DNA from: Desulfovibrio sp. Fe33
GTDB lineage: Bacteria > Desulfobacterota > Desulfovibrionia > Desulfovibrionales > Desulfovibrionaceae
Assembly (NCBI RefSeq): GCF_028532725.1
Contig: NZ_JAQKGU010000012.1
Coordinates: 1 to 64,000, forward strand
Length of the DNA: 64,000 nucleotides
Direction: 5' to 3'
The position numbers and the translations under genes are program-made. Below the pieces are notes generated by a model. It searched no databases and was not told where the DNA came from. It was given only the letters and a program-made list of their open reading frames with translations. Of this stretch, positions 1 through 64,000 are shown piece by piece. The first letter of the stretch is position 1. Each line of letters begins with the position of its first letter.

Positions 1-44
1 ACCTCTTTCCAGGGCATGTGCACCTCCAGGCTTCCATGCCCAAA

Positions 45-91
45 GTGTTACCCATGTTCCCGGACTAATGTGTTACCTATGTACCCGGACT
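45..91. repeat. Two 22-base direct repeats, possible insertion-sequence end
   Basis: Two copies of a 22-base unit (45-66 and 70-91) differ at only two positions; each contains the core GTTACC-ATGT-CCCGGAC. Multiple short direct repeats of this kind occur at the ends of IS21-type insertion sequences, so the window may begin just outside such an element. No transposase is present in the window, so the IS assignment is inference. Confidence 0.4.
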
Positions 92-106
92 GTACCGTTC
101 TTTCCT

Positions 107-164
107 CCCCTTCCCCCGGACCCCCATCCCCTTCTTTTCCCAAACTTTTTATTGCCGCTTCGCG
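107..164 (+). repeat. Dispersed intergenic repeat, copy 1 (partial)
   Basis: Shares CCCCCGGACCCCCATCCC, a CTTTTCC-like block, AAACTTTTT and CCGCTTCGCGG, in the same order, with the right half of the copy at 57411-57532. The hairpin half is missing. No gene was recognised between position 1 and the glnN terminator at 334. Confidence 0.6.
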
Positions 165-333
165 GACTTTGCACGCCCGGCCGTCCGCACCTCACCCACG
201 CGCCACCCTCTTTTTCCCACCTTTGGAGCAATTCGTGGGCAAAGCCCTCTCGAAAGAGACTCTCCCTCCCCTGCAGCAATCCACTTCCCCCCTTCGGAAA
301 ATGTGCAGATGGCCCGCTCTCGAAAGCCGCGCC

Positions 334-400
334 GCGTCACAGAACACGAAAAAAGAGGGCTCCGGTTTCCCGGAGCCCCTTTTTTCGTGTTCTGTGACGC
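334..400 (-). terminator. Terminator of glnN
   Basis: Nearly perfect long inverted repeat (arms 334-366 and 368-400). Its GC core GGCTCCGG is flanked by A and T runs, so it can end transcription in either direction. It lies five bases beyond the glnN stop codon. Confidence 0.85.
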
Positions 401-405
401 GCTTA

Positions 406-2589
406 CTACTTAATGAAGAGCATTTCCTGGTAGCTGGGCAGCGGCCAGAGATCGTCGGCGACGATGCCCTCGAGGCTGTCGGCCACTTCGCGGACGGCGA
501 GCATGGCGGGCAGGGTCTTGGTGACCTTGTACTTGGCGTCCTCTTCAGGGGAATCGAACTCATCCTTGGCGATGATCGAGTCCAGGGCCAGGATGTTCTG
601 CTGGAGGTCACGCAGCTTGTCGGTGACTTCCTGGAGCAGGATGGTACGGGGCTCGATGCCTGCGGCCTTGATGGAGGCGGCGACCTGGGCCAGTTCGCCC
701 TGGTAGCGGATGGCGGCGGGCAGGATGATGGTCTTGGCAATCTTCACGACCAGCAGCGACTCGGTGACGATGTGCTGGTTGTACTGTTCATGGTAGATTT
801 CGTAGCGGGAGTGCAGCTCATCCTTGGACAGGACGCCGTACTTCTCGAAGACCTCGATCACGTCCTTCCCGATCATGGCGGGCAGCGCGTCCGGGGTGGT
901 CTTCAGGTTGGGCAGGCCACGCTTGGCCGCTTCCTTCTGCCAGGCGTCGGCGTAGCCGTCGCCGTTGAAGATCACGTGGCCGTGCTTCTTCATGATGTCC
1001 TGGAGGACTTTCTGGCAAGCGGCCTTCAGACCGGCCTTCTTGCCGCCGGTGATCTTGAGGATCTCTTCGGTGACGAAGTCCAGGGAGTCGGCCATGATGG
1101 TGTTCAGGGCAACCTGAGCGCCGGCGATGGACTGGTTGGAGCCGACCGCGCGGAACTCGAAGCGGTTGCCGGTGAAGGCGAACGGGGAGGTACGGTTGCG
1201 GTCGCCGGAATCCATGGGCAGCGGGGGCAGGGTGTCGACGCCCACCTCAAGGCAGCCCTTGGACTTGCAGCCCTTGAGGTCGCCCAGTTCGATCTGGTTG
1301 AAGATCTCGGCAAGCTCGTCGCCCAGGAAGACGGAGATGATGGCCGGAGGCGCTTCGTTGGCGCCCAGGCGATGGTCGTTGCCTGCGGAGGCGACCACGC
1401 CGCGCAGCAGCTTGGAGAATTTCTCGACGGCGCGGATGGTGGCCGCGGTGACCGCCAGGAACTGCATGTTCTCATGCGGGGTCTTGCCCGGAGCGTACAG
1501 GGAGCCCTGGGTGGCGGTCGAGATGGAGTAGTTCAGGTGCTTGCCGGAACCGTTGATGCCGGCGAAGGGCTTCTCGTGCAGGAGGCAGGCCATGCCGTGC
1601 TTCTTGGCCACGGACTTCAGGGTGGTCATGACCATCTGGTTGTGGTCGGTGGCCAGGTTGGACTGCTCGTAGACCGGAGCGATCTCGAACTGGCCGGGAG
1701 CGACTTCGTTGTGGCGGGTCTTGACCGGCACGCCCAGCTTGTACAGCTCACGCTCGACCTCCATCATGAAGGAGAGCACGCGGCGAGGAATGGCGCCGAA
1801 GTAGTGGTCGTCCAGCTCCTGGCCCTTGGAGGGCTTGGCGCCGAACAGGGTCCGTCCGCAGACCATCAGGTCGGGACGGGCGAAGAAAAAGTTGCGATCC
1901 AGCAGGAAGTATTCCTGCTCGGGACCGGCGTTGGACACGACCATGGAGCCGTCGTCGGTGCCGAAGACCTTGAGGAAACGACGACCGGCCTTGTTCAGGG
2001 CCTGGTTGGAACGCAGCAGCGGGGTCTTCTTGTCCAGGGCGTGTCCCTTCCAGGAGACGAACGCGGTGGGGATGCACAGGAAGGTGCCGTTGGTGTTCTC
2101 AAGGATGTAGGCAGGGTTGGTCACGTCCCAGGCGGTGTAGCCGCGGGCCTCGAAGGTGGCGCGCAGGCCGCCGGACGGGAAGGAGGAAGCGTCGGGCTCG
2201 CCCTGGATCAGCAGCTTGCCGTCGAATTCGGCGATGGCGCCGCCCTCGCCGTCGGGGTTCAGGAAGCCGTCATGCTTCTCGGCGGTCAGGCCGGTCAGGG
2301 GGTAGAATACGTGAGTGTAATGGGTTGCGCCCTTGGACATGGCCCATTCCTTCATGGCGGCGGCAACGGGACCGGCCACGGAGGGGTCCAGCTTCTCGCC
2401 GGTCATCTTGGTATTCATCAGGGACTTGTAGACTTCCTTGGGCAACATCCCCTTCATGACCTTGTCGCTGAAGACGTTGGAACCAAAGATCTCGGCCGGA
2501 GAGGTCTCCGCGAAATTCAGAGGCTCGATGCTGGGTTTGTAGTTGGTCACCGCATTGATCGCGTTCTGACGAGTCTGATATCCGCTCAT
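406..2589 (-). CDS. glnN: Glutamine synthetase type III (GlnN)
   Basis: Cytoplasmic ATP-dependent ligase making glutamine from glutamate and ammonium. The 727 residues match the roughly 700-730 aa of the type III family, far longer than the ~470 aa GlnA. Family signatures are visible: [10 protein letters not shown] in the middle of the protein, then [14 protein letters not shown], then [15 protein letters not shown], which supply catalytic Glu/His residues and the nucleotide loop. The ATG is preceded by GAAGGAGC at good spacing. The gene is monocistronic, with a strong terminator downstream and about 400 bases of leader and promoter DNA upstream holding a possible sigma-54 element. That would suit nitrogen control but is inference. 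No GlnA-type enzyme is in the window. Confidence 0.96.
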
Positions 2590-2995
2590 GTAATGCTCCT
2601 TCAGGCAATTGGATGTGGGTTTTCCGGCGTCCGGCCGGCCAAAGGGCGCCTGACCCTTGTTGTCTAGACGCCCTCTGTACCAAGTTGTATGCCAAACAGG
2701 GAAAAGGTCGTATATTCAACAAGATGCGTCGATTCAAATTTTCAGCCGACCGGGAATTACTACGAAAATGTAGTTTTTCGCCCCTTTTTCGGCCTTCCTG
2801 TATAACAAATTTGCAAAAAAAATTCCGTTTTCACACAACACTGCAATTTAGCAGGGGAAGTCTGTTACGGAATTGGCAAGCGAAAAAGGCCGTAACCCCG
2901 GGTATTTTGGAAGGCGCGAACGGTCTTTCCCGAGCCGCCGAAAGGAAAGCACAAAAATGGCATTATCGGCCGTTTTGCGTGTAACCGAAGACGGG
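2590..2995. other. Intergenic region upstream of glnN
   Basis: No gene recognised. The AT-rich stretch 2700-2860 presumably holds the glnN promoter on the minus strand. An inverted repeat GTTACGG (2864-2870) / CCGTAAC (2890-2896) lies about 80 bases upstream of the start site implied by the candidate sigma-54 element at 2812-2827 and could be an activator site. A clear terminator for the pseudouridine synthase gene was not found. Confidence 0.5.
2812..2827 (-). promoter_or_regulatory. Possible sigma-54 promoter for glnN
   Basis: On the minus strand CGGAAT, five Ts and TTGCA place GG and GC at exactly the -24/-12 distance. The -12 half fits the consensus TTGCA well; the -24 half has three mismatches to TGGCAC. 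The predicted start lies about 210 bases before the ATG. Because the spacer is a T-run, the match could be chance. Confidence 0.28.
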
Positions 2996-3640
2996 TCAAA
3001 ACGGAGCCGGGGAGACAAATTCGAGGGGGACGCGGGTGACGGGATGGCGGAACCGCAGAAGCGAGGCATGGAGTTTGAGCTGTCCGGGGCCCGTGCCGGT
3101 GCCGTAGAGGCGGTCTCCGACGATGGGGAAACCCAGCCCCTTCTTGTGAGCCGAATGCAGCCGGAGCTGGTGGGTCCTGCCGGTATGGGGCATGAACTCG
3201 ACGCGGGTGCGGCCGTTTTCGACGCCGAGGCTGCGCCAGCGGGTCACGGCGGGCTTGCCGTTCACCGGATCATAGACCTGATAGGGGCGGTTGTCCGGGT
3301 CCAAACGGAACTTGAGCTCGATGATCCCGCCCGATTCCCTGACGACGCCGTCGATGAGGGCGATATACCGCTTGCCCACCAGCCGGTCCATGAACTGCAT
3401 GGACAAGTCGCGGTGGGCCTCCGCTGTCAGGGCCAGGGCCAGCAGGCCGGAAGTGTCCTGGTCCAGGCGGTGGACCGAGGGCTGGTCGATGCATTCGGGC
3501 CGCATGGCCTTGAGCCGGGTTGCGACGCTGTCCTGGTTGGCCTCGCCCTTTCCGGGAACGGAAAGCAGGCCGGACGGCTTGTCGACGACCACCACGGCGT
3601 CGTCCTCGAATACGATGTTCAATCCTTCCGACGTGGTCAT
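2996..3640 (-). CDS. RluA-family pseudouridine synthase, catalytic subunit
   Basis: Converts specific uridines in structured RNA to pseudouridine. At 214 aa it is the size of E. coli RluA (219 aa). It has the family blocks DKPSGLLSVPG near residue 25, VHRLDQDTSGLL with the catalytic Asp near residue 60, and HTGRTHQLRLH in the C-terminal half. There is no S4 domain. I chose the ATG at 3640: GGAGG sits four bases upstream, and the start overlaps the stop of the preceding gene as ATGA, so translation is coupled. That preceding gene encodes what looks like the N-terminal domain found fused to long RluA-type enzymes elsewhere. Likely targets are the tRNA-32 and 23S-746 positions (family knowledge). 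Confidence 0.88.
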   Translation of the reverse strand: MTTSEGLNIVFEDDAVVVVDKPSGLLSVPGKGEANQDSVATRLKAMRPECIDQPSVHRLDQDTSGLLALALTAEAHRDLSMQFMDRLVGKRYIALIDGVVRESGGIIELKFRLDPDNRPYQVYDPVNGKPAVTRWRSLGVENGRTRVEFMPHTGRTHQLRLHSAHKKGLGFPIVGDRLYGTGTGPGQLKLHASLLRFRHPVTRVPLEFVSPAPF

Positions 3641-4413
3641 GCATCCTCCAGACCGCAGAGCATGAAGCCGAAGATACGGCCGCACTTGTCCAGGCAGGAC
3701 GTGTAGAATTGGCCGTGCTCCTTTGAACCCGACCTATTCGTCCTGCCGAAATAGAATTCCGCCAGCCCCAGCGGCGTCAGGCCGTTGAGGGCGGCCCAGC
3801 CGAGCAGCTTGGGCGCACAGCAGTCGCCCGTGCCCGTGGGCGGATTGCCTGCCGGGAACACCGCCTGCGGCAACGGAACGGTTTCGCCCCGGAAGTTGGG
3901 CAGCCGGTACATGGCGTGTATCTCCCGCATGAGAGCGGCCGAAGCCTTCCTGCGCCGGTAGATGAGCAGGTCGCGGGCGGGCGACCCCTGAGGCAGCCCG
4001 ACGATTTCCCTGCCCATGGCCTTGATCCGCTGCTCCGGTTCGAAGGTGTCGCGCCGGAACCGGACCGTGTCCAGCAACGGCGGGACCCATCCGTCCACTT
4101 CCCATACTGAGTTGTATTGGCCGGAGAAGGCCTTGAGGACGAAGGTCGCGCCCGAGTCGTCACGGGCGGCAAGCACGCCGAACATCTGTCCGCCCGCCTC
4201 GCCGTGGAGGTACTCCGTGGAGAACCTCGGGTCGGGCTCGGGCGCGTCGAAATCGATGCGCCCTTCCCGCTCCATCCGCTCGAACAGGGCGAGCGCGGGG
4301 CCGCGCGCGGGCCCGAACGGCAGGACATGCTCCCTGCCGCAGCGGGCGCACCCGCCCCGGCAGGCGACTGCGGAGTCGAATTCCCCGGTGAAACGGATGG
4401 GTGTGGGTTTCAT
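3637..4413 (-). CDS. Detached N-terminal domain of long RluA-type pseudouridine synthases
   Basis: The 258 aa protein has no catalytic HRLD motif. Its C-terminal third carries TGTGDCCAPKLL, LAEFYFG, FYTSCLDKC and GFMLCGLE. I recognise these as the N-terminal extension of long (~550 aa) RluA-like synthases of gamma-proteobacteria, where the catalytic domain follows directly. Here the two parts are separate genes overlapping by four bases. Cys pairs (CRGGCARCG near residue 18, DCC, CLDKC) suggest a metal site, not proven. Start: the ATG at 4413 lies four bases past the greA terminator T-run and lacks a clear ribosome-binding site; an upstream ATG at 4461 lies inside the terminator region. RNA binding is inference. 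Confidence 0.65.
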   Translation of the reverse strand: MKPTPIRFTGEFDSAVACRGGCARCGREHVLPFGPARGPALALFERMEREGRIDFDAPEPDPRFSTEYLHGEAGGQMFGVLAARDDSGATFVLKAFSGQYNSVWEVDGWVPPLLDTVRFRRDTFEPEQRIKAMGREIVGLPQGSPARDLLIYRRRKASAALMREIHAMYRLPNFRGETVPLPQAVFPAGNPPTGTGDCCAPKLLGWAALNGLTPLGLAEFYFGRTNRSGSKEHGQFYTSCLDKCGRIFGFMLCGLEDA

Positions 4414-4416
4414 TAT

Positions 4417-4450
4417 AAATAAAAGCCCCGTCGCCGGAAGACGACGGGGC
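4417..4450 (-). terminator. Terminator of greA
   Basis: Nine-pair GC stem (GCCCCGTCG, 4425-4433, with its complement at 4442-4450), an 8-base loop, then TTTTATTT on the minus strand. It stands between greA and the downstream gene, whose start codon follows almost at once. Read-through would be needed unless that gene has its own promoter. Confidence 0.8.
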
Positions 4451-4476
4451 GGGTCATGCAAGATGCGGCTTTCGCA

Positions 4477-4971
4477 CTATCTGAGGTTCAGTCCGGCCGC
4501 GCCGAGGAACTCAACGGAAACGATTTCGTATTCAATGCGGCCGCGGGGGGCGTCCACGATGATCTCGTCACCCTCCTCTTTGCCCAGAAGGGCCTGTCCC
4601 ATGGGAGAGAGCACGGAGATGGAGCCCTTCTTGTGATCCGCGTCGTCGGGGCCGAGCAGAGTAAAGATGCGCCGCTCCTCGGTATCGATATCCTCCACCT
4701 CAACGGTGGCGCCGAAGATGGCCCGTTCGCCGGAGAGAGAATCCAGATCGAGGACGTCGAACAACGGCATACGGGAATTGATGTAGCTGATACGGGCTTC
4801 CAACATCCCCTGCCGCTCACGGGCGGCATCGTACCCCGCGTTCTCGGAGAGGTCCCCCTCCGCACGAGCTTCCGCGATGGCCTGGATGATTGCCGGACGC
4901 TGGGCCTTGAGGTCCTCAAGCTCCTTGGTGATCTTTTCAAACCCTTGCTTAGAAATGGGAACGCGATCCAT
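4477..4971 (-). CDS. greA: Transcription elongation factor GreA
   Basis: Binds the RNA polymerase secondary channel and stimulates cleavage of backtracked transcripts. The 164 aa comprise an N-terminal coiled coil (about 1-78) with the acidic tip EGDLSENAGYDAARERQ, whose Asp/Glu position catalytic magnesium, followed by the C-terminal FKBP-like domain (GATVEVED, SPMGQALLGKEEGDE, YEIVSVE). The ATG at 4971 has AGAGAGG about nine bases upstream; in-frame codons extending to 5115 are not family-like. A sigma-70 promoter is visible about 110 bases upstream and a hairpin terminator follows. Confidence 0.96.
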   Translation of the reverse strand: MDRVPISKQGFEKITKELEDLKAQRPAIIQAIAEARAEGDLSENAGYDAARERQGMLEARISYINSRMPLFDVLDLDSLSGERAIFGATVEVEDIDTEERRIFTLLGPDDADHKKGSISVLSPMGQALLGKEEGDEIIVDAPRGRIEYEIVSVEFLGAAGLNLR

Positions 4972-5086
4972 GGTCAAAAACCTCTCTAAAGTGATTTCGT
5001 CGCCGGGTAACAAAAAAGATACAGGCCGCGCGGCATTCCTTAAAAAGCTACGCGGCTGCATATGCGTCATCCAGCTGACTGTCGGC

Positions 5087-5115
5087 AACATAGGACATAC
5101 TATCGCCGGGGTCAA
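5087..5115 (-). promoter_or_regulatory. Sigma-70 promoter of greA
   Basis: On the minus strand TTGACC (5110-5115), a 17-base spacer and TATGTT (5087-5092). The predicted start is near 5080, giving a leader of about 110 bases. The rest of the greA/transporter intergenic region (4972-5355) holds no recognised gene. Confidence 0.6.
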
Positions 5116-5230
5116 GCTAATCCGGACGCTTTCCCCCCGAACGGGAGCTTTCGGAGCGCATTATCATATTATTTGTACAAACAGTAAGCTGTTGACACGA
5201 CCCCGGCTTCTAATCCAAGAATAGACTTTT

Positions 5231-5272
5231 GCGGGAGTGTCGGCTACACCGTTCCCGCCGCTTTTTTGCGGG
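5231..5272 (+). promoter_or_regulatory. Terminator-like hairpin in transporter leader, possible attenuator
   Basis: GCGGGA-GTGT (5231-5240) can pair with ACAC-cgt-TCCCGC (5246-5258), followed by CGCTTTTTT, a standard intrinsic terminator. The right arm CCCGC (5254-5258) can instead pair with GCGGG (5268-5272) across the T-run, an alternative that would break the terminator. A TTGACA at 5192-5197 lies upstream but has no good -10. It is about 85 bases before the substrate-binding-protein start. No known riboswitch was recognised. Confidence 0.45.
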
Positions 5273-5355
5273 CCCCGTCCGGGACCGCGACACAACAACA
5301 GCCCGCAGCATTCGCCGCGCACCGTCACGGGCGGGCATCGAACATGGAGGAGAGG

Positions 5356-6531
5356 ATGAAACGTTTCACCATGCTGCTGGCCCTGGCCGCGAGCGCGCTT
5401 TTGCTCATGTCCGGGCTGGCTTTCGCCAAGGATTTCACCATCGGCCTGATCCTGGTCGGCCCCTATAACGACAAGGGCTACAGCCAGGCGCAGTACGAGG
5501 GCGGCAAGTACGTCGAAGCCCACATGGACGGCGCCAAGCTGATCTACCTCGACAAGGTCAACCCGGCGGACCGCCCCGGCCTGACCATCCCGCAGGTCGT
5601 CGACGACCTGATTGAAAAGGGCGCGGACCTGATTATCGCCGGTTCCGACGACATGAAGGACGGCATCCTGGAAGCCGCCTCCATGCACCCCGACAAGATT
5701 TTCGTGCACGCCTCCGGCGACTCCGCATGGTCCGGCAAGGCTCCGGCCAACCTGGGCAACCTGTTCGCCAAGATGATCTACTCCAAGATGCTCGCCGGAT
5801 TCACCGCCGCCATGACCACCCAGACCGGCAAGATCGGCGTGGTCGGCCCGCTCATCAACGAGGAGACCCGCCGCCTGATGTCCGCCGCCTACCTGGGCGC
5901 GCGCTACGCCTGGACCGAAGTGCGCGGCATGGACGCCAAGGACCTGACCTTCAACGTCAAGTGGATCGGCTTCTGGTTCAACATCCCCGGCGTGACCGCC
6001 GACCCGACCCAGGTGGCCGGTTCCTTCTATGATTCCGGTTACGACGTGGTCATCTCCGGCATCGATACCCCGGACAACGTCATCGTCGCCAAGCAGCGCG
6101 CCGACGCGGGCAAGAAGGTCTGGGCCCTGCCCTACGACTACGAGAAGGCCTGCGAAGGCCAGGGCGATATCTGCCTCGGCGTCCCCTACTTCAACTGGGG
6201 TCCCGGCTTCCTGCGCCTGGCCAAGACCGTGGCCGCCGGCACCTACAAGCCCGGCTTCGAGTGGGAAGCTCCCTACTGGGCCGACTACAACAACCACGAC
6301 AAGTCCCCGGTGGGCTTCATGGCCGGTCCCGGCGTCACCCCCGAGGTCAAGGCCGCGCTCGACAAGTTCATCGCCAAGATGGGTTCCGGCGAGCTGAACC
6401 TGTTCACCGGCCCGCTCAACTACCAGGACGGCTCTCCGTTCCTGAAAGCCGGAGAGACGGCCACCGACAAGCAGATCTGGTACATGGAACAACTGCTTGA
6501 AGGCATGGAAGGCCTGTCCTCCCCCGAATAG
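5356..6531 (+). CDS. BMP-family ABC transporter substrate-binding protein
   Basis: Periplasmic receptor of the basic membrane protein (PnrA/BmpA) family, which binds purine nucleosides or related ligands. The 391 aa start with a Sec signal peptide (cleavage after GLAFA, residue 24) and no lipobox Cys, so it is probably soluble. Family features follow: IGLILVGPYNDKGYSQ after the signal, IIAGSDDMKDGILEAA, and a long stretch around VVISGIDTPDNVIVAKQ. Start: the ATG at 5356 has GGAGGAGAGG immediately upstream, much stronger than earlier starts. First gene of a four-gene ABC operon; the ATPase starts two bases after its stop. Ligand unknown; nucleoside is the family expectation. Confidence 0.9.
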   Translation: MKRFTMLLALAASALLLMSGLAFAKDFTIGLILVGPYNDKGYSQAQYEGGKYVEAHMDGAKLIYLDKVNPADRPGLTIPQVVDDLIEKGADLIIAGSDDMKDGILEAASMHPDKIFVHASGDSAWSGKAPANLGNLFAKMIYSKMLAGFTAAMTTQTGKIGVVGPLINEETRRLMSAAYLGARYAWTEVRGMDAKDLTFNVKWIGFWFNIPGVTADPTQVAGSFYDSGYDVVISGIDTPDNVIVAKQRADAGKKVWALPYDYEKACEGQGDICLGVPYFNWGPGFLRLAKTVAAGTYKPGFEWEAPYWADYNNHDKSPVGFMAGPGVTPEVKAALDKFIAKMGSGELNLFTGPLNYQDGSPFLKAGETATDKQIWYMEQLLEGMEGLSSPE

Positions 6532-6533
6532 GG

Positions 6534-8012
6534 ATGATCGTTCTCAACGACATACATAAACACTACGGCCGGGTTCGGGCCAACGACGGCATCAGCCTGA
6601 CCCTCGAACCCGGCCGTATCTACGCTCTCGTCGGCGAAAACGGCGCGGGCAAGTCCACGCTCATGCGCATCCTCGCGGGGCATACCCGGCCGACATCCGG
6701 CGAACTGGTCATCAACGAGGAATCCCTGAGCCACCTGACTCCGGCCCTGGCCCGCGAAAAGGGCGTCGGGATGCTCTACCAGGACCCGCTGGATTTTCCG
6801 GCCATGCCCGTTTGGGAGAACTTCCAGCTCGGCGCGCCCAAGCGCAGCAAACGGGAAGTGGTCGACATCATCGGCGAGCTCTCCTACCGCCTGGACGCCT
6901 GTTTCCTGCCCGACGAGCCGGTGTCCAGCCTGACCGTGGGCGAACGGCAGCTTCTCGAACTGCTGCGCCTGCTCGACCTCGGGGCCACCACCCTGATCCT
7001 GGACGAGCCCACCACCGGCATCACTCCCGAGCAGAAGCAGGATCTCTTCGACCTGCTCATGAAGCTGGCGCGCGAGGAGGGGCACACCATCGTCCTCGTC
7101 ACCCACAAGCTTTCCGAGGCCTTCGAGATGGCCGACTCCATCTTCGTCATGCGCCAGGGAGCCCTGGTCGGCACCCTTACTCCGCCCTATGGCGAGAAAG
7201 AGCTGGTCTCCCTCATGTTCGGCGAGGCCGCCGACGGCGAGGTGGAGCCCATGCCCGAGTTGCCCGCCGACACGGGCAAGCCCCGCCTGGACATGCACGA
7301 CGTGCTTTTCGCCGGTCCGAAGTATTCCATGGGCGGACTGAATTTCACCGCCAGACCGGGAGAATGCATCGGGCTGGCCGGGCTCGACGGCTCCGGCCAG
7401 GAACTGTTCCTGCGCGGCCTGTGCGGCCTGGACCGTATGCCCGGCGGCTCCTTCGATCTGGACGGCGTCAACCACGCCTCCAACAATTTTGCCGGACTGC
7501 GCAAGGCAGGAGTCCAGTTCGTGCCTGCCGACCGGCTCGCGCTCGCCCTGTTCCCCGACCTGAACCTCATGGAACACATCACCCTCGCCTTCCCGGACCG
7601 ACACGGCGACCTGACCGAATTCTACCGCTCCCAATGCGTGGACAAATTCAATCTCCAGGCCCACCCTGACACCCACGCGGCCGAACTGTCCGGCGGCAAC
7701 CAGCAGCGCCTCCTGCTCTCGCTCATTCCCGACGAGGCCAAGCTCCTGCTCATGGAACACCCCACGCGCGGCCTGGACGCGGGATCGGCCAGACAGGTCT
7801 GGAACCACCTGAAACGGCGCTGTGCCGAAGGGGCCACATTGATCTTTTTCTCACCGGACCTGGAGGAAGTGCTCGAACACAGCCATAGGGTCATCGTCTT
7901 CTACGACCGGACCATGGCCGCCGTGGTCGAAGGTGAGGACATCTCCATGGAAGTGGTCGGCGCCCTCATGGCGGGCAAGCGATACGACGAACTCAAGGAG
8001 GCCAAGGCATGA
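6534..8012 (+). CDS. ABC transporter ATPase, tandem nucleoside/sugar type
   Basis: Two fused nucleotide-binding domains (about 1-240 and 250-492), the arrangement of the RbsA/YufO class serving BMP-type importers. Domain 1 has Walker A GENGAGKST, signature-like SSLTVGER and Walker B LILDEPTTG. Domain 2 has a degenerate Walker A (GLDGSGQE), signature LSGGNQQRLLL and LLLMEHPTRGLD. Such asymmetry is normal in the class, with one composite catalytic site. Translation starts two bases after the receptor stop, and its TGA overlaps the next ATG. Confidence 0.93.
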   Translation: MIVLNDIHKHYGRVRANDGISLTLEPGRIYALVGENGAGKSTLMRILAGHTRPTSGELVINEESLSHLTPALAREKGVGMLYQDPLDFPAMPVWENFQLGAPKRSKREVVDIIGELSYRLDACFLPDEPVSSLTVGERQLLELLRLLDLGATTLILDEPTTGITPEQKQDLFDLLMKLAREEGHTIVLVTHKLSEAFEMADSIFVMRQGALVGTLTPPYGEKELVSLMFGEAADGEVEPMPELPADTGKPRLDMHDVLFAGPKYSMGGLNFTARPGECIGLAGLDGSGQELFLRGLCGLDRMPGGSFDLDGVNHASNNFAGLRKAGVQFVPADRLALALFPDLNLMEHITLAFPDRHGDLTEFYRSQCVDKFNLQAHPDTHAAELSGGNQQRLLLSLIPDEAKLLLMEHPTRGLDAGSARQVWNHLKRRCAEGATLIFFSPDLEEVLEHSHRVIVFYDRTMAAVVEGEDISMEVVGALMAGKRYDELKEAKA

Positions 8013-9052
8013 ACCGCGAATCCCTCCTGATTCAGACCGGCTGGCTCGCCCTGGCCCTGCTCCTGGCCCTGGCCCTGACCGTAATCGTGGCCCTGCCCTC
8101 GGGAGCTCCTCCCCTGAAAACCATCTACGTGCTGTTCCAGGGCGGCCTGAGCTCCTGGTCCAAGGTTGGCCGCGTGCTCGCAGGCTGGGTTCCGCTGACC
8201 CTGTGTTCGGTCGGGCTGCTCATCCCGTTCACGGCCCGGCTGTGGAACATCGGCGTGGAAGGCCAGGTCATCATGGGCGCCATCTTCTGCACCGCTGCCC
8301 TGCGTCCCTTCGACGACGGCGGCTCCGCCTGGGTCATCGCCCTGGCCCTGGCCGCGTCCGTTGCGGGCGGCGCGCTCTGGGCGCTGCTGGCCGGACTGCT
8401 GCGCGTCTTCGGCCGGGTGCATGAGATATTTTCCGGCCTCGGCCTCAATTTCGTGGCCCTCGGCGTCACCCTGTGGCTCATATTCGGGCCATGGAAACGG
8501 CCCGGCGTGGCGTCCATGTCCGGAACCCAACCCCTGGACATATCCCTGTGGCTGCCCAGGCTCGGCAACATGTCGGTGAGCTGGGTGGGCCTCGCCCTGG
8601 CCGTGGCGGCTCTCATCCTGGTCTACATCCTGCTCCACCGCACCAAGTGGGGGCTCAAGCTGCGCGCCGTGGGCGAGAATCCCAAGGCCGCCACCCTGTT
8701 CTCCCTGGGACCGCGCCGCCGTTTGCTCCAGGCATTCATGCTCTGCGGCGGGCTGGCCGGACTGGCCGGAGCCACCCAGGTCCTCGGCGTGTATCACAGG
8801 CTGCTGCCCAACATTTCCTCGGGCTACGGCTACACCGCCCTGCTGGTGAGCATGATGGCCTCGTTCAGGCTTTCCCTTGTGCCGTTCATCTGCCTCTTCT
8901 TCGCCATTCTCAACGTGGGCTCCATCCAACTGCCCCTGCAACTCGGCCTGGACTCCTCCCTGTCCGGCGTGATCCAGGGCATCATGGTCCTCTCCCTGTT
9001 CATCGTGCAGGGACTGAGGCTATGGCTCAAGCAAAGGAAGGAGACGGATTAA
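8009..9052 (+). CDS. ABC transporter permease (nucleoside/BMP type), subunit 1
   Basis: 347 aa inner-membrane permease of the BPD_transp_2 family with about nine or ten hydrophobic segments. The conserved cytoplasmic coupling segment LKLRAVGENPKAATLFSLG lies near residues 215-233. Start overlaps the ATPase stop by four bases (ATGA), so the genes are translationally coupled. It pairs with the following permease to form the pore of the predicted nucleoside importer. Confidence 0.92.
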   Translation: MNRESLLIQTGWLALALLLALALTVIVALPSGAPPLKTIYVLFQGGLSSWSKVGRVLAGWVPLTLCSVGLLIPFTARLWNIGVEGQVIMGAIFCTAALRPFDDGGSAWVIALALAASVAGGALWALLAGLLRVFGRVHEIFSGLGLNFVALGVTLWLIFGPWKRPGVASMSGTQPLDISLWLPRLGNMSVSWVGLALAVAALILVYILLHRTKWGLKLRAVGENPKAATLFSLGPRRRLLQAFMLCGGLAGLAGATQVLGVYHRLLPNISSGYGYTALLVSMMASFRLSLVPFICLFFAILNVGSIQLPLQLGLDSSLSGVIQGIMVLSLFIVQGLRLWLKQRKETD

Positions 9053-10036
9053 ATGGATACCTTCGCCCTGACCATCGCCGCCATCCTCATGGCCGGAGCT
9101 CCCCTGGTCCTCGCCACCCTGGGAGAGACCCTGACCGAAAAAGCGGGCATCGTTAACCTCTCGCTGGACGGCTCCATCCTGCTGGCCGCCATGGCCGCCT
9201 TCGCCTGCTCCGCCACCTTCGACTCCCCCTGGCTCGGGATGCTGGCGGGCGCTGCGGTCGGCGCGGCCATCGCGGGCGTGCTCGGCGTCATCGGCATCTA
9301 TCTCGGCCAGTCCCAGCTCGCGGTCGGCTTCATCCTGACACTGCTCTCCCGCGACCTGGCCTACTTTCTCGGCCACAATTTCTCCCGGCAGCCCGGGCCG
9401 GACCTCGGCCTGTGGACCATCCCCGGCGCGGGCGACGTCCCCTTCGTCGGCCTGATCTTCGGCTCGCAGTCCCCGGTGGTCTACATGAGCCTCGGAGCCA
9501 TCGCCTTCTGCTGGTGGTGGATGTTCCGCACCGAGGGCGGTATGCGCCTGCGCGCCGTGGGCGAATCCCCACGAGCGGCCTTCGGACGCGGCATCCGGGT
9601 CCGGTTGGTGCGCCTGTACTACTGTCTGGCGGGCGGAGCCCTGGTGGGGCTTGCGGGGGGCGCGTACTCCCTGGCCGTGAAGCCCGGCTGGGGCAGGCCG
9701 CAGGGCTGCGAGGGCGCGGGCTGGATCGCCCTGGCCATCGTCATCTTCGGAGGCTGGCACCCGGTGCGCACAGCGCTCGGCGCGTTCTTCTTCGCCGCCC
9801 TGCAGGTGTCCGGCATTCACCTCCAGGAGATATTCCCGTCCATCCCGGCTCCGGTCTTCCAGGTGGCCCCCTTCCCCATGATGATTCTGACCCTGTTGGC
9901 CGTAAACATGGGCCGCATGGGCTGGATTCAGGACATCGTGCGCCGCTACCCGGTCCTCAAAAGCCTGTCCAAGGGGTGGTCCATTGAAGCCCCTGCCGCG
10001 CTGGGCCAGGACTTCAATCCCAAGAAGGGGCTCTGA
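9053..10036 (+). CDS. ABC transporter permease (nucleoside/BMP type), subunit 2
   Basis: 327 aa second permease of the heterodimer. Family hallmarks are GETLTEKAGIVNLSLDG near residue 24 and RLRAVGESPRAAFGRGI around residue 165. Its ATG follows the preceding stop directly, with GGAGACGG as ribosome-binding site. Last gene of the transporter operon. Downstream are about 100 bases before a separate regulator-kinase gene; no clear terminator was found there. Confidence 0.92.
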   Translation: MDTFALTIAAILMAGAPLVLATLGETLTEKAGIVNLSLDGSILLAAMAAFACSATFDSPWLGMLAGAAVGAAIAGVLGVIGIYLGQSQLAVGFILTLLSRDLAYFLGHNFSRQPGPDLGLWTIPGAGDVPFVGLIFGSQSPVVYMSLGAIAFCWWWMFRTEGGMRLRAVGESPRAAFGRGIRVRLVRLYYCLAGGALVGLAGGAYSLAVKPGWGRPQGCEGAGWIALAIVIFGGWHPVRTALGAFFFAALQVSGIHLQEIFPSIPAPVFQVAPFPMMILTLLAVNMGRMGWIQDIVRRYPVLKSLSKGWSIEAPAALGQDFNPKKGL

Positions 10037-10138
10037 TCCAGCACGCTCCCTGAAAAGGGAATTAAGCGGACTTTCTTGCTCAGAGGTGAAAAATGCGGTA
10101 ATTTCATTGATGGTAGTCCCTTAATCAATGGAGCCGCA

Positions 10139-11341
<1,203 letters not shown>

Positions 11342-11378
11342 CCCCGCCCAAGGGAAGACAACAGCCCGGCGGGGCTCA

Positions 11379-13559
11379 TCACCCCCCGCCGACCGGCCGT
11401 CGGGCATCGCCCGACAGTGCGATCTCCAACGCCTCCAACAGCTTTCGCCTCTCCACGGGCTTGACCACGTAGCCGTCCATTCCCGCCGCGAGAAACTTCT
11501 CCCGGTCGCCGACCATGGCGTAGGCGGTCACGGCCACGATGGGGATGTCCGCCCGTTCCTCACCGGCCATCCCGGCCCGAATCGCCAGGGAGGTCTCCAC
11601 CCCGTCCATCACCGGCATCTGGATGTCCATAAGAATCACGTCGAAGGCCGCGCCGCGCAGTGCGGCGAGGACCTGTTCGCCGTTCTCCACGCCGGTGACG
11701 GTATGCCCTGCCTTTTCCAGGATACGTTTGATGACCAGGCTGTTGACCCGCTCGTCTTCGGCAAGAAGGATGGACAGCGGACCGGTCGCGCGTCCGCGCA
11801 TCGAGGCGATGCTCACGGCCGGAGGAGCGCCCGGAGCCTCGTCGAAGGGCAGGGAGACATACAGCGTGGTGCCGACGCCCTCCTCGCTTTCGATAGCCAT
11901 GTTGCCGCCCATTAGGGAAACCAGATTCCGGCAGATGGACAACCCGAGCCCCGCGCCCTGGTACCGGCGGGTGTGGCCCCGGGAGACTTGGGTGAAGGCG
12001 TCGAACAGGGTGCCGACCTTGCTGTCCGGTATCCCCGCCCCGGTGTCGGACACGTAAAAAAGGATTCGATAGCCGCCCGAAGGGAGGTTCGGAAGCCTAT
12101 GCGCGGCCATGACGACGCGCCCGGAGTCGGTAAACTTGAAGGCGTTGCCCATGAGGTTGGTCAGGATTTGCTGGAGCCGGACGGCATCCCCCACGGCCCG
12201 TCGCGGAACGTCCGCGCCCAGTTCGCAGGCCATGTCCACCCCGGACTGGGCTGAAGTGAGCCTGAACAGGTCGCAGACCTGTTCGCAGGTCTCCACCAGG
12301 TCGAAGGGAGCGTTGCGCACGGCCAGCTTGCCCGCCTCCACCCTCGACAGGTCTAGGATGTCGGTCAACAGGTTCATCAGCCTCCGCGCGGATTGCAGGG
12401 CCGCCCGCGTGTACTCGGACTGCTCCTTGTCGAGGCCGGTCGACTGGATGAGCTGGAGCATCCCCATGATCCCGTTGAGCGGGGTCCTGATCTCGTGGCT
12501 CATGTTGGCGAGAAACTCCGTCTTGGAGCGGCTGAACGCCTCGGCCTGCTCCTTGGCCGTCCGCAAGGTGTCCTGATCCTGCTTCCGTTCGCTGAAGTCC
12601 TCCAAGGTGGCGATGACCTCGGTGGGGGACCTGCCGGGAACGACCGGGTTGAACTGAACATGCAGGAACGCCTCGCGCCCGCCGCCGCCCGAAACGAAAT
12701 AATCGTCGCAGGAGGACGGACGACCGGCCATGGCCGTCTCCAGGGCCCGTCCCAATTTCGGGTTGCGCCCGCGCAGGAGTTCGGCCCCGATGATGTCCCC
12801 CCTGGCGGCGCCCATCATTTGCACGAACCGGTTGTTGCAATCCAGTATCCGCCCGTCCCGGCCGAACCGTATCATGCCAAGGGGGGAGTTCTCGAAGATG
12901 ACCCGGTGGCGTTGTTCGCTGTCCCGAAGCACGTCCGCGAACCGATTGCGCCCGGTGATGTCCCGCGCCACGCCGAGCACGCCGAGCAGCGCGCCGTTTC
13001 CGCCGAACAGCGGCGTCCTGATCGTCTCCAGGCACTCCTCATGGCCGTCGTCCCTGTAGACGCCCCGTTCCTCGTTGACGCAGGGAACGCCCGCCTCCAC
13101 GGCCCTGCGGTCCTGCTCCCGGATGGCGTCGGCCAGGCCGACCTCCACGAAATCGTAATCCGTCCGCCCGACAATGTCCGTTGCCGCCGCTCCGTAAAAA
13201 CGCTCGAAACATTGATTGCAGAAAACGTAGGTTCCGGCCGCGTCCTTGAACCAGACCAGTTCGGGGATGGATTCCAGCAGGATGCGCAACTGCGCCGCGT
13301 CCGCCGTGAGGTCGACGCCGGGAAAACCGGTTGCGGCAGCCGAACGGCACGGCTCCTCCACTACGGCCTTCCTGGTGGGCTGGGACGTCCATGCCGCCCC
13401 CAAGGCGGCGCCAAGCCGCTCCCTTGTCCGTTCCAGCTCGGTCTCGAGGTCGGCGATACGCCGCCTACACTGTTCCAGGGTCGCGTATTTCAAGTCTTCC
13501 TCCGGATTTACTGAGCTCCGTTGGTTGCCCGAAAAGCCTCCATCAATCGGCAGTAGCAT
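11379..13559 (-). CDS. PAS-PAS hybrid sensor histidine kinase with C-terminal receiver
   Basis: 726 aa protein without transmembrane helices. Order: N-terminal coiled coil (about 28-52), PAS 1 (about 88-205), PAS 2 (about 215-325), HisKA with H355 in MSHEIRTP, HATPase_c (LTNLMGNAFKFTD, DTGAGIPDS, GAGLGLSICRNL) and a receiver with D645 in ILMDIQMP. The ligand sensed by the PAS domains is unknown. Start is uncertain: the ATG at 13559 lacks a ribosome-binding site, whereas a TTG at 13491-13493 (22 codons in) is preceded by GGAGGA and may be the true start. It converges tail to tail with the receiver-kinase fusion, 37 bases apart. Confidence 0.88.
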   Translation of the reverse strand: MLLPIDGGFSGNQRSSVNPEEDLKYATLEQCRRRIADLETELERTRERLGAALGAAWTSQPTRKAVVEEPCRSAAATGFPGVDLTADAAQLRILLESIPELVWFKDAAGTYVFCNQCFERFYGAAATDIVGRTDYDFVEVGLADAIREQDRRAVEAGVPCVNEERGVYRDDGHEECLETIRTPLFGGNGALLGVLGVARDITGRNRFADVLRDSEQRHRVIFENSPLGMIRFGRDGRILDCNNRFVQMMGAARGDIIGAELLRGRNPKLGRALETAMAGRPSSCDDYFVSGGGGREAFLHVQFNPVVPGRSPTEVIATLEDFSERKQDQDTLRTAKEQAEAFSRSKTEFLANMSHEIRTPLNGIMGMLQLIQSTGLDKEQSEYTRAALQSARRLMNLLTDILDLSRVEAGKLAVRNAPFDLVETCEQVCDLFRLTSAQSGVDMACELGADVPRRAVGDAVRLQQILTNLMGNAFKFTDSGRVVMAAHRLPNLPSGGYRILFYVSDTGAGIPDSKVGTLFDAFTQVSRGHTRRYQGAGLGLSICRNLVSLMGGNMAIESEEGVGTTLYVSLPFDEAPGAPPAVSIASMRGRATGPLSILLAEDERVNSLVIKRILEKAGHTVTGVENGEQVLAALRGAAFDVILMDIQMPVMDGVETSLAIRAGMAGEERADIPIVAVTAYAMVGDREKFLAAGMDGYVVKPVERRKLLEALEIALSGDARRPVGGG

Positions 13560-13769
13560 GAAAACAGAAGGGGCGGAATCGGATTAGAATCCGGCAAGGT
13601 CCGGCCGGGATTTCCTGCGGGCGGGACCATTACCCGGCGCGACGAAATGTGATATTGAACGCAAGGGGCGGGCGGGAAGGCCGTTTGCTCCGGGACCGCG
13701 CCGCGCGCAGGCCCGCACGACCATTTCGAGCCCGGCGGTCCCGCCGGGACGACCATCGCAAAGGAACAC

Positions 13770-14252
13770 ATGAAAAGACCGAAAGAACCGAAGATGATAA
13801 TCGGCTGGCGGGAATGGGTATCCCTGCCCGACCTCAACGTGCCCGCCATCAAGGTCAAGGTGGACACAGGAGCCAGGACTTCCGCCCTGCACGCCTTCGA
13901 CATCGTTCCCTTCGAACGTGACGGCATCCGTTACGTTTCCTTCAACGTCCACCCCCTGCAGGGGAACGACGATCTTGTCATTCCGTGCGCCGCTCCCCTG
14001 GTGGATCGCAGGAAAGTCACCAATTCGGGTGGACAAAGCCAGAGGCGGCATGTCATAGCGACCACCCTGCTTCTGGCCGGACGGTCCTGGCCCATCGAAT
14101 TGACCCTGACCAATCGGGACGAAATGCGATTCAGGATGCTTCTCGGACGCAACGCCATGTCCGGGCGGCTTCTGGTCGATCCGTCCCTGTCCATGCAGGC
14201 AGGAAACGCCGTCGGAAAACGGGCGTACTCCAAACGGAAGAAAGGTAATTAG
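13770..14252 (+). CDS. RimB-type retropepsin-like protease (ATP-dependent zinc protease family)
   Basis: 160 aa cytoplasmic protein of the family usually annotated as ATP-dependent zinc protease, really a retropepsin-like aspartic fold. Active-site Asp lies in [13 protein letters not shown] near residues 30-42, and a second conserved block is RMLLGRNAM near residue 122. AAGGA precedes the ATG. It starts a three-gene cluster with RimK and an aspartoacylase-like hydrolase, five bases before RimK. In Pseudomonas the RimB/RimK pair controls glutamate-tail length on ribosomal protein S6, the probable role here. Confidence 0.85.
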
Positions 14253-14257
14253 CCTCC

Positions 14258-15163
14258 ATGAAAATCGTCATTCTCTCGCGCAAGTCCAGCCTGTATTCCA
14301 CCCAGGCCCTGGTCGACGCAGGAAAAGCTCGCGGCCATAAGGTTGAGGTCGTCAACCCTCTGCGCTGCTACATGAACATCACCTCCCACAGCCCGTCCAT
14401 TCACTACAAGGGCGAACAGGTGGTCGGCGTTGACGCGGTCATCCCGCGCATAGGCGCGTCCATCACCTTCTTCGGCTGCGCCGTGGTTCGCCAGTTCGAA
14501 ATGATGGGCGTGTACAGCCTCAATGAATCCATCGCCATCACCCGGTCCCGCGACAAGCTGCGCAGCCTCCAACTGCTCTCGCGCAAGGGCATCGGCCTGC
14601 CGGTTACGGGCTTCGCCAGCTCCACCCAGTTCACCGGCGACCTCATCGATCTGGTGGGCGGCGCGCCCCTGGTGGTCAAGCTGCTGGAAGGCACCCAGGG
14701 CATCGGCGTGGTCCTGGCCGAAACCAGACATGCGGCCGAGAGCGTCATCCAGGCCTTCCAGGGTCTCAACGCCAACATCCTGGTCCAGGAATACATCAAG
14801 GAATCCAAGGGATCGGATATCCGCTGCCTGGTGGTGGGCGGCAAGGTCGTCGCGGCCATGCGGCGCACGGCGGGCAAGGGCGAGTTCCGCTCCAACATCC
14901 ACCGCGGCGGCACCGCCGAGCCCGTCAGGATCACCCCGGAAGAGCGCTCCACCGCAGTCCGGGCCGCCCGCATCATGGGCCTGAACGTCTGCGGCGTGGA
15001 CCTGCTCCGCTCCAACCACGGCCCGGTGGTCATGGAGGTCAACTCCTCCCCCGGCCTGGAGGGTATCGAAAAGGCCACGGGTATCGACATCGCGGACAAA
15101 ATCATCGAGTTTATCGAGAAGAACGCCAAGCCCGGCAAGACCAAAACGCGCGGCAAGGGCTAG
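14258..15163 (+). CDS. rimK: Ribosomal protein S6--L-glutamate ligase RimK
   Basis: ATP-grasp ligase adding glutamate residues to the S6 C-terminus, and making poly-glutamate in some species. At 301 aa it matches E. coli RimK (300 aa) almost end to end. The N-terminal domain has [13 protein letters not shown] and [16 protein letters not shown]. The ATP-grasp domain has [37 protein letters not shown] and the metal-binding [15 protein letters not shown]. Very high confidence. It sits between the RimB-like protease gene and an aspartoacylase-family gene, probably one operon. Confidence 0.96.
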
Positions 15164-15232
15164 ACGCCGCGCGAAAGACTCGGGGAGGACAGGGACCATG
15201 ACCAGGCTTCCGTCACCATCGGCGGCCTGACC

Positions 15233-16222
15233 GTGGCGGCCGGAACCAGCGCCACCGCGCTTCTGCCCGTGCCCGACACCTCCCTGCGCCAGGGCTCCGT
15301 CATGCCGGTCCACGTCGTCCACGGCAGACGCGAGGGACCGTCCTTCTTCGTCTGCGCCGCCCTGCACGGCGACGAACTGAACGGGGTGGAGATCATCCGG
15401 CGGCTGTTGGGCATGAAGCGGCTCGGCCAATTGGCCGGCACCCTGTACGCCATCCCCATCGTGAATATATACGGGTTCATGGCCAACACCCGCTACCTGC
15501 CGGACCGGCGCGACCTGAACAGGTTTTTCCCCGGCAAGGAAGGCGGCTCGCTGGCTTCGGAACTGGCGTCGGTTCTCTTCGAGAACGTGGTCAGGCGATG
15601 CGGCTACGGCATCGACCTGCACACAGGCTCCAATCACCGCCGGAACCTGCCGCACATCCGGGGCGACATGGAGGACCCGACGGTCCTGTCCATGGCCAAG
15701 GCGTTCGGCGCGCCGCTGGCCCTCGACCTTTCCGGCATGGAAGGCTCCCTGCGGGCCGCCGCCAGGGAAATCGGCGTACGCGTTTTGCTCTACGAGGCGG
15801 GAGAAGCCCTGCGCTTCGACGAGCTCTCCATCCGCGCCGGGCTGCGCGGCATCACCTCGGTGCTAGAGGCCCTGGGAATGCTCCCCGCGGGCAAACGGAA
15901 GCGCGAGCGGCCCCCCCTGCAAATCGCCACGGACCGGGCCTGGTGCAGGGCTCCCGCCAGCGGCCTGTTCCGGGCCGCAGCCAAGCTCGGCCAGCACGTC
16001 GTCCGGGGCGAAGTTCTCGGAACCGTCCACGACCCCTTCGGCGGCCGGTCCACGGACCTGGTATCGCCGCAGGACGGCGTCGTCATCGGCGATCAGTCCC
16101 TGGCCTCGGTCTACAAGGGAGACGCCGTCATGCACATCGCCCGGTTCGACGCGCCCCGCCAGGCCCAGGCCTCGATGGACGAATATTCGGAGATGGTCAT
16201 GGACGCCAGGGTGGCGCGCTAG
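15233..16222 (+). CDS. Succinylglutamate desuccinylase/aspartoacylase-family hydrolase (start uncertain)
   Basis: Zinc-dependent M14-like amidohydrolase. Zinc ligands are visible in ALHGDELNG (H, E) and in the later GIDLHTGS (H); a C-terminal barrel-like part contains FRAAAKLGQHVVRGEVLG. Such genes often accompany rimK; substrate unknown. The listed GTG start gives 329 aa but is probably too short. Upstream in-frame codons have no stop back to 15164 and encode VTIGGLTVAAG, typical of the family N-terminus. A well-placed ATG at 15198, with GGGGAGGA before it, is out of frame and reaches a TGA at 15228-15230. Either one base was lost after that ATG, or a 10-codon leader couples to the GTG. Confidence 0.82.
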   Translation: MAAGTSATALLPVPDTSLRQGSVMPVHVVHGRREGPSFFVCAALHGDELNGVEIIRRLLGMKRLGQLAGTLYAIPIVNIYGFMANTRYLPDRRDLNRFFPGKEGGSLASELASVLFENVVRRCGYGIDLHTGSNHRRNLPHIRGDMEDPTVLSMAKAFGAPLALDLSGMEGSLRAAAREIGVRVLLYEAGEALRFDELSIRAGLRGITSVLEALGMLPAGKRKRERPPLQIATDRAWCRAPASGLFRAAAKLGQHVVRGEVLGTVHDPFGGRSTDLVSPQDGVVIGDQSLASVYKGDAVMHIARFDAPRQAQASMDEYSEMVMDARVAR

Positions 16223-16242
16223 GCGCGGAACTCAGCCCGGCG

Positions 16243-16422
16243 TCAGCCCTTCGGCCCCATCAGGAACCAGAACAGGAACCCCAAAATGGGGAACAGCAGC
16301 ACCAGGATGATCCAAAGCACCTTGGAGCCGGTGCCCGCCGAGCTCTGAAAAATCTTGACCAACGCCCACACGTCCAACACAAGGATGATGAGTCCGAGCA
16401 ACCCGCCGATTTCAATACCCAT
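16243..16422 (-). CDS. PLDc_N-type small membrane protein
   Basis: 59 aa protein with two hydrophobic segments (about 4-24 and 36-54) ending in FWFLMGPKG. This is the phospholipase-D-N-terminal-like (PLDc_N) short membrane domain, without any phospholipase domain. AGGGAG lies about eight bases before the ATG at 16422; upstream in-frame codons look non-coding. It stands alone, convergent with the aspartoacylase-like gene. Function unknown. Confidence 0.75.
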   Translation of the reverse strand: MGIEIGGLLGLIILVLDVWALVKIFQSSAGTGSKVLWIILVLLFPILGFLFWFLMGPKG

Positions 16423-16703
16423 ATTCCACTCCCTTTTGTTCGAATCCACCGTGTGACGCCTTCCTCCCAAGGCCGCTCCCCGCAGGATGGCTGCTACCGA
16501 CGCTAACACGTTTCCCCCGGTTTCGACAATTTTTTGCGCGGCGTGGCTCCCGCCTCGATACGCGCCGCGCTCCCCTCCATGCCTTTTTCCGGCGCAAAAA
16601 CGGTTTCATCCGTCGTCGATACGTTATATCATGATAATGATGATCGGCATTGGCGGCGCGCGCCACGTCCCATGCCCGCATGAAGGGAAACCCCGAGGAG
16701 CCC

Positions 16704-17768
16704 ATGGCCAGATTTCTGAAACGAGACGACAAGACGGCTGGCAAGCCACCGGGATCGCTCATTTTCGTCGGCCTGCAAAAAACCGACGCCCCCAGGTTGC
16801 GAATCATTGAATACGACGGGGACAGCCTGCGCGACGAATGCCTCGGGGATTCGGACGGCCTGGCTCCCTGCCCGGACGGCCCCGGCGTCACCTGGCTCAA
16901 CGTGGACGGCCTGCACGTGCCCGAAATCATACGCCGCGTGGGCGCGGCCTACTCCATTCCCCCGCTTCTCCTGGAGGACATCGTCGATACCGGACATCGG
17001 CCCAAGATGGAGGAGTACCCGGACATGGTCTTCATCACGCTCCGGATGCTCTCCCTGAGCGAGGACCATGACCGGATCGTCTCCGAGCAGTTCTCCTGCG
17101 CGCTCACGGGCCGCTGCCTGGTCACGTTCCAGGAACGGCCTGGCCTCGTGTTCGAGCCTGTTCGCGAACGCCTTCGCAGACACTCCGGCAAACTCCGGCA
17201 GCGCGGTCCGGGCTACCTGCTCTACGCCCTGCTCGACTGCGTGTTCGAAAACTACCTCAAGGTCATCGAGATCATGGGCGAACGCATCGAAGCTTTCGAC
17301 GAGGAGATTCTCGACGCGCCCTCGCCCGAGCTGCTCGAAGAGATCAACATCTGCCGCCGCGAGATGGCCTTCGCACGCAAGGCCGTGCGCCCGATCCGGG
17401 AGATCGCGCTCAAGCTGGCCAGGGCCGACAGCCCTCTCCTGGACGAAGACATGCTCCCGTATCTGCGCGACCTGAACGACATGGCCGAACAGGTCTCCGA
17501 GGCCGTGGAGACATACCGCGAAATGCTCAACGACCACCAGAACAGCTACAACATGGCCGTGGCCAACCGTCTTAACGACGTGATGAAATTCCTGACGATC
17601 TTCGCCACCATCTTCATCCCGCTCTCTTTCATGGCAAGCCTGTACGGCATGAACTTCGAATTCATGCCCGAACTGAAGTACCATTACGGCTACTTCATCC
17701 TCCTCGGCGGTATGGCCGCCGTGGCCGGAGGCTTGCTCATCTACTTCAAAAAACGCAAATGGATCTGA
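16704..17768 (+). CDS. corA: CorA-family magnesium/cobalt transporter
   Basis: 354 aa inner-membrane divalent-cation channel or transporter. A large cytoplasmic domain (1-295) with long helices precedes two C-terminal transmembrane segments. The signature GMN (315-317, in YGMNFEF) ends TM1, followed by the periplasmic loop and a final basic KKRKW tail. ATG at 16704 is chosen because GAGGAG precedes it; an ATG eight codons upstream has no such site. About 20 bases separate it from the LapA-like gene, likely co-transcribed. Ion selectivity (Mg, Co, or Zn export as in ZntB) cannot be read from sequence. Confidence 0.92.
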   Translation: MARFLKRDDKTAGKPPGSLIFVGLQKTDAPRLRIIEYDGDSLRDECLGDSDGLAPCPDGPGVTWLNVDGLHVPEIIRRVGAAYSIPPLLLEDIVDTGHRPKMEEYPDMVFITLRMLSLSEDHDRIVSEQFSCALTGRCLVTFQERPGLVFEPVRERLRRHSGKLRQRGPGYLLYALLDCVFENYLKVIEIMGERIEAFDEEILDAPSPELLEEINICRREMAFARKAVRPIREIALKLARADSPLLDEDMLPYLRDLNDMAEQVSEAVETYREMLNDHQNSYNMAVANRLNDVMKFLTIFATIFIPLSFMASLYGMNFEFMPELKYHYGYFILLGGMAAVAGGLLIYFKKRKWI

Positions 17769-17790
17769 TTCCACGAAAAGGAGGCCCCTC

Positions 17791-18081
17791 ATGGACAACG
17801 GCAATACCCCAATGAATGCAAGTCAAAAGCAAACCCCAACGATCACCTGGCGGAAAATCCGCCTGGGAGCCATCATCACGCTGATCGCGTTGTGGGTCCT
17901 CTTTCTGCTCCAGAACACCGAACAAACCCAGGTCTCGTTCCTCTGGCTCACCTTTACCGCCTCGCGCATCCTGCTCCTTCTCGGCACGCTGTTCGTAGGC
18001 GCCGTCCTGGGTGCGTTCCTGACCTACCGGTTCTGCGCCAAGGGGAAGAAATCCCAGCTCAAACCGCCGCAGTTCTCCTGA
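17791..18081 (+). CDS. LapA-domain (DUF1049) membrane protein
   Basis: 96 aa protein with two membrane segments (about 28-45 and 53-78) and a cationic C-terminus. The segment LFLLQNTEQTQVSFLW is the LapA/DUF1049 hallmark. Members work in lipopolysaccharide assembly or act as small envelope proteins in other bacteria; the role here is unknown. The ribosome-binding site AAAAGGAGG is strong. It lies between corA and the YceI gene. Confidence 0.82.
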   Translation: MDNGNTPMNASQKQTPTITWRKIRLGAIITLIALWVLFLLQNTEQTQVSFLWLTFTASRILLLLGTLFVGAVLGAFLTYRFCAKGKKSQLKPPQFS

Positions 18082-18170
18082 CGGCCGGACGAGAAAACCG
18101 CCGCGCCCGGCATCGGCCCAGGTGCGGCGGATACGATCGAAACGGAAACGAAACCGCGAGGATACTTGCC

Positions 18171-18773
18171 ATGAAACGGAAATTATCATTCACCTTGTTC
18201 CGCATACCGGCGGCAATGCTGCTGGTCCTCTGCCTGGCCGCAACGGCCGGGGCCGAGACATGGAAGGTGGACCCGGACCACTCCGCGGCCCACTTCTCCA
18301 TCCGCCACCTGACCATCGCCCAGGTGCGCGGCATGTTCCCGGCAGTCACCGGAACCATCGAGTTCGACGCGGACAAGCCGAAAGCCTTCGACATCTCCAT
18401 CGATGTGAACAGCATCGACACGGGCGTCGAGGCCCGCGACGCGCACCTCAAGAGCAGCGACTTCTTCGCCGCGGAAATCCATCCGGTCATGACCTTCAAG
18501 AGCACCCGGATTTACCCCGCCGACAACGGCTACGCGGTATCCGGCATCCTGACCATCAAGGGTGCGTCCCGAGAAGTGAAGCTGGTCGTCACCGGCCTCG
18601 ACACGCCGCGCGCCGATCCCTGGGGCAACACCAGGAGAGGCGCGGCCGCGGAGTTCTCCATCGACCGCCGGGACTACGGGGTGGACTGGAACGCCCCGCT
18701 CGACGGAGGCGGCTTCATGGTCGGCAATACCGTCCAGATCGCCGTGGACCTCGAAGCCGTCAAGGTCAAATAG
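18171..18773 (+). CDS. YceI-family periplasmic lipid-binding protein
   Basis: 200 aa secreted protein with a signal peptide (residues 1-28, ending TAGA) and a single YceI lipocalin-like barrel. Family features are WKVDPDHSAAHFSIRHL right after cleavage, VDVNSIDTG-like text (SIDVNSIDTGVEARDAHLK) and RDYGVDWNAPLDGGGFMVG near the end. Relatives bind polyisoprenoids or related hydrophobic molecules in the periplasm. GAGGAT lies before the ATG, and a bidirectional terminator follows within ten bases. Confidence 0.9.
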   Translation: MKRKLSFTLFRIPAAMLLVLCLAATAGAETWKVDPDHSAAHFSIRHLTIAQVRGMFPAVTGTIEFDADKPKAFDISIDVNSIDTGVEARDAHLKSSDFFAAEIHPVMTFKSTRIYPADNGYAVSGILTIKGASREVKLVVTGLDTPRADPWGNTRRGAAAEFSIDRRDYGVDWNAPLDGGGFMVGNTVQIAVDLEAVKVK

Positions 18774-18781
18774 AGAAACGG

Positions 18782-18814
18782 AAAAGGCCCCATGCGCTGC
18801 GCACGGGGCCTTTT
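18782..18814. terminator. Bidirectional terminator after the YceI gene
   Basis: AAAAGGCCCC (18782-18791) pairs perfectly with GGGGCCTTTT (18805-18814) around a 13-base loop, with T-rich sequence after. It serves the YceI gene and may also stop minus-strand transcription from the dms/torD operon. Confidence 0.8.
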
Positions 18815-18900
18815 GGTTTATACGTTTTCATACCGTCCCGGCCAAAGCCGTCATGCGGCCTCGATGCGAAACGGGGATCGCGGCAACTCCGGCAAAACCG

Positions 18901-19599
18901 TCAGGAGTCTTCCGCCAACGCCCCGGACAGCAGGGAAGCCGAGGACAGCAGATGCTTCCAGAAAGGCGTGCCCGCCGCATCGGCGAGCTGCCGGAAGCAC
19001 TCCGGAGCCCATCGGGTGAAGTGCTCCTCCAGGAACGCACGCACGTCCGACTGGGTTGGTTGCGGACGGGCGTCCGGCCCGCCCTCTTGGCCCTTCACGG
19101 CGGCGTCGAACAGCCAGCCGCAGAAGGCCGCCTCAAAGCCTATATGGTCCTCGGCCTCGTACCCGACCTTGTTGATCTCCCACTGAAAGCGGGCGTACCA
19201 GTCGCGGACCGCGAAACTCTCCTCGGTGAAAAGAATCTTCTCACTGGAAAGCCACACGGATTCCCACAGGGGCACGGGAAGCTCGGGGACGCGGAACAGG
19301 GCATTGAACTCGCCAAGGGTTCTCGCGAGCTCGGCTTCATCCACCAGCAGGATACGGATGTCATCCCCCAACGCCTCTATCGGGGCGTCGAGTCCTGCGT
19401 CTTCGAAGAAGACCCGCCAGGAGTCCGACAGACCGGACGCCTGAACCAGGACGGGCCTGCCGGACTCACCGGCGATGATATTGAATCCGTTGCAGGCCAC
19501 GCCGACGAACCGGAGAAAGGACCCCAGCACCGTCGTTCCGGCCGCGCCCGCGGCGGACGTTCGGCCTGCATGTCGTTCAACTGACGGCATGTGTTTCAT
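18901..19599 (-). CDS. TorD/DmsD-family molybdoenzyme chaperone
   Basis: 232 aa all-helical cytoplasmic chaperone expected to bind the Tat signal peptide of the DmsA-type subunit and help cofactor insertion. Family-like features are the RVPELPVPLWESVWLS stretch, DWYARFQWEINK, EDHIGFEAAFCGWLFD (the conserved histidine/acidic region) and HFTRWAPECFRQL. Position as last gene of the dms operon supports the role. Start: ATG at 19599 is only one base from AAGGAG; the next ATG (19588-19590) has better spacing and is an alternative. Confidence 0.85.
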   Translation of the reverse strand: MKHMPSVERHAGRTSAAGAAGTTVLGSFLRFVGVACNGFNIIAGESGRPVLVQASGLSDSWRVFFEDAGLDAPIEALGDDIRILLVDEAELARTLGEFNALFRVPELPVPLWESVWLSSEKILFTEESFAVRDWYARFQWEINKVGYEAEDHIGFEAAFCGWLFDAAVKGQEGGPDARPQPTQSDVRAFLEEHFTRWAPECFRQLADAAGTPFWKHLLSSASLLSGALAEDS

Positions 19600-19639
19600 A
19601 CTCCTTGCGCCGCCGTTGAAACGGCAGACGTTCGACATT

Positions 19640-20425
19640 CTAGCTCAACATCCCGATGTTGGCCGCATAGAAGAGCATACGGCCGACCACCGCTCCGACG
19701 AGCACGACAACGAAACCGATCCGGACGAAACCACGCCTGCCGGGAACGCCATAAGCAGTCAGGACGCCGCCCGCCGCGTAGCAGGCCGCCTGCGTCAGCG
19801 TGACGCAAATGGCCGCCGAGGCGAAAACGCCCAGTAGCGCGGGATTGAGCGGAGCCAACATGCCCCCCAGCCAGAAGGCGGGCAGAGACAGGGCGAGCAG
19901 CCCTCCCACCAACGCCGCGCTCACGCTGGCGGCAATGGCGGGCCGTTCCCATCCTTCGGGAGCCAGGGCCAGGGCCGCGCTTCCGCCCAGCAGGAGCATG
20001 GTTCCCAGGAAGGCCAGGGCCGTTCCCCAGGAATTCCAAAGCGGCACGGACGCGTTCTGGACGTAGATCTGGCTCATGACCAGGACGAAGGCCACGCCGC
20101 CAAGGCCCACCAGCCAATTGAACCTGGCCGAGAGCACGTTGAAGAAGCGCAGCCCGATCAGGACGAAGAAGACCGCGCCCATGAGTATCTCACGCGAAAG
20201 CCACGAGGACCCCACGTTCGAAAGGGCGAAGGCCGCCGGCAGGTAGGATTGCAGATGCAGCACGGCGCTCGCGCCGGATACGACGAGAGCCGCCAGCGCG
20301 ACGATCCAGGCCATCCGCTCTTCGGCCTGATGTTTTTGCAGCCCCGTCAGCCAGACGAGGAGCGCGATACCGGCGGAGAGCTGTCCGAACACGGTGAAGA
20401 AGACAAGAGGATATTCGTATGTCAT
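19640..20425 (-). CDS. DmsC-type membrane anchor subunit
   Basis: 261 aa integral membrane protein with about eight hydrophobic helices, of the DmsC family. It anchors the catalytic and Fe-S subunits and passes quinol electrons to them. The N-terminus (TYEYPLVFFTVFGQLSAG) is typical of the family. ATG at 20425 has GAGGAG at good spacing; it starts two bases after the dmsB stop. Confidence 0.86.
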   Translation of the reverse strand: MTYEYPLVFFTVFGQLSAGIALLVWLTGLQKHQAEERMAWIVALAALVVSGASAVLHLQSYLPAAFALSNVGSSWLSREILMGAVFFVLIGLRFFNVLSARFNWLVGLGGVAFVLVMSQIYVQNASVPLWNSWGTALAFLGTMLLLGGSAALALAPEGWERPAIAASVSAALVGGLLALSLPAFWLGGMLAPLNPALLGVFASAAICVTLTQAACYAAGGVLTAYGVPGRRGFVRIGFVVVLVGAVVGRMLFYAANIGMLS

Positions 20426-20427
20426 GG

Positions 20428-21051
20428 CTAGAACTCCTCTCTGTTGGCCAACACGGAGGCCGACTTGCGCACCGACAGACTGTCGCGGTGCTTTATCAGG
20501 CACAGGTTGGGTTCAGTGAGTTTGGCTGAAGGCAGCGGAGCGACGTCGGCCCGTCCGAGCCGTGCGGCGGCCTCCTTGCGCGGAGCGACGTCCAAGGCGC
20601 GGCTGGGGCACGCCGCCACACAGGCGGGAAGCTTGCCCTTGGCCAGGAAGTCCCGGCACATGTCGCACTTGGTCATATGCTTTTTCACGCGGTCCAGGAC
20701 CGGGGCCGAGTAGGGACAGTTCCACTGGCAGTTGCCGCAAGCGATGCAGCGGTCCGGGTCGATGGCCACGATGCCGTTTTCCACGACCTGCATGGCGCCC
20801 GTGGGGCAGACCGTTACGCAGACGGGATTTTCGCAATGGTTGCACGATACGGAGACGTAATAGGCGAGCACGTTTTGCGTGTACGAGCCGTCCGGCTCCT
20901 CCGTCCAATCCCCGGATGCGCATTCGAGCACCTTCCGCCACGATACGCCGACAGGCAGATCGTGTTTGTCCTTGCAGGCGATCATGCACGCCTTGCAGCC
21001 GTTGCACCGGGAAGCGTCAAATACGAACGCGAGTTCCTGATTCAGATTCAT
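20428..21051 (-). CDS. DmsB-type four-cluster ferredoxin subunit
   Basis: 207 aa electron-transfer subunit with four Cys groups for [4Fe-4S] clusters: CNGCKACMIAC near residue 18, CNHCENPVCVTVCP near 70, CIACGNCQWNCP near 102, and CDMCRDFLAKGKLPACVAACP near 129. No export signal, as expected for a subunit carried out by the Tat-signal-bearing partner. GGAGG precedes the ATG by seven bases; 13 bases separate it from dmsA. Confidence 0.93.
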   Translation of the reverse strand: MNLNQELAFVFDASRCNGCKACMIACKDKHDLPVGVSWRKVLECASGDWTEEPDGSYTQNVLAYYVSVSCNHCENPVCVTVCPTGAMQVVENGIVAIDPDRCIACGNCQWNCPYSAPVLDRVKKHMTKCDMCRDFLAKGKLPACVAACPSRALDVAPRKEAAARLGRADVAPLPSAKLTEPNLCLIKHRDSLSVRKSASVLANREEF

Positions 21052-21064
21052 CACGGTCGCCTCC

Positions 21065-23527
21065 TTATATCCGGTCCACCTGGACAAGGTTGGTGTGCTG
21101 GGGATTGGCCTTGCCGATGGCTGTAGGCCTGTACTTGGTCAGGGTGTTGATACATCCTCCAACGTCCACCTTGCTGTCCGCGGAGAGCGGCTTGTACCAG
21201 GCGCCCTGTCCCATGGCGACGACGCCGGGAATGATGCGCGGGGTCACCTTGGCCCTGATGCGCACCTCGCCCCGGTCGTTGAACACCCGGACAAGATCGT
21301 TGTGCCTGATGCCCCGCCGTTCGGCGTCGATGGGGTTGATCCACATGGTCTGCGGCAACACTTCCAGCAGCCAGTCAACGTTGGCGTAGTGGGAGTGCGT
21401 CCGCCCCTTGTAGTGGAAACCGATGAGCTGAAGCGGGTACTTTTCCTTGGTCTTCATGTCTTCGCAGCCGTCCCAGGTCGCCACATACTGCGGCACGAAC
21501 GGAATAACGTCGCCCAGCACGGAGCTGTCGACCTTCCGCTTTTGCGAAAGGGTGCGCAGCGCGGCGGAGTACAGCTCCACCTTGCCCGACGGGGTCTTCA
21601 GGGGATGCGCCACCGGGTCCTGCCGGAAATCGGCGAAGGGAACGGGGAAGTCCCTTCCCTTGGCGCGCTGATGCACGCCCGCCTTGCGCGCTTCGGCCAC
21701 GGTCGCGGGCATTTCGGGGAAGGTCTTGCGGGTGCCGGTCTGGTAGAGATAGTCGATCCATGCCTCCCGGTCGCGGCCTTCGGTGAATTCCTTCTCCACG
21801 CCCAGCCGACGGGCCAGGTCCGCGCAGACGTCATAGACGGGGCGGGACTCGAAGAACGGCTTGACCGCCTCGGTGAGCAACGCCCAGTCAGTGTTCATGG
21901 CGTAGCTCGGCCCCACGATGTCCGTCTGCTCCGGATACATGCAGCTCGGCAGGACGATATCGGCCCATTTGGCCGTCGCGGTCATGTGGGTGTCCATGAC
22001 CACGATCATCTCGCACTTGGTTTCGTCGGAGAGCACGCGCTCGGTTTCGGCGATCTCGGAGTGCTGGTTGATGATGGTGTTGCCCGCATAGTTCCATATG
22101 AACTTGATGTCGGCGGGATACCGGTCGCCGCCGATGATACCGTCCTGGTCCGCGGTCATGTCCTTGCCGTGCTCCACGGCCTTGAGCCACATGAAGACCG
22201 GGAAGCGGGTCTTGACGCCGTTGTCGCCTATGGGCAGGCGCGGAGTCTTGCTCTGATGGTAGGCGTCCAGGTCGCCGTTGTTGCCGCCCCGAATGCCGAC
22301 GTTGCCGGTCAGGTTGGCCAGAGCGGCCACGGCCATGACGTTCATCTCGCCGGCGGCCTGGCGCTGAATGCCCCAGCCCTGCATGATGTAGCACGGCTTG
22401 ATCTGGCCGATCTCGCGGGCCAGCTTGTATATCCTGGCGGCGGGAACGCCGGAGATGGCGGCCGCCCATTCCGGGGTTTTGGCAACCATATCGAACCCGG
22501 TGCCCAGGATGTAGTCGGAATAGGAGGAATGCTCGGGCGCATCCTCGGGAAGCGTCGAGGCGTCGAAGCCCACGCAATGGGTATTCAGGTACTCCCGGTC
22601 GATCATCCCCTCCGTAATCAGCACGTAGGCCAGGGCCGAAGCCAACGCGGCGTCGGTGCCGGGACGAATGGGAATCCATTCGTCGGCCACGGTCACGCAG
22701 GTGTCGGTGTAGCGGGGGTCGATGATGATGATCTTGGTGTTGCCCTTTTTCTTGGCCTCAAGAATCTCGTACTGCAAGCCGCCGCCGCTGGACCGGGTCT
22801 CGCTCAGGTTCGCGCCGAAGAACACGGCCAGCTTGGTGTGGACGATGTCCGAAATGGCGTTGCCGGAATATCCGGCCTTGCCGTAGAGGTAGCGCAACGC
22901 AGCCTGGTTCTGGGCGGAACTGTAATCGGAATAGCCCAGGGAGAAGCCGCCGAGACAGTTCATCAGCCGCCAGAAGTTCTCCCGCCGGGTCATAGGCCCG
23001 GTGATGACGCCGCTGGCGTAATGGCTGTAAATGGACGCGTTGCCGTAATCCTTGATGCAGTGTTTCAAGCTCGCGGCCACGATATCCAGGGCCTCGTCCC
23101 AGGAAACGGGCTCGAATTTCCCTTCGCCGCGCTTGCCGATCCGCTTGAGCGGCGTCTTCAACCGGTCGGGCGAATACATGTGCCGCCGCATGGAACGTCC
23201 ACGCGGACAGGCGCGCACCTGGAAAACTCCGTTCTCCCAATCGTCCTGCACGCTGTCGTCGGTCTCGACGCGAATGACCTTGTCGTTCCGAACAAATGCC
23301 TTCAATACGCATGTGCTGCCGCAGTTGTTTACACATGTCGTATAGATGAAGGGATCGTCGGGAAGCGTCGGTATATCGAACGCCGCGGCTTCCGAAGGCT
23401 GGAACAGATGATTCAGACCCAGCAGCGATCCCCCGGCAGCTCCGGCCGCGCAGGATAGCGCGCCGAGCTTTAGGATGCTTCGCCGCTCGGGACTGAAAGC
23501 AACAGTGCTCTTTTTCTTTTGTGTCAT
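21065..23527 (-). CDS. DmsA-type molybdopterin oxidoreductase catalytic subunit
   Basis: 820 aa Mo-bis-MGD enzyme of the DMSO reductase family, exported by Tat. The leader has ERRSILK (14-20) and a hydrophobic stretch to about residue 49. FS0 [4Fe-4S] ligands are C65, C69, C73 and C107, followed by KTPLKRIGKRG. A Ser in GYSDYSSAQ is the likely Mo ligand, arguing for DmsA rather than Cys-ligated nitrate or Se/Cys formate enzymes. The MGD-binding C-terminal domain ends NLVQVDRI. First gene of a dmsA-B-C-torD operon. Substrate (DMSO, TMAO or another S- or N-oxide) cannot be fixed from sequence. Confidence 0.92.
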   Translation of the reverse strand: MTQKKKSTVAFSPERRSILKLGALSCAAGAAGGSLLGLNHLFQPSEAAAFDIPTLPDDPFIYTTCVNNCGSTCVLKAFVRNDKVIRVETDDSVQDDWENGVFQVRACPRGRSMRRHMYSPDRLKTPLKRIGKRGEGKFEPVSWDEALDIVAASLKHCIKDYGNASIYSHYASGVITGPMTRRENFWRLMNCLGGFSLGYSDYSSAQNQAALRYLYGKAGYSGNAISDIVHTKLAVFFGANLSETRSSGGGLQYEILEAKKKGNTKIIIIDPRYTDTCVTVADEWIPIRPGTDAALASALAYVLITEGMIDREYLNTHCVGFDASTLPEDAPEHSSYSDYILGTGFDMVAKTPEWAAAISGVPAARIYKLAREIGQIKPCYIMQGWGIQRQAAGEMNVMAVAALANLTGNVGIRGGNNGDLDAYHQSKTPRLPIGDNGVKTRFPVFMWLKAVEHGKDMTADQDGIIGGDRYPADIKFIWNYAGNTIINQHSEIAETERVLSDETKCEMIVVMDTHMTATAKWADIVLPSCMYPEQTDIVGPSYAMNTDWALLTEAVKPFFESRPVYDVCADLARRLGVEKEFTEGRDREAWIDYLYQTGTRKTFPEMPATVAEARKAGVHQRAKGRDFPVPFADFRQDPVAHPLKTPSGKVELYSAALRTLSQKRKVDSSVLGDVIPFVPQYVATWDGCEDMKTKEKYPLQLIGFHYKGRTHSHYANVDWLLEVLPQTMWINPIDAERRGIRHNDLVRVFNDRGEVRIRAKVTPRIIPGVVAMGQGAWYKPLSADSKVDVGGCINTLTKYRPTAIGKANPQHTNLVQVDRI

Positions 23528-23666
23528 ATGCTACTCTCCTCAGTAGAATACGCGGCGCAGCCAACGGCATCATTTCCAGCGGAGTCGATGCCGCCGACAG
23601 GCCCGATTACAAGTTTGCGCTCAGCGCCTTATTCGTAACCATTATCAAACCACCATTTATAGAACC

Positions 23667-23743
23667 CTATCTATTTTGCATATATTCTTATGGGTTAATT
23701 AGGGTGTCCCATTAATGCACAATTTATTAAACGAAATAGATAG
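23667..23743. repeat. Nested inverted repeat in AT-rich region upstream of dmsA
   Basis: Outer arms CTATCTATTT (23667-23676) and AAATAGATAG (23734-23743) are perfect complements. Inside, TGCA and ATGGG on the left match CCCAT and TGCA on the right. The 23528-23989 gap has no gene and is strikingly AT-rich compared with its neighbours. It must carry the dms promoter. Confidence 0.55.
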
Positions 23744-23759
23744 TGTCAACGACAAAACA

Positions 23760-23792
23760 TTTTACATATTACTTTCGCTAAGCCATGTAAAA
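23760..23792. promoter_or_regulatory. Candidate operator in the dms upstream region
   Basis: TTTTACAT (23760-23767) and ATGTAAAA (23785-23792) form a perfect 8-base inverted repeat with a 17-base spacer, in AT-rich DNA about 230 bases upstream of dmsA. The binding protein is unknown. Confidence 0.3.
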
Positions 23793-23924
23793 CAATTTAC
23801 TATTATTATTTACCCCGAAAAACATCGTAGCCCCCGCTTCAGCCGCCCCGGGGAATGCAGCCGTTCCGGGAAGTTACGGTTCCGCAACGGAATCGCCTTC
23901 CCGCCGCGAGACGCCTTCCGCCGC

Positions 23925-23968
23925 AAAAAAAGGAAAGGGGAGCGAAGGTTTCCCCCCGCTCCCCTTTC
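23925..23968 (-). terminator. Terminator of the FAD/Fe-S dehydrogenase gene
   Basis: A 12-base perfect stem (GAAAGGGGAGCG, 23933-23944, with its complement 23957-23968) is followed on the minus strand by seven Ts. It lies about 20 bases beyond the stop codon. Confidence 0.88.
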
Positions 23969-23989
23969 GGAATTAACGTGAAATGATTC

Positions 23990-26806
23990 CTACGCCTTGG
24001 GCCAACTGGCCTCGTCGAGCAGGAAAAGAATGTTCTTGTACGGCACCTCGCCGTGCAGGGACAAGCCGATCTCGCAGGTGCGGGACGTGGAATAGCCGAT
24101 GGTGCATCCGTCGAGCTGCCTGCGCAGCTCCTTGAGGCCCGCCTTGTTCAGTTCCGGATAGTTGAAGCCCCGGTCTCCGGCGAAGCCGCAGCAGAAGACC
24201 TCGTCGGGCACGACCACTTCGCGGGCGCACCGGCGGGCCAGGGCCTCCATCTCCTCGGCCAGCCCCATCTTGCGCGAGGTGCAGGTGATATGCAGGGCCA
24301 CCTTGCGGTTCACCGGAGTGAACTCCAGCTTGTCGGCGAGGAAACGCGCGGCGAACTCCACCGGCTCAAAGAGCTTGAGCTCCTTGATGTGCTCCTTCAT
24401 GCGATAGAGGCATGGGCTGGTGTCGCAGAGAATGGGCAGTTCGCCCCCGTTGCTGGCCGCGCGCAGGGCGCATTCCAACTCGCGGAGCTTGGCGTCGGCC
24501 TGCTCCACGAAACCCTTTGATTCCCAGGGCTGGCCGCAGCACAGCTTGGTCATGCCCGCCGGGTAGACGACCTCATACCCAGCCTTGGCGAGAAGGCTCA
24601 GGGTGCGGTCGCGGATGGCGGTCTTGTCCGGGTCGTGCTTTTCCGCCCCCATGTGCCGGGCCACGCAGCTCGGGAAGTAGACCACGCGATTGCCGGTCGC
24701 GGGAGCCGTAAGACGGGCCGGGGATGCGGCGCGGGGCATGGAAGTGTTCCAACGGGGGATGCGCTTGCCGGAATACTTGTGCAGGCCGGAGGCGACCGCG
24801 TCCATGGCCTTGTCGCCCAGCACGTCCTGGGCGGCCCCGGCCACGCGCAACGCGCCGGACACGGCGTGCACGGTCAGGCCTGTGTTGCCGGCGGCAAAGG
24901 AGGCCGCGGCGTTCTGCCAGCGTCCATGTCCCCATGCGCGATATTGCTTGATGAACTTGCCTGTGTCGATGGACACGGGACAACGCAGGGCGCACAGGCC
25001 GTCGGCGGCGCAAGTGGCCTCGCCGTCGTAATCGTAGTTGTCGTGGAACGCCTTGCGGGTGTCTGCGGCTTCGCCGCTTTCCTCCTGACGCGCTATCTCG
25101 CGGTAGGCCACGATGCGCTGGCGCGGAGTCAGCGTCAGGGAACGCGACGGACAGGTGGGCTCGCAGAAACCGCACTCGATGCACTTGTCGATAAGCCCGT
25201 CGGCCACGGGCAGCGGCTTGAGGTCCTTGAGATGCGCCCGGGGGTCGTCGTTGATGATGACGCCGGGATTGAGCAGCCCCCTGGGATCGAAAAGCTCCTT
25301 GATCTCGCGCATGAGAGCGAAGGCGTCCCGGCCCCATTCCAGCTCCACGAAGTGGGCCATGTTCCGCCCTGTGCCGTGCTCGGCCTTGAGGGATCCGTTG
25401 TACTTGTTGGCCACCATGTCGGTGACGTCGTTCATGAACGCCTCGTAGCGGTCGATCTCGGCCTGGGCGTTGAAGTCCTGGGTGAAGACGAAGTGCAGGT
25501 TGCCCTCCAGGGCGTGCCCGAAGATGATCGCCTTGTCGTAGCCGTGCTTGCGGAAGAGCTCCTGGAGATCGAGCGCGCCGTCGGCCAGCGATTCTATGGG
25601 GAAGGCCACGTCCTCGATGATGACCGTGGTCCCGGCCTCGCGCACCGCGCCCACGGCCGGGAACAGCCCCTTGCGCACGTTCCACAGCTTGCCGAACTCG
25701 GCGGGCACGTCGGTGAACAGGTGCGGCTCAACAGGCTCGATGTCCTTGATGATCTCCTTGACCCTGGCGATCTTCTCCTCCAGCTCCCCGGCGGAACCGG
25801 CGCGGACCTCGACCAGGAGCGCGGCGGCGTCGGGACCAAGGGTATCCAACCCCTCGGGCATTCCGGGCTTGTCCTGGACCGAGGCGATGGCCGCGCGGTC
25901 CATGATCTCGGCGGCGGACACGGCTCCTCCGCGCAGGGCGGTGGCGGCCTGGCAGGCCGAGCGGATGTCCGGGAAACGCATCAGGGCCGACGCCTTGTGC
26001 GGGTGCTCGACCACGGTGTTGTAGACGACCTTGGAGATGAAGGCGAGGGTCCCTTCGCTGCCCACCAGAAGATGTTGGAGAATCTCGAACGGGTCCTCGA
26101 AATCCACGATGGCGTTGAGGCTGTAGCCCGTGGTGTTCTTGATCTTGAACTTGCGGCGGATGCGGTCTGCCAGGGTCTTGTTCTCCAACACCCGGGCGCG
26201 CATGTCGGACAGCTTGTCGAGAATATGCCCGTGAGTGCGGGCGAAGGCGTCGCGGCTGGCCTGATCTCCGGTGTCCAGGGGCGTGCCGTCCATCAGGACC
26301 AGACGCATGGAATGCAAGGTCTTGTAGGAGTTCTCGGCCACGCCGCAACACATGCCCGAAGCGTTGTTGGCCACGATGCCGCCGATTTTGCAGGTGTCGA
26401 TGGAAGCCGGGTCCGGTCCGATCTTCTTGCCGTGCGGGGCCAGGTACTTGTTTGCCTGGCTGCCGATGATGCCCGGCTCCAGCTCGATCTTTTGCGCATC
26501 GTCGAAGATGCGAAAATGACGCCAGCCGTCGCCGAGACGGACCAGCACCGAATCGCTGATGGCCTGCCCCGACAGGCTGGTGCCCGCCGCTCGGAAAGTC
26601 ACGGACACGTTGTGCCTGTTCACCACGGCCAGGATGCGGATGACCTCATCCTCACTGTCCGTGTCGACCACTATCTTCGGAATAAGCCGGTAAAAACTGG
26701 CGTCCGTGCCGTATGCCAGGGTGCGCAAAGGGTCCGTGTAGACACGGTCCTTAGGCAGGAACGCGAGTAATTCCCGGTGAATGGCGTCGTATGGGGTGAT
26801 GAGCAT
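23990..26806 (-). CDS. FAD/Fe-S D-lactate-dehydrogenase-type oxidoreductase (Dld-II like)
   Basis: 938 aa fusion of a GlcD-like flavoprotein and a GlpC-like Fe-S/CCG part. The N-terminal PCMH FAD domain (about 35-230) has FRAAGTSLSGQA, KIGPDPASIDTCKIGGIVANNASG and GSEGTLAF. The FAD-oxidase C-terminal domain reaches about residue 520. Two ferredoxin-like clusters follow (CIECGFCEPTCP near 542, CAADGLCALRCP near 597), then two CCG motifs (LCCGQPW near 758, FCCGFAGDRGF near 872). Size and order match the quinone-linked D-lactate dehydrogenase of Shewanella (Dld-II); another 2-hydroxyacid is possible. AAGGAGAT precedes the ATG. Stands alone with its own terminator. Confidence 0.88.
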   Translation of the reverse strand: MLITPYDAIHRELLAFLPKDRVYTDPLRTLAYGTDASFYRLIPKIVVDTDSEDEVIRILAVVNRHNVSVTFRAAGTSLSGQAISDSVLVRLGDGWRHFRIFDDAQKIELEPGIIGSQANKYLAPHGKKIGPDPASIDTCKIGGIVANNASGMCCGVAENSYKTLHSMRLVLMDGTPLDTGDQASRDAFARTHGHILDKLSDMRARVLENKTLADRIRRKFKIKNTTGYSLNAIVDFEDPFEILQHLLVGSEGTLAFISKVVYNTVVEHPHKASALMRFPDIRSACQAATALRGGAVSAAEIMDRAAIASVQDKPGMPEGLDTLGPDAAALLVEVRAGSAGELEEKIARVKEIIKDIEPVEPHLFTDVPAEFGKLWNVRKGLFPAVGAVREAGTTVIIEDVAFPIESLADGALDLQELFRKHGYDKAIIFGHALEGNLHFVFTQDFNAQAEIDRYEAFMNDVTDMVANKYNGSLKAEHGTGRNMAHFVELEWGRDAFALMREIKELFDPRGLLNPGVIINDDPRAHLKDLKPLPVADGLIDKCIECGFCEPTCPSRSLTLTPRQRIVAYREIARQEESGEAADTRKAFHDNYDYDGEATCAADGLCALRCPVSIDTGKFIKQYRAWGHGRWQNAAASFAAGNTGLTVHAVSGALRVAGAAQDVLGDKAMDAVASGLHKYSGKRIPRWNTSMPRAASPARLTAPATGNRVVYFPSCVARHMGAEKHDPDKTAIRDRTLSLLAKAGYEVVYPAGMTKLCCGQPWESKGFVEQADAKLRELECALRAASNGGELPILCDTSPCLYRMKEHIKELKLFEPVEFAARFLADKLEFTPVNRKVALHITCTSRKMGLAEEMEALARRCAREVVVPDEVFCCGFAGDRGFNYPELNKAGLKELRRQLDGCTIGYSTSRTCEIGLSLHGEVPYKNILFLLDEASWPKA

Positions 26807-26978
26807 TTTCTATCTCCTTGGTATGAAATAAAACCGGAAGACTCCGGAAGGACAGCATACCACAAATGCTCCCACCCAAACAACCGTGTACCGATTTTTT
26901 CACATAGGGCAAAAAAGAAGTCCCCGGTTCCGATCGGAAACCGGGGCATTACGCCGAAGGCAAGGGATCGTCCCGGTT

Positions 26979-27644
26979 CTATTCCGCCGCGTCTTCCTTT
27001 CTCGAAAGGACGCCGGATACGGTCAGGGGCTCGAAGGTCTTGGTCGTGGGCATGTAGCTCAACAACTGGCCCGACTCCATCTCGAAGTACCAGCCGTGCA
27101 GAAAGAGATTGCCCTCGTCCATCCGCTTCTTGATCCAGGGGAACGTCATCAGGTTCTGGACGGAACGCAGGGTGCCCGCCATCTCGCAGGCGGTGCAGGA
27201 CTTCTTGTTCACCTCGCCGAAATGCTCCATGACCTCTTCACGCACCGGGGCCATGACCGTCAGCCACTTGTTCAGGAACTCGGTATGCCGGACCGCGTCG
27301 TCGCGCATCAGGGCGTCGATGCCGCCGCACAGGCTGTGGCCCAGCACGATGATGTCGTTCACCTTGAGGACCTTGACCGCATACTCGATGGCCGAGGACA
27401 CGCCGTGGAAGCCCGTGTCGCACTCATAGGGAGGCACGATGTTGGCCACGTTCCGGATCACGAAAATATCACCCGGCTCACACTGCATGATGAACGACGG
27501 ATCGGTGCGCGAATCGCTGCACGCGATGACCAAAGCCGTGGGATTCTGGCCTTTGCAGAGAAGCCCGAACGGGGCGTCCTCCCGACAGAAGAACTCGTTT
27601 CGGAAATTTCGGAACCCGGCAATAAACTTCTGAATATCCTTCAT
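26979..27644 (-). CDS. Beta-class carbonic anhydrase
   Basis: 221 aa cytoplasmic zinc enzyme interconverting CO2 and bicarbonate. Zinc ligands and the catalytic dyad are visible: C42, D44 and R46 in ACSDSR, H103 and C106 in GHSLCGG. Start: ATG at 27644 with GAGGTG about ten bases upstream; a GTG four codons earlier overlaps that site and is less likely. No operon partner; it is transcribed away from the cupin gene at 27900. Confidence 0.93.
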   Translation of the reverse strand: MKDIQKFIAGFRNFRNEFFCREDAPFGLLCKGQNPTALVIACSDSRTDPSFIMQCEPGDIFVIRNVANIVPPYECDTGFHGVSSAIEYAVKVLKVNDIIVLGHSLCGGIDALMRDDAVRHTEFLNKWLTVMAPVREEVMEHFGEVNKKSCTACEMAGTLRSVQNLMTFPWIKKRMDEGNLFLHGWYFEMESGQLLSYMPTTKTFEPLTVSGVLSRKEDAAE

Positions 27645-27899
27645 GAAACTAGACACCTCGCTGGTATGGGCTATATTTTTTTACCATCACCTCCTGTTTC
27701 AGTAGATTATTTCCCGGCGGTATGCAACGCGCTCGCCCGCGCTCTTACCGGCAGCGCCATATCGATTCGACATGACAAGAAAAAACGGATATCGAGACCG
27801 TCGATCCGTGCGGCGTTTCCGCCGCTTCCGGCCCTTCGGGAAACGACCTCCCCCGATGGCCCGGCAACCCCGAGCAGGCCGAAAACGACCAGGACAACC

Positions 27900-28679
27900 A
27901 TGCCGTATCCCGAAGGCTTCCTGAAAAACCGCTCCACGTACGAACCCGGCAAGTACGCGGTCATCACCACCGAGGGCCGGGTCATCAACGTGATCCCGGG
28001 CATCGAAGGCTGCGCCCTGTCCATACTGGCATCGCCCAAGCTCGGAGCCAACTTCGTGCAGCTCGTCGGCACGGTATCCACCGCAGGGCGGACGACCATG
28101 CCATACGGACAGGCCGAAGGCGTCGAGGCGTTCCTCTTCGTCATGGACGGCGAGGGGACGCTTGCGGTCGAAGTGGACGGCCAAACCAAAAACCTGACTG
28201 CGGGCGGCTACATCTACGCGCCTCCGGGCAAGGGCGTAAGCTTCGCGTCGGCCGGAGACGCGCCTGTCACCGTCCTTCTCTACAAGCAGCGTTTCATCCC
28301 CCACCCCGACCGGGCCGCAAGGGAACCGTGGATGGTCACCGGCTCCATCCGCGACATCGCGGAACTGCGCTACGACTCCATGGACAACGTCTTCGTGCGC
28401 GATCTGCTGCCCACGGATCAGGCCTTCGACATGAACTTCCACACCCTGGCCTTCCTGCCCGGCGGCTGCCACCCCTTCGTGGAAACCCACGTGCAGGAGC
28501 ACGGCATGTATATTTATCGCGGCGAGGGACTTTACCTGCTGGATGAAAAATGGCTGCCGGTGGAGTCCGGCGACTTCATCTGGATCGCCCCCTTCTGCAA
28601 GCAGGCATGCTACGGCATCGGCCTCGACCGCATGGAATACATCTATTCCAAGGACTGCAATCGAGACGAATCCATCTAG
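27900..28679 (+). CDS. allE: (S)-ureidoglycine aminohydrolase-like double cupin
   Basis: 259 aa bicupin closely resembling E. coli AllE (261 aa) along its whole length: VINVIPGIEGC, SPKLGANFVQ, EGVEAFLFVMDGEGT, FDMNFHTLAFLPGG, and the manganese-binding ETHVQEHGMYI, ending YIYSKDCNRD. AllE releases ammonia from (S)-ureidoglycine in allantoin breakdown. No allantoinase, allantoate amidohydrolase or ureidoglycolate genes are in the window, so either the pathway is elsewhere or the enzyme has another substrate. Ribosome-binding site is weak (AGGA). The 255 bases before it hold no recognised gene. Confidence 0.85.
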   Translation: MPYPEGFLKNRSTYEPGKYAVITTEGRVINVIPGIEGCALSILASPKLGANFVQLVGTVSTAGRTTMPYGQAEGVEAFLFVMDGEGTLAVEVDGQTKNLTAGGYIYAPPGKGVSFASAGDAPVTVLLYKQRFIPHPDRAAREPWMVTGSIRDIAELRYDSMDNVFVRDLLPTDQAFDMNFHTLAFLPGGCHPFVETHVQEHGMYIYRGEGLYLLDEKWLPVESGDFIWIAPFCKQACYGIGLDRMEYIYSKDCNRDESI

Positions 28680-28698
28680 CTGATTTTCCGAATCTTTA

Positions 28699-28729
28699 CG
28701 CCGCACGACGCAACCCGCGCCGTGCGGCG
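28699..28729 (+). terminator. Hairpin after the allE-like gene
   Basis: CGCCGCACG (28699-28707) pairs perfectly with CGTGCGGCG (28721-28729). Only a weak T tract follows, so it is a likely but not classical terminator. Confidence 0.4.
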
Positions 28730-28833
28730 TTCCCATGTCCGCCGGTAAGAAAAGGCCGCCCGCCCCCCTTTACTGGACCGCCCATGCATTGTAGTGGGTC
28801 CCACAAAGAACCAGTGCAAAAAGGGGACACCAC

Positions 28834-29607
28834 ATGGAAGCCGCCATTCGCCGTATCGCCTGCGTCGCCTCGGAAACGCCCACCGCACGGGAACGATTCG
28901 CCATTCTGAAAGACCGCTACCCGTTGGTCCCGGTGGAGGAGGCCGACGCCCTGGTGACGCTCGGAGGCGACGGCTTCATGCTCAGGGCCATGCATGAATT
29001 CATGGACCTCGACCTGCCCATCTACGGCATGAACTGCGGGACCATCGGCTTCCTGCTCAACCAGTTCGCGCCGGACAACCTCCTTGAACGGATCAACGCG
29101 GCCCAGGAACATCTATTGAGCCCGTTGGCAATGACCGCCACGAACGTCAAAGGAGAACGTATTTCCGCCCTGGCCTACAACGAGGTGGCCATGCTGCGCA
29201 TCTCCCAGCAGTCCGCCCACATCCGGTTGTTCATCAACGGTCGGGAACGGCTCGACAACCTGGTCTGCGACGGCATCATGCTCGCCACCCCGGCGGGCAG
29301 CACGGCCTACAACCTGTCCGCCCACGGCCCGATCATTCCCCTCGGCTCCAACGTCCTGGCCCTGACGCCGATCTGCCCCTTCAGGCCCCGCCGCTGGAAC
29401 GGCGCCCTGCTGCCCAACACCGCGGACGTGGAGTTCGAAATCCTCACCCCCGACAGGCGGCCGGTGAGCGCCACCGCGGACTTCCTCGAAATACGCGACG
29501 TGGCCCACATTCTGGTCCATGAGGACCACACCCGCCCGGCGCGCATTCTTTTCGCCCCCGACCACTCCCTGGAGGAGCGCATCTTCAACGAGCAGTTCGT
29601 CCACTGA
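28834..29607 (+). CDS. nadK: NAD kinase
   Basis: 257 aa cytoplasmic enzyme phosphorylating NAD to NADP, a short version of the family (E. coli 292 aa). Key motifs are GGDG (44-47) for the phosphate donor, the AYNEVAMLR block, and LATPAGSTAYNLSAHGPI, the glycine-rich NAD site. GGGG precedes the ATG at 28834. Followed after about 115 bases by the MFS-ApbE fusion on the same strand; co-transcription is possible. Confidence 0.94.
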   Translation: MEAAIRRIACVASETPTARERFAILKDRYPLVPVEEADALVTLGGDGFMLRAMHEFMDLDLPIYGMNCGTIGFLLNQFAPDNLLERINAAQEHLLSPLAMTATNVKGERISALAYNEVAMLRISQQSAHIRLFINGRERLDNLVCDGIMLATPAGSTAYNLSAHGPIIPLGSNVLALTPICPFRPRRWNGALLPNTADVEFEILTPDRRPVSATADFLEIRDVAHILVHEDHTRPARILFAPDHSLEERIFNEQFVH

Positions 29608-29721
29608 CCCGGCCCCGCCCGGCCGAGGGTGGACAACTCCGGCGATTCCGTTCAGACTGGCTCACTACGTGGACCGTCCCGGCAGCCGCAAACCGCCGTT
29701 TAACCGGCACCCGACACCGAC

Positions 29722-31896
29722 ATGCAACCGAACGGCAACAACCGCACCTTCGCCGCCGTCCTGACCGGCGGACTCTTCACCACCCTGGGCGTGGGGCTGT
29801 TCGCCTTCACCATCCCGCTTCTCAGCCTGGACGAACGGGTCAGCGGGGCATGGCTCGGCACGGCGTTCGCCGCGTACTACCTGGCCAAGCTTCTGGCCTC
29901 GCCCCTGGCGGGCATGGCCTCCGACAAATTCGGCCCCAAACCGGTCCTGGTCCTGGCCACAGCCGCCGGGTGCCTCATACCCCTGACCTATTTCACGGCT
30001 CCCGGCCTGACCTCCCTGTACATCATCCAGGCCGCCATGGGCCTGGTCTCCGGCCTGATCCGCCCCGTGGGACTGGCGGCCCTCGGCGGTTCGGCCTCTG
30101 GCCCGACCCTGTCCCGCCGTTTCGCGGCCAATGCGGCCCTCTTCAACGCCGCCTCCTTTGCGGGGCCGATCCTCGGCAGCCTGCTCTACACCACCGGGGT
30201 CATGGGCCCCGTCCTCATCGGCCTGTCCATCTGCCTCGGCCTGGCCCTGGTCGCTACCTTCCTGCTCATGCCGGAGAATGCGGCCACCAACTTCGCCCCG
30301 CATCCGGCCGAACCGGCCCGGCCCGCGCCGCCGCGCCACCGGGGAAAAGGCGCGGCCCTGCTCCTGGCCATCGGCGGCCGCAGCCTGGGCATCGGCCTGG
30401 CCACGGCCTTCTATCCCATCGTCCTGGCCGACGTTCTCGGACGGCACGGGCCCGTCATCGCCGCCACCTTCGCCGCGCCGGGGCTGGCAACCTTCCTCGG
30501 GCTGCTGCTCACCGGCCGCTTCACCAACAAGAGTCCCGACATGGACCGCGTGGTCCTGGGCATGTTCCTCAGCGCGGGCGGACTGTACGCCCTCGGCGGG
30601 TGCCGGGAGCTTTGGCAGTTCATCACCTTCGGCGTGATCCTCGGGCTCGGCGCGGCCCTGTCCATCCCGGCGTCCATGTTCTTCGCCTCCACCCTGAGCC
30701 GCCGCCAGGGAGCGGTTTTCGGCGCGGCCAACCTCGCCTCGGGGCTGGGCTTTCTCCTCGGCCCGCTGCTGGGCGGATTCGCGGTCCACACCCTGCACTC
30801 CCCGGCTCCGGGCCTCAAGGCGGCGGCGGTCATCGGCGCGCTGGCCTGTCTGCCACTGCTGTCCTACGTCTTCCGCGACCAGTTCCATTGGGGCCGGGGC
30901 ATGACCTGGACCGCCACGGGGCTCACGGCGGCATTGCTCGGACTGCTCCTCTTCCCGGCATTCTCCCCGGACCTCCATCCCGACGACCGGGACGAGGACG
31001 TCTACCGTTTCACGGACGTGGCCATGGGCACCGTGGTCAAACTGACGATCGAAGCCCCGAGCCGCAAATCGGCCTCACTCGCCGCCCGCCGGACCATGAC
31101 CGCCATGCGGGCTCTGCAACAGGACTACGACCACCGCAACCCGAGCGGCTCCATCGGACGGATCAACCGGGCGGCCGGGAGTACCTGGATAAAGACCACG
31201 CCGAGGGCCTTCGCTCTGCTCGACCGCGCCCTCAAATTCAGCGCGGCCACGGACGGGGTCTTCGATCCGACCGTCGGCGCCCTGACAACCTCGCCCTTCT
31301 ACTACGCCATGGACGAATCCGTGGCCCGGGCCAAGTCCGGGCTGGTGGACTACCGCATGGTCCTGATGGACCCGGCGGGCGACCGCGTGCGGCTCAAGAA
31401 GAAAGGCATGGCCCTGGACCTCGGCGGCATCGCCAAGGGGTCCATTGTGGACGCGGCGGTGGCCCTGCTCAAAAAACACGGCGTACCGTCGGGCATCGTC
31501 GAGGCCGGGGGAGACTTCCGCTGCTTCGGAGACCGCGACTGGAACGTGGGCATCCGCCACCCGCGCAACTCCGCCGTGTTCCAGACCATCCCCATCCGCG
31601 ACAAGGGGGTGTGCGGCTCGGGCGACTACCAGCAATTCGTCACCCCGGACAAAAAAGGCGGCCCCATCAGGCACCACCACATCATCGACCCCTCGACCAT
31701 GGACTCGGCCCACGAATCCATCGGCGTGACGGTCGTCGCCGACACGGCCGAACTGGCCGACGCCCTGGCCACAACCCTGTTCATCATGGGACCGGCAAAG
31801 GGCACGGCCTTCCTCAAGCGATACTCTCCCGAGAGCGCGTGCATCTGGTTCCTGCCCGACGGAACCGTGTCCTACACCGACAATTTCCCGCAATAA
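29722..31896 (+). CDS. Fusion of MFS transporter and ApbE-type FAD:protein FMN transferase
   Basis: 724 aa. Residues 1-415 form a 12-helix major facilitator with the cytoplasmic loop motif GMASDKFGPK. After an acidic linker, 429-724 is a complete ApbE domain: DVAMGTVVKLTIEA, FDPTVGALT, ALDLGGIAKGSIVDAA, VEAGGDFRCFG, CGSGDYQQF, HHIIDPSTM and DALATTLFIMG with the metal-binding Asp/Thr. ApbE enzymes attach FMN from FAD to Thr of RnfG, RnfD, NqrC and similar proteins outside the membrane. With 12 helices the ApbE part would face the cytoplasm unless topology differs, a real puzzle. The MFS part may move FAD (inference). No strong ribosome-binding site before the ATG. Confidence 0.9.
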   Translation: MQPNGNNRTFAAVLTGGLFTTLGVGLFAFTIPLLSLDERVSGAWLGTAFAAYYLAKLLASPLAGMASDKFGPKPVLVLATAAGCLIPLTYFTAPGLTSLYIIQAAMGLVSGLIRPVGLAALGGSASGPTLSRRFAANAALFNAASFAGPILGSLLYTTGVMGPVLIGLSICLGLALVATFLLMPENAATNFAPHPAEPARPAPPRHRGKGAALLLAIGGRSLGIGLATAFYPIVLADVLGRHGPVIAATFAAPGLATFLGLLLTGRFTNKSPDMDRVVLGMFLSAGGLYALGGCRELWQFITFGVILGLGAALSIPASMFFASTLSRRQGAVFGAANLASGLGFLLGPLLGGFAVHTLHSPAPGLKAAAVIGALACLPLLSYVFRDQFHWGRGMTWTATGLTAALLGLLLFPAFSPDLHPDDRDEDVYRFTDVAMGTVVKLTIEAPSRKSASLAARRTMTAMRALQQDYDHRNPSGSIGRINRAAGSTWIKTTPRAFALLDRALKFSAATDGVFDPTVGALTTSPFYYAMDESVARAKSGLVDYRMVLMDPAGDRVRLKKKGMALDLGGIAKGSIVDAAVALLKKHGVPSGIVEAGGDFRCFGDRDWNVGIRHPRNSAVFQTIPIRDKGVCGSGDYQQFVTPDKKGGPIRHHHIIDPSTMDSAHESIGVTVVADTAELADALATTLFIMGPAKGTAFLKRYSPESACIWFLPDGTVSYTDNFPQ

Positions 31897-32032
31897 ACGC
31901 GCGGCCGCGGCATATCGGTATCCTATTTGCTACTCTCAAGGCATGACGTTATGCCCCATCAGAAAAATAGTACATTATTCAGATAAGTTGCCAGTATTTA
32001 TTGCAACGGTCCTCCGCTTTTCCCCTTGCCCG

Positions 32033-32052
32033 ATAGGCGGATTTCCGCCTAT
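32033..32052. promoter_or_regulatory. Perfect palindrome upstream of the DctB-like gene
   Basis: ATAGGCGGA and TCCGCCTAT, separated by two Ts, form a 9-base perfect inverted repeat 64 bases before the kinase start. A second, weaker palindrome GGCATGACGTTATGCC lies about 90 bases further upstream. Either could be an operator or an mRNA hairpin; there is no T-run after the first. Confidence 0.35.
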
Positions 32053-32115
32053 TGCTGTCATATCGTCTGAAACAGCAGCATCCCCCTTCGCGGCGGGCAC
32101 AGGGACAGGCAAGGC

Positions 32116-33900
32116 ATGAAAGGTTTCAACGAGACGCGATTCAACTCACCGACGGTGGTCCTGGGCATCTTCCTGCTCATCGGCCTGCCGTTCATCGTCG
32201 GCCTGCTGGTGCAGTACGACTACCTCCAGGACCTGGAACAGGTCTCGGAAGAACGGCTGACCCTGTACGAAATGACGCTCGATTCCGAGCTGCGCAAATA
32301 CGAGTACCTGCCCTACCTCATCTCGGAAAACGGGATGGTCACCAATTTCCTGAACCGAGGCGGCGAAGGCGTGCCCATCAACCGTTTCCTCAAGCGGGTG
32401 AACACCATCGCCGAATCGTCCGTGGTCTACATCATCGGCACCGACGGCATCGTCAGGGCGGCCAGCAACTGGGACCGCCCCAACGCCTTCATCGGCCTGG
32501 ACCTCGGCTTCCGGCCCTACTTCAAGGACGCCATGGCCGGGCGCCAGGGGACCTTCTTCGGCGTGGGCATTACCCGGGGCGAACCCGGCATCTACATTTC
32601 CCACCCCATCAAGGACCAGGACAAGGTCATCGGCGTGGCCGTCGCCAAGATCGCCCTCTCCCCTCTGGAGCATCTCTGGAAGGAGGGCGGCGAGACCCTG
32701 CTCGTGACCGACTCCAACGGGGTCATCGTCCTGACCAGCCGCCCCAGCTGGAAATACATGACCCTGACGCCGCTCGACGCGGGCATGATCCGGGAGATCC
32801 ACGCCCGCGAACACTACCCCAAATACCAGCTCCAACACCTGCCCTGGCGTTCCCGGACCCGTTTCGGCTTTGTCCGGGAAGCGACCATCGGCGCGGAACG
32901 GTTCCTGCTGAACACCCGGGGCATCCCGGGAACGGACTGGAGAATCAGCTATCTCACGCCCCAGGGGCCGCTCTGGGAGAGGACGCTCGGCGTCTCGCTG
33001 ACCACGTTCGTCGTCCTAGGCCTGGCCGTGCTGACCCGCCTGTTCCTCAGGGAACGCAGGCAGCGGCAGATATCCCGGCAACAGGCCGTCGAGGCCAACC
33101 ACATCCGGGACATCAACCGCAAGCTGGCCCAGGAGGTGGAGGAGCGCAAACGCACCGAGCATGAACTGCGCGCGGCCCAGGAAGAGCTGGTGCAGGCGGG
33201 CAAGCTGGCCGCTCTCGGCGAGATGGCCACGGCCATCGCCCATGAGCTCAACCAGCCCATCGCGGCCACCAAGACCTACATCGCGAGTTGCAGGCTGATG
33301 CTCAGGCGCAACAAGCTGGAGGACCTCGACCCCACCCTCATCAAGGTCTCGGAGCTGGGCGACCGCATGGCCAAAGTCACCGGCCAGCTCAAGTCCTTCG
33401 CCAGGCGGACCACGGACAAGAACATCGAGTTCGACCTCCGCCAAGCCATCAAGGAGGCGCTCAACCTGATGAAGCACCAGTTCCTGGTCGAAAACTGCGA
33501 CCTCAAGCTCTCCATGCCCGGCCAGCCGGTCCTCGTCCGGGGCGACAGGATGCGCATGGAGCAGGTCCTCATCAATCTTTTCCGGAACGGGCTGGACGCG
33601 TTGCAGGAAACCCCCTCCCCGCTCATCGGCGTTCGACTGAGCGTGGAAGGGGACAAGGCCACCATTCATGTCTGGGACAACGGTCCCGGCATCGCCAAGG
33701 AAGTCGGCAAGAAGATATTCGAGCCGTTCGTGACCACCAAGAAGGAAGGCATCGGCGTGGGGCTGGGCCTGTCCATCTCCTACAAGATCGTCAAGGAAAT
33801 GAAGGGAGACTTCAGGGTGGCCAACCGCGAACCGTGCGGAGCCGAATTCTATGTTCACCTGCCCTTGTCCAAGCCGCAACAGGATGACAACAGATCATGA
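32116..33900 (+). CDS. DctB-type membrane sensor histidine kinase
   Basis: 594 aa. TM1 (about 13-33) and TM2 (about 291-311) bracket a periplasmic double-PAS (dCache) sensor with the DctB-like stretch GLDLGFRPYFKDAMAG near residues 127-142. A coiled coil (320-360), HisKA with H376 in AIAHELNQP, and HATPase_c (NLFRNGLDA, DNGPGI, GVGLGLSIS) follow. DctB proteins sense C4-dicarboxylates. The gene lies directly before its regulator gene (4-base ATGA overlap) and upstream of fumarate, malate and dicarboxylate-transport genes, supporting succinate, fumarate or malate as the signal (inference). Confidence 0.9.
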   Translation: MKGFNETRFNSPTVVLGIFLLIGLPFIVGLLVQYDYLQDLEQVSEERLTLYEMTLDSELRKYEYLPYLISENGMVTNFLNRGGEGVPINRFLKRVNTIAESSVVYIIGTDGIVRAASNWDRPNAFIGLDLGFRPYFKDAMAGRQGTFFGVGITRGEPGIYISHPIKDQDKVIGVAVAKIALSPLEHLWKEGGETLLVTDSNGVIVLTSRPSWKYMTLTPLDAGMIREIHAREHYPKYQLQHLPWRSRTRFGFVREATIGAERFLLNTRGIPGTDWRISYLTPQGPLWERTLGVSLTTFVVLGLAVLTRLFLRERRQRQISRQQAVEANHIRDINRKLAQEVEERKRTEHELRAAQEELVQAGKLAALGEMATAIAHELNQPIAATKTYIASCRLMLRRNKLEDLDPTLIKVSELGDRMAKVTGQLKSFARRTTDKNIEFDLRQAIKEALNLMKHQFLVENCDLKLSMPGQPVLVRGDRMRMEQVLINLFRNGLDALQETPSPLIGVRLSVEGDKATIHVWDNGPGIAKEVGKKIFEPFVTTKKEGIGVGLGLSISYKIVKEMKGDFRVANREPCGAEFYVHLPLSKPQQDDNRS

Positions 33901-35246
33901 GAAAAATCATATTGGTAGATGACGAACAGTCGGTTCGCGACTCGGCCCGGCAATGGTTGGAACTGTCCGACTTCGAAGTGGCGGACTACGCCGACGCGCG
34001 CGTGGCCCTCAGGAACATCACGCCCGACTACGCGGGCATCGTCCTCACCGACGTCAAGATGCCCGGCCTGGACGGGCTCGCCTTCCAGAAGGAAATCGCG
34101 GCCATCGACGAACACATCCCCGTGGTCCTCTTCACCGGGCACGGTGACATCGCCATGGCCGTGGAGGCCATCCGGGGCGGGGCCTACGACTTCGTGGAAA
34201 AGCCCTTCGAACCCGAACAGATCGTGGAGACCATCAAGCGAGCCCTGGAAAAACGCCGCCTCGTCATCGAAAACCGCCAGCTCAAGATGGCGTTGTCCGA
34301 ATGCGAGGGCATCGATTCCCGGCTGGTCGGCACCAGCCAGCCCATGCGCGAGCTCAAGAAGGAGATCACCCACATCGCCCCCACCAGGGCCAACGTGCTG
34401 ATCTTCGGCGAGACCGGCACGGGCAAGGAGGTCATCGCCAGGGCCATCCACAATCTCTCCCTGCTCAACAAGGGGCCTTACATGGCCCTCAACTGCGCGA
34501 CCATCCCGGTCGACATGGCCGAGAGCGAACTGTTCGGCCACGTCAGCGGCGCATTCACCGGGGCGCAGGGCAAACGCATTGGCAAACTCGAAGCGGCCAA
34601 CGGCGGGACCCTGTTCCTCGACGAGCTCAATTCCATGCCGCTCGACGTGCAGGGCAAGCTGTTGCGTGCCCTGGAAATGCGCGAAATCACTCCGCTGGGA
34701 GCCAATTCGCCCCGCGCCGTGAACTTTCGGCTGATTTCCGCCATGAACGAAAACCCGCGCACGGCCATCGATGAAGGGCGGCTGCGCGAGGACCTCTACT
34801 TCCGCATCAACACCGTGGAAGTGAACGTCCCGCCCCTGCGCGAGCGCATGGACGACATCCCCCTGCTCTTCTCCTTTTTCCTGGAACGAATGGCCGACAC
34901 CTACGGTATGGCGGCCGCGCCGCTGGAGCCCGACGGGCTTCCCCTGATGATGAGCCACGACTGGCCCGGCAACGTCCGCGAACTCAAGAGCGTGGCCGAA
35001 CGCTACATCCTCTCCCCGCTCCCGGCCAAGGAACGGATCGCCAAGATCATATCGGCCAAGACGGGTGACAGCGCATCCCAGGCCGTCAGCCTCCGCGAAC
35101 AGGTATCCCTGTTCGAACGCCACCTCATCCAGGAGTCCCTGAACCGCAACGGCGGCGTCATCAAGGACGTCATCGACGACCTCGGCATTCCCCGCCGCAC
35201 CCTCAACGAAAAGATGACCAAATACGGACTGAAACGGTCCGAATAA
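33897..35246 (+). CDS. DctD/NtrC-type sigma-54 response regulator
   Basis: 449 aa. Receiver 1-120 with D52 in LTDVKMPG and K in VEKPFEP. AAA+ domain about 140-375 with Walker A GETGTGKE, the sigma-54-contacting loop GAFTGAQG, Walker B LFLDELN and the arginine-finger region REDLYFRIN. C-terminal Fis-type helix-turn-helix (about 400-449, IPRRTLNEKMTKYGL). The intact GAFTGA loop means it should activate sigma-54 polymerase. A consensus -24/-12 promoter lies 115 bases downstream of its stop, before frdC, the obvious target. Confidence 0.94.
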   Translation: MRKIILVDDEQSVRDSARQWLELSDFEVADYADARVALRNITPDYAGIVLTDVKMPGLDGLAFQKEIAAIDEHIPVVLFTGHGDIAMAVEAIRGGAYDFVEKPFEPEQIVETIKRALEKRRLVIENRQLKMALSECEGIDSRLVGTSQPMRELKKEITHIAPTRANVLIFGETGTGKEVIARAIHNLSLLNKGPYMALNCATIPVDMAESELFGHVSGAFTGAQGKRIGKLEAANGGTLFLDELNSMPLDVQGKLLRALEMREITPLGANSPRAVNFRLISAMNENPRTAIDEGRLREDLYFRINTVEVNVPPLRERMDDIPLLFSFFLERMADTYGMAAAPLEPDGLPLMMSHDWPGNVRELKSVAERYILSPLPAKERIAKIISAKTGDSASQAVSLREQVSLFERHLIQESLNRNGGVIKDVIDDLGIPRRTLNEKMTKYGLKRSE

Positions 35247-35252
35247 TTCTCG

Positions 35253-35297
35253 GCGGATTCTTGCCGATCGCATCCCCCCTGATCGGCAAGAATCCGC
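35253..35297. promoter_or_regulatory. 17-base perfect inverted repeat between the regulator gene and frdC
   Basis: GCGGATTCTTGCCGATC (35253-35269) and its exact complement (35281-35297) flank an 11-base loop. No T-run follows, so it may be a terminator of the regulator gene. Being about 110 bases upstream of the predicted sigma-54 start site, it could instead be the enhancer bound by the regulator. The 35247-35566 gap contains no gene. Confidence 0.5.
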
Positions 35298-35336
35298 TCA
35301 TTCCATTCCTCACACCCTTTTATAGCCTTTGAATTA

Positions 35337-35354
35337 CACGGTTTTTACACCGTG
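35337..35354. promoter_or_regulatory. Inverted repeat beside the sigma-54 promoter
   Basis: CACGGT and ACCGTG, 6 bases apart, end six bases upstream of the -24 element. The position suits an additional regulator or IHF-like architecture; the protein is unknown. Confidence 0.3.
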
Positions 35355-35360
35355 GTCTTC

Positions 35361-35376
35361 TGGCATACCTGTTGCT
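35361..35376 (+). promoter_or_regulatory. Sigma-54 promoter of the frd-fum-malic enzyme-transporter genes
   Basis: TGGCAT-ACCTG-TTGCT: GG and GC lie exactly 12 bases apart as in the consensus TGGCAC-N5-TTGCA, with two mismatches. The predicted start is near 35387, giving a leader of about 180 bases to frdC. The adjacent upstream genes encode a DctB/DctD-type pair whose regulator has an intact GAFTGA loop. Confidence 0.72.
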
Positions 35377-35566
35377 CTTCCGAAATCGTTGCGATCCATA
35401 TCCGATGTAAGAGGAGGTTCCCAAGAGGATCTCAGCAACCGCATCGCCCCACGGAAAGTCGAAAGCATCCGGACACGGATGCGGACACGGCCCGAAAACG
35501 GAGCAAGGCGGTTCGAAAGGCAGGGGTTCATTCCATTTCGTATCAATCCAGAACAACAGGTGAAGA

Positions 35567-36214
35567 ATGATGAAAACCTTTACGACATCCGTCCCAGGCG
35601 TGTCCCTCACCGATGCCGCCCTTGACTGGCTGCAGATGCTGACGGGAGCGAGCCTGATCCTGTTCATGTGGTGTCACATGCTGCTCGTGTCCTCGGTGGT
35701 CATATCGCCGAGCGTCATGAACGCCATCGCGGGCTTCTTCGAAGCCACCTACATGGCCCAGGTCGGCGGCCCGCTTATCTTCCTGACCTTCCTGGTCCAC
35801 TTCGCCCTGGCCGCGCGCAAGATTCCCTTCCGCGCCGAGGGACAGGGCACCATCTGGGCGCACGCGAAGATGCTCAAGCATCGCGACACGTGGCTGTGGG
35901 TCGTCCAGGCCGCTACCGCCATGATCATCCTGATCCTGGGCGCCATCCACATGTGGGTCGTGCTCAACGACCTGCCCATCACCGCCGCCAAGTCCGCCGC
36001 GCGGATGCAGCATTTCTGGTGGTTCCTCTTCTACATGATCCTCCTTCCCAGCGTGGAGCTTCACGTCAGCGTCGGCTTCTACCGCATCGCCGTGAAGTGG
36101 GGTTTCGTGAAATCCGATCAGCGGAAGGGCTTCAAGCGCTTCGAGACGACCCTGTTCACCATCTTCATGGTCATCGGCGTCATCACCCTCATCCGCTTCG
36201 TAACGTTAGGCTAG
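35567..36214 (+). CDS. frdC: Fumarate reductase/succinate dehydrogenase cytochrome b subunit
   Basis: 215 aa membrane anchor of the Wolinella-type (type B) diheme quinol:fumarate reductase, with five transmembrane helices. Candidate heme-ligand histidines lie within helices: H37 (MWCHML), H78 (LVHFAL), H126 (GAIHMW) and H164 (ELHVSV). Two adjacent ATG codons start the protein; AGGTG lies upstream of the first. FrdA starts 13 bases after its stop. The C-A-B gene order is the one found in Wolinella and in Desulfovibrio relatives. Confidence 0.92.
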   Translation: MMKTFTTSVPGVSLTDAALDWLQMLTGASLILFMWCHMLLVSSVVISPSVMNAIAGFFEATYMAQVGGPLIFLTFLVHFALAARKIPFRAEGQGTIWAHAKMLKHRDTWLWVVQAATAMIILILGAIHMWVVLNDLPITAAKSAARMQHFWWFLFYMILLPSVELHVSVGFYRIAVKWGFVKSDQRKGFKRFETTLFTIFMVIGVITLIRFVTLG

Positions 36215-36227
36215 TGAGGTGAACTCC

Positions 36228-38108
36228 ATGCAGACATATTATTCCGACCTCCTCGTCATCGGCGCGGGCCTGTCCGGCGAGCGTGTGGCCTGCGAGGCCG
36301 CCCAGAACGGTTTCAAGGCCACCTGCCTGTCCATCGTGCCCGCCCGACGCTCCCACTCCTCCGCCGCCCAGGGCGGTATGCAGGCCGCTCTCGGCAACTG
36401 TGCCAAGGGCGAAGGCGACAACACGGACGTCCACTTCATCGACACAGTCAAGGGTTCCGACTGGGGCTGCGACCAGGAAGTCGCCCGCCTCTTCGCCGAC
36501 GCCGCGCCCATCGAGATGCGCCGCCTGGCTCACTGGGGCGTGCCCTGGAACCGCGTCGTTCCCGGCCAGTCCTTCTACTTCAAGGGCGGCGAGAAGTTCG
36601 AAAAGTACGAAAAGGAAGAAAACGAAGGCCTGATCACCGCCCGTTCCTTCGGCGGCACCGCCAAGTGGCGCACCTGCTACACCTCGGACGGCACCGGCCA
36701 CGCGGTCATGTGCACCATGGACAACCGCTGCGCCGAGCTCGGCATCGACGTCTTCGACAAGAAGGAAGCCATCTCCCTCATCCATGACGGCGACAAGTGC
36801 ATGGGCGCGGTGGTCCGCTGCCTGCGCACCGGCCAACTGGAAGTCTTCCTGGCCAAGGCGACCGCCATCTGCACCGGCGGTTTCGGCCGCATCTACAAGG
36901 CCACCACCAACGCGGTCATCTGCGACGGCGGCGGCCACACCATCGCCCACGAAACCGGCCTGGTGCCCATCGGCAACCCGGAATCCATCCAGTTCCACCC
37001 CACCGGCATCGTGCCCACCGACATCCTCGTCACCGAGGGCTGCCGCGGCGACGGCGGAACCCTGCTCGACGTCAACGAAGAGCGGTTCATGCACATCTAC
37101 GAGCCGGAAAAGGCCGAGCTGGCCTCCCGCGACGTCGTTTCCCGCCGGATGACCGAGCACATGCGCGCAGGCAAGGGCGTGAAGTCCCCCTACGGCGAGC
37201 ATCTCTGGCTCGACATCCGTCACTTGGGCGACAAGCACATCTCCACCAAGCTCCGCGAAGTCGACGAAATCTGCCACCACTTCCTGGGCGTGGACCCGCG
37301 CGTGGAACTCATCCCCGTACGCCCGACCCAGCACTACACCATGGCCGGTATCCGGACCAACAAGGACGGCGCGGTCTACGGCCTCAAGGGCCTGTACTCC
37401 GCGGGCGAAGCGGCCTGCTGGGACATGCACGGCTTCAACCGCCTGGGCGGCAACTCCCTGGCCGAAACCGTGGTCGCCGGCGGCATCATCGGCGCCAAGA
37501 TCGTTGAATTCCTGAAGGGTTACGAAACCACCTTCGATACCAAGATCATCAACGCCGAGGTCAAGCGCCAGGAAGAGCGCATCCACGACGTCATCCACGG
37601 CCGCAACGGCAAGCTGAACCTCTACCAGGTGCGCAACGAGATGCAGGAAGCGCTCATGAAGGGCTGCTTCGTCTTCCGCAACAAGGAAGGCCTCGAAGAA
37701 TGCGTCGCCACCCTCCAGGGAACCATGGAAAAGGCCCGCAAGGTCGGCCTGGTCTCCGACGGCGCGGGCGCGAACCATGAGCTGGCCGCCGCCCTCAAGC
37801 TCGAGGGACAGGTCCGGCTGGCCATGTGCATCGCCCAGGCGGCCCTGATGCGCACCGAATCCCGCGGCTCCCACAACCGCGAAGACTTCCCCGAACGCAA
37901 CGACGCCGAATGGCTCAACCGCACCCTGGCCTACTGGCCCGAAGGCGCGGACATGCCCGAGCTCAAGTACGAGGACACCACCCCGTTGTTCGAGCTGCCT
38001 CCGGGCGACCGCGGCTACGGCGGCGGCAAGATCATTCCGGCTGACGAAAAGTATGTGAAGGAGCGCACCGTCAAGAGCCCCGTCACCGAAATCGGCAAGA
38101 AGAAGTAA
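36228..38108 (+). CDS. frdA: Fumarate reductase/succinate dehydrogenase flavoprotein subunit
   Basis: 626 aa catalytic subunit carrying covalent FAD. GAGLSGERVACEAAQNGF forms the dinucleotide-binding fold; H43 in RRSHSSAAQGG is the expected covalent FAD attachment. Also visible are QFHPTGIVPTDILVTEGCRGDGG, HYTMAGIRTNKDGAVYGLKG and FNRLGGNSLAET. Start: ATG at 36228, preceded by GAGGTG; a GTG three codons earlier overlaps that site. The enzyme interconverts fumarate and succinate with the membrane quinone pool; direction is not decided by sequence. Confidence 0.95.
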   Translation: MQTYYSDLLVIGAGLSGERVACEAAQNGFKATCLSIVPARRSHSSAAQGGMQAALGNCAKGEGDNTDVHFIDTVKGSDWGCDQEVARLFADAAPIEMRRLAHWGVPWNRVVPGQSFYFKGGEKFEKYEKEENEGLITARSFGGTAKWRTCYTSDGTGHAVMCTMDNRCAELGIDVFDKKEAISLIHDGDKCMGAVVRCLRTGQLEVFLAKATAICTGGFGRIYKATTNAVICDGGGHTIAHETGLVPIGNPESIQFHPTGIVPTDILVTEGCRGDGGTLLDVNEERFMHIYEPEKAELASRDVVSRRMTEHMRAGKGVKSPYGEHLWLDIRHLGDKHISTKLREVDEICHHFLGVDPRVELIPVRPTQHYTMAGIRTNKDGAVYGLKGLYSAGEAACWDMHGFNRLGGNSLAETVVAGGIIGAKIVEFLKGYETTFDTKIINAEVKRQEERIHDVIHGRNGKLNLYQVRNEMQEALMKGCFVFRNKEGLEECVATLQGTMEKARKVGLVSDGAGANHELAAALKLEGQVRLAMCIAQAALMRTESRGSHNREDFPERNDAEWLNRTLAYWPEGADMPELKYEDTTPLFELPPGDRGYGGGKIIPADEKYVKERTVKSPVTEIGKKK

Positions 38109-38132
38109 CTCGGTTCAAGAAAGGAATACATC

Positions 38133-38873
38133 ATGGGTAGACAACTTAAATTCGAAATATTCCGGTATAATCCCGAGAAGAAGGGCGATGTTCCGCACAT
38201 GCAGGAGTACATCCTGGACGAAACGCCGAACATGACCCTGTTCATCGCCCTGAACCGGCTGCGCGAGGAGCAGGACCCTAGCCTGATCTTCGACTTCTGT
38301 TGCCGGGCGGGCATCTGCGGCGCCTGCGCCATGGTCATCAACGGTCGCCCCGGCCTGGCCTGCCAGACCAAGACCAAGGACCAGCCCGGACACATCATCC
38401 TGCACCCCCTGCCGGTCTTCAAGCTCGTGGGCGACCTGTCCGTCGACACCGGCGTCTGGTTCCGCGACATGTACGCCAAGACCGAATCCTGGGTGCACAC
38501 CAAAAAGGTCTTCGACCCCGCCAAGGAAGAGGAACGCATGGACAACTCGGTGGCCGAGCAGATTTACGAGCTCGAACGGTGCATCGAGTGCGGCTGCTGC
38601 ATCGCGGCCTGCGGAACCGCCCGCCTGCGCGACGACTTCATGGGGGCCGCGGCTCTGAACCGCATCGCCCGCTTCGTGGTGGACCCCCGCGACGAACGCA
38701 CGGACGAACAGTACTTCGAGGTTATCGGCAACGACAACGGCATCTTCGGCTGCATGGGCCTCCTGGCCTGCGAGGACGTCTGTCCCAAGGGGTTGCCCCT
38801 GCAGAACCAGCTCGGCTTCCTGCGCCGCAAGATGGGCATCACCGCAATGAAGCAGATATTCAGGAAGAAGTAA
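38133..38873 (+). CDS. frdB: Fumarate reductase/succinate dehydrogenase iron-sulfur subunit
   Basis: 246 aa. The N-terminal plant-ferredoxin domain holds [2Fe-2S] ligands C57, C62, C65 and C77. The C-terminal domain holds [4Fe-4S] ligands C150, C153, C156 and C160, and a third, [3Fe-4S]-type group in CMGLLACEDVCPKG. It links FAD in FrdA to heme/quinone in FrdC. AAAGGA precedes the ATG; 24 bases separate it from frdA. The fumarase alpha gene begins one base after its stop. Confidence 0.95.
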   Translation: MGRQLKFEIFRYNPEKKGDVPHMQEYILDETPNMTLFIALNRLREEQDPSLIFDFCCRAGICGACAMVINGRPGLACQTKTKDQPGHIILHPLPVFKLVGDLSVDTGVWFRDMYAKTESWVHTKKVFDPAKEEERMDNSVAEQIYELERCIECGCCIAACGTARLRDDFMGAAALNRIARFVVDPRDERTDEQYFEVIGNDNGIFGCMGLLACEDVCPKGLPLQNQLGFLRRKMGITAMKQIFRKK

Positions 38874-38874
38874 C

Positions 38875-39714
38875 ATGCGTACCATTCAGACCAGCGAAAT
38901 CATCGACGCCGTCGCCAAGATGTGCGTCAGCGCCAACACCGAGCTGCCCGCCGACGTGCGCAGCAAGCTCGAAAAGGCCATGGCAGAGGAAACCAGCCCT
39001 TCCGCCAAGGAAGTGCTTCGCCAGCTCCTGGAAAACGCGGACCTGGCCCACAACACCAAACTGCCCCTGTGTCAGGACACCGGCCTCGCCGTCTTCTTCG
39101 TGGAAGTGGGCGACGACGTGCGCATCGAGGGCGGCAACCTGCGTGAAGCCATCAACGAAGGCACCCGCAGGGGGTACAAGGACGGCTTCCTGCGCAAGTC
39201 CGCCTGCGACCCGCTCTCCCGCGCCAACACCGGCGACGGCACCCCGGCCATCATCCACTTCGACTTCGTGCCCGGCGACAAGCTCAAGATATCCTTCATG
39301 GCCAAGGGCGGCGGAGCCGAGAACATGTCCCGCGTGACCATGCTCGCCCCGGCCCAGGGTTGGGAAGGCATCAAGAAGTTCGTTGTCAACCGCGTGGCCG
39401 AGGCCGGTCCCAACCCCTGCCCGCCCACGGTCATCGGAGTGGGCATCGGCGGGACCTTCGAACACGCCGCCAAGATCGCCAAGCGCGGACTCCTGCGCAA
39501 GCTGGACGACACCCATCCCGATCCGGACATCGCGGCCAAGGAAAAGGAACTCGTTGACGCCATCAACGCGCTCGGCATCGGCCCCATGGGACTGGGCGGA
39601 AAGACCACCGTGCTCGGCGTCAAGATCACCATGGAACCGTGCCACCTGGCGAGCCTGCCCCTGGCGGTCAACGTGCAGTGCCACTCCCAGCGGCATGAGG
39701 AGGTCGAACTCTAA
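38875..39714 (+). CDS. Class I fumarate hydratase, alpha subunit
   Basis: 279 aa N-terminal half of the two-part, oxygen-sensitive [4Fe-4S] fumarase (tartrate dehydratase family). Hallmarks: KLPLCQDTGLAVFF with a cluster Cys, AKGGGAENMSRVTML, GVGIGGTFEHAAKIAK and the C-terminal VNVQCHSQRH. It hydrates fumarate to malate together with the next gene. It begins one base after frdB and its stop overlaps the beta-subunit ATG by one base, so the genes are coupled. Confidence 0.94.
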   Translation: MRTIQTSEIIDAVAKMCVSANTELPADVRSKLEKAMAEETSPSAKEVLRQLLENADLAHNTKLPLCQDTGLAVFFVEVGDDVRIEGGNLREAINEGTRRGYKDGFLRKSACDPLSRANTGDGTPAIIHFDFVPGDKLKISFMAKGGGAENMSRVTMLAPAQGWEGIKKFVVNRVAEAGPNPCPPTVIGVGIGGTFEHAAKIAKRGLLRKLDDTHPDPDIAAKEKELVDAINALGIGPMGLGGKTTVLGVKITMEPCHLASLPLAVNVQCHSQRHEEVEL

Positions 39715-40271
39715 TGGCTGAATACAAGCTGAACACCCCGCTGACCGATGAAGACATCGCCCAACTCAAGGCGGGCGACGTGGTCTTCCTGACCGGGACC
39801 ATCTACTCCGCGCGCGACGCGGCCCACAAGAAGCTCGTGGACCTGCTCGACGCGGGCAAGGAACTGCCCTTCAAGCTCGAAGGCGCGGCCATCTACTACG
39901 TCGGCCCCTCCCCGGCGCCTCCGGGCCGCCCCATCGGCGCTGCCGGCCCGACCACCAGCTACCGCATGGATTCCTACGCCCCGCGCCTCTACTCCCTGGG
40001 GCTCAAGGCCACCATCGGCAAGGGCAAACGCGACGCGGCCACCCGCCAGGCCATGCAGGACTACACCGCCGTCTACTTCGGAGCCACCGGCGGGGCAGGC
40101 GCACTGCTGTCCAACTCCATCGTGGAGTCCAACGTCATAGCCTTCGACGAACTCGGCCCCGAGGCCATTCGCGAAATGAAGGTCGAGGACTTCCCCCTGC
40201 TCGTCATCAACGATTCCCACGGCGGCGAATTGTACGCCGTGCCCGACCGCAAGGCCGCGGGCATCGAATAA
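39714..40271 (+). CDS. Class I fumarate hydratase, beta subunit
   Basis: 185 aa C-terminal half of the class I fumarase. It has the family blocks GDVVFLTGTIYSARDAAHKK, YYVGPSPAPPGRPIGAAGPTTS, MDSYAP, and near the C-terminus LLVINDSHGGELY. TAATG overlap with the alpha subunit gene. A 25-base gap leads to the malic enzyme gene. Confidence 0.94.
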   Translation: MAEYKLNTPLTDEDIAQLKAGDVVFLTGTIYSARDAAHKKLVDLLDAGKELPFKLEGAAIYYVGPSPAPPGRPIGAAGPTTSYRMDSYAPRLYSLGLKATIGKGKRDAATRQAMQDYTAVYFGATGGAGALLSNSIVESNVIAFDELGPEAIREMKVEDFPLLVINDSHGGELYAVPDRKAAGIE

Positions 40272-40296
40272 CGCAAACCACCATAAGGAGACTGAA

Positions 40297-41619
40297 ATGG
40301 CATTATTCACCAAACAGGAAGCCCTGGACTACCATTCCATCGGCAGGAAGGGAAAGGTCGAGGTCGTCCCGGTCAAGCCGTGCAAAAACCAGAAGCACCT
40401 GTCCATGGCCTACAGCCCCGGCGTCGCCGAAGCGTGCATGGCCATCCATGCCGATCCCGAACTGGCCTACGAGTACACCGGCCGCGGCAACCTGATCGCA
40501 GTGGTCTCCAACGGCACCGCCGTGCTCGGCCTGGGCAACATCGGTCCCCTGGCGGGCAAGCCTGTCATGGAGGGCAAGGGCGTTCTGTTCAAGGTCTTCG
40601 GCGATGTGGACGTCTACGACATCAACCTCGACGTGACCGACCCCGACAAGCTCTGCGACGTGGTCAAGGCCCTGGAGCCCACCTTCGGCGGCATCAACCT
40701 CGAAGACATCAAGGCTCCCGAATGCTTCTACATCGAAGAGAAGCTGAAAAAGGAAATGAACATCCCGGTCTTCCATGACGATCAGCACGGTACGGCCATC
40801 GTTACCGCCGCCGGCATGATGAACGCCCTCGAAATCTCCGGCAAGGACCCGGCGGAAATGCGCGTGGTCATCTCCGGCGCGGGCGCGGCCGCCATCGCCT
40901 GCACCAACCTGTATCGCAACATGGGCGTCAAGTTCGAAAACATCGCCATGTTCGATTCCAAGGGACACATCAACAAGTCCCGCACCGACCTGAACAAGTT
41001 CAAGCAGCAGTACGCCACCGAGAAGGCCTACGGCTCCCTGGCCGAAGCCATGGTCGGCGCGGACTGCTTCCTCGGCCTGTCCAAGGCCGGCGTTGTCTCC
41101 AAGGAAATGGTCAAGTCCATGTCCGACAACTGCCCGATCATCTTCGCCTGCGCCAACCCCAATCCGGAGATCACCTACGACGACGCCAAGGAAGCACGCC
41201 CCGACTGCATCATGGGCACCGGCCGCTCCGACTTCCCCAACCAGGTGAACAACGTGCTCGGCTTCCCCTTCATCTTCCGCGGAGCGCTGGACTGCGGTGC
41301 CACGGCCATCACCGAAGGCATGAAGCTGGCTGCTGCCCAGGCCCTGGCCGACCTGGCCAAGACCGAGGCTCCGAAATACGTCTGCGAGGCGTTCGGCGTG
41401 GACAAGCTGGAATTCGGCAGAGACTACGTCATTCCCAAGGCCTTGGACCTGCGGCTCATCGAATATGTCTCCGTGGCCGTGGCCAAGGCCGCCATGGAGG
41501 AAGGCGTGGCCCGCAAGCCGCTCGACCTGGAAGAGTACAAGGCCTCCCTCGGCAAGCGCATCGCTGAATCCAGTCAGAGGGTCAGCGCATTCGTGGACAC
41601 CTATCATCTCGGAATATAA
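40297..41619 (+). CDS. Malic enzyme (oxidative malate decarboxylase)
   Basis: 440 aa cytoplasmic enzyme converting malate to pyruvate, CO2 and NAD(P)H. It is the short MaeB type without the C-terminal phosphotransacetylase-like domain of E. coli MaeB. Visible are the catalytic Tyr region YSPGVAEAC, a metal-binding [12 protein letters not shown], the Rossmann motif [17 protein letters not shown] and [16 protein letters not shown] is eight bases upstream. A terminator hairpin follows, but the transporter gene lies close behind. Cofactor choice (NAD or NADP) not assigned. Confidence 0.93.
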
Positions 41620-41627
41620 AATAAATA

Positions 41628-41651
41628 CGGGCGGGGCTCAGGCCCCGCCCG
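41628..41651 (+). terminator. Hairpin after the malic enzyme gene
   Basis: CGGGCGGGGC and GGCCCCGCCCG form a GC-rich stem with a 3-base loop, followed by an AT-rich GAATTTAT tract. It may attenuate transcription into the transporter gene. Confidence 0.65.
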
Positions 41652-41725
41652 GAATTTATCCTCAGCGCCGTCTGGGGTTGCGGTCCTTTCCTGGATGAAA
41701 AAGAACAACTACTGAGGAGTGTAAA

Positions 41726-43267
41726 ATGTCTGATCAGGCTGAATCCAACAAAGGCAAACAAATAGGGTTCTTTCTCGGACCCATTGTGTTCATCGCCATG
41801 CTGCTCATCCCGGCTCCCGAAGGCATGAAGCTGGAAGCATGGCGCGTGGCGGCCGTCACGGCTCTGATGGCCATCTGGTGGATCACCGAGGCCATTCCCA
41901 TCCCGGCCACCTCCCTGCTGCCCATCGCCATGTTCCCCCTGCTGGGCGTCATGAAATCCTCGGCCTCCACCGCCCCGTACGCCAACCACCTCATCTACCT
42001 GTTCATGGGCGGCTTCTTCCTGGCAGTGACCATGGAACGGTGGAACCTGCACCGCCGCGTGGCCCTGTACACCATCAAGGCCATCGGCACGAGCCCGGCC
42101 CGAATGATCATGGGCTTCATGGTCGCCACGGCCTTCCTCTCCATGTGGGTGTCCAACACCGCCACCGCCATGATGATGGTGCCCATCGGGCTGGCCGTCA
42201 TCCAGCAGGCCACAGGCTTCGACTCCGACCACCTGCGCGACAGCAGCAATAACGTCGGACCCGAGTTCAACTTCGGCCGCGGCCTGATGCTCGGCATCGC
42301 CTACGCCGCGTCCATCGGCGGCGTGGCCACCATCATCGGTACCCCGCCCAACACCGTCATGGCGGGCATGGTCGAAAAAATGTTCGGCGTGCAGATCGGC
42401 TTCGGCCAGTGGATGCTCTTCGGCGTTCCGCTGTCCGTCGTCACCCTGGCCATCGCATGGCTCCTGCTGACCAAGTTCCTGTTCCCCATGGGCGGCATGG
42501 AACTGGCCGGCGGCGAAAAAATCATCAATGAAGAAGTCAAGAAGCTGGGCCCCATGTCCAGCGAAGAAAAAATGATCGTCGTGGTGGGCTGTTTCGTGGC
42601 CACCTTCTGGCTGGCGCGCGGCTTCATGGCCGAATCCTCCTTCGTCCTCGGCATCATGCCCCACTTCAAGTACATCGGCGACGCCACCATCGGTATCCTC
42701 GGCGCCCTGATCCTGTTCGCCATCCCCGTCGACTTCAAGAAAGGCAAGTTCCTCCTGGATTGGAAGACCGCGGTCAAGATTCCCTGGGACGTCATCCTGC
42801 TCTTCGGCGGCGGTCTCGCCATCGCCAACGGTTTCGCCAAGACCGGCCTGGCGGCCTACATCGCCAGCCAGCTCGGCGCGCTCGAAGGCGCCAGCATGAT
42901 CGTCTTCGTGGGCGCGGTGGTCCTCATCACCATCTTCCTGACGGAGATCACCTCCAACACCGCCACCGCCACCCTGCTCGTGCCCATCATGGGCTCCGCG
43001 GCCATCGCCATGGGCGTGCATCCGTACGCGACCATCATCGGTGCCTGCGTGGCGGCCTCCTACGCCTTCATGCTCCCGGTGGCCACCCCGCCGAACGCGG
43101 TCGTGTTCGGCAGCGGATGCGTGACCATCAAACAAATGGCAAAGGCAGGTGTATGGCTCAACCTGATAGGAACAATCCTGATTACGGCCTTCGTGGTCTA
43201 CATCCTCCCGAGCCTCTGGGGCGTGGACCTCAGCATCGTTCCCGAATGGGCGGTCATACCCAAGTAA
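41726..43267 (+). CDS. DASS-family sodium/C4-dicarboxylate transporter
   Basis: 513 aa inner-membrane protein with about 11-14 hydrophobic segments, of the SLC13/DASS (CitT/VcINDY) family. The two repeats each contain the sodium- and substrate-binding SNT motif: SNTATAMMMVP near residue 145 and TSNTATATLLVP near residue 410. GGFFLAVTMERWNLHRR is the family's cytoplasmic signature. GAGGAG precedes the ATG. Location beside fumarate reductase, fumarase and malic enzyme suggests succinate, fumarate or malate as substrate. Confidence 0.92.
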   Translation: MSDQAESNKGKQIGFFLGPIVFIAMLLIPAPEGMKLEAWRVAAVTALMAIWWITEAIPIPATSLLPIAMFPLLGVMKSSASTAPYANHLIYLFMGGFFLAVTMERWNLHRRVALYTIKAIGTSPARMIMGFMVATAFLSMWVSNTATAMMMVPIGLAVIQQATGFDSDHLRDSSNNVGPEFNFGRGLMLGIAYAASIGGVATIIGTPPNTVMAGMVEKMFGVQIGFGQWMLFGVPLSVVTLAIAWLLLTKFLFPMGGMELAGGEKIINEEVKKLGPMSSEEKMIVVVGCFVATFWLARGFMAESSFVLGIMPHFKYIGDATIGILGALILFAIPVDFKKGKFLLDWKTAVKIPWDVILLFGGGLAIANGFAKTGLAAYIASQLGALEGASMIVFVGAVVLITIFLTEITSNTATATLLVPIMGSAAIAMGVHPYATIIGACVAASYAFMLPVATPPNAVVFGSGCVTIKQMAKAGVWLNLIGTILITAFVVYILPSLWGVDLSIVPEWAVIPK

Positions 43268-43278
43268 CAACATACCCT

Positions 43279-43304
43279 CTGCGGGCGGCTACGGCCGCCC
43301 GCAG
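43279..43304 (+). terminator. GC-rich hairpin after the transporter gene
   Basis: CTGCGGGCGGC (43279-43289) pairs with GCCGCCCGCAG (43294-43304); ATAAAATAAAT follows rather than a T-run. It separates the dicarboxylate genes from the Rnf operon. Confidence 0.6.
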
Positions 43305-43367
43305 ATAAAATAAATCATTCATATACAACAAGATGGAGCTGCCGTACCCTCGCGGCGGAGAGGAAAA

Positions 43368-44132
43368 ATGCGTTCAAAATCGAAGATATTTCCCGTCCTT
43401 GCGGCGACCATAGTGCTCCTGGCGGTGGCCATCATCGGATACGTCCGATCGGGCCAGACGCAGCCGATGCCCGTGCGCATCCTATTCGAGAACAACGGGG
43501 GAAAGGTTCTTTTCTCCCACCTTGTTCACCACAGGGACTACCAGATCGAATGCTCCCGCTGCCACCACGACAAGGCCCAGCCGATCGTCTCCCCCCAGGA
43601 CGAAGCTCTGGCCTGCGGCTCCTGTCATCCGAACGAGTTCGACGATAATTTCGTGGACAACCACATGGACTCCTTCCCCAACGAGTCCTACTGCGTGCGT
43701 TGCCACCATGTGGAGTACGACACAGTGCGCTTCGACCATGAGGCGCATACCGACTACGCCTCGGACTGCTACGACTGTCATCACGGCAAGGACATCGAGC
43801 CCGAGCCGCAAAAGTGCAACAACTGCCACACGGAAAAGAGCACGGACAAGCTCCTGTCCATGCGCGAGGCCGGGCACCAAAGCTGCGGCCAATGCCATGA
43901 GGACATGTTCGACAAGGGCCTTTCCAGTTGCAAGTCCTGCCACATCCCCAAGGACATGACCGACTACAAAGGCGATTTCTCGGCCTGCAACCAGTGCCAT
44001 GAGTCCGAGACCAGGGAACTGGTCCTGCCCCGCATGAACGCCTTCCACGACCAGTGCATGTCCTGCCACGAAGAAATGGGAGCGGGCCCCTACGGCCCCG
44101 ACAACTGCAACCAATGCCACATCAGCAGGTAG
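43368..44132 (+). CDS. Decaheme cytochrome c of the Rnf operon
   Basis: 254 aa with an uncleaved-looking N-terminal membrane helix (about 8-26) and ten CxxCH heme motifs: CSRCH, CGSCH, CVRCH, CYDCH, CNNCH, CGQCH, CKSCH, CNQCH, CMSCH and CNQCH. Four or five occur as CxxCHH or with nearby His for axial ligation. Orientation should place the hemes in the periplasm. It lies eight bases before rnfC. In Desulfovibrio vulgaris a multiheme cytochrome occupies the same place and is thought to link Rnf to the periplasmic cytochrome c3 pool, probably also true here. Confidence 0.93.
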   Translation: MRSKSKIFPVLAATIVLLAVAIIGYVRSGQTQPMPVRILFENNGGKVLFSHLVHHRDYQIECSRCHHDKAQPIVSPQDEALACGSCHPNEFDDNFVDNHMDSFPNESYCVRCHHVEYDTVRFDHEAHTDYASDCYDCHHGKDIEPEPQKCNNCHTEKSTDKLLSMREAGHQSCGQCHEDMFDKGLSSCKSCHIPKDMTDYKGDFSACNQCHESETRELVLPRMNAFHDQCMSCHEEMGAGPYGPDNCNQCHISR

Positions 44133-44139
44133 GCGGAAT

Positions 44140-45243
44140 ATGAATACCCTATCGACACCTCCCGCCCCGGCGGAGCTGACCCTGACCCGCCACTGTCCCC
44201 TGGTCACCTGCGGCCAGAAGGTCGAACGCGGCGAGCGCATCGCCACCGCGTCCGAGCCGGGCATGGGCGACATCCACGCCCCGTTCCCGGGGTCCGTGGA
44301 ACACGTGGACCCGTACCGCATCCGCATCGTCCGCGAGGGCGGCGAGACCGTGGACCCGGCCATCCTCGACGGCCTGGGCGGCCAGGATCTTCTCGCGCGG
44401 CTGCGCGAACTCGGCGCGGACCTCCCGGCCTTCGGGCAGGTCGACGTCCTCATCCTCAACGCCGTGGACGAAGAGCCCGGCTTGCTCTCCAGGCGGACGC
44501 TGCTGGCCGAAAAGCTGGAAACCCTGCGGGCCGGGACCTCGGCCCTGGTCCGGGGATACAAGCCTGCGGAAGTCATCCTGGCCGTTCCCGGCGGAGTGAA
44601 GGAATCCCTGCCGGACATCGCCGTCAAGGTCATCTCCGATCAATACCCGCAGGGGCTCGATCCCCTGGTGGCCAAGGCCGTCACGGGCCAGGAAGCTCCC
44701 GACAACACCCTGGTGGTGGGTCTGGAGACGGTCTTCCATGCCGGAATGGCCATGGAAACAGGGCTGCCTGTCATGGAGACCATGGTCACGGTGGGCAACT
44801 CCGCCAGGCTCATCGGCCTGGGGTCCCCGGTCGGCGAGCTTCTGACCAGCGACGGATTGACCATCCACGATGGCGACCGCATCGTCCTTGGCGGTATGCT
44901 CCGGGGCACGGCGGCGGCTTCGCCCAGGCAGGGCGTCGACCGCGCAACCACCGCCGTAAGCCTGATCCGCAACCCGACTCCGGTGGCCATGGACGCGGCC
45001 TGCGTGGGCTGCGGCGAATGCGTGCGCCGGTGTCCGGCCCGCCTCGATCCGGCCATGATTACCAGCTACGCGGAGTTCGGCCGGTACGACAAGGCCGAGG
45101 CCGAAGCCGTGGACGTTTGTTTCGAATGCGGCCTGTGCGGCTTCTTCTGCATCGCCCGCCGCCCCATGCTCCAATACATCAGGCTCGCCAAGCACGAATT
45201 GGCGAAGGCCAAAGCCCAGTCCGGGGAGGAAACCCAGCCGTGA
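44140..45243 (+). CDS. rnfC: Electron transport complex subunit RnfC, short diverged form
   Basis: 367 aa, shorter than typical RnfC (about 440 aa or more). Two C-terminal [4Fe-4S] motifs are intact: C288/C291/C294/C298 and C327/C330/C333/C337. The N-terminal lipoyl-like region (GQKVERGERIATA) is present. The FMN/NADH core is altered: the glycine-rich segment reads GLGGQDLLARL, and the usual NAAECEPY is NAVDEEPGLLSRRTLL. It may still bind flavin, but NAD binding is uncertain. Its TGA overlaps the GTG of rnfD. Confidence 0.9.
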   Translation: MNTLSTPPAPAELTLTRHCPLVTCGQKVERGERIATASEPGMGDIHAPFPGSVEHVDPYRIRIVREGGETVDPAILDGLGGQDLLARLRELGADLPAFGQVDVLILNAVDEEPGLLSRRTLLAEKLETLRAGTSALVRGYKPAEVILAVPGGVKESLPDIAVKVISDQYPQGLDPLVAKAVTGQEAPDNTLVVGLETVFHAGMAMETGLPVMETMVTVGNSARLIGLGSPVGELLTSDGLTIHDGDRIVLGGMLRGTAAASPRQGVDRATTAVSLIRNPTPVAMDAACVGCGECVRRCPARLDPAMITSYAEFGRYDKAEAEAVDVCFECGLCGFFCIARRPMLQYIRLAKHELAKAKAQSGEETQP

Positions 45244-46190
45244 AGCCTCTCAACCCCTTTGCCCTGACCGTCTCGGTCCCGCCCCACCGCCATTGCGGCA
45301 CCACGGTACGGGACCGGATGCTGACCATACTGGTGGCCATGCTGCCCGCCGCCGTCATGGCGTCCATGACCTTCGGGATGCCCGCCGTCCGGGTCATGGC
45401 CCTGTCCATGGCCACGGCCGTGCTGGCCGAAATGGCCTGCGATTATTTCATGGACCGCGAGACCGACGTCCATAATTTCCACGCCTTCACCGTGGGGCTG
45501 TCCTTCGCCTTCCTGCTCCCGGCCACCGCGCCCTGGTGGCTGGTCGCCTTCGGCAGCGCGGCCTCCATCGTGCTGGGCAAAATGGCCTTCGGGCCCCTGG
45601 GCGGCAGCCCGTTCTGCGCCCCCCTGGTGGGCTGGGCCATCTGCCGCATCTCCTGGCCCTCATTCATGGACATAGACGCCTCCATGCTCGGCATGGACCT
45701 GACCTACCCCCTGGCCCAGCTCAAGAACTTCGGCCTGGACGCGGTGCAGATCACCGACACCCGACAGCTCTTCCTGGGCAAGCAGCTCGGCGGCCTGGGC
45801 TCGGTCCAGATAGCGGGAGTGCTCCTGGGCGGAATGCTCCTGGTCATGCGCAAGCACATCTCGTCCATCATCCCTGTGGGAGTCATCGGCGGCGTCGCCC
45901 TGACCGCCTTCCTGTTCCACTGGATAGACCCGTCGATGTACGCCTCCCCGGCCTTCCACCTGCTGACCGGGTCCACCCTGTTCGGGGCGTTCTTCCTGGC
46001 CACGGACGGCCCGTCCAGCCCCAACCGGCAGATTCCCATGCTGCTCTTCGGCCTCCTGGCCGGGGCGCTCATCGTCATCATCCGGATTTACGGGGTCTAC
46101 CCGGACGGCGTGCCCTTCGCCATCCTGCTGGCCAACCTGTTCACCCCGGCGCTCGAACGCATCCGGCCCAAGCCGTTCGGAAGGAGATAG
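45240..46190 (+). CDS. rnfD: Electron transport complex subunit RnfD
   Basis: 316 aa membrane subunit with about nine helices, homologous to NqrB. Covalent FMN is expected on T245 in LLTGSTLFGAFFLATDGPSS, the family's flavinylation segment. Start is GTG at 45240, overlapping the rnfC stop as GTGA, with GGGGAGGA about nine bases upstream. Forms the membrane electron and ion path with RnfA, E and G. Confidence 0.92.
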   Translation: MKPLNPFALTVSVPPHRHCGTTVRDRMLTILVAMLPAAVMASMTFGMPAVRVMALSMATAVLAEMACDYFMDRETDVHNFHAFTVGLSFAFLLPATAPWWLVAFGSAASIVLGKMAFGPLGGSPFCAPLVGWAICRISWPSFMDIDASMLGMDLTYPLAQLKNFGLDAVQITDTRQLFLGKQLGGLGSVQIAGVLLGGMLLVMRKHISSIIPVGVIGGVALTAFLFHWIDPSMYASPAFHLLTGSTLFGAFFLATDGPSSPNRQIPMLLFGLLAGALIVIIRIYGVYPDGVPFAILLANLFTPALERIRPKPFGRR

Positions 46191-46193
46191 GCC

Positions 46194-46769
46194 ATGAAGG
46201 AAATGATGAAAATGATGATCGTCCTGTCGCTCATCTGCGGCATCGCGGGCATCACCCTGGCCGCGCTCAAGCAGGTCACGGCCCCGATCATCGAGGAACA
46301 GGTCCTGACCTATGTCCAGGCCCCGGCCATCCAGTCGGTCCTGAGCGGCTACGACAACGACCCCATCAAGGACCGCCGGACGTTCGATGTTGACGGCCGG
46401 ACCGTGATGGTCTTCCCGGCCCTCAAGGACGGCAAGCTCATCGGACTGGCCTTTGAGACCTCGGGCAAGGGATACGGCGGCAACATCGGCGTCATGGTCG
46501 GTTTCGACGTCGGCGCCATGACCCTGACCGGCATAGGCATCACCACACTCAAGGAAACCCCGGGCCTGGGCGCGCGCGTGGCCGAGCACGGGTACGCCAC
46601 GCAATTCAGGGGACATTCCCTGGAAAGCGTGGATCTGAAGAAGAACGGCGGCGACATCGAAGCCGTCGCCGGGGCGACCATTTCCTCCAACGGCACCGTG
46701 TCCGCGGTCCGCGAGGCCATCGCCATCTTCAACGCCCTAAAGGGCAAACTCGCCGGCGGCTGGTCCTAA
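46194..46769 (+). CDS. rnfG: Electron transport complex subunit RnfG
   Basis: 191 aa, one N-terminal membrane helix (about 7-26) and a periplasmic FMN-binding domain. T162 in VAGATISSNG is the expected phosphoester-linked FMN site, installed by an ApbE transferase; the preceding residue is Ala rather than the usual Ser. GKGYGGNIGVMVGFD and TLKETPGLGAR are family blocks. Starts three bases after rnfD. The only ApbE in this window is the MFS fusion at 29722-31896. Confidence 0.93.
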   Translation: MKEMMKMMIVLSLICGIAGITLAALKQVTAPIIEEQVLTYVQAPAIQSVLSGYDNDPIKDRRTFDVDGRTVMVFPALKDGKLIGLAFETSGKGYGGNIGVMVGFDVGAMTLTGIGITTLKETPGLGARVAEHGYATQFRGHSLESVDLKKNGGDIEAVAGATISSNGTVSAVREAIAIFNALKGKLAGGWS

Positions 46770-46794
46770 GCCCGGCCCTTATTCGGAGTCGAAC

Positions 46795-47469
46795 ATGAAC
46801 AGATTGTGGAAGGAATTCTCCAAGGGACTGTGGAAGGACCTGCCCCCGTTCAAGCTGGTCCTCGGCCTCTGCCCGGTCCTGGCCGTGACCAACACGGCGA
46901 ACAACGGGCTCGGCATGGGCATGGCCGTGGTCTTCGTCCTGACCCTGTCCAACCTGATGGTCTCCCTGCTCAGGAAGATCATCCCGGCCAAGGTGCGCAT
47001 CGCCTGCTTCATCGTGGTGGCCGCATCCCTGGTGGTGGCCGTCGAGCTGCTCATGCAGGCGTTCGCCTACCCGCTTTACCAGCAGCTCGGCATCTTCGTG
47101 CCGCTGATCGTGGTCAACTGCATCATCCTGGGCCGGGCCGAGGCGTTCGCCTCCAAGAACCCGCCGCTTTTGTCCATGGCCGACGGCATGGGCATGGGAC
47201 TCGGCTTCACCATGTCCCTGACCTTCCTGGGCGCGCTGCGCGAGCTGCTCGGCACGGGCATGGTCTTCGGCGTCAACGTGTTATGGGAAGGCTTCCAGCC
47301 CATCGGCATCATGGTCAAGGCCCCCGGAGCCTTTGTCTCCCTGGGCGTCCTGCTGGCCATCATGACCTTCGTGGAAAACGTCCGGCGTAAGCGCAGGGGA
47401 CTGGCCGCCGTCCAGGGTCCGACCCACGACTGCGGCTCCTGCGGCGGCTGCGGCCAGAAGAACTGCTAA
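46795..47469 (+). CDS. rnfE: Electron transport complex subunit RnfE with Cys-rich tail
   Basis: 224 aa, six transmembrane helices homologous to NqrD. LVLGLCPVLAVTNTANNGLGMG is the family start, with the membrane Cys that binds an Fe-S cluster together with RnfA. The C-terminus ends CGSCGGCGQKNC (Cys 213, 216, 219 and 224), which could bind a metal or cluster on the cytoplasmic side. GTGGAAGG-like sequence precedes; rnfA begins 18 bases downstream. Confidence 0.92.
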   Translation: MNRLWKEFSKGLWKDLPPFKLVLGLCPVLAVTNTANNGLGMGMAVVFVLTLSNLMVSLLRKIIPAKVRIACFIVVAASLVVAVELLMQAFAYPLYQQLGIFVPLIVVNCIILGRAEAFASKNPPLLSMADGMGMGLGFTMSLTFLGALRELLGTGMVFGVNVLWEGFQPIGIMVKAPGAFVSLGVLLAIMTFVENVRRKRRGLAAVQGPTHDCGSCGGCGQKNC

Positions 47470-47487
47470 GATTTCGAGGAAACGACC

Positions 47488-48063
47488 ATGCAGGAATACT
47501 TCCTTCTCTTCATCGGGGCGATGTTCGTCAACAACATCGTTCTGGCCCAATACCTGGGCAACTGCCCCTTCATCGGCACCTCCAAGGAAACGTCCGTGGC
47601 CGTCGGTATGGGCGGAGCCGTGGTTTTCGTGGCCGTCATGGCCGCGGCCATCACCTGGCTGGTCCAGGAGTACGTTCTGGCCCCCTTCGGCCTGGACTTC
47701 CTCCAGACCCTGGCCTTCATCCTGGTCATCGCATCGCTGGTCCAGTTCGTGGAGATGTTCCTCAAGAAAATGGTCCCGCCGCTCTACAAGTCGCTGGGCA
47801 TTTTCCTGCCGCTCATCACCACCAACTGCGCGGTCATGGGTATCGCGCTCATCTGCCAGCGCGAGGAGTTCGGCTTTTTCAAGACGGTCATGTTCTCCCT
47901 GGCGTCAGGGCTCGGCTTCATGCTCGCCCTGGTGCTTCTGGCGGGAATCCGCGAGCGGCTGTCCGTGCGGCGGCTGCCCATAGCCATGCGCGGCACGCCC
48001 ATCGGCCTCATCATGGCCGGACTCATGTCCCTGGCCTTCTTCGCCTTCCAGGGAATGATCTAA
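47488..48063 (+). CDS. rnfA: Electron transport complex subunit RnfA
   Basis: 191 aa, six transmembrane helices, homologous to NqrE. FVNNIVLAQYLGNCPFIGTS near residues 14-33 and PLITTNCAVMG near residue 110 contain the two conserved membrane Cys that share an iron-sulfur cluster with RnfE. Very typical length. rnfB follows after 30 bases. Confidence 0.95.
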   Translation: MQEYFLLFIGAMFVNNIVLAQYLGNCPFIGTSKETSVAVGMGGAVVFVAVMAAAITWLVQEYVLAPFGLDFLQTLAFILVIASLVQFVEMFLKKMVPPLYKSLGIFLPLITTNCAVMGIALICQREEFGFFKTVMFSLASGLGFMLALVLLAGIRERLSVRRLPIAMRGTPIGLIMAGLMSLAFFAFQGMI

Positions 48064-48093
48064 CCGACAACGACACGGAACGGGACGGACAAC

Positions 48094-50199
48094 ATGATAC
48101 TGACATCGGGACTGACTCTGTTCGGCATCGGCCTGCTGGCCGCCGCCATCCTGGGCATCGCCTCGAAGCTCCTCTTCGTCAAGGAGGACCCGCGGATCGC
48201 GCTTATCGAGGACAACCTGCCCGGCGCAAACTGCGGCGGCTGCGGCTTCCCCGGCTGCTCCGGCGCGGCTGCCGCCATCGTGGCGGGCAAGGCTCCGGCC
48301 TCGGTGTGCATCGTGGCCGACGGCGAGGCCATCGCCGTCATCGCGGCCATCATGGGCCAGGAAGTCATCGAACGCGAGCCGGAACTGGCCGTGCGGGACT
48401 GCTCCGGCGGACAGCGGGCCGAGGAGCTCTTCCACTATGAGGGGGCCATGGACTGCCGGGCCGCCCATCAGCTCTACGGCGGGTCCAAATCCTGCCCCGA
48501 AGGGTGCCTCGGACTCGGCACCTGCGTCCGGGCCTGCCCCTTCGACGCCATCCACATGGGCCCGGAAGGCCTACCGGTCATCGACCCGGCCCAGTGCAAG
48601 GCCTGCGGCAACTGCGTGGACGCCTGTCCGCGCGGGGTCATCGGCATCTCCGGCATGTCCGCCCGGCTGCTGCACCTCAACCAGACCACGGACTGCCTGG
48701 CTCCCTGCCGCCAGAAGTGCCCGGCCCAGATCAATATTCCCCGGTACATCGAACAGATCAAGGCGGGCGACTACGACGGCGCGGTCATGACCATCAAGGA
48801 GCGCAACCCGCTGCTGGTCACCTGCGGCCGGGTCTGCCCCCGCCCGTGCGAAACGGTCTGCCGCCGCCAGCACGTGGACACGTCCGTGGGCATCAACATG
48901 CTCAAACGGTTCGTGGCCGACCGCGAACTCCGCTCCGGCACCCGGCTGCCCGTGCCTTGCGCGGCCGACACCGGCAAGCGCGTGGCCGTCATCGGCGGCG
49001 GCCCCGCAGGCCTGTCCTGCGCCTATTTCCTGCGCCGCCTGGGCCACAGCCCGACCATCTTCGACGCCATGCCCAAACTCGGCGGACAGACCCGCTACGG
49101 CATCCCGGAATACCGGCTGCCCAAGGCGGACCTCGACTGGGAAATTCAGGGCATCCTGGACCTCGGGATCGAGGCCAAGGTCAACACCAAGTTCGGACGC
49201 GATTTCACCATCGAATCCCTCAAGGCCGAAGGATACGAAGCGGTCTTCATCGGCATCGGCGCCTGGCAGGCGTCGGGCATGTACGCCGAGGGCGAGGACC
49301 TGGACGGCGTCATGGGCGGCATCGAATTCCTGACGGCCCACGCCCTGGGCCAGAAGCCCGAGACCGGCGACAAGGTCATCGTGGTCGGCGGCGGCAACAC
49401 CGCCATCGACGCGGCCCGCACCTGCGTCCGCCTCGGGGCCGAAGTGACCATGATGTACCGCCGCACCCGCGCCGAAATGCCCGCCGACGAGGAAGAGATC
49501 GTCGGGGCAGAGGACGAGGGCGTGAAGTTCAGGTTCCTGGCCGCCCCGGCCCGCGTCATCGGCGACGAGAACGGCCACGCCACCCATCTCGAATATTACG
49601 AGATGGAACTGGGCGAGCCCGACGCGTCCGGACGCCGCCGCCCGGTCAAGAAGGAAGGCTCGGAACAGCGCATGGAGGCGACCCTCATCATTCCCGCCAT
49701 CGGACAGAAGCCGGACCTCGGTTGCCTGTACGACGACTCCGAGGCCGGAACCTGTCCGCTGGAAACCACCAAGTGGCAGACCATCGTGGCCGACCCGGAC
49801 ACGTTCCAGACGGCCATCCCCGGCGTGTTCACCGCGGGCGACGTCTACACCGGCCCGGACCTGGTCATCTCGGCCATCGGCGACGGCCGCAAGGCCGCCC
49901 GGTCGATCCACTATCACATGATGCAGGGAGACATCCCGGTCCCGGACACCACGCAGAAGGGAATGATCCCGTACACGCTGTTCAAGGAAATCGATCAGGT
50001 GGAACGGAGGAACCGCGCTGTTCTGCCTCACCTGTGCCACGGCGATGACCGCAACTGCACCTTCAACGAGGTGGAAGGCCCGCTCACCGAGGAACAGGCC
50101 CGCGCCGAGGCGGACCGCTGCCTGCGTTGCGGACTGGTCTGCTACGACCGGGACGAGGCCTTCACTGCCGGGGAAAGGGACACCGCCCCGGACGCTTAA
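48094..50199 (+). CDS. rnfB: RnfB fused to a GltD/NfnB-like FAD-NAD(P) oxidoreductase module
   Basis: 701 aa, far longer than ordinary RnfB (about 190-330 aa). Residues 1-28 are a membrane anchor. C47/C50/C55/C72 form the Fer4_4 site; C134/C138/C144/C148 and C168/C171/C174/C178 are two ferredoxin clusters. Then comes a GltD-like module: Cys groups 201/205/209 and 244/248/252/256, FAD motif VIGGGPAGLS (about 299-308), NAD(P) motif VVGGGNTAIDAART near 430 followed by YRRTRAEMPA, and FTAGDVYTGPDLV near the end. A final CLRCGLVC may hold more metal. It could let NAD(P)H and ferredoxin meet on one subunit. Confidence 0.93.
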   Translation: MILTSGLTLFGIGLLAAAILGIASKLLFVKEDPRIALIEDNLPGANCGGCGFPGCSGAAAAIVAGKAPASVCIVADGEAIAVIAAIMGQEVIEREPELAVRDCSGGQRAEELFHYEGAMDCRAAHQLYGGSKSCPEGCLGLGTCVRACPFDAIHMGPEGLPVIDPAQCKACGNCVDACPRGVIGISGMSARLLHLNQTTDCLAPCRQKCPAQINIPRYIEQIKAGDYDGAVMTIKERNPLLVTCGRVCPRPCETVCRRQHVDTSVGINMLKRFVADRELRSGTRLPVPCAADTGKRVAVIGGGPAGLSCAYFLRRLGHSPTIFDAMPKLGGQTRYGIPEYRLPKADLDWEIQGILDLGIEAKVNTKFGRDFTIESLKAEGYEAVFIGIGAWQASGMYAEGEDLDGVMGGIEFLTAHALGQKPETGDKVIVVGGGNTAIDAARTCVRLGAEVTMMYRRTRAEMPADEEEIVGAEDEGVKFRFLAAPARVIGDENGHATHLEYYEMELGEPDASGRRRPVKKEGSEQRMEATLIIPAIGQKPDLGCLYDDSEAGTCPLETTKWQTIVADPDTFQTAIPGVFTAGDVYTGPDLVISAIGDGRKAARSIHYHMMQGDIPVPDTTQKGMIPYTLFKEIDQVERRNRAVLPHLCHGDDRNCTFNEVEGPLTEEQARAEADRCLRCGLVCYDRDEAFTAGERDTAPDA

Positions 50200-50273
50200 T
50201 CAACCATACCCCATGCCCTACGGAGCTTAGAGGATGCCGTCGCAACAGCCCCAAACCAAGCCTCGGCATCCGG

Positions 50274-50309
50274 CCGGGGGAAGGCGATCCGACAAACGCC
50301 TTCCCCCGG
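50274..50309 (+). promoter_or_regulatory. Strong hairpin between rnfB and pta
   Basis: CCGGGGGAAGGCG (50274-50286) pairs perfectly with CGCCTTCCCCCGG (50297-50309) across a 10-base loop. No T-run. It may terminate the Rnf transcript or stabilise a processed pta mRNA. Confidence 0.5.
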
Positions 50310-50340
50310 TCCTCCACCGGCATTTCCCAAGGAGACCGAT

Positions 50341-52461
50341 ATGTCCAAGAGCCTCTATATAGCAGCCACCGAAGCCCGAAGCGGCAAATCCGCCATCCTC
50401 CTCGGGGTGATGCACCTGCTTCGGGCGAACCTCCAGCGCGTGGCCGTCTTCCGCCCGGTCATCAGCGATCCGATGGACGGCCGCAGGGATCACGACATCG
50501 ATCTCATGCTTCGCCATTTCAAGCTCGATCAGGAATACGAGCAGACCTACGGCTACACCCTGAGCGAGGCCCGCAGGCTGATGAACAGCGGGAACAAGGC
50601 GCTGCTTCTGGAAAGCACCCTGAACAAGTTCAAGGAGCTGGAAAAGAACTACGACTTCGTCCTGTGCGAAGGCACCGACTACATCGGCGGCGGTGCCACC
50701 CTGGAATTCGAGATCAACGCCTCCATCGTCTCCAACCTGGGCTGCCCGGTCCTGCTCGTGGTCAACGGCCTGAACCGCAGCGACGACGAGCTGTGCGGCT
50801 CGGCCCAGCGCACGGTGGAAGTCTTCGAGGAGCGCGGCCTGGAGGTCATGGGACTCATCGTGAACCGCGCCCGTCCCGGATTCTCGCCCGACACGCTCCG
50901 GGACATCGAGGCCAAGACCCGCGCCTCGCACCCGCTGCTGGCCTACGCCGTCCCGGACGACAAGCGGCTGGGCAACCCGACCATTCACGACGTCATCAAA
51001 TGGCTGGACGCCACCGTGCTTTACGGCCACGGCAGGCTGGACACGCAGGTGGACAGCTTCCTGACCGCGGCCATGCACATCACCAATTTTCTCGAATACA
51101 TCGAGGACGGCGCGCTGATCGTCACCCCCGGCGACCGCATGGACATCATCCTGGCCAGCATCTCCTCGCGCCAGTCCTCCCTGTACGGCAACATCGCGGG
51201 CATCGTGCTGACCGGCGGGATACAGCCGTCCGAGACCGTGCACAGGCTCATTGAAGGATGGACCGGCGTCCCACTGCCCATCCTCAGCGTGAAGGACCAC
51301 ACCTTCAAGGCGACCCAGACGCTCCAGGCCCTGCACGGCACCATCGACCCCGAGCACCCGGCCAAGATCGCCTCGGCCATCGGCCTTTTCGAATCCTGCG
51401 TGAACATCGAGGAGCTGCGCAACCGGCTGGTCACCACCCAATCCACCAAGATCACGCCGATCATGTTCGAATACAACCTCCTTGAGACGGCCAAACGCGA
51501 ACGGATGCACATCGTCCTGCCCGAGGGAACCAGCGACCGCATCCTCCGGGCCACCGAGATACTGCAACGGCGCAACGTGGTGGACATCACCCTGCTGGGC
51601 GACCCGGACGCCATCCTCTCCCAGGCCTCCCATCTCGGCGTGCAGCTCAACGGCGCGGTCCTGCTGGACCCGGCCCGGTCACCGCAGTTCGAGGACTACG
51701 CCCGGCGGTACTTCGAAGCGCGGCAGCACAAGGGCATCCGCATGGAGGACGCCCGCGACCGCATCGTCGACCCCACCTATTTCGGGACCATGATGGTCCA
51801 TGCGGGCGACGCGGACGGCATGGTCTCCGGCTCGGTGACCACCACGGCCCAGACCATCCGCCCCGCCTTCGAATTCATCAAAACCAGACCGGACGCTTCC
51901 ATTGTATCGTCCGTCTTCCTCATGTGCATGGGTGACCGCGTAGTCTGCTTCGGCGACTGCGCGGTCAACCCTAAACCCGACGCGACCCAGCTCGCGGAGA
52001 TCGCCCTGAGCTCGGCGCAGACCGCCCGGCTCTTCGGCATCGACCCGTATGTGGCCATGCTCTCCTACTCCACGGGCGGCTCGGGCACCGGCGCGGATGT
52101 GGAGAAGGTCGTGGAGGCCACGGCCATCGCCAAGAGCCTGGCCAAGGAGCGGGGCCTTTCCATCCCCATCGAGGGGCCGCTGCAATACGACGCGGCGGTG
52201 GACCCGGACGTGGCCCGGACCAAGCTGCCCGGTTCCGAGGTGGCCGGACACGCCACGGTCTTCATCTTCCCGGACCTGAACACCGGCAACAACACATACA
52301 AGGCCGTGCAGCGGGCCGTCCCCGGCTCCACCGCCATCGGCCCGGTACTCCAGGGGCTGAACAAGCCGGTCAACGACCTCTCGCGCGGCTGCCGCGTGCG
52401 GGACATCGTCAACACCGTGGCCATCACCGCCATCCAGGCCCAAGCCCAAAGGAACGCATAG
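50341..52461 (+). CDS. pta: Phosphate acetyltransferase (long, BioD-like N-terminus)
   Basis: 706 aa. Converts acetyl-CoA and phosphate to acetyl-phosphate and CoA. The N-terminal 1-230 is a P-loop BioD-like domain (TEARSGKSA), a DRTGG-like domain follows, and the catalytic PTA domain covers about 375-706 (VLPEGTSDRILRA, GDADGMVSGSVTTTA, SYSTGGSG, GPVLQGLNKPVNDLSRG). Matches the E. coli-type long enzyme (714 aa). AAGGAG precedes the ATG; ackA follows one base after its stop, so acetyl-phosphate goes straight to ATP production. Confidence 0.96.
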   Translation: MSKSLYIAATEARSGKSAILLGVMHLLRANLQRVAVFRPVISDPMDGRRDHDIDLMLRHFKLDQEYEQTYGYTLSEARRLMNSGNKALLLESTLNKFKELEKNYDFVLCEGTDYIGGGATLEFEINASIVSNLGCPVLLVVNGLNRSDDELCGSAQRTVEVFEERGLEVMGLIVNRARPGFSPDTLRDIEAKTRASHPLLAYAVPDDKRLGNPTIHDVIKWLDATVLYGHGRLDTQVDSFLTAAMHITNFLEYIEDGALIVTPGDRMDIILASISSRQSSLYGNIAGIVLTGGIQPSETVHRLIEGWTGVPLPILSVKDHTFKATQTLQALHGTIDPEHPAKIASAIGLFESCVNIEELRNRLVTTQSTKITPIMFEYNLLETAKRERMHIVLPEGTSDRILRATEILQRRNVVDITLLGDPDAILSQASHLGVQLNGAVLLDPARSPQFEDYARRYFEARQHKGIRMEDARDRIVDPTYFGTMMVHAGDADGMVSGSVTTTAQTIRPAFEFIKTRPDASIVSSVFLMCMGDRVVCFGDCAVNPKPDATQLAEIALSSAQTARLFGIDPYVAMLSYSTGGSGTGADVEKVVEATAIAKSLAKERGLSIPIEGPLQYDAAVDPDVARTKLPGSEVAGHATVFIFPDLNTGNNTYKAVQRAVPGSTAIGPVLQGLNKPVNDLSRGCRVRDIVNTVAITAIQAQAQRNA

Positions 52462-52462
52462 C

Positions 52463-53668
52463 ATGAAAATCCTGGTCATCAACTCCGGAAGCTCGTCCCT
52501 CAAATACCAGCTCATCGACATGGCTGACGACAGGGTCATGGCTTCGGGCCTCATCGAGCGTATCGGCGAGGAAATAGGCTCCATCACCCAGAAATCCAAT
52601 CCGGACAAATGGCCCGACGCCAAATCCGTGGAGCATCTGCCCATCCTGAATCACAAGGAGGCCATGGGACTCATGGTCTCGAAACTCACCGGCGAGGAAT
52701 GGGGCGTCATCGACTCCCTGCGCGACATAGACGCCGTGGGACACCGCGTGGTCCAGGGCGGCGAATCCTTTTCCACGCCGGTCCTGGTGGACGCCGACGT
52801 GGTGGAGACCATCCGCGACAACATTCCGCTCGCGCCCCTGCACGCCGCCAACCTGGTGGGGATCGAAGCCGCCCTGGAGCTTTTTCCAGGCACGCCGAAC
52901 GTCACCGTGTTCGACACCGAATTTCATCAGACCATGCCGCCCAAGGCGTTCATGTACCCGGTCCCGACGGACCTCTACGAGGACCTCAAGATCCGCAAGT
53001 ACGGATTCCACGGCACCTCCCACAAGTACGTCACCAGGGAGGCCGCGGCCTTCCTCGGCAAGCCCGTTGACGAAGTGGACCTGATTACCGCCCACCTGGG
53101 CAACGGATGCTCCATGGCCGCGGTCAAGAACGGCCGATGCGTGGACACCACCATGGGACTGACCCCGCTTGCCGGGCTGATGATGGGCACCCGTTCGGGC
53201 GATGTGGACCCGGCCCTGTTCCCCTTCATCACCAAGCACCGGAATATGTCCGTGCTTGAAGTGGACACCATGCTCAACAAGCAAAGCGGCCTGCTCGGCA
53301 TTTCCGGCCTGAACGACATGCGCGACGTGCACGCCGCCCGCCAAAAGGGCAACAAGAAGGCGCAGCTCGCATTCGAGATGTTCGCCTATCGGGTCAAGGC
53401 CCAGATCGGCTCCTACCTGGCCGTGCTCGGCCGGGCCGACGCCGTGGTCTTCACGGCGGGCATCGGCGAGAACGACGCCTTTGTCAGAGCCGCCGCCTGC
53501 GAAGGGCTCGAAGGCCTCGGCATCCGGCTCTCCGCGGAACGCAACGAAACGCGCGCCCCCGGCGTGCGCCGCATCAGCACCGACGACAGCCCGGTGAACG
53601 TGCTCGTGATCCCCACCAACGAGGAACTGGAGATCGCCCACGCCACCAAAGCGCTGGTTGATGGATAA
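52463..53668 (+). CDS. ackA: Acetate kinase
   Basis: 401 aa, the normal size. Converts acetyl-phosphate and ADP to acetate and ATP. The N-terminal INSGSSSLKYQLID, FHGTSHKYVTREA, GNGCSMAAV, TTMGLTPLAGLMMGTRSGDVDP and FTAGIGENDAFVRA blocks are complete. It starts one base after pta and is followed after 38 AT-rich bases by the por gene. Confidence 0.97.
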   Translation: MKILVINSGSSSLKYQLIDMADDRVMASGLIERIGEEIGSITQKSNPDKWPDAKSVEHLPILNHKEAMGLMVSKLTGEEWGVIDSLRDIDAVGHRVVQGGESFSTPVLVDADVVETIRDNIPLAPLHAANLVGIEAALELFPGTPNVTVFDTEFHQTMPPKAFMYPVPTDLYEDLKIRKYGFHGTSHKYVTREAAAFLGKPVDEVDLITAHLGNGCSMAAVKNGRCVDTTMGLTPLAGLMMGTRSGDVDPALFPFITKHRNMSVLEVDTMLNKQSGLLGISGLNDMRDVHAARQKGNKKAQLAFEMFAYRVKAQIGSYLAVLGRADAVVFTAGIGENDAFVRAAACEGLEGLGIRLSAERNETRAPGVRRISTDDSPVNVLVIPTNEELEIAHATKALVDG

Positions 53669-53691
53669 ACATATATAATACCTAGTTATAA

Positions 53692-57297
<3,606 letters not shown>

Positions 57298-57303
57298 ACG
57301 ACA

Positions 57304-57370
57304 ATAGCGCGGGTGGAGTTTTGTGACCGCAACTTACAAAATATACTCCTAGGGAATCACCCCGCGTTAT
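57304..57370 (+). other. Structured RNA element in the por 3' untranslated region
   Basis: The 67 bases before the por terminator can fold into one long, bulged hairpin: ATAGCGCGGG with CCCGCGTTAT at the base, then GGAGT with ACTCC, then TTTTGT-like with ACAAAA at the top. Three nested complementary segments are unlikely by chance. It may be a stability element or a processed small RNA. No known family was recognised. Confidence 0.4.
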
Positions 57371-57406
57371 GGACCTCCCGTCAGAAGACGGGAGGTCCTC
57401 TTTTTT
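57371..57406 (+). terminator. Terminator of por
   Basis: GGACCTCCCGTC and GACGGGAGGTCC form a perfect 12-base stem with a 4-base loop, followed by TCTTTTTT. Confidence 0.92.
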
Positions 57407-57410
57407 GGGA

Positions 57411-57532
57411 GGCCTCCGGCGGCCGGGGGGAAGGGAAGAGGGAAACCCTTTTCAAAGGGTTGTCCCTCTTCCCTTCCCCCCGGACCCCCCATCCCATCTC
57501 CTTTCCTAAACTTTTTGTGGCCGCTTCGCGGG
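57411..57532 (+). repeat. Dispersed intergenic repeat, copy 2 (complete)
   Basis: Order: GCCTCCGGCGG, a large palindrome at 57423-57483 (21-base arms beginning CCGGGGGGAAGGG), ACCCCCCATCCC, AAACTTTTT and CCGCTTCGCGG. Copy 3 repeats this order in inverted orientation about 100 bases downstream. The 57298-57766 gap contains no gene. Confidence 0.75.
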
Positions 57533-57624
57533 GCGGGCAGCGGCTCGAAGCTCTTCTGCTTAATGTAATATTTAGCGGTGAAATGGATATGTTAGAAAAC
57601 CGATGCATCAGCTTACGTGTTATC

Positions 57625-57710
57625 CCGCGAAGCGGCGCCAAAAAGTTCTGGAGGGGGAGTCCAGAGGGGGAAACCTCTTTCAAGAGGTTCCCCCTCTGGC
57701 CGCCGGAGGC
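57625..57710 (-). repeat. Dispersed intergenic repeat, copy 3 (inverted)
   Basis: Read on the minus strand: GCCTCCGGCGG, a palindrome (57661-57700, arms CCAGAGGGGGAAACCTCTT), GGACTCCCCCTCC, GAACTTTTT and CCGCTTCGCGG. Same module order as copy 2 but with a different palindrome sequence, so pairing rather than sequence is conserved. Confidence 0.72.
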
Positions 57711-57712
57711 AC

Positions 57713-57741
57713 AAAAAAAGGGACGCCCCACAGGGCGTCCC
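57713..57741 (-). terminator. Terminator of the BOF-family gene
   Basis: GGGACGCCC and GGGCGTCCC form a 9-base stem, followed on the minus strand by seven Ts. It sits 26 bases after the stop codon. Confidence 0.88.
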
Positions 57742-57766
57742 TTTTTCAATTCATATATGGACCGGA

Positions 57767-58123
57767 CTAGTTGTGCATGGTCACGGAGTCGGCCTTGACT
57801 TCGGTGTACATGAGATCGTTGACGATCTTGCCGTTGACGTCGACATCGGCGTTGGTGATGACGTCCTTGTTGGCCTGGGCGTTCTGCATGTGGACCACCA
57901 ACTCGCCGGTGTTGTCGGAGAACAGCACGCTGTTGTCGTTGATGACCTTGACGATACGGCCGTGCAGCACAACGCCGGTATCCACGCTGGAAGCCTTGGC
58001 CTCGGCCACGGTGTGCGCCCTCATGTCATGGGCTTCGGTGGCGCCGGCGAAAGACTTGGCGGCAAAAGCGGTAGCGACACAAACGGTAAATACGAGCATC
58101 AGAGCCAGGGTAAAACGCTTCAT
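57767..58123 (-). CDS. BOF-family periplasmic OB-fold protein (YgiW/YdeI type)
   Basis: 118 aa. Sec signal peptide (about 1-23, ending AFA) and a small OB-fold domain with GRIVKVINDNSVLFSDNTGELVVHM and NADVDVNGKIVND, the bacterial OB-fold (BOF) pattern. YgiW and YdeI are stress-linked periplasmic proteins in enterobacteria; the function here is unknown. Start: ATG at 58123 with GAGAGGA seven bases upstream; a GTG directly before it is an alternative. Single gene with its own terminator. Confidence 0.82.
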   Translation of the reverse strand: MKRFTLALMLVFTVCVATAFAAKSFAGATEAHDMRAHTVAEAKASSVDTGVVLHGRIVKVINDNSVLFSDNTGELVVHMQNAQANKDVITNADVDVNGKIVNDLMYTEVKADSVTMHN

Positions 58124-58539
58124 CACAATATCCTCTCTTTAAATTTATTTGCTTCTCAATACCGGCACCCAACCGGCTACGACTCACATCTACCACACCG
58201 ATTTAAAATGTGAAGAAAAAATTTCGCCTCTAATTATTCGAATTAACTTGTTTTTTAAAAAAAGTTCATTTTTTAATTGATCGGTCAATCAAAAAAATGC
58301 CTATTTTTGCTTGTCGGAAGTAAAAATCGGGCAGCGGATATTATTTCCCGGCGGGATCGTTTTCCGAGCATATCCGCCCCTGAATTTCGGAGTCGAACAG
58401 GCCAAAAATCGACCCGCATTTTCCCCTCTGAATTCGACCGATGAAGAGCTTTCGAAAAAGGCCCATTCACCATATACTAGATCGTGAAAGTCTGGTTTCA
58501 CCCAAAAACGACATGGGCCTTCAAGACAGGAGGACGGAC
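58124..58539. other. AT-rich divergent intergenic region
   Basis: No gene recognised. It must contain the promoters of the BOF gene and the ADP-ribosylglycohydrolase-like gene. An AT-rich block (58200-58310) includes the inverted repeat AACTT-TTTTTT / AAAAAA-AAGTT (58245-58266) and ATTGATCGGTCAAT (58276-58289). The latter resembles but does not match the FNR consensus spacing. Confidence 0.45.
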
Positions 58540-59625
58540 ATGAATGCAATGCGCGATCGGGCCGCGGGAGCGGTCATGGGCGCTTTCATCGGCGATGCCC
58601 TGGGCCTCGGCCCTCATTGGTATTATGACTTGGACGAAATGCGCCGCGACTATGGCGAATGGATCGACGGCTACACCGATCCCCTCCCCGGCCGATATCA
58701 TGAGGGGCTGAAGGCGGGTCAGCTTTCCCAATCGGGATTCATCCATAAATTGACGATTCGCTCCCTGGTGGAACGTGGGGAATACGACGAGGAAGACTTC
58801 TGCCGCCGGATGGATGAGGAACTTTTTCCCCTGCTCAACGGCGAACCCGCCCATGGGCCGGGAGGGTACACCAGCCAATCCATTCGCGAAGCCTGGCGGA
58901 GACGCGTGGAACAGGGGTTGCCGTGGGGCCGGACCGGCGGAAACGCCGACACCACGGAGGCCATCGAACGGGTCCTGTCCATCGGTGTGCGCTACGCCCT
59001 GGACCCAGTGCGCATGGCCGCCGCCGTAAGCGGAAACACAGCCCTGACACAAGCCGACGACGCGGTCATTTCCATGACCGTCGCCTATTGCGCGGTACTG
59101 TCCATGCTCGTGAAGGGGCATCGGCTCGATCCGATCCTGCCCGCCAAACTCATGCGGCAGGTCAAAGACGGCGTGCTGCCGTTCCATGCCGTCACCCGCG
59201 AGGGGCTCAAGGCTCCCCGGCCCGGAGACCCGGACCCGCCGCGCGCCGGTCGTTTCGCGTCCCCGGACGCCCTGCTGTCCCCCGGCTACATGGCACTTGC
59301 CGCCGCGGACCCGGGGGTAAGCATCGAACCGGCCTGGAAAGTATCCCTGGTGTACGGGATGCCCTGCGCCATCTACCACATGCTTCCGGCATCCTATTAC
59401 CTGGCCGCCCGATTCCACGACGACTTCGAATCGGCGGTGCTCAACGCCCTCAACGGCGGCGGGCAGAACATGGCCCGGTCCACCCTGACCGGCGCGTTGG
59501 TCGGTGCCCAGGTGGGACTGTCCGGCATTCCGCAACGTTTCCTGGACGGACTGGAGGAGCGGGAAATCCTGCTGGACCTGGCTCAGGAGCTGGCCGTCCA
59601 GGCCGTCGAAGCGAGCGAGTCCTGA
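58540..59625 (+). CDS. ADP-ribosylglycohydrolase-like protein, J1-crystallin type
   Basis: 361 aa cytoplasmic all-helical protein. GAFIGDALGLGPHWYYDLDEM near residue 12 is the family start, in the HWYYD variant of the J1-crystallin-like subgroup. GLKAGQLSQSG and RTGGNADTTEAI occupy the places of metal-binding motifs. The C-terminal motif, usually with a metal-binding Asp (GGD), reads NGGGQNMARSTLTGALVGA here, so the second metal ligand seems lost. AGGAGG precedes the ATG at 58540. Whether it cleaves ADP-ribose at all is uncertain. No neighbouring ADP-ribosyltransferase is seen. Confidence 0.8.
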   Translation: MNAMRDRAAGAVMGAFIGDALGLGPHWYYDLDEMRRDYGEWIDGYTDPLPGRYHEGLKAGQLSQSGFIHKLTIRSLVERGEYDEEDFCRRMDEELFPLLNGEPAHGPGGYTSQSIREAWRRRVEQGLPWGRTGGNADTTEAIERVLSIGVRYALDPVRMAAAVSGNTALTQADDAVISMTVAYCAVLSMLVKGHRLDPILPAKLMRQVKDGVLPFHAVTREGLKAPRPGDPDPPRAGRFASPDALLSPGYMALAAADPGVSIEPAWKVSLVYGMPCAIYHMLPASYYLAARFHDDFESAVLNALNGGGQNMARSTLTGALVGAQVGLSGIPQRFLDGLEEREILLDLAQELAVQAVEASES

Positions 59626-59709
59626 TTCGTCCCAAGATAAGCCGAAACGGGAAAACAGGTGGGGGGCTTCCCTTTCAACGCCCTGAAGAGGGGACTCAGG
59701 TGTTGAAAG

Positions 59710-59769
59710 CCGCTTCGCGGCAATAGTCGAATGATTTCGCCTCCGGCGGGCAAGGGCTCGCACCCTTGC
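59710..59769 (+). repeat. Dispersed intergenic repeat, copy 4 (rearranged)
   Basis: CCGCTTCGCGG (59710-59720), then GCCTCCGGCGG (from 59739), then a small palindrome CAAGGGctcgcaCCCTTG and CATCCC. It has the same modules as copies 2 and 3 but in different order, in the gap after the ADP-ribosylglycohydrolase-like gene. Confidence 0.55.
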
Positions 59770-59839
59770 ATCCCATGTATGCGCCTTCGGCGCGGACTTA
59801 CCGAGGTGTTCCAGTTTGGTTTGACAATCCACAGGGCGC

Positions 59840-59876
59840 AAAAAAAGGATGCGAGCCGAAGCCCGCATCCCTTTTT
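59840..59876. terminator. Bidirectional terminator before the HerA-like gene
   Basis: GGATGCGaGC pairs with GCcCGCATCC around CGAA, flanked by seven As and five Ts. It serves the minus-strand ATPase gene and can also stop plus-strand transcripts. Confidence 0.85.
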
Positions 59877-59893
59877 CGTCATAGGCATGGGAA

Positions 59894-61375
<1,482 letters not shown>

Positions 61376-61555
61376 GAAAAAATCTCGCTGGTTGTGGGGC
61401 TTTCCCGGGGAAATCCGGAATCATTCCCATATGCCCCAACATACCGCAAATTCACGGGGAGTAAAGACGAAAGCCGCGCCCCGCACAGGACGAGGACGCG
61501 ACAAAACGGCGCAGGGCCGGGGTTGCGCCCGCCGCCCAGCCCGTATCGCGGCATA

Positions 61556-62200
61556 TCAGGACCTGTCCCCGCCGGGCAGCGCTCCTTTCAGGAAAATGTC
61601 GATACACCGCCGAAAATGCGCGGCGCGCTCTTCCCGGTTAGCCCATCCGAAGCCGCCCAAAGCGTCGAAAAAGACCGCGCCGACAAGCGTATCCATGAGC
61701 ATGTGCGCGGCGCTGTCGGTGCTCTCGACGTCCAGACGCCCCTTCTCGCACTGGCGGTCCAGCCAGGCCTTCAGCTCCATGCGGGTCCGGCGGCCGCCCT
61801 GGCGGCGCAAAAGGTCGCGAATCTGCGGGTGCTGCACGGACTCGATGTTGATGGTGCGCAAAAACGCCGCGCGAAGCTCGTAGGATTCCTGGTCGAGATC
61901 GATCATGAACATGCGCGCCAGCGCCTGATCCAGCGGCAGGTCGTCGTAGCGGTCGCTGAAATCCACCATTTTCATGCGATGGGCCTCGACCACGGCGGCG
62001 AACAAATCGAGCTTGGTGGGGAAAAGGCGGTACATAGTCTGTTTGGAAATCTTGCATCGGGCCGCGATTTCAAGAGTGCGGGTTCCTGCGAACCCCTTGC
62101 GCACGAACAGCTTTTCCGCCGTCTGGACGATCCGCTTGCGGCGTTCGTCGTCGGACATGGCCTTGGGCCGTCCACGCCGAATCTTCGCGTCCGCTCCCAT
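61556..62200 (-). CDS. TetR-family transcriptional regulator
   Basis: 214 aa. N-terminal helix-turn-helix about residues 20-68 (RIVQTAEKLFVRKGFAGT, then ISKQTMYRLFPTKLDLF) and a helical ligand domain with a GGFGWANREERAAHF tail, as in AcrR-type C-terminal domains. It is divergent from the RND efflux operon with 125 bases between starts, so it probably represses that operon and itself. Confidence 0.92.
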   Translation of the reverse strand: MGADAKIRRGRPKAMSDDERRKRIVQTAEKLFVRKGFAGTRTLEIAARCKISKQTMYRLFPTKLDLFAAVVEAHRMKMVDFSDRYDDLPLDQALARMFMIDLDQESYELRAAFLRTINIESVQHPQIRDLLRRQGGRRTRMELKAWLDRQCEKGRLDVESTDSAAHMLMDTLVGAVFFDALGGFGWANREERAAHFRRCIDIFLKGALPGGDRS

Positions 62201-62242
62201 CTTCCTCCCCCTGCGTTTTACAACTTTTCACAATTTACCGGA

Positions 62243-62271
62243 TTGACAGTCCGGCTCGCCGACCATATTAG
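62243..62271 (+). promoter_or_regulatory. Sigma-70 promoter of the RND efflux operon
   Basis: TTGACA (62243-62248), a 17-base spacer and TATTAG (62266-62271). The predicted start is near 62278, about 48 bases before the start codon. Confidence 0.7.
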
Positions 62272-62294
62272 TACTGCCTGGTACCGTAATTGAT

Positions 62295-62310
62295 GACGCT
62301 TTCAAGCGTC
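62295..62310. promoter_or_regulatory. Candidate TetR operator
   Basis: GACGCTT-tc-AAGCGTC is a perfect 16-base palindrome just downstream of the predicted start and before the ribosome-binding site, a typical repressor position. Confidence 0.45.
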
Positions 62311-62325
62311 AAGGAGGAATCGACT

Positions 62326-63579
62326 TTGAAAATCGTCCCGTCCACGATGTATTTCCCTTCCGCTCCGGGCCGCGCGTCCGCCCTTCCCTTATTCCTGCTC
62401 TGCCTGCTTGTTCTGGCCGGATTGGCGGGTTGCAAGGACTCCACCCCCGAAGCCCGGGCCACCAGGGCGCCGGTCGAGGTCGGCGTGATGACGCTGCACG
62501 CGCAGTCCGTGACCCTGACCACGGAGCTGCCGGGCCGGACCACGACCTCGCTTGTGGCCGACGTCCGTCCCCAGGTGGACGGCATCATCCGCGAGCGTCT
62601 CTTCCGCGAAGGCGGCGAAGTCAAGGCGGGCGACGTGCTCTACCGCATCGAGCCTTCAAGCTACCGGGCCGCCTACGACAGCGCCCTGGCCGCGCTGAAA
62701 AAGGCCCAGGCCTCCCTGCCCAGCTCCGAGAACAAGGCCAAGCGGTATTCCGAACTCATAAAGGACAAGGCCATCAGCACGCAAGACTACGAGGACGCCA
62801 AGGCCATCTACGAGGCCGATCTGGCCGCGGTGGCCGCCGCCAAGGCCGAAGTGGAACGCGCGCGCATCAATCTCGGGTACACCGAAATAAAGGCCCCCAT
62901 CAGCGGACGCATCGAAAAGTCCAACCTCACGCCCGGCGCGCTGGTGACGGCCAACCAGAGCGTTCCGCTGACCACCATCCGGAAGCTTGATCCCATCAAC
63001 GTGGACATGACGCAATCGAGCACCAGCCTGCTCAACCTGCGGCAGGCCATCGCCGCCGGGCGCATCCACACGTCCGGCACGACCATGTCCGTGAAACTGA
63101 AACTCGACAACGGGACCGTCTACTCCCACCCCGGCACCCTGGAATTTTCCGAGACAAAGGTGGACGAGGGCACCGGCACCTTCACCGTGCGCGCCGAGTT
63201 CCCCAACCCCGACCGCCTGCTCCTGCCGGGCATGTATGTCCGCGCCATCATCGAGGACGGCCGGATCGACAACTGCTACCTGGTTCCCCAGCGGGCCGTC
63301 GCCCGGAACACCAAGGGCGAACCCATTGCCCTGTTCGTGAACAAGGAAGGCAAGGTCGAACAAAGGGTCCTCGCCGTGCGCCGCAACGTGGGCAACTCCT
63401 GGCTCGTGGAGTCCGGCATCGCCGACGGCGACAAGATCGTGGTCCAGGGGACGCAATTCATCCGCCCCGGACAGGCCGTGAACACCAAGGAAATGACCGT
63501 GGTGGACGCCACGGGCGAGGTTCGGGCCGTGCAGGCCGAAGGGACCGCCGAGGCGGCCTCGGCGGGCGGAGAGGGCTAG
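62326..63579 (+). CDS. RND efflux periplasmic adaptor lipoprotein (AcrA/MexA type)
   Basis: 417 aa membrane-fusion protein. I chose the TTG at 62326 because AGGAGGA lies eight bases upstream; the next ATG has no such site. A signal peptide with lipobox LAGC follows (Cys near residue 37), so it is a lipoprotein. Order: beta-barrel/lipoyl parts ([25 protein letters not shown]), a helical hairpin (about 110-180), lipoyl return ([18 protein letters not shown]), and the membrane-proximal domain. It links the RND pump gene behind it (seven bases gap) to an outer-membrane channel not in this window. Confidence 0.93.
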
Positions 63580-63586
63580 ACCGGCC

Positions 63587-64000
63587 ATGTCCGAATTTTT
63601 CATCAAGCGGCCCATCTTCGCCTGGGTCATCGCCATCGTCATCATGCTTTCGGGCCTGCTGGCCCTCAGGAACCTGTCCATATCCCAGTACCCGGACATC
63701 GCGCCCACCTCGGTGCGGGTCAGTTGCAACTACCCCGGCGCAGACGCGAAGACCGTCGAGAACTCGGTGACCAAGGTCATCGAGCAGGGCATGACCGGCA
63801 TCGACAACCTGGACTACATGACGTCCACGTCCACTTCCACCGGCTCCACGGACATCACCCTGACCTTCACCAACGCGGCCGACCCGGATGTGGCCCAGAT
63901 GCAGGTCCAGAACAAGCTCCAGCGCGTCACGGCGCAGCTCCCGGAAGTAGTCCAAAGCAACGGCGTCAGCGTGACCAAGTCCTCGGCCAGCTTCCTCATG
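63587..64000 (+). CDS. RND efflux inner-membrane transporter (AcrB/MexB type), 5' part
   Basis: The first 138 codons of an open frame that runs off the window. [19 protein letters not shown] is the classic HAE1-RND start, followed by [25 protein letters not shown] and [22 protein letters not shown], and the porter-domain text [13 protein letters not shown]. One transmembrane helix (about 10-28) and the first porter subdomain are visible. It exports hydrophobic or amphiphilic compounds using the proton gradient. It follows the adaptor gene by seven bases. Confidence 0.94.

Follow-up and report, generated by a model that had tools for sequence, protein, structure and literature searches.

The last gene of the rnf operon in the window (the whole 64,000-nucleotide stretch of DNA analysed here, from a sulfate reducer) encodes an RnfB which runs on, within one chain, into a GltD-like FAD/NAD(P) module, and this fusion is an old, conserved gene. 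The fusion itself has already been reported, as "Rnf2", and is not new; the new leads are its four copies in this genome, two of which have lost the NADPH site, and the gene neighbourhood. We propose that electrons would enter a cytochrome-linked Rnf pump through two doors on the fused RnfB, a reading to which we give about an even chance of being correct.

Organisation of the fusion gene

The gene is a single ATG-started frame without internal stops, and closes an operon of the order cyt c-rnfC-D-G-E-A-B (Table 1). Residues 1–190 constitute a full RnfB with the features by which the family is recognised (N-terminal membrane helix, FdI [4Fe-4S] domain and two ferredoxin-type [4Fe-4S] clusters), encoded together with rnfC, D, G, E and A, while residues 198–690 form a GltD-like FAD/NAD(P) module with its own Fe-S domain. 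Besides the Pfam domains listed in Table 1, Pyr_redox_2 was detected at residues 296–598 (E 1e-29). The RnfB models of NCBIfam reach over residues 1–260 and the PRK12771/gltA-type models over residues 198–690 (E to 1e-147). Searching the PDB, residues 6–192 matched RnfB of A. woodii and C. tetanomorphum, and residues 187–686 matched NfnABC (E 3e-125) and StnC (E 2e-116), with NfnB coming after these. An earlier note, made from the sequence alone, had claimed a one-chain RnfB carrying an FAD-NAD(P) oxidoreductase, and these matches bear it out. Its description of the module as GltD/NfnB-like holds for the homology and for the FAD and NADP motifs, but not for the layout, as the counterpart of the EAxRCLxC motif is C-terminal (residues 652–683), as in NfnABC and StnC. 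The structure prediction of the fusion was poor (mean pLDDT 50), although a helix was modelled at residues 2–27.

Table 1. Location of the fusion gene, its domains and motifs, the rnf operon and the conserved flanking genes in the window (aa, residues of the fusion protein).
Feature	Position	Strand	Basis or remark
Multihaem cytochrome c, 10 CxxCH	43368..44132	+	First operon gene; Pfam
rnfC, 367 aa	44140..45243	+	Without GxGGAxFPT FMN/NADH loop; both [4Fe-4S] motifs kept
rnfD, GTG start	45240..46190	+	Frame, Pfam, NCBIfam
rnfG	46194..46769	+	NCBIfam RnfG_DVU2794
rnfE, Cys-rich C-terminal tail	46795..47469	+	NCBIfam
rnfA	47488..48063	+	NCBIfam
rnfB-gltD fusion gene, 701 aa	48094..50199	+	Frame; Pfam, NCBIfam and PDB matches
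N-terminal RnfB membrane helix, aa 5–27	48106..48174	+	By eye from sequence; helix 2–27 in poor model
FdI [4Fe-4S] domain, aa 42–73; C47, C50, C55, C72	48217..48312	+	Pfam FeS, PF04060; Cys 47/47
RnfB 2x[4Fe-4S] ferredoxin domain, aa 134–183	48493..48642	+	Pfam 4Fe-4S; Cys invariant
Fer4_20, Fe-S part of GltD-like module, aa 201–280	48694..48933	+	Pfam, E 1e-21; C205, C209, C248, C252, C256 invariant
Lys271	48904..48906	+	Aligns with StnC Lys170 (ligand, FAD-adjacent cluster); Glu in NfnB
FAD-binding Gly loop VAVIGGGPAG, aa 297–306	48982..49011	+	Sequence, alignment
Arg341	49114..49116	+	Aligns with NfnB Arg201 / StnC Arg239, near flavin N5
NADP-type Rossmann motif VVGGGNTAIDAART...MYRRTRAEMPA, aa 430–464	49381..49485	+	Alignments
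C-terminal Cys motif CLRCGLVC, aa 676–683	50119..50142	+	Relocated counterpart of NfnB N-terminal EAxRCLxC
Upstream conserved: fumarase beta 39714–40271, malic enzyme 40297–41619, DASS dicarboxylate transporter 41726–43267	39714..43267	+	
Downstream conserved: Pta 50341–52461, AckA 52463–53668, PFOR 53707–57297	50341..57297	+	

Distribution and copies

The full-length fusion was found in 66 of the 297 Desulfovibrionales genomes sampled, including all 33 of the genus of the window genome; this count is of matches spanning the chain from end to end, and genome G289 additionally holds some truncated copies. When the phylum was sampled thinly, 39 of 395 genomes reached the E 1e-160 threshold; these include a few soluble cousins that are not fusions, and for some of the fusions one stop is read where the match ends. 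The suggestion that such fusions may exist in other Desulfovibrionales is thus confirmed for the order, and they also occur in other orders of the phylum. A frameshift or assembly error joining two genes is excluded by the full-length frame in these genomes, several of them consisting of a single contig, and by the low dN/dS, which lies between 0.05 and 0.17 across all four parts of the chain (codon comparison with the nearest relative, L092). The 14 RnfB cysteines and the 8 Fe-S cysteines of the module are invariant (47 of 47 fusions).

The window genome contains four complete rnf operons, each with a fused RnfB: the one in the window and those of L089, L090 and L091, with identities of 65%, 50% and 47%, respectively. 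No RnfB without the module was found in this genome, and the number of RnfA copies per genome in the genus ranges from 1 to 4. L090 and L091 have 5-haem cytochromes and both belong to clade D, in which all nine sequences have lost YRR and carry replacements at Gly434 (S/T), Glu461 (K), Asp583 (Glu) and Lys271 (Q/H/E), while keeping all 22 cysteines and being under purifying selection. In clade E (L132–L138, seven sequences from outside Desulfovibrionales), the YRR and GD sites were altered separately and Lys271 is kept. The loss of YRR together with the change from GD to GE is common to all 9 class-D and 7 class-E sequences. That the module persists where the NADPH motif is gone is the least expected result of this study, and as the module is kept in two related clades that lack the motif, it could have uses other than NADPH oxidation. 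Where the motif is lost, L090 (10041–12155) and L091 (9918–12032) share a conserved replacement, RKMxANKxE, which could possibly bind a new ligand.

At two loci, L121 (2400–8295) and L122, the Rnf lacks a cytochrome and has an intact RnfC of the NADH type; their genomes also carry a class-D fusion operon (L107 in the genome of L121). Soluble cousins of about 600 residues (L110, 7010–8815; L111, 591–2393; L139–L141) combine an RnfB-like ferredoxin domain with the module, without the helix or FdI; that of L110 adjoins genes for a 2-oxoacid:ferredoxin oxidoreductase, a fumarate reductase-like protein and a succinyl-CoA synthetase.

Evolutionary history of the fusion

The RnfB-domain tree unites the fused classes C, D and F (SH-aLRT 94), which points to common descent of the window fusion with those of the Desulfobacterales, the Tol2 protein itself not being part of this tree. 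Because these RnfB domains group together, the fusion would seem to date from a single event early in the phylum. For RnfD, G, E and A, the tree places the cytochrome-linked group B, with its short RnfB, among the fused operons (AU p 0.033 against a fused-only grouping), and its RnfB belongs to another lineage. The position of group B in the core-subunit tree suggests that it later took up another RnfB; this order of events, fusion first and RnfB swap later in group B, rests on the AU p of 0.033 and is only suggestive. In the module tree, the clostridial rows L063 and L064, which were mistranslated, are disregarded.

Type of module and nucleotide preference

The FAD loop, GGGNTA and YRR are identical throughout the window clade and that of the Desulfobacterales (38 of 38 sequences), and Lys271, where the bifurcating NfnB has a Glu ligand, is invariant in the same 38 sequences of the NADP-motif clades. 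Arg341 is invariant as well. The window protein shares the Lys at the ligand position, the C-terminal CLxCG motif and the NADP motif with StnC and NfnABC. StnC binds NADPH, and its FAD is argued by the authors of that study not to be the bifurcating flavin (PMC10482914). The NfnB of the window genome itself has Glu at the position of Lys271, and no NfnA partner is present in the fusion operon, the NfnAB of this genome being encoded elsewhere. Lys271 and the relocation of part of the Fe-S ligands to the C terminus, as in StnC, place the module in the NfnABC/StnC kind; with the FAD of StnC reported as non-bifurcating, a plain NADPH dehydrogenase is more probable than a site of bifurcation.

The motif GGGNTAID...YRRTRAEMPA is common to the window RnfB and to the NADP-binding NfnB and StnC, and the alignment with these proteins confirms that the NADP-type motif of the fused module is intact. 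Since the YRRTR-type motif is shared with NADP enzymes, NADPH would be favoured over NADH. A possible NADPH preference had already been raised in the earlier note; the shared motif and the nearby NADP-type-like malic enzyme support leaning this way, by homology.

Operon and gene neighbourhood

The flanks of the window operon, fumarase, malic enzyme and DASS transporter upstream and Pta, AckA and PFOR downstream, are kept around window-type operons in L009, L010 and L014, and partly, or as far as the contigs or stretches reach, in L011, L012, L013, L015, L034, L092, L093, L094 and L098. The malic enzyme best fits the NADP-type family, yet it scores below the curated cut-off of the NADP-type model, which describes a longer, two-domain protein, so that it is a candidate NADP-type enzyme. 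From this gene order, the conversion of malate to acetate would give one NADPH and reduced ferredoxin beside a pump that could take both.

The RnfE tail is of the CxxCxxC type (in the window ...HDCGSCGGCGQKNC) in nearly all cytochrome-linked Desulfovibrionales Rnf operons, namely the window and most of L009–L018, L089–L109, L112–L120, L127 and L129; neither the cytochrome-free operons read nor those of Desulfobacterales have it. The tail might serve to hold an additional cluster or a metal.

A proposed dual-donor input

As a proposal, the feeding of one pump by both NADPH and ferredoxin is well motivated. In the window, malic enzyme would be the main source of NADPH, whose hydride would pass to the C-terminal FAD; from there, electrons would travel singly via the two [4Fe-4S] clusters of the module, the FAD-adjacent one probably with Lys271 as a ligand, and reach the RnfB ferredoxin domain. 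The clusters of this domain would also accept electrons from ferredoxin reduced by PFOR. Onward, the usual Rnf route would be followed (the mobile FdI domain, the [2Fe-2S] of RnfA/E, and the FMN of RnfG and RnfD), coupled to ion transport, with the exit at the periplasmic decaheme cytochrome c and perhaps also at the RnfC clusters, rather than at NAD+ on RnfC. The reverse flow may yield NADPH and reduced ferredoxin.

This dual input is in agreement with the invariant cysteines, the identical FAD, GGGNTA and YRR motifs, the purifying selection on the module and the malate–pyruvate flanks. The soluble cousins, one of them beside 2-oxoacid:ferredoxin oxidoreductase and TCA genes, are as expected of a ferredoxin/NADPH enzyme. 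Against it, the malate neighbourhood was not found around L089, which has the NADP motif, nor around the Desulfobacterales operons; it was likewise not found around L090, L091 or group B. The fitness of a decaheme cytochrome mutant of D. alaskensis was unaffected on ethanol, formate or H2, which speaks against this cytochrome being an obligatory exit; the D. alaskensis rnf mutants may lack the fusion. A published rnf primer, used to find D. alaskensis G20, gave only a chance match without rnf genes.

RnfC and alternative explanations

The window RnfC is modelled with an RnfC/NqrA fold, matches Pfam Complex1_51K only below the cut-off, and lacks the Gly-rich FMN/NADH loop by which canonical Rnf1 is recognised. 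Its segment GLGGQDLL is placed on the Gly loop by pairwise phmmer but before a deletion in the multiple alignment; the AxFPT half is gone either way. That RnfC has diverged at its nucleotide site, as had been claimed, is thus correct. It was further supposed that the NAD(P) site had moved from RnfC to RnfB, the fusion compensating for the lost site in an otherwise ordinary Rnf, which would suit an RnfC without its loop next to an RnfB that gained a nucleotide module. This is not supported. The GxGGAxFPT loop is present only in L121–L123 (with the last position changed in L123), operons without a detected cytochrome, and is absent from the window and every other cytochrome-linked operon examined, fused or unfused. 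Each of the 11 short-RnfB operons linked to a cytochrome lacks it, and it is altered in 5 short-RnfB operons without cytochrome, so that its loss is not tied to the fusion; moreover, in group B, nested among the fused operons with an RnfB of foreign lineage, the RnfC loss persists without the fusion. We consider such a move improbable, and somewhat more so than a membrane-tethered NADPH:ferredoxin oxidoreductase, which would balance both pools with little flow into the pump and is itself unlikely. The latter is favoured by the soluble cousins, which have the same layout of ferredoxin domain and module outside rnf operons, but wherever the flank of a fused locus is long enough, the fusion gene is the last of a complete rnf operon, and it keeps the helix and FdI domain which deliver electrons to RnfA/E. 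NfnAB, encoded in the window genome and near-universal in the order, would moreover already cover this task.

NfnAB of the window genome is located at L149 (4499–5914). D. aespoeensis is presumably of the same genus as the window genome (Pseudodesulfovibrio), and a review lists this species as lacking Nfn (PMC6405883). The fusion as a replacement for NfnAB was dropped, since an NfnA-type match occurs in 241 of 247 Desulfovibrionales genomes (235 above the cut-off) and also in the window genome. Flavin-based bifurcation, the FAD splitting NADPH electrons between ferredoxin at low potential and the membrane chain at high potential, or the reverse, could draw on the invariant Arg341, counterpart of the Arg shielding the flavin N5 in NfnB, and on the existence of two acceptor branches; Lys271, found in StnC in place of the Glu of NfnB, which the genome's own NfnB retains, and an operon without NfnA make this the least probable reading. 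Only marginally less remote is a module that is mainly structural or serves another donor, with nucleotide oxidation lost or minor. This is plausible for the sister clades D and E, which include two copies of the window genome, but in the window copy and 37 others the motif residues are kept, and dN/dS is low. Slightly more probable than these two, and still very doubtful, is an Rnf2 dual-donor pump whose FAD would bifurcate or confurcate between ferredoxin and the periplasmic cytochrome chain, the former NADPH pocket of class D taking a different donor. The plain dual input of NADPH and ferredoxin remains the reading we prefer.

Comparison with known systems

A large RnfB with NAD sites and a reduced RnfC have been described for D. 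toluolica Tol2, and a second set for D. multivorans; proof of a different mode of action is said to be still awaited (PMC5109826). Rnf2 was assigned to Desulfobacteraceae and Rnf1 to Desulfovibrionaceae (PMC11887813), and many Desulfovibrionaceae were said to have lost rnfB, with an FAD-dependent oxidoreductase instead (PMC11434368). The view that such fusions have no functional description stands for biochemistry, none being found for any Rnf2 in the literature searched, but the fusion and the altered RnfC had been reported and named. The window shares with the Rnf2/Tol2 type an RnfB of about 700 residues with an NAD(P)-site domain in one chain, an RnfC without the NADH-binding part, and a full rnf operon. 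While Rnf2/Tol2 is from Desulfobacteraceae with a pentaheme cytochrome, the window operon is from Desulfovibrionaceae, with a decaheme one, a malate/pyruvate gene setting and four copies in one genome.

The GltD-like module of NfnABC/StnABC (9bov, 9n5u, 8oh5 chain C) is homologous over residues 187–686 and belongs to a soluble, bifurcating complex whose partner is of the HydBC type, whereas that of the window forms one chain with RnfB, as part of a membrane pump. NfnB, GltD and dihydropyrimidine dehydrogenase have the same FAD and NADP Rossmann pair and two-cluster Fe-S domain, but the Cys motif of NfnB is N-terminal and the window module has neither an NfnA nor a GltB partner. Na+-NQR follows the same idea of a pyridine-nucleotide-fed flavoprotein supplying an Rnf-type core; there, the FNR-type NqrF replaces RnfB, while the window keeps RnfB and adds a different flavoprotein. 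The Rnf of M. acetivorans, in which RnfB is short, differs in being archaeal and in passing electrons to methanophenazine. It resembles the window in that its complex includes a multihaem cytochrome c as an extra component (PMC12174285).

In the fused operons read here, the RnfB part is always present, in frame, ahead of the oxidoreductase. That Desulfovibrionaceae commonly carry the fusion, and that RnfB is part of the "oxidoreductase", bears on both assignments (PMC11887813, PMC11434368) and would correct the claim of rnfB loss with a separate FAD oxidoreductase (PMC11434368). The proposal concerns how NADPH, ferredoxin and periplasmic cytochromes are connected in the energy metabolism of sulfate reducers. 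If it is true, a second entry port on RnfB would change the accepted Rnf reaction in a large group of anaerobes, which would be from ferredoxin and NADPH to cytochrome c, and not from ferredoxin to NAD+.
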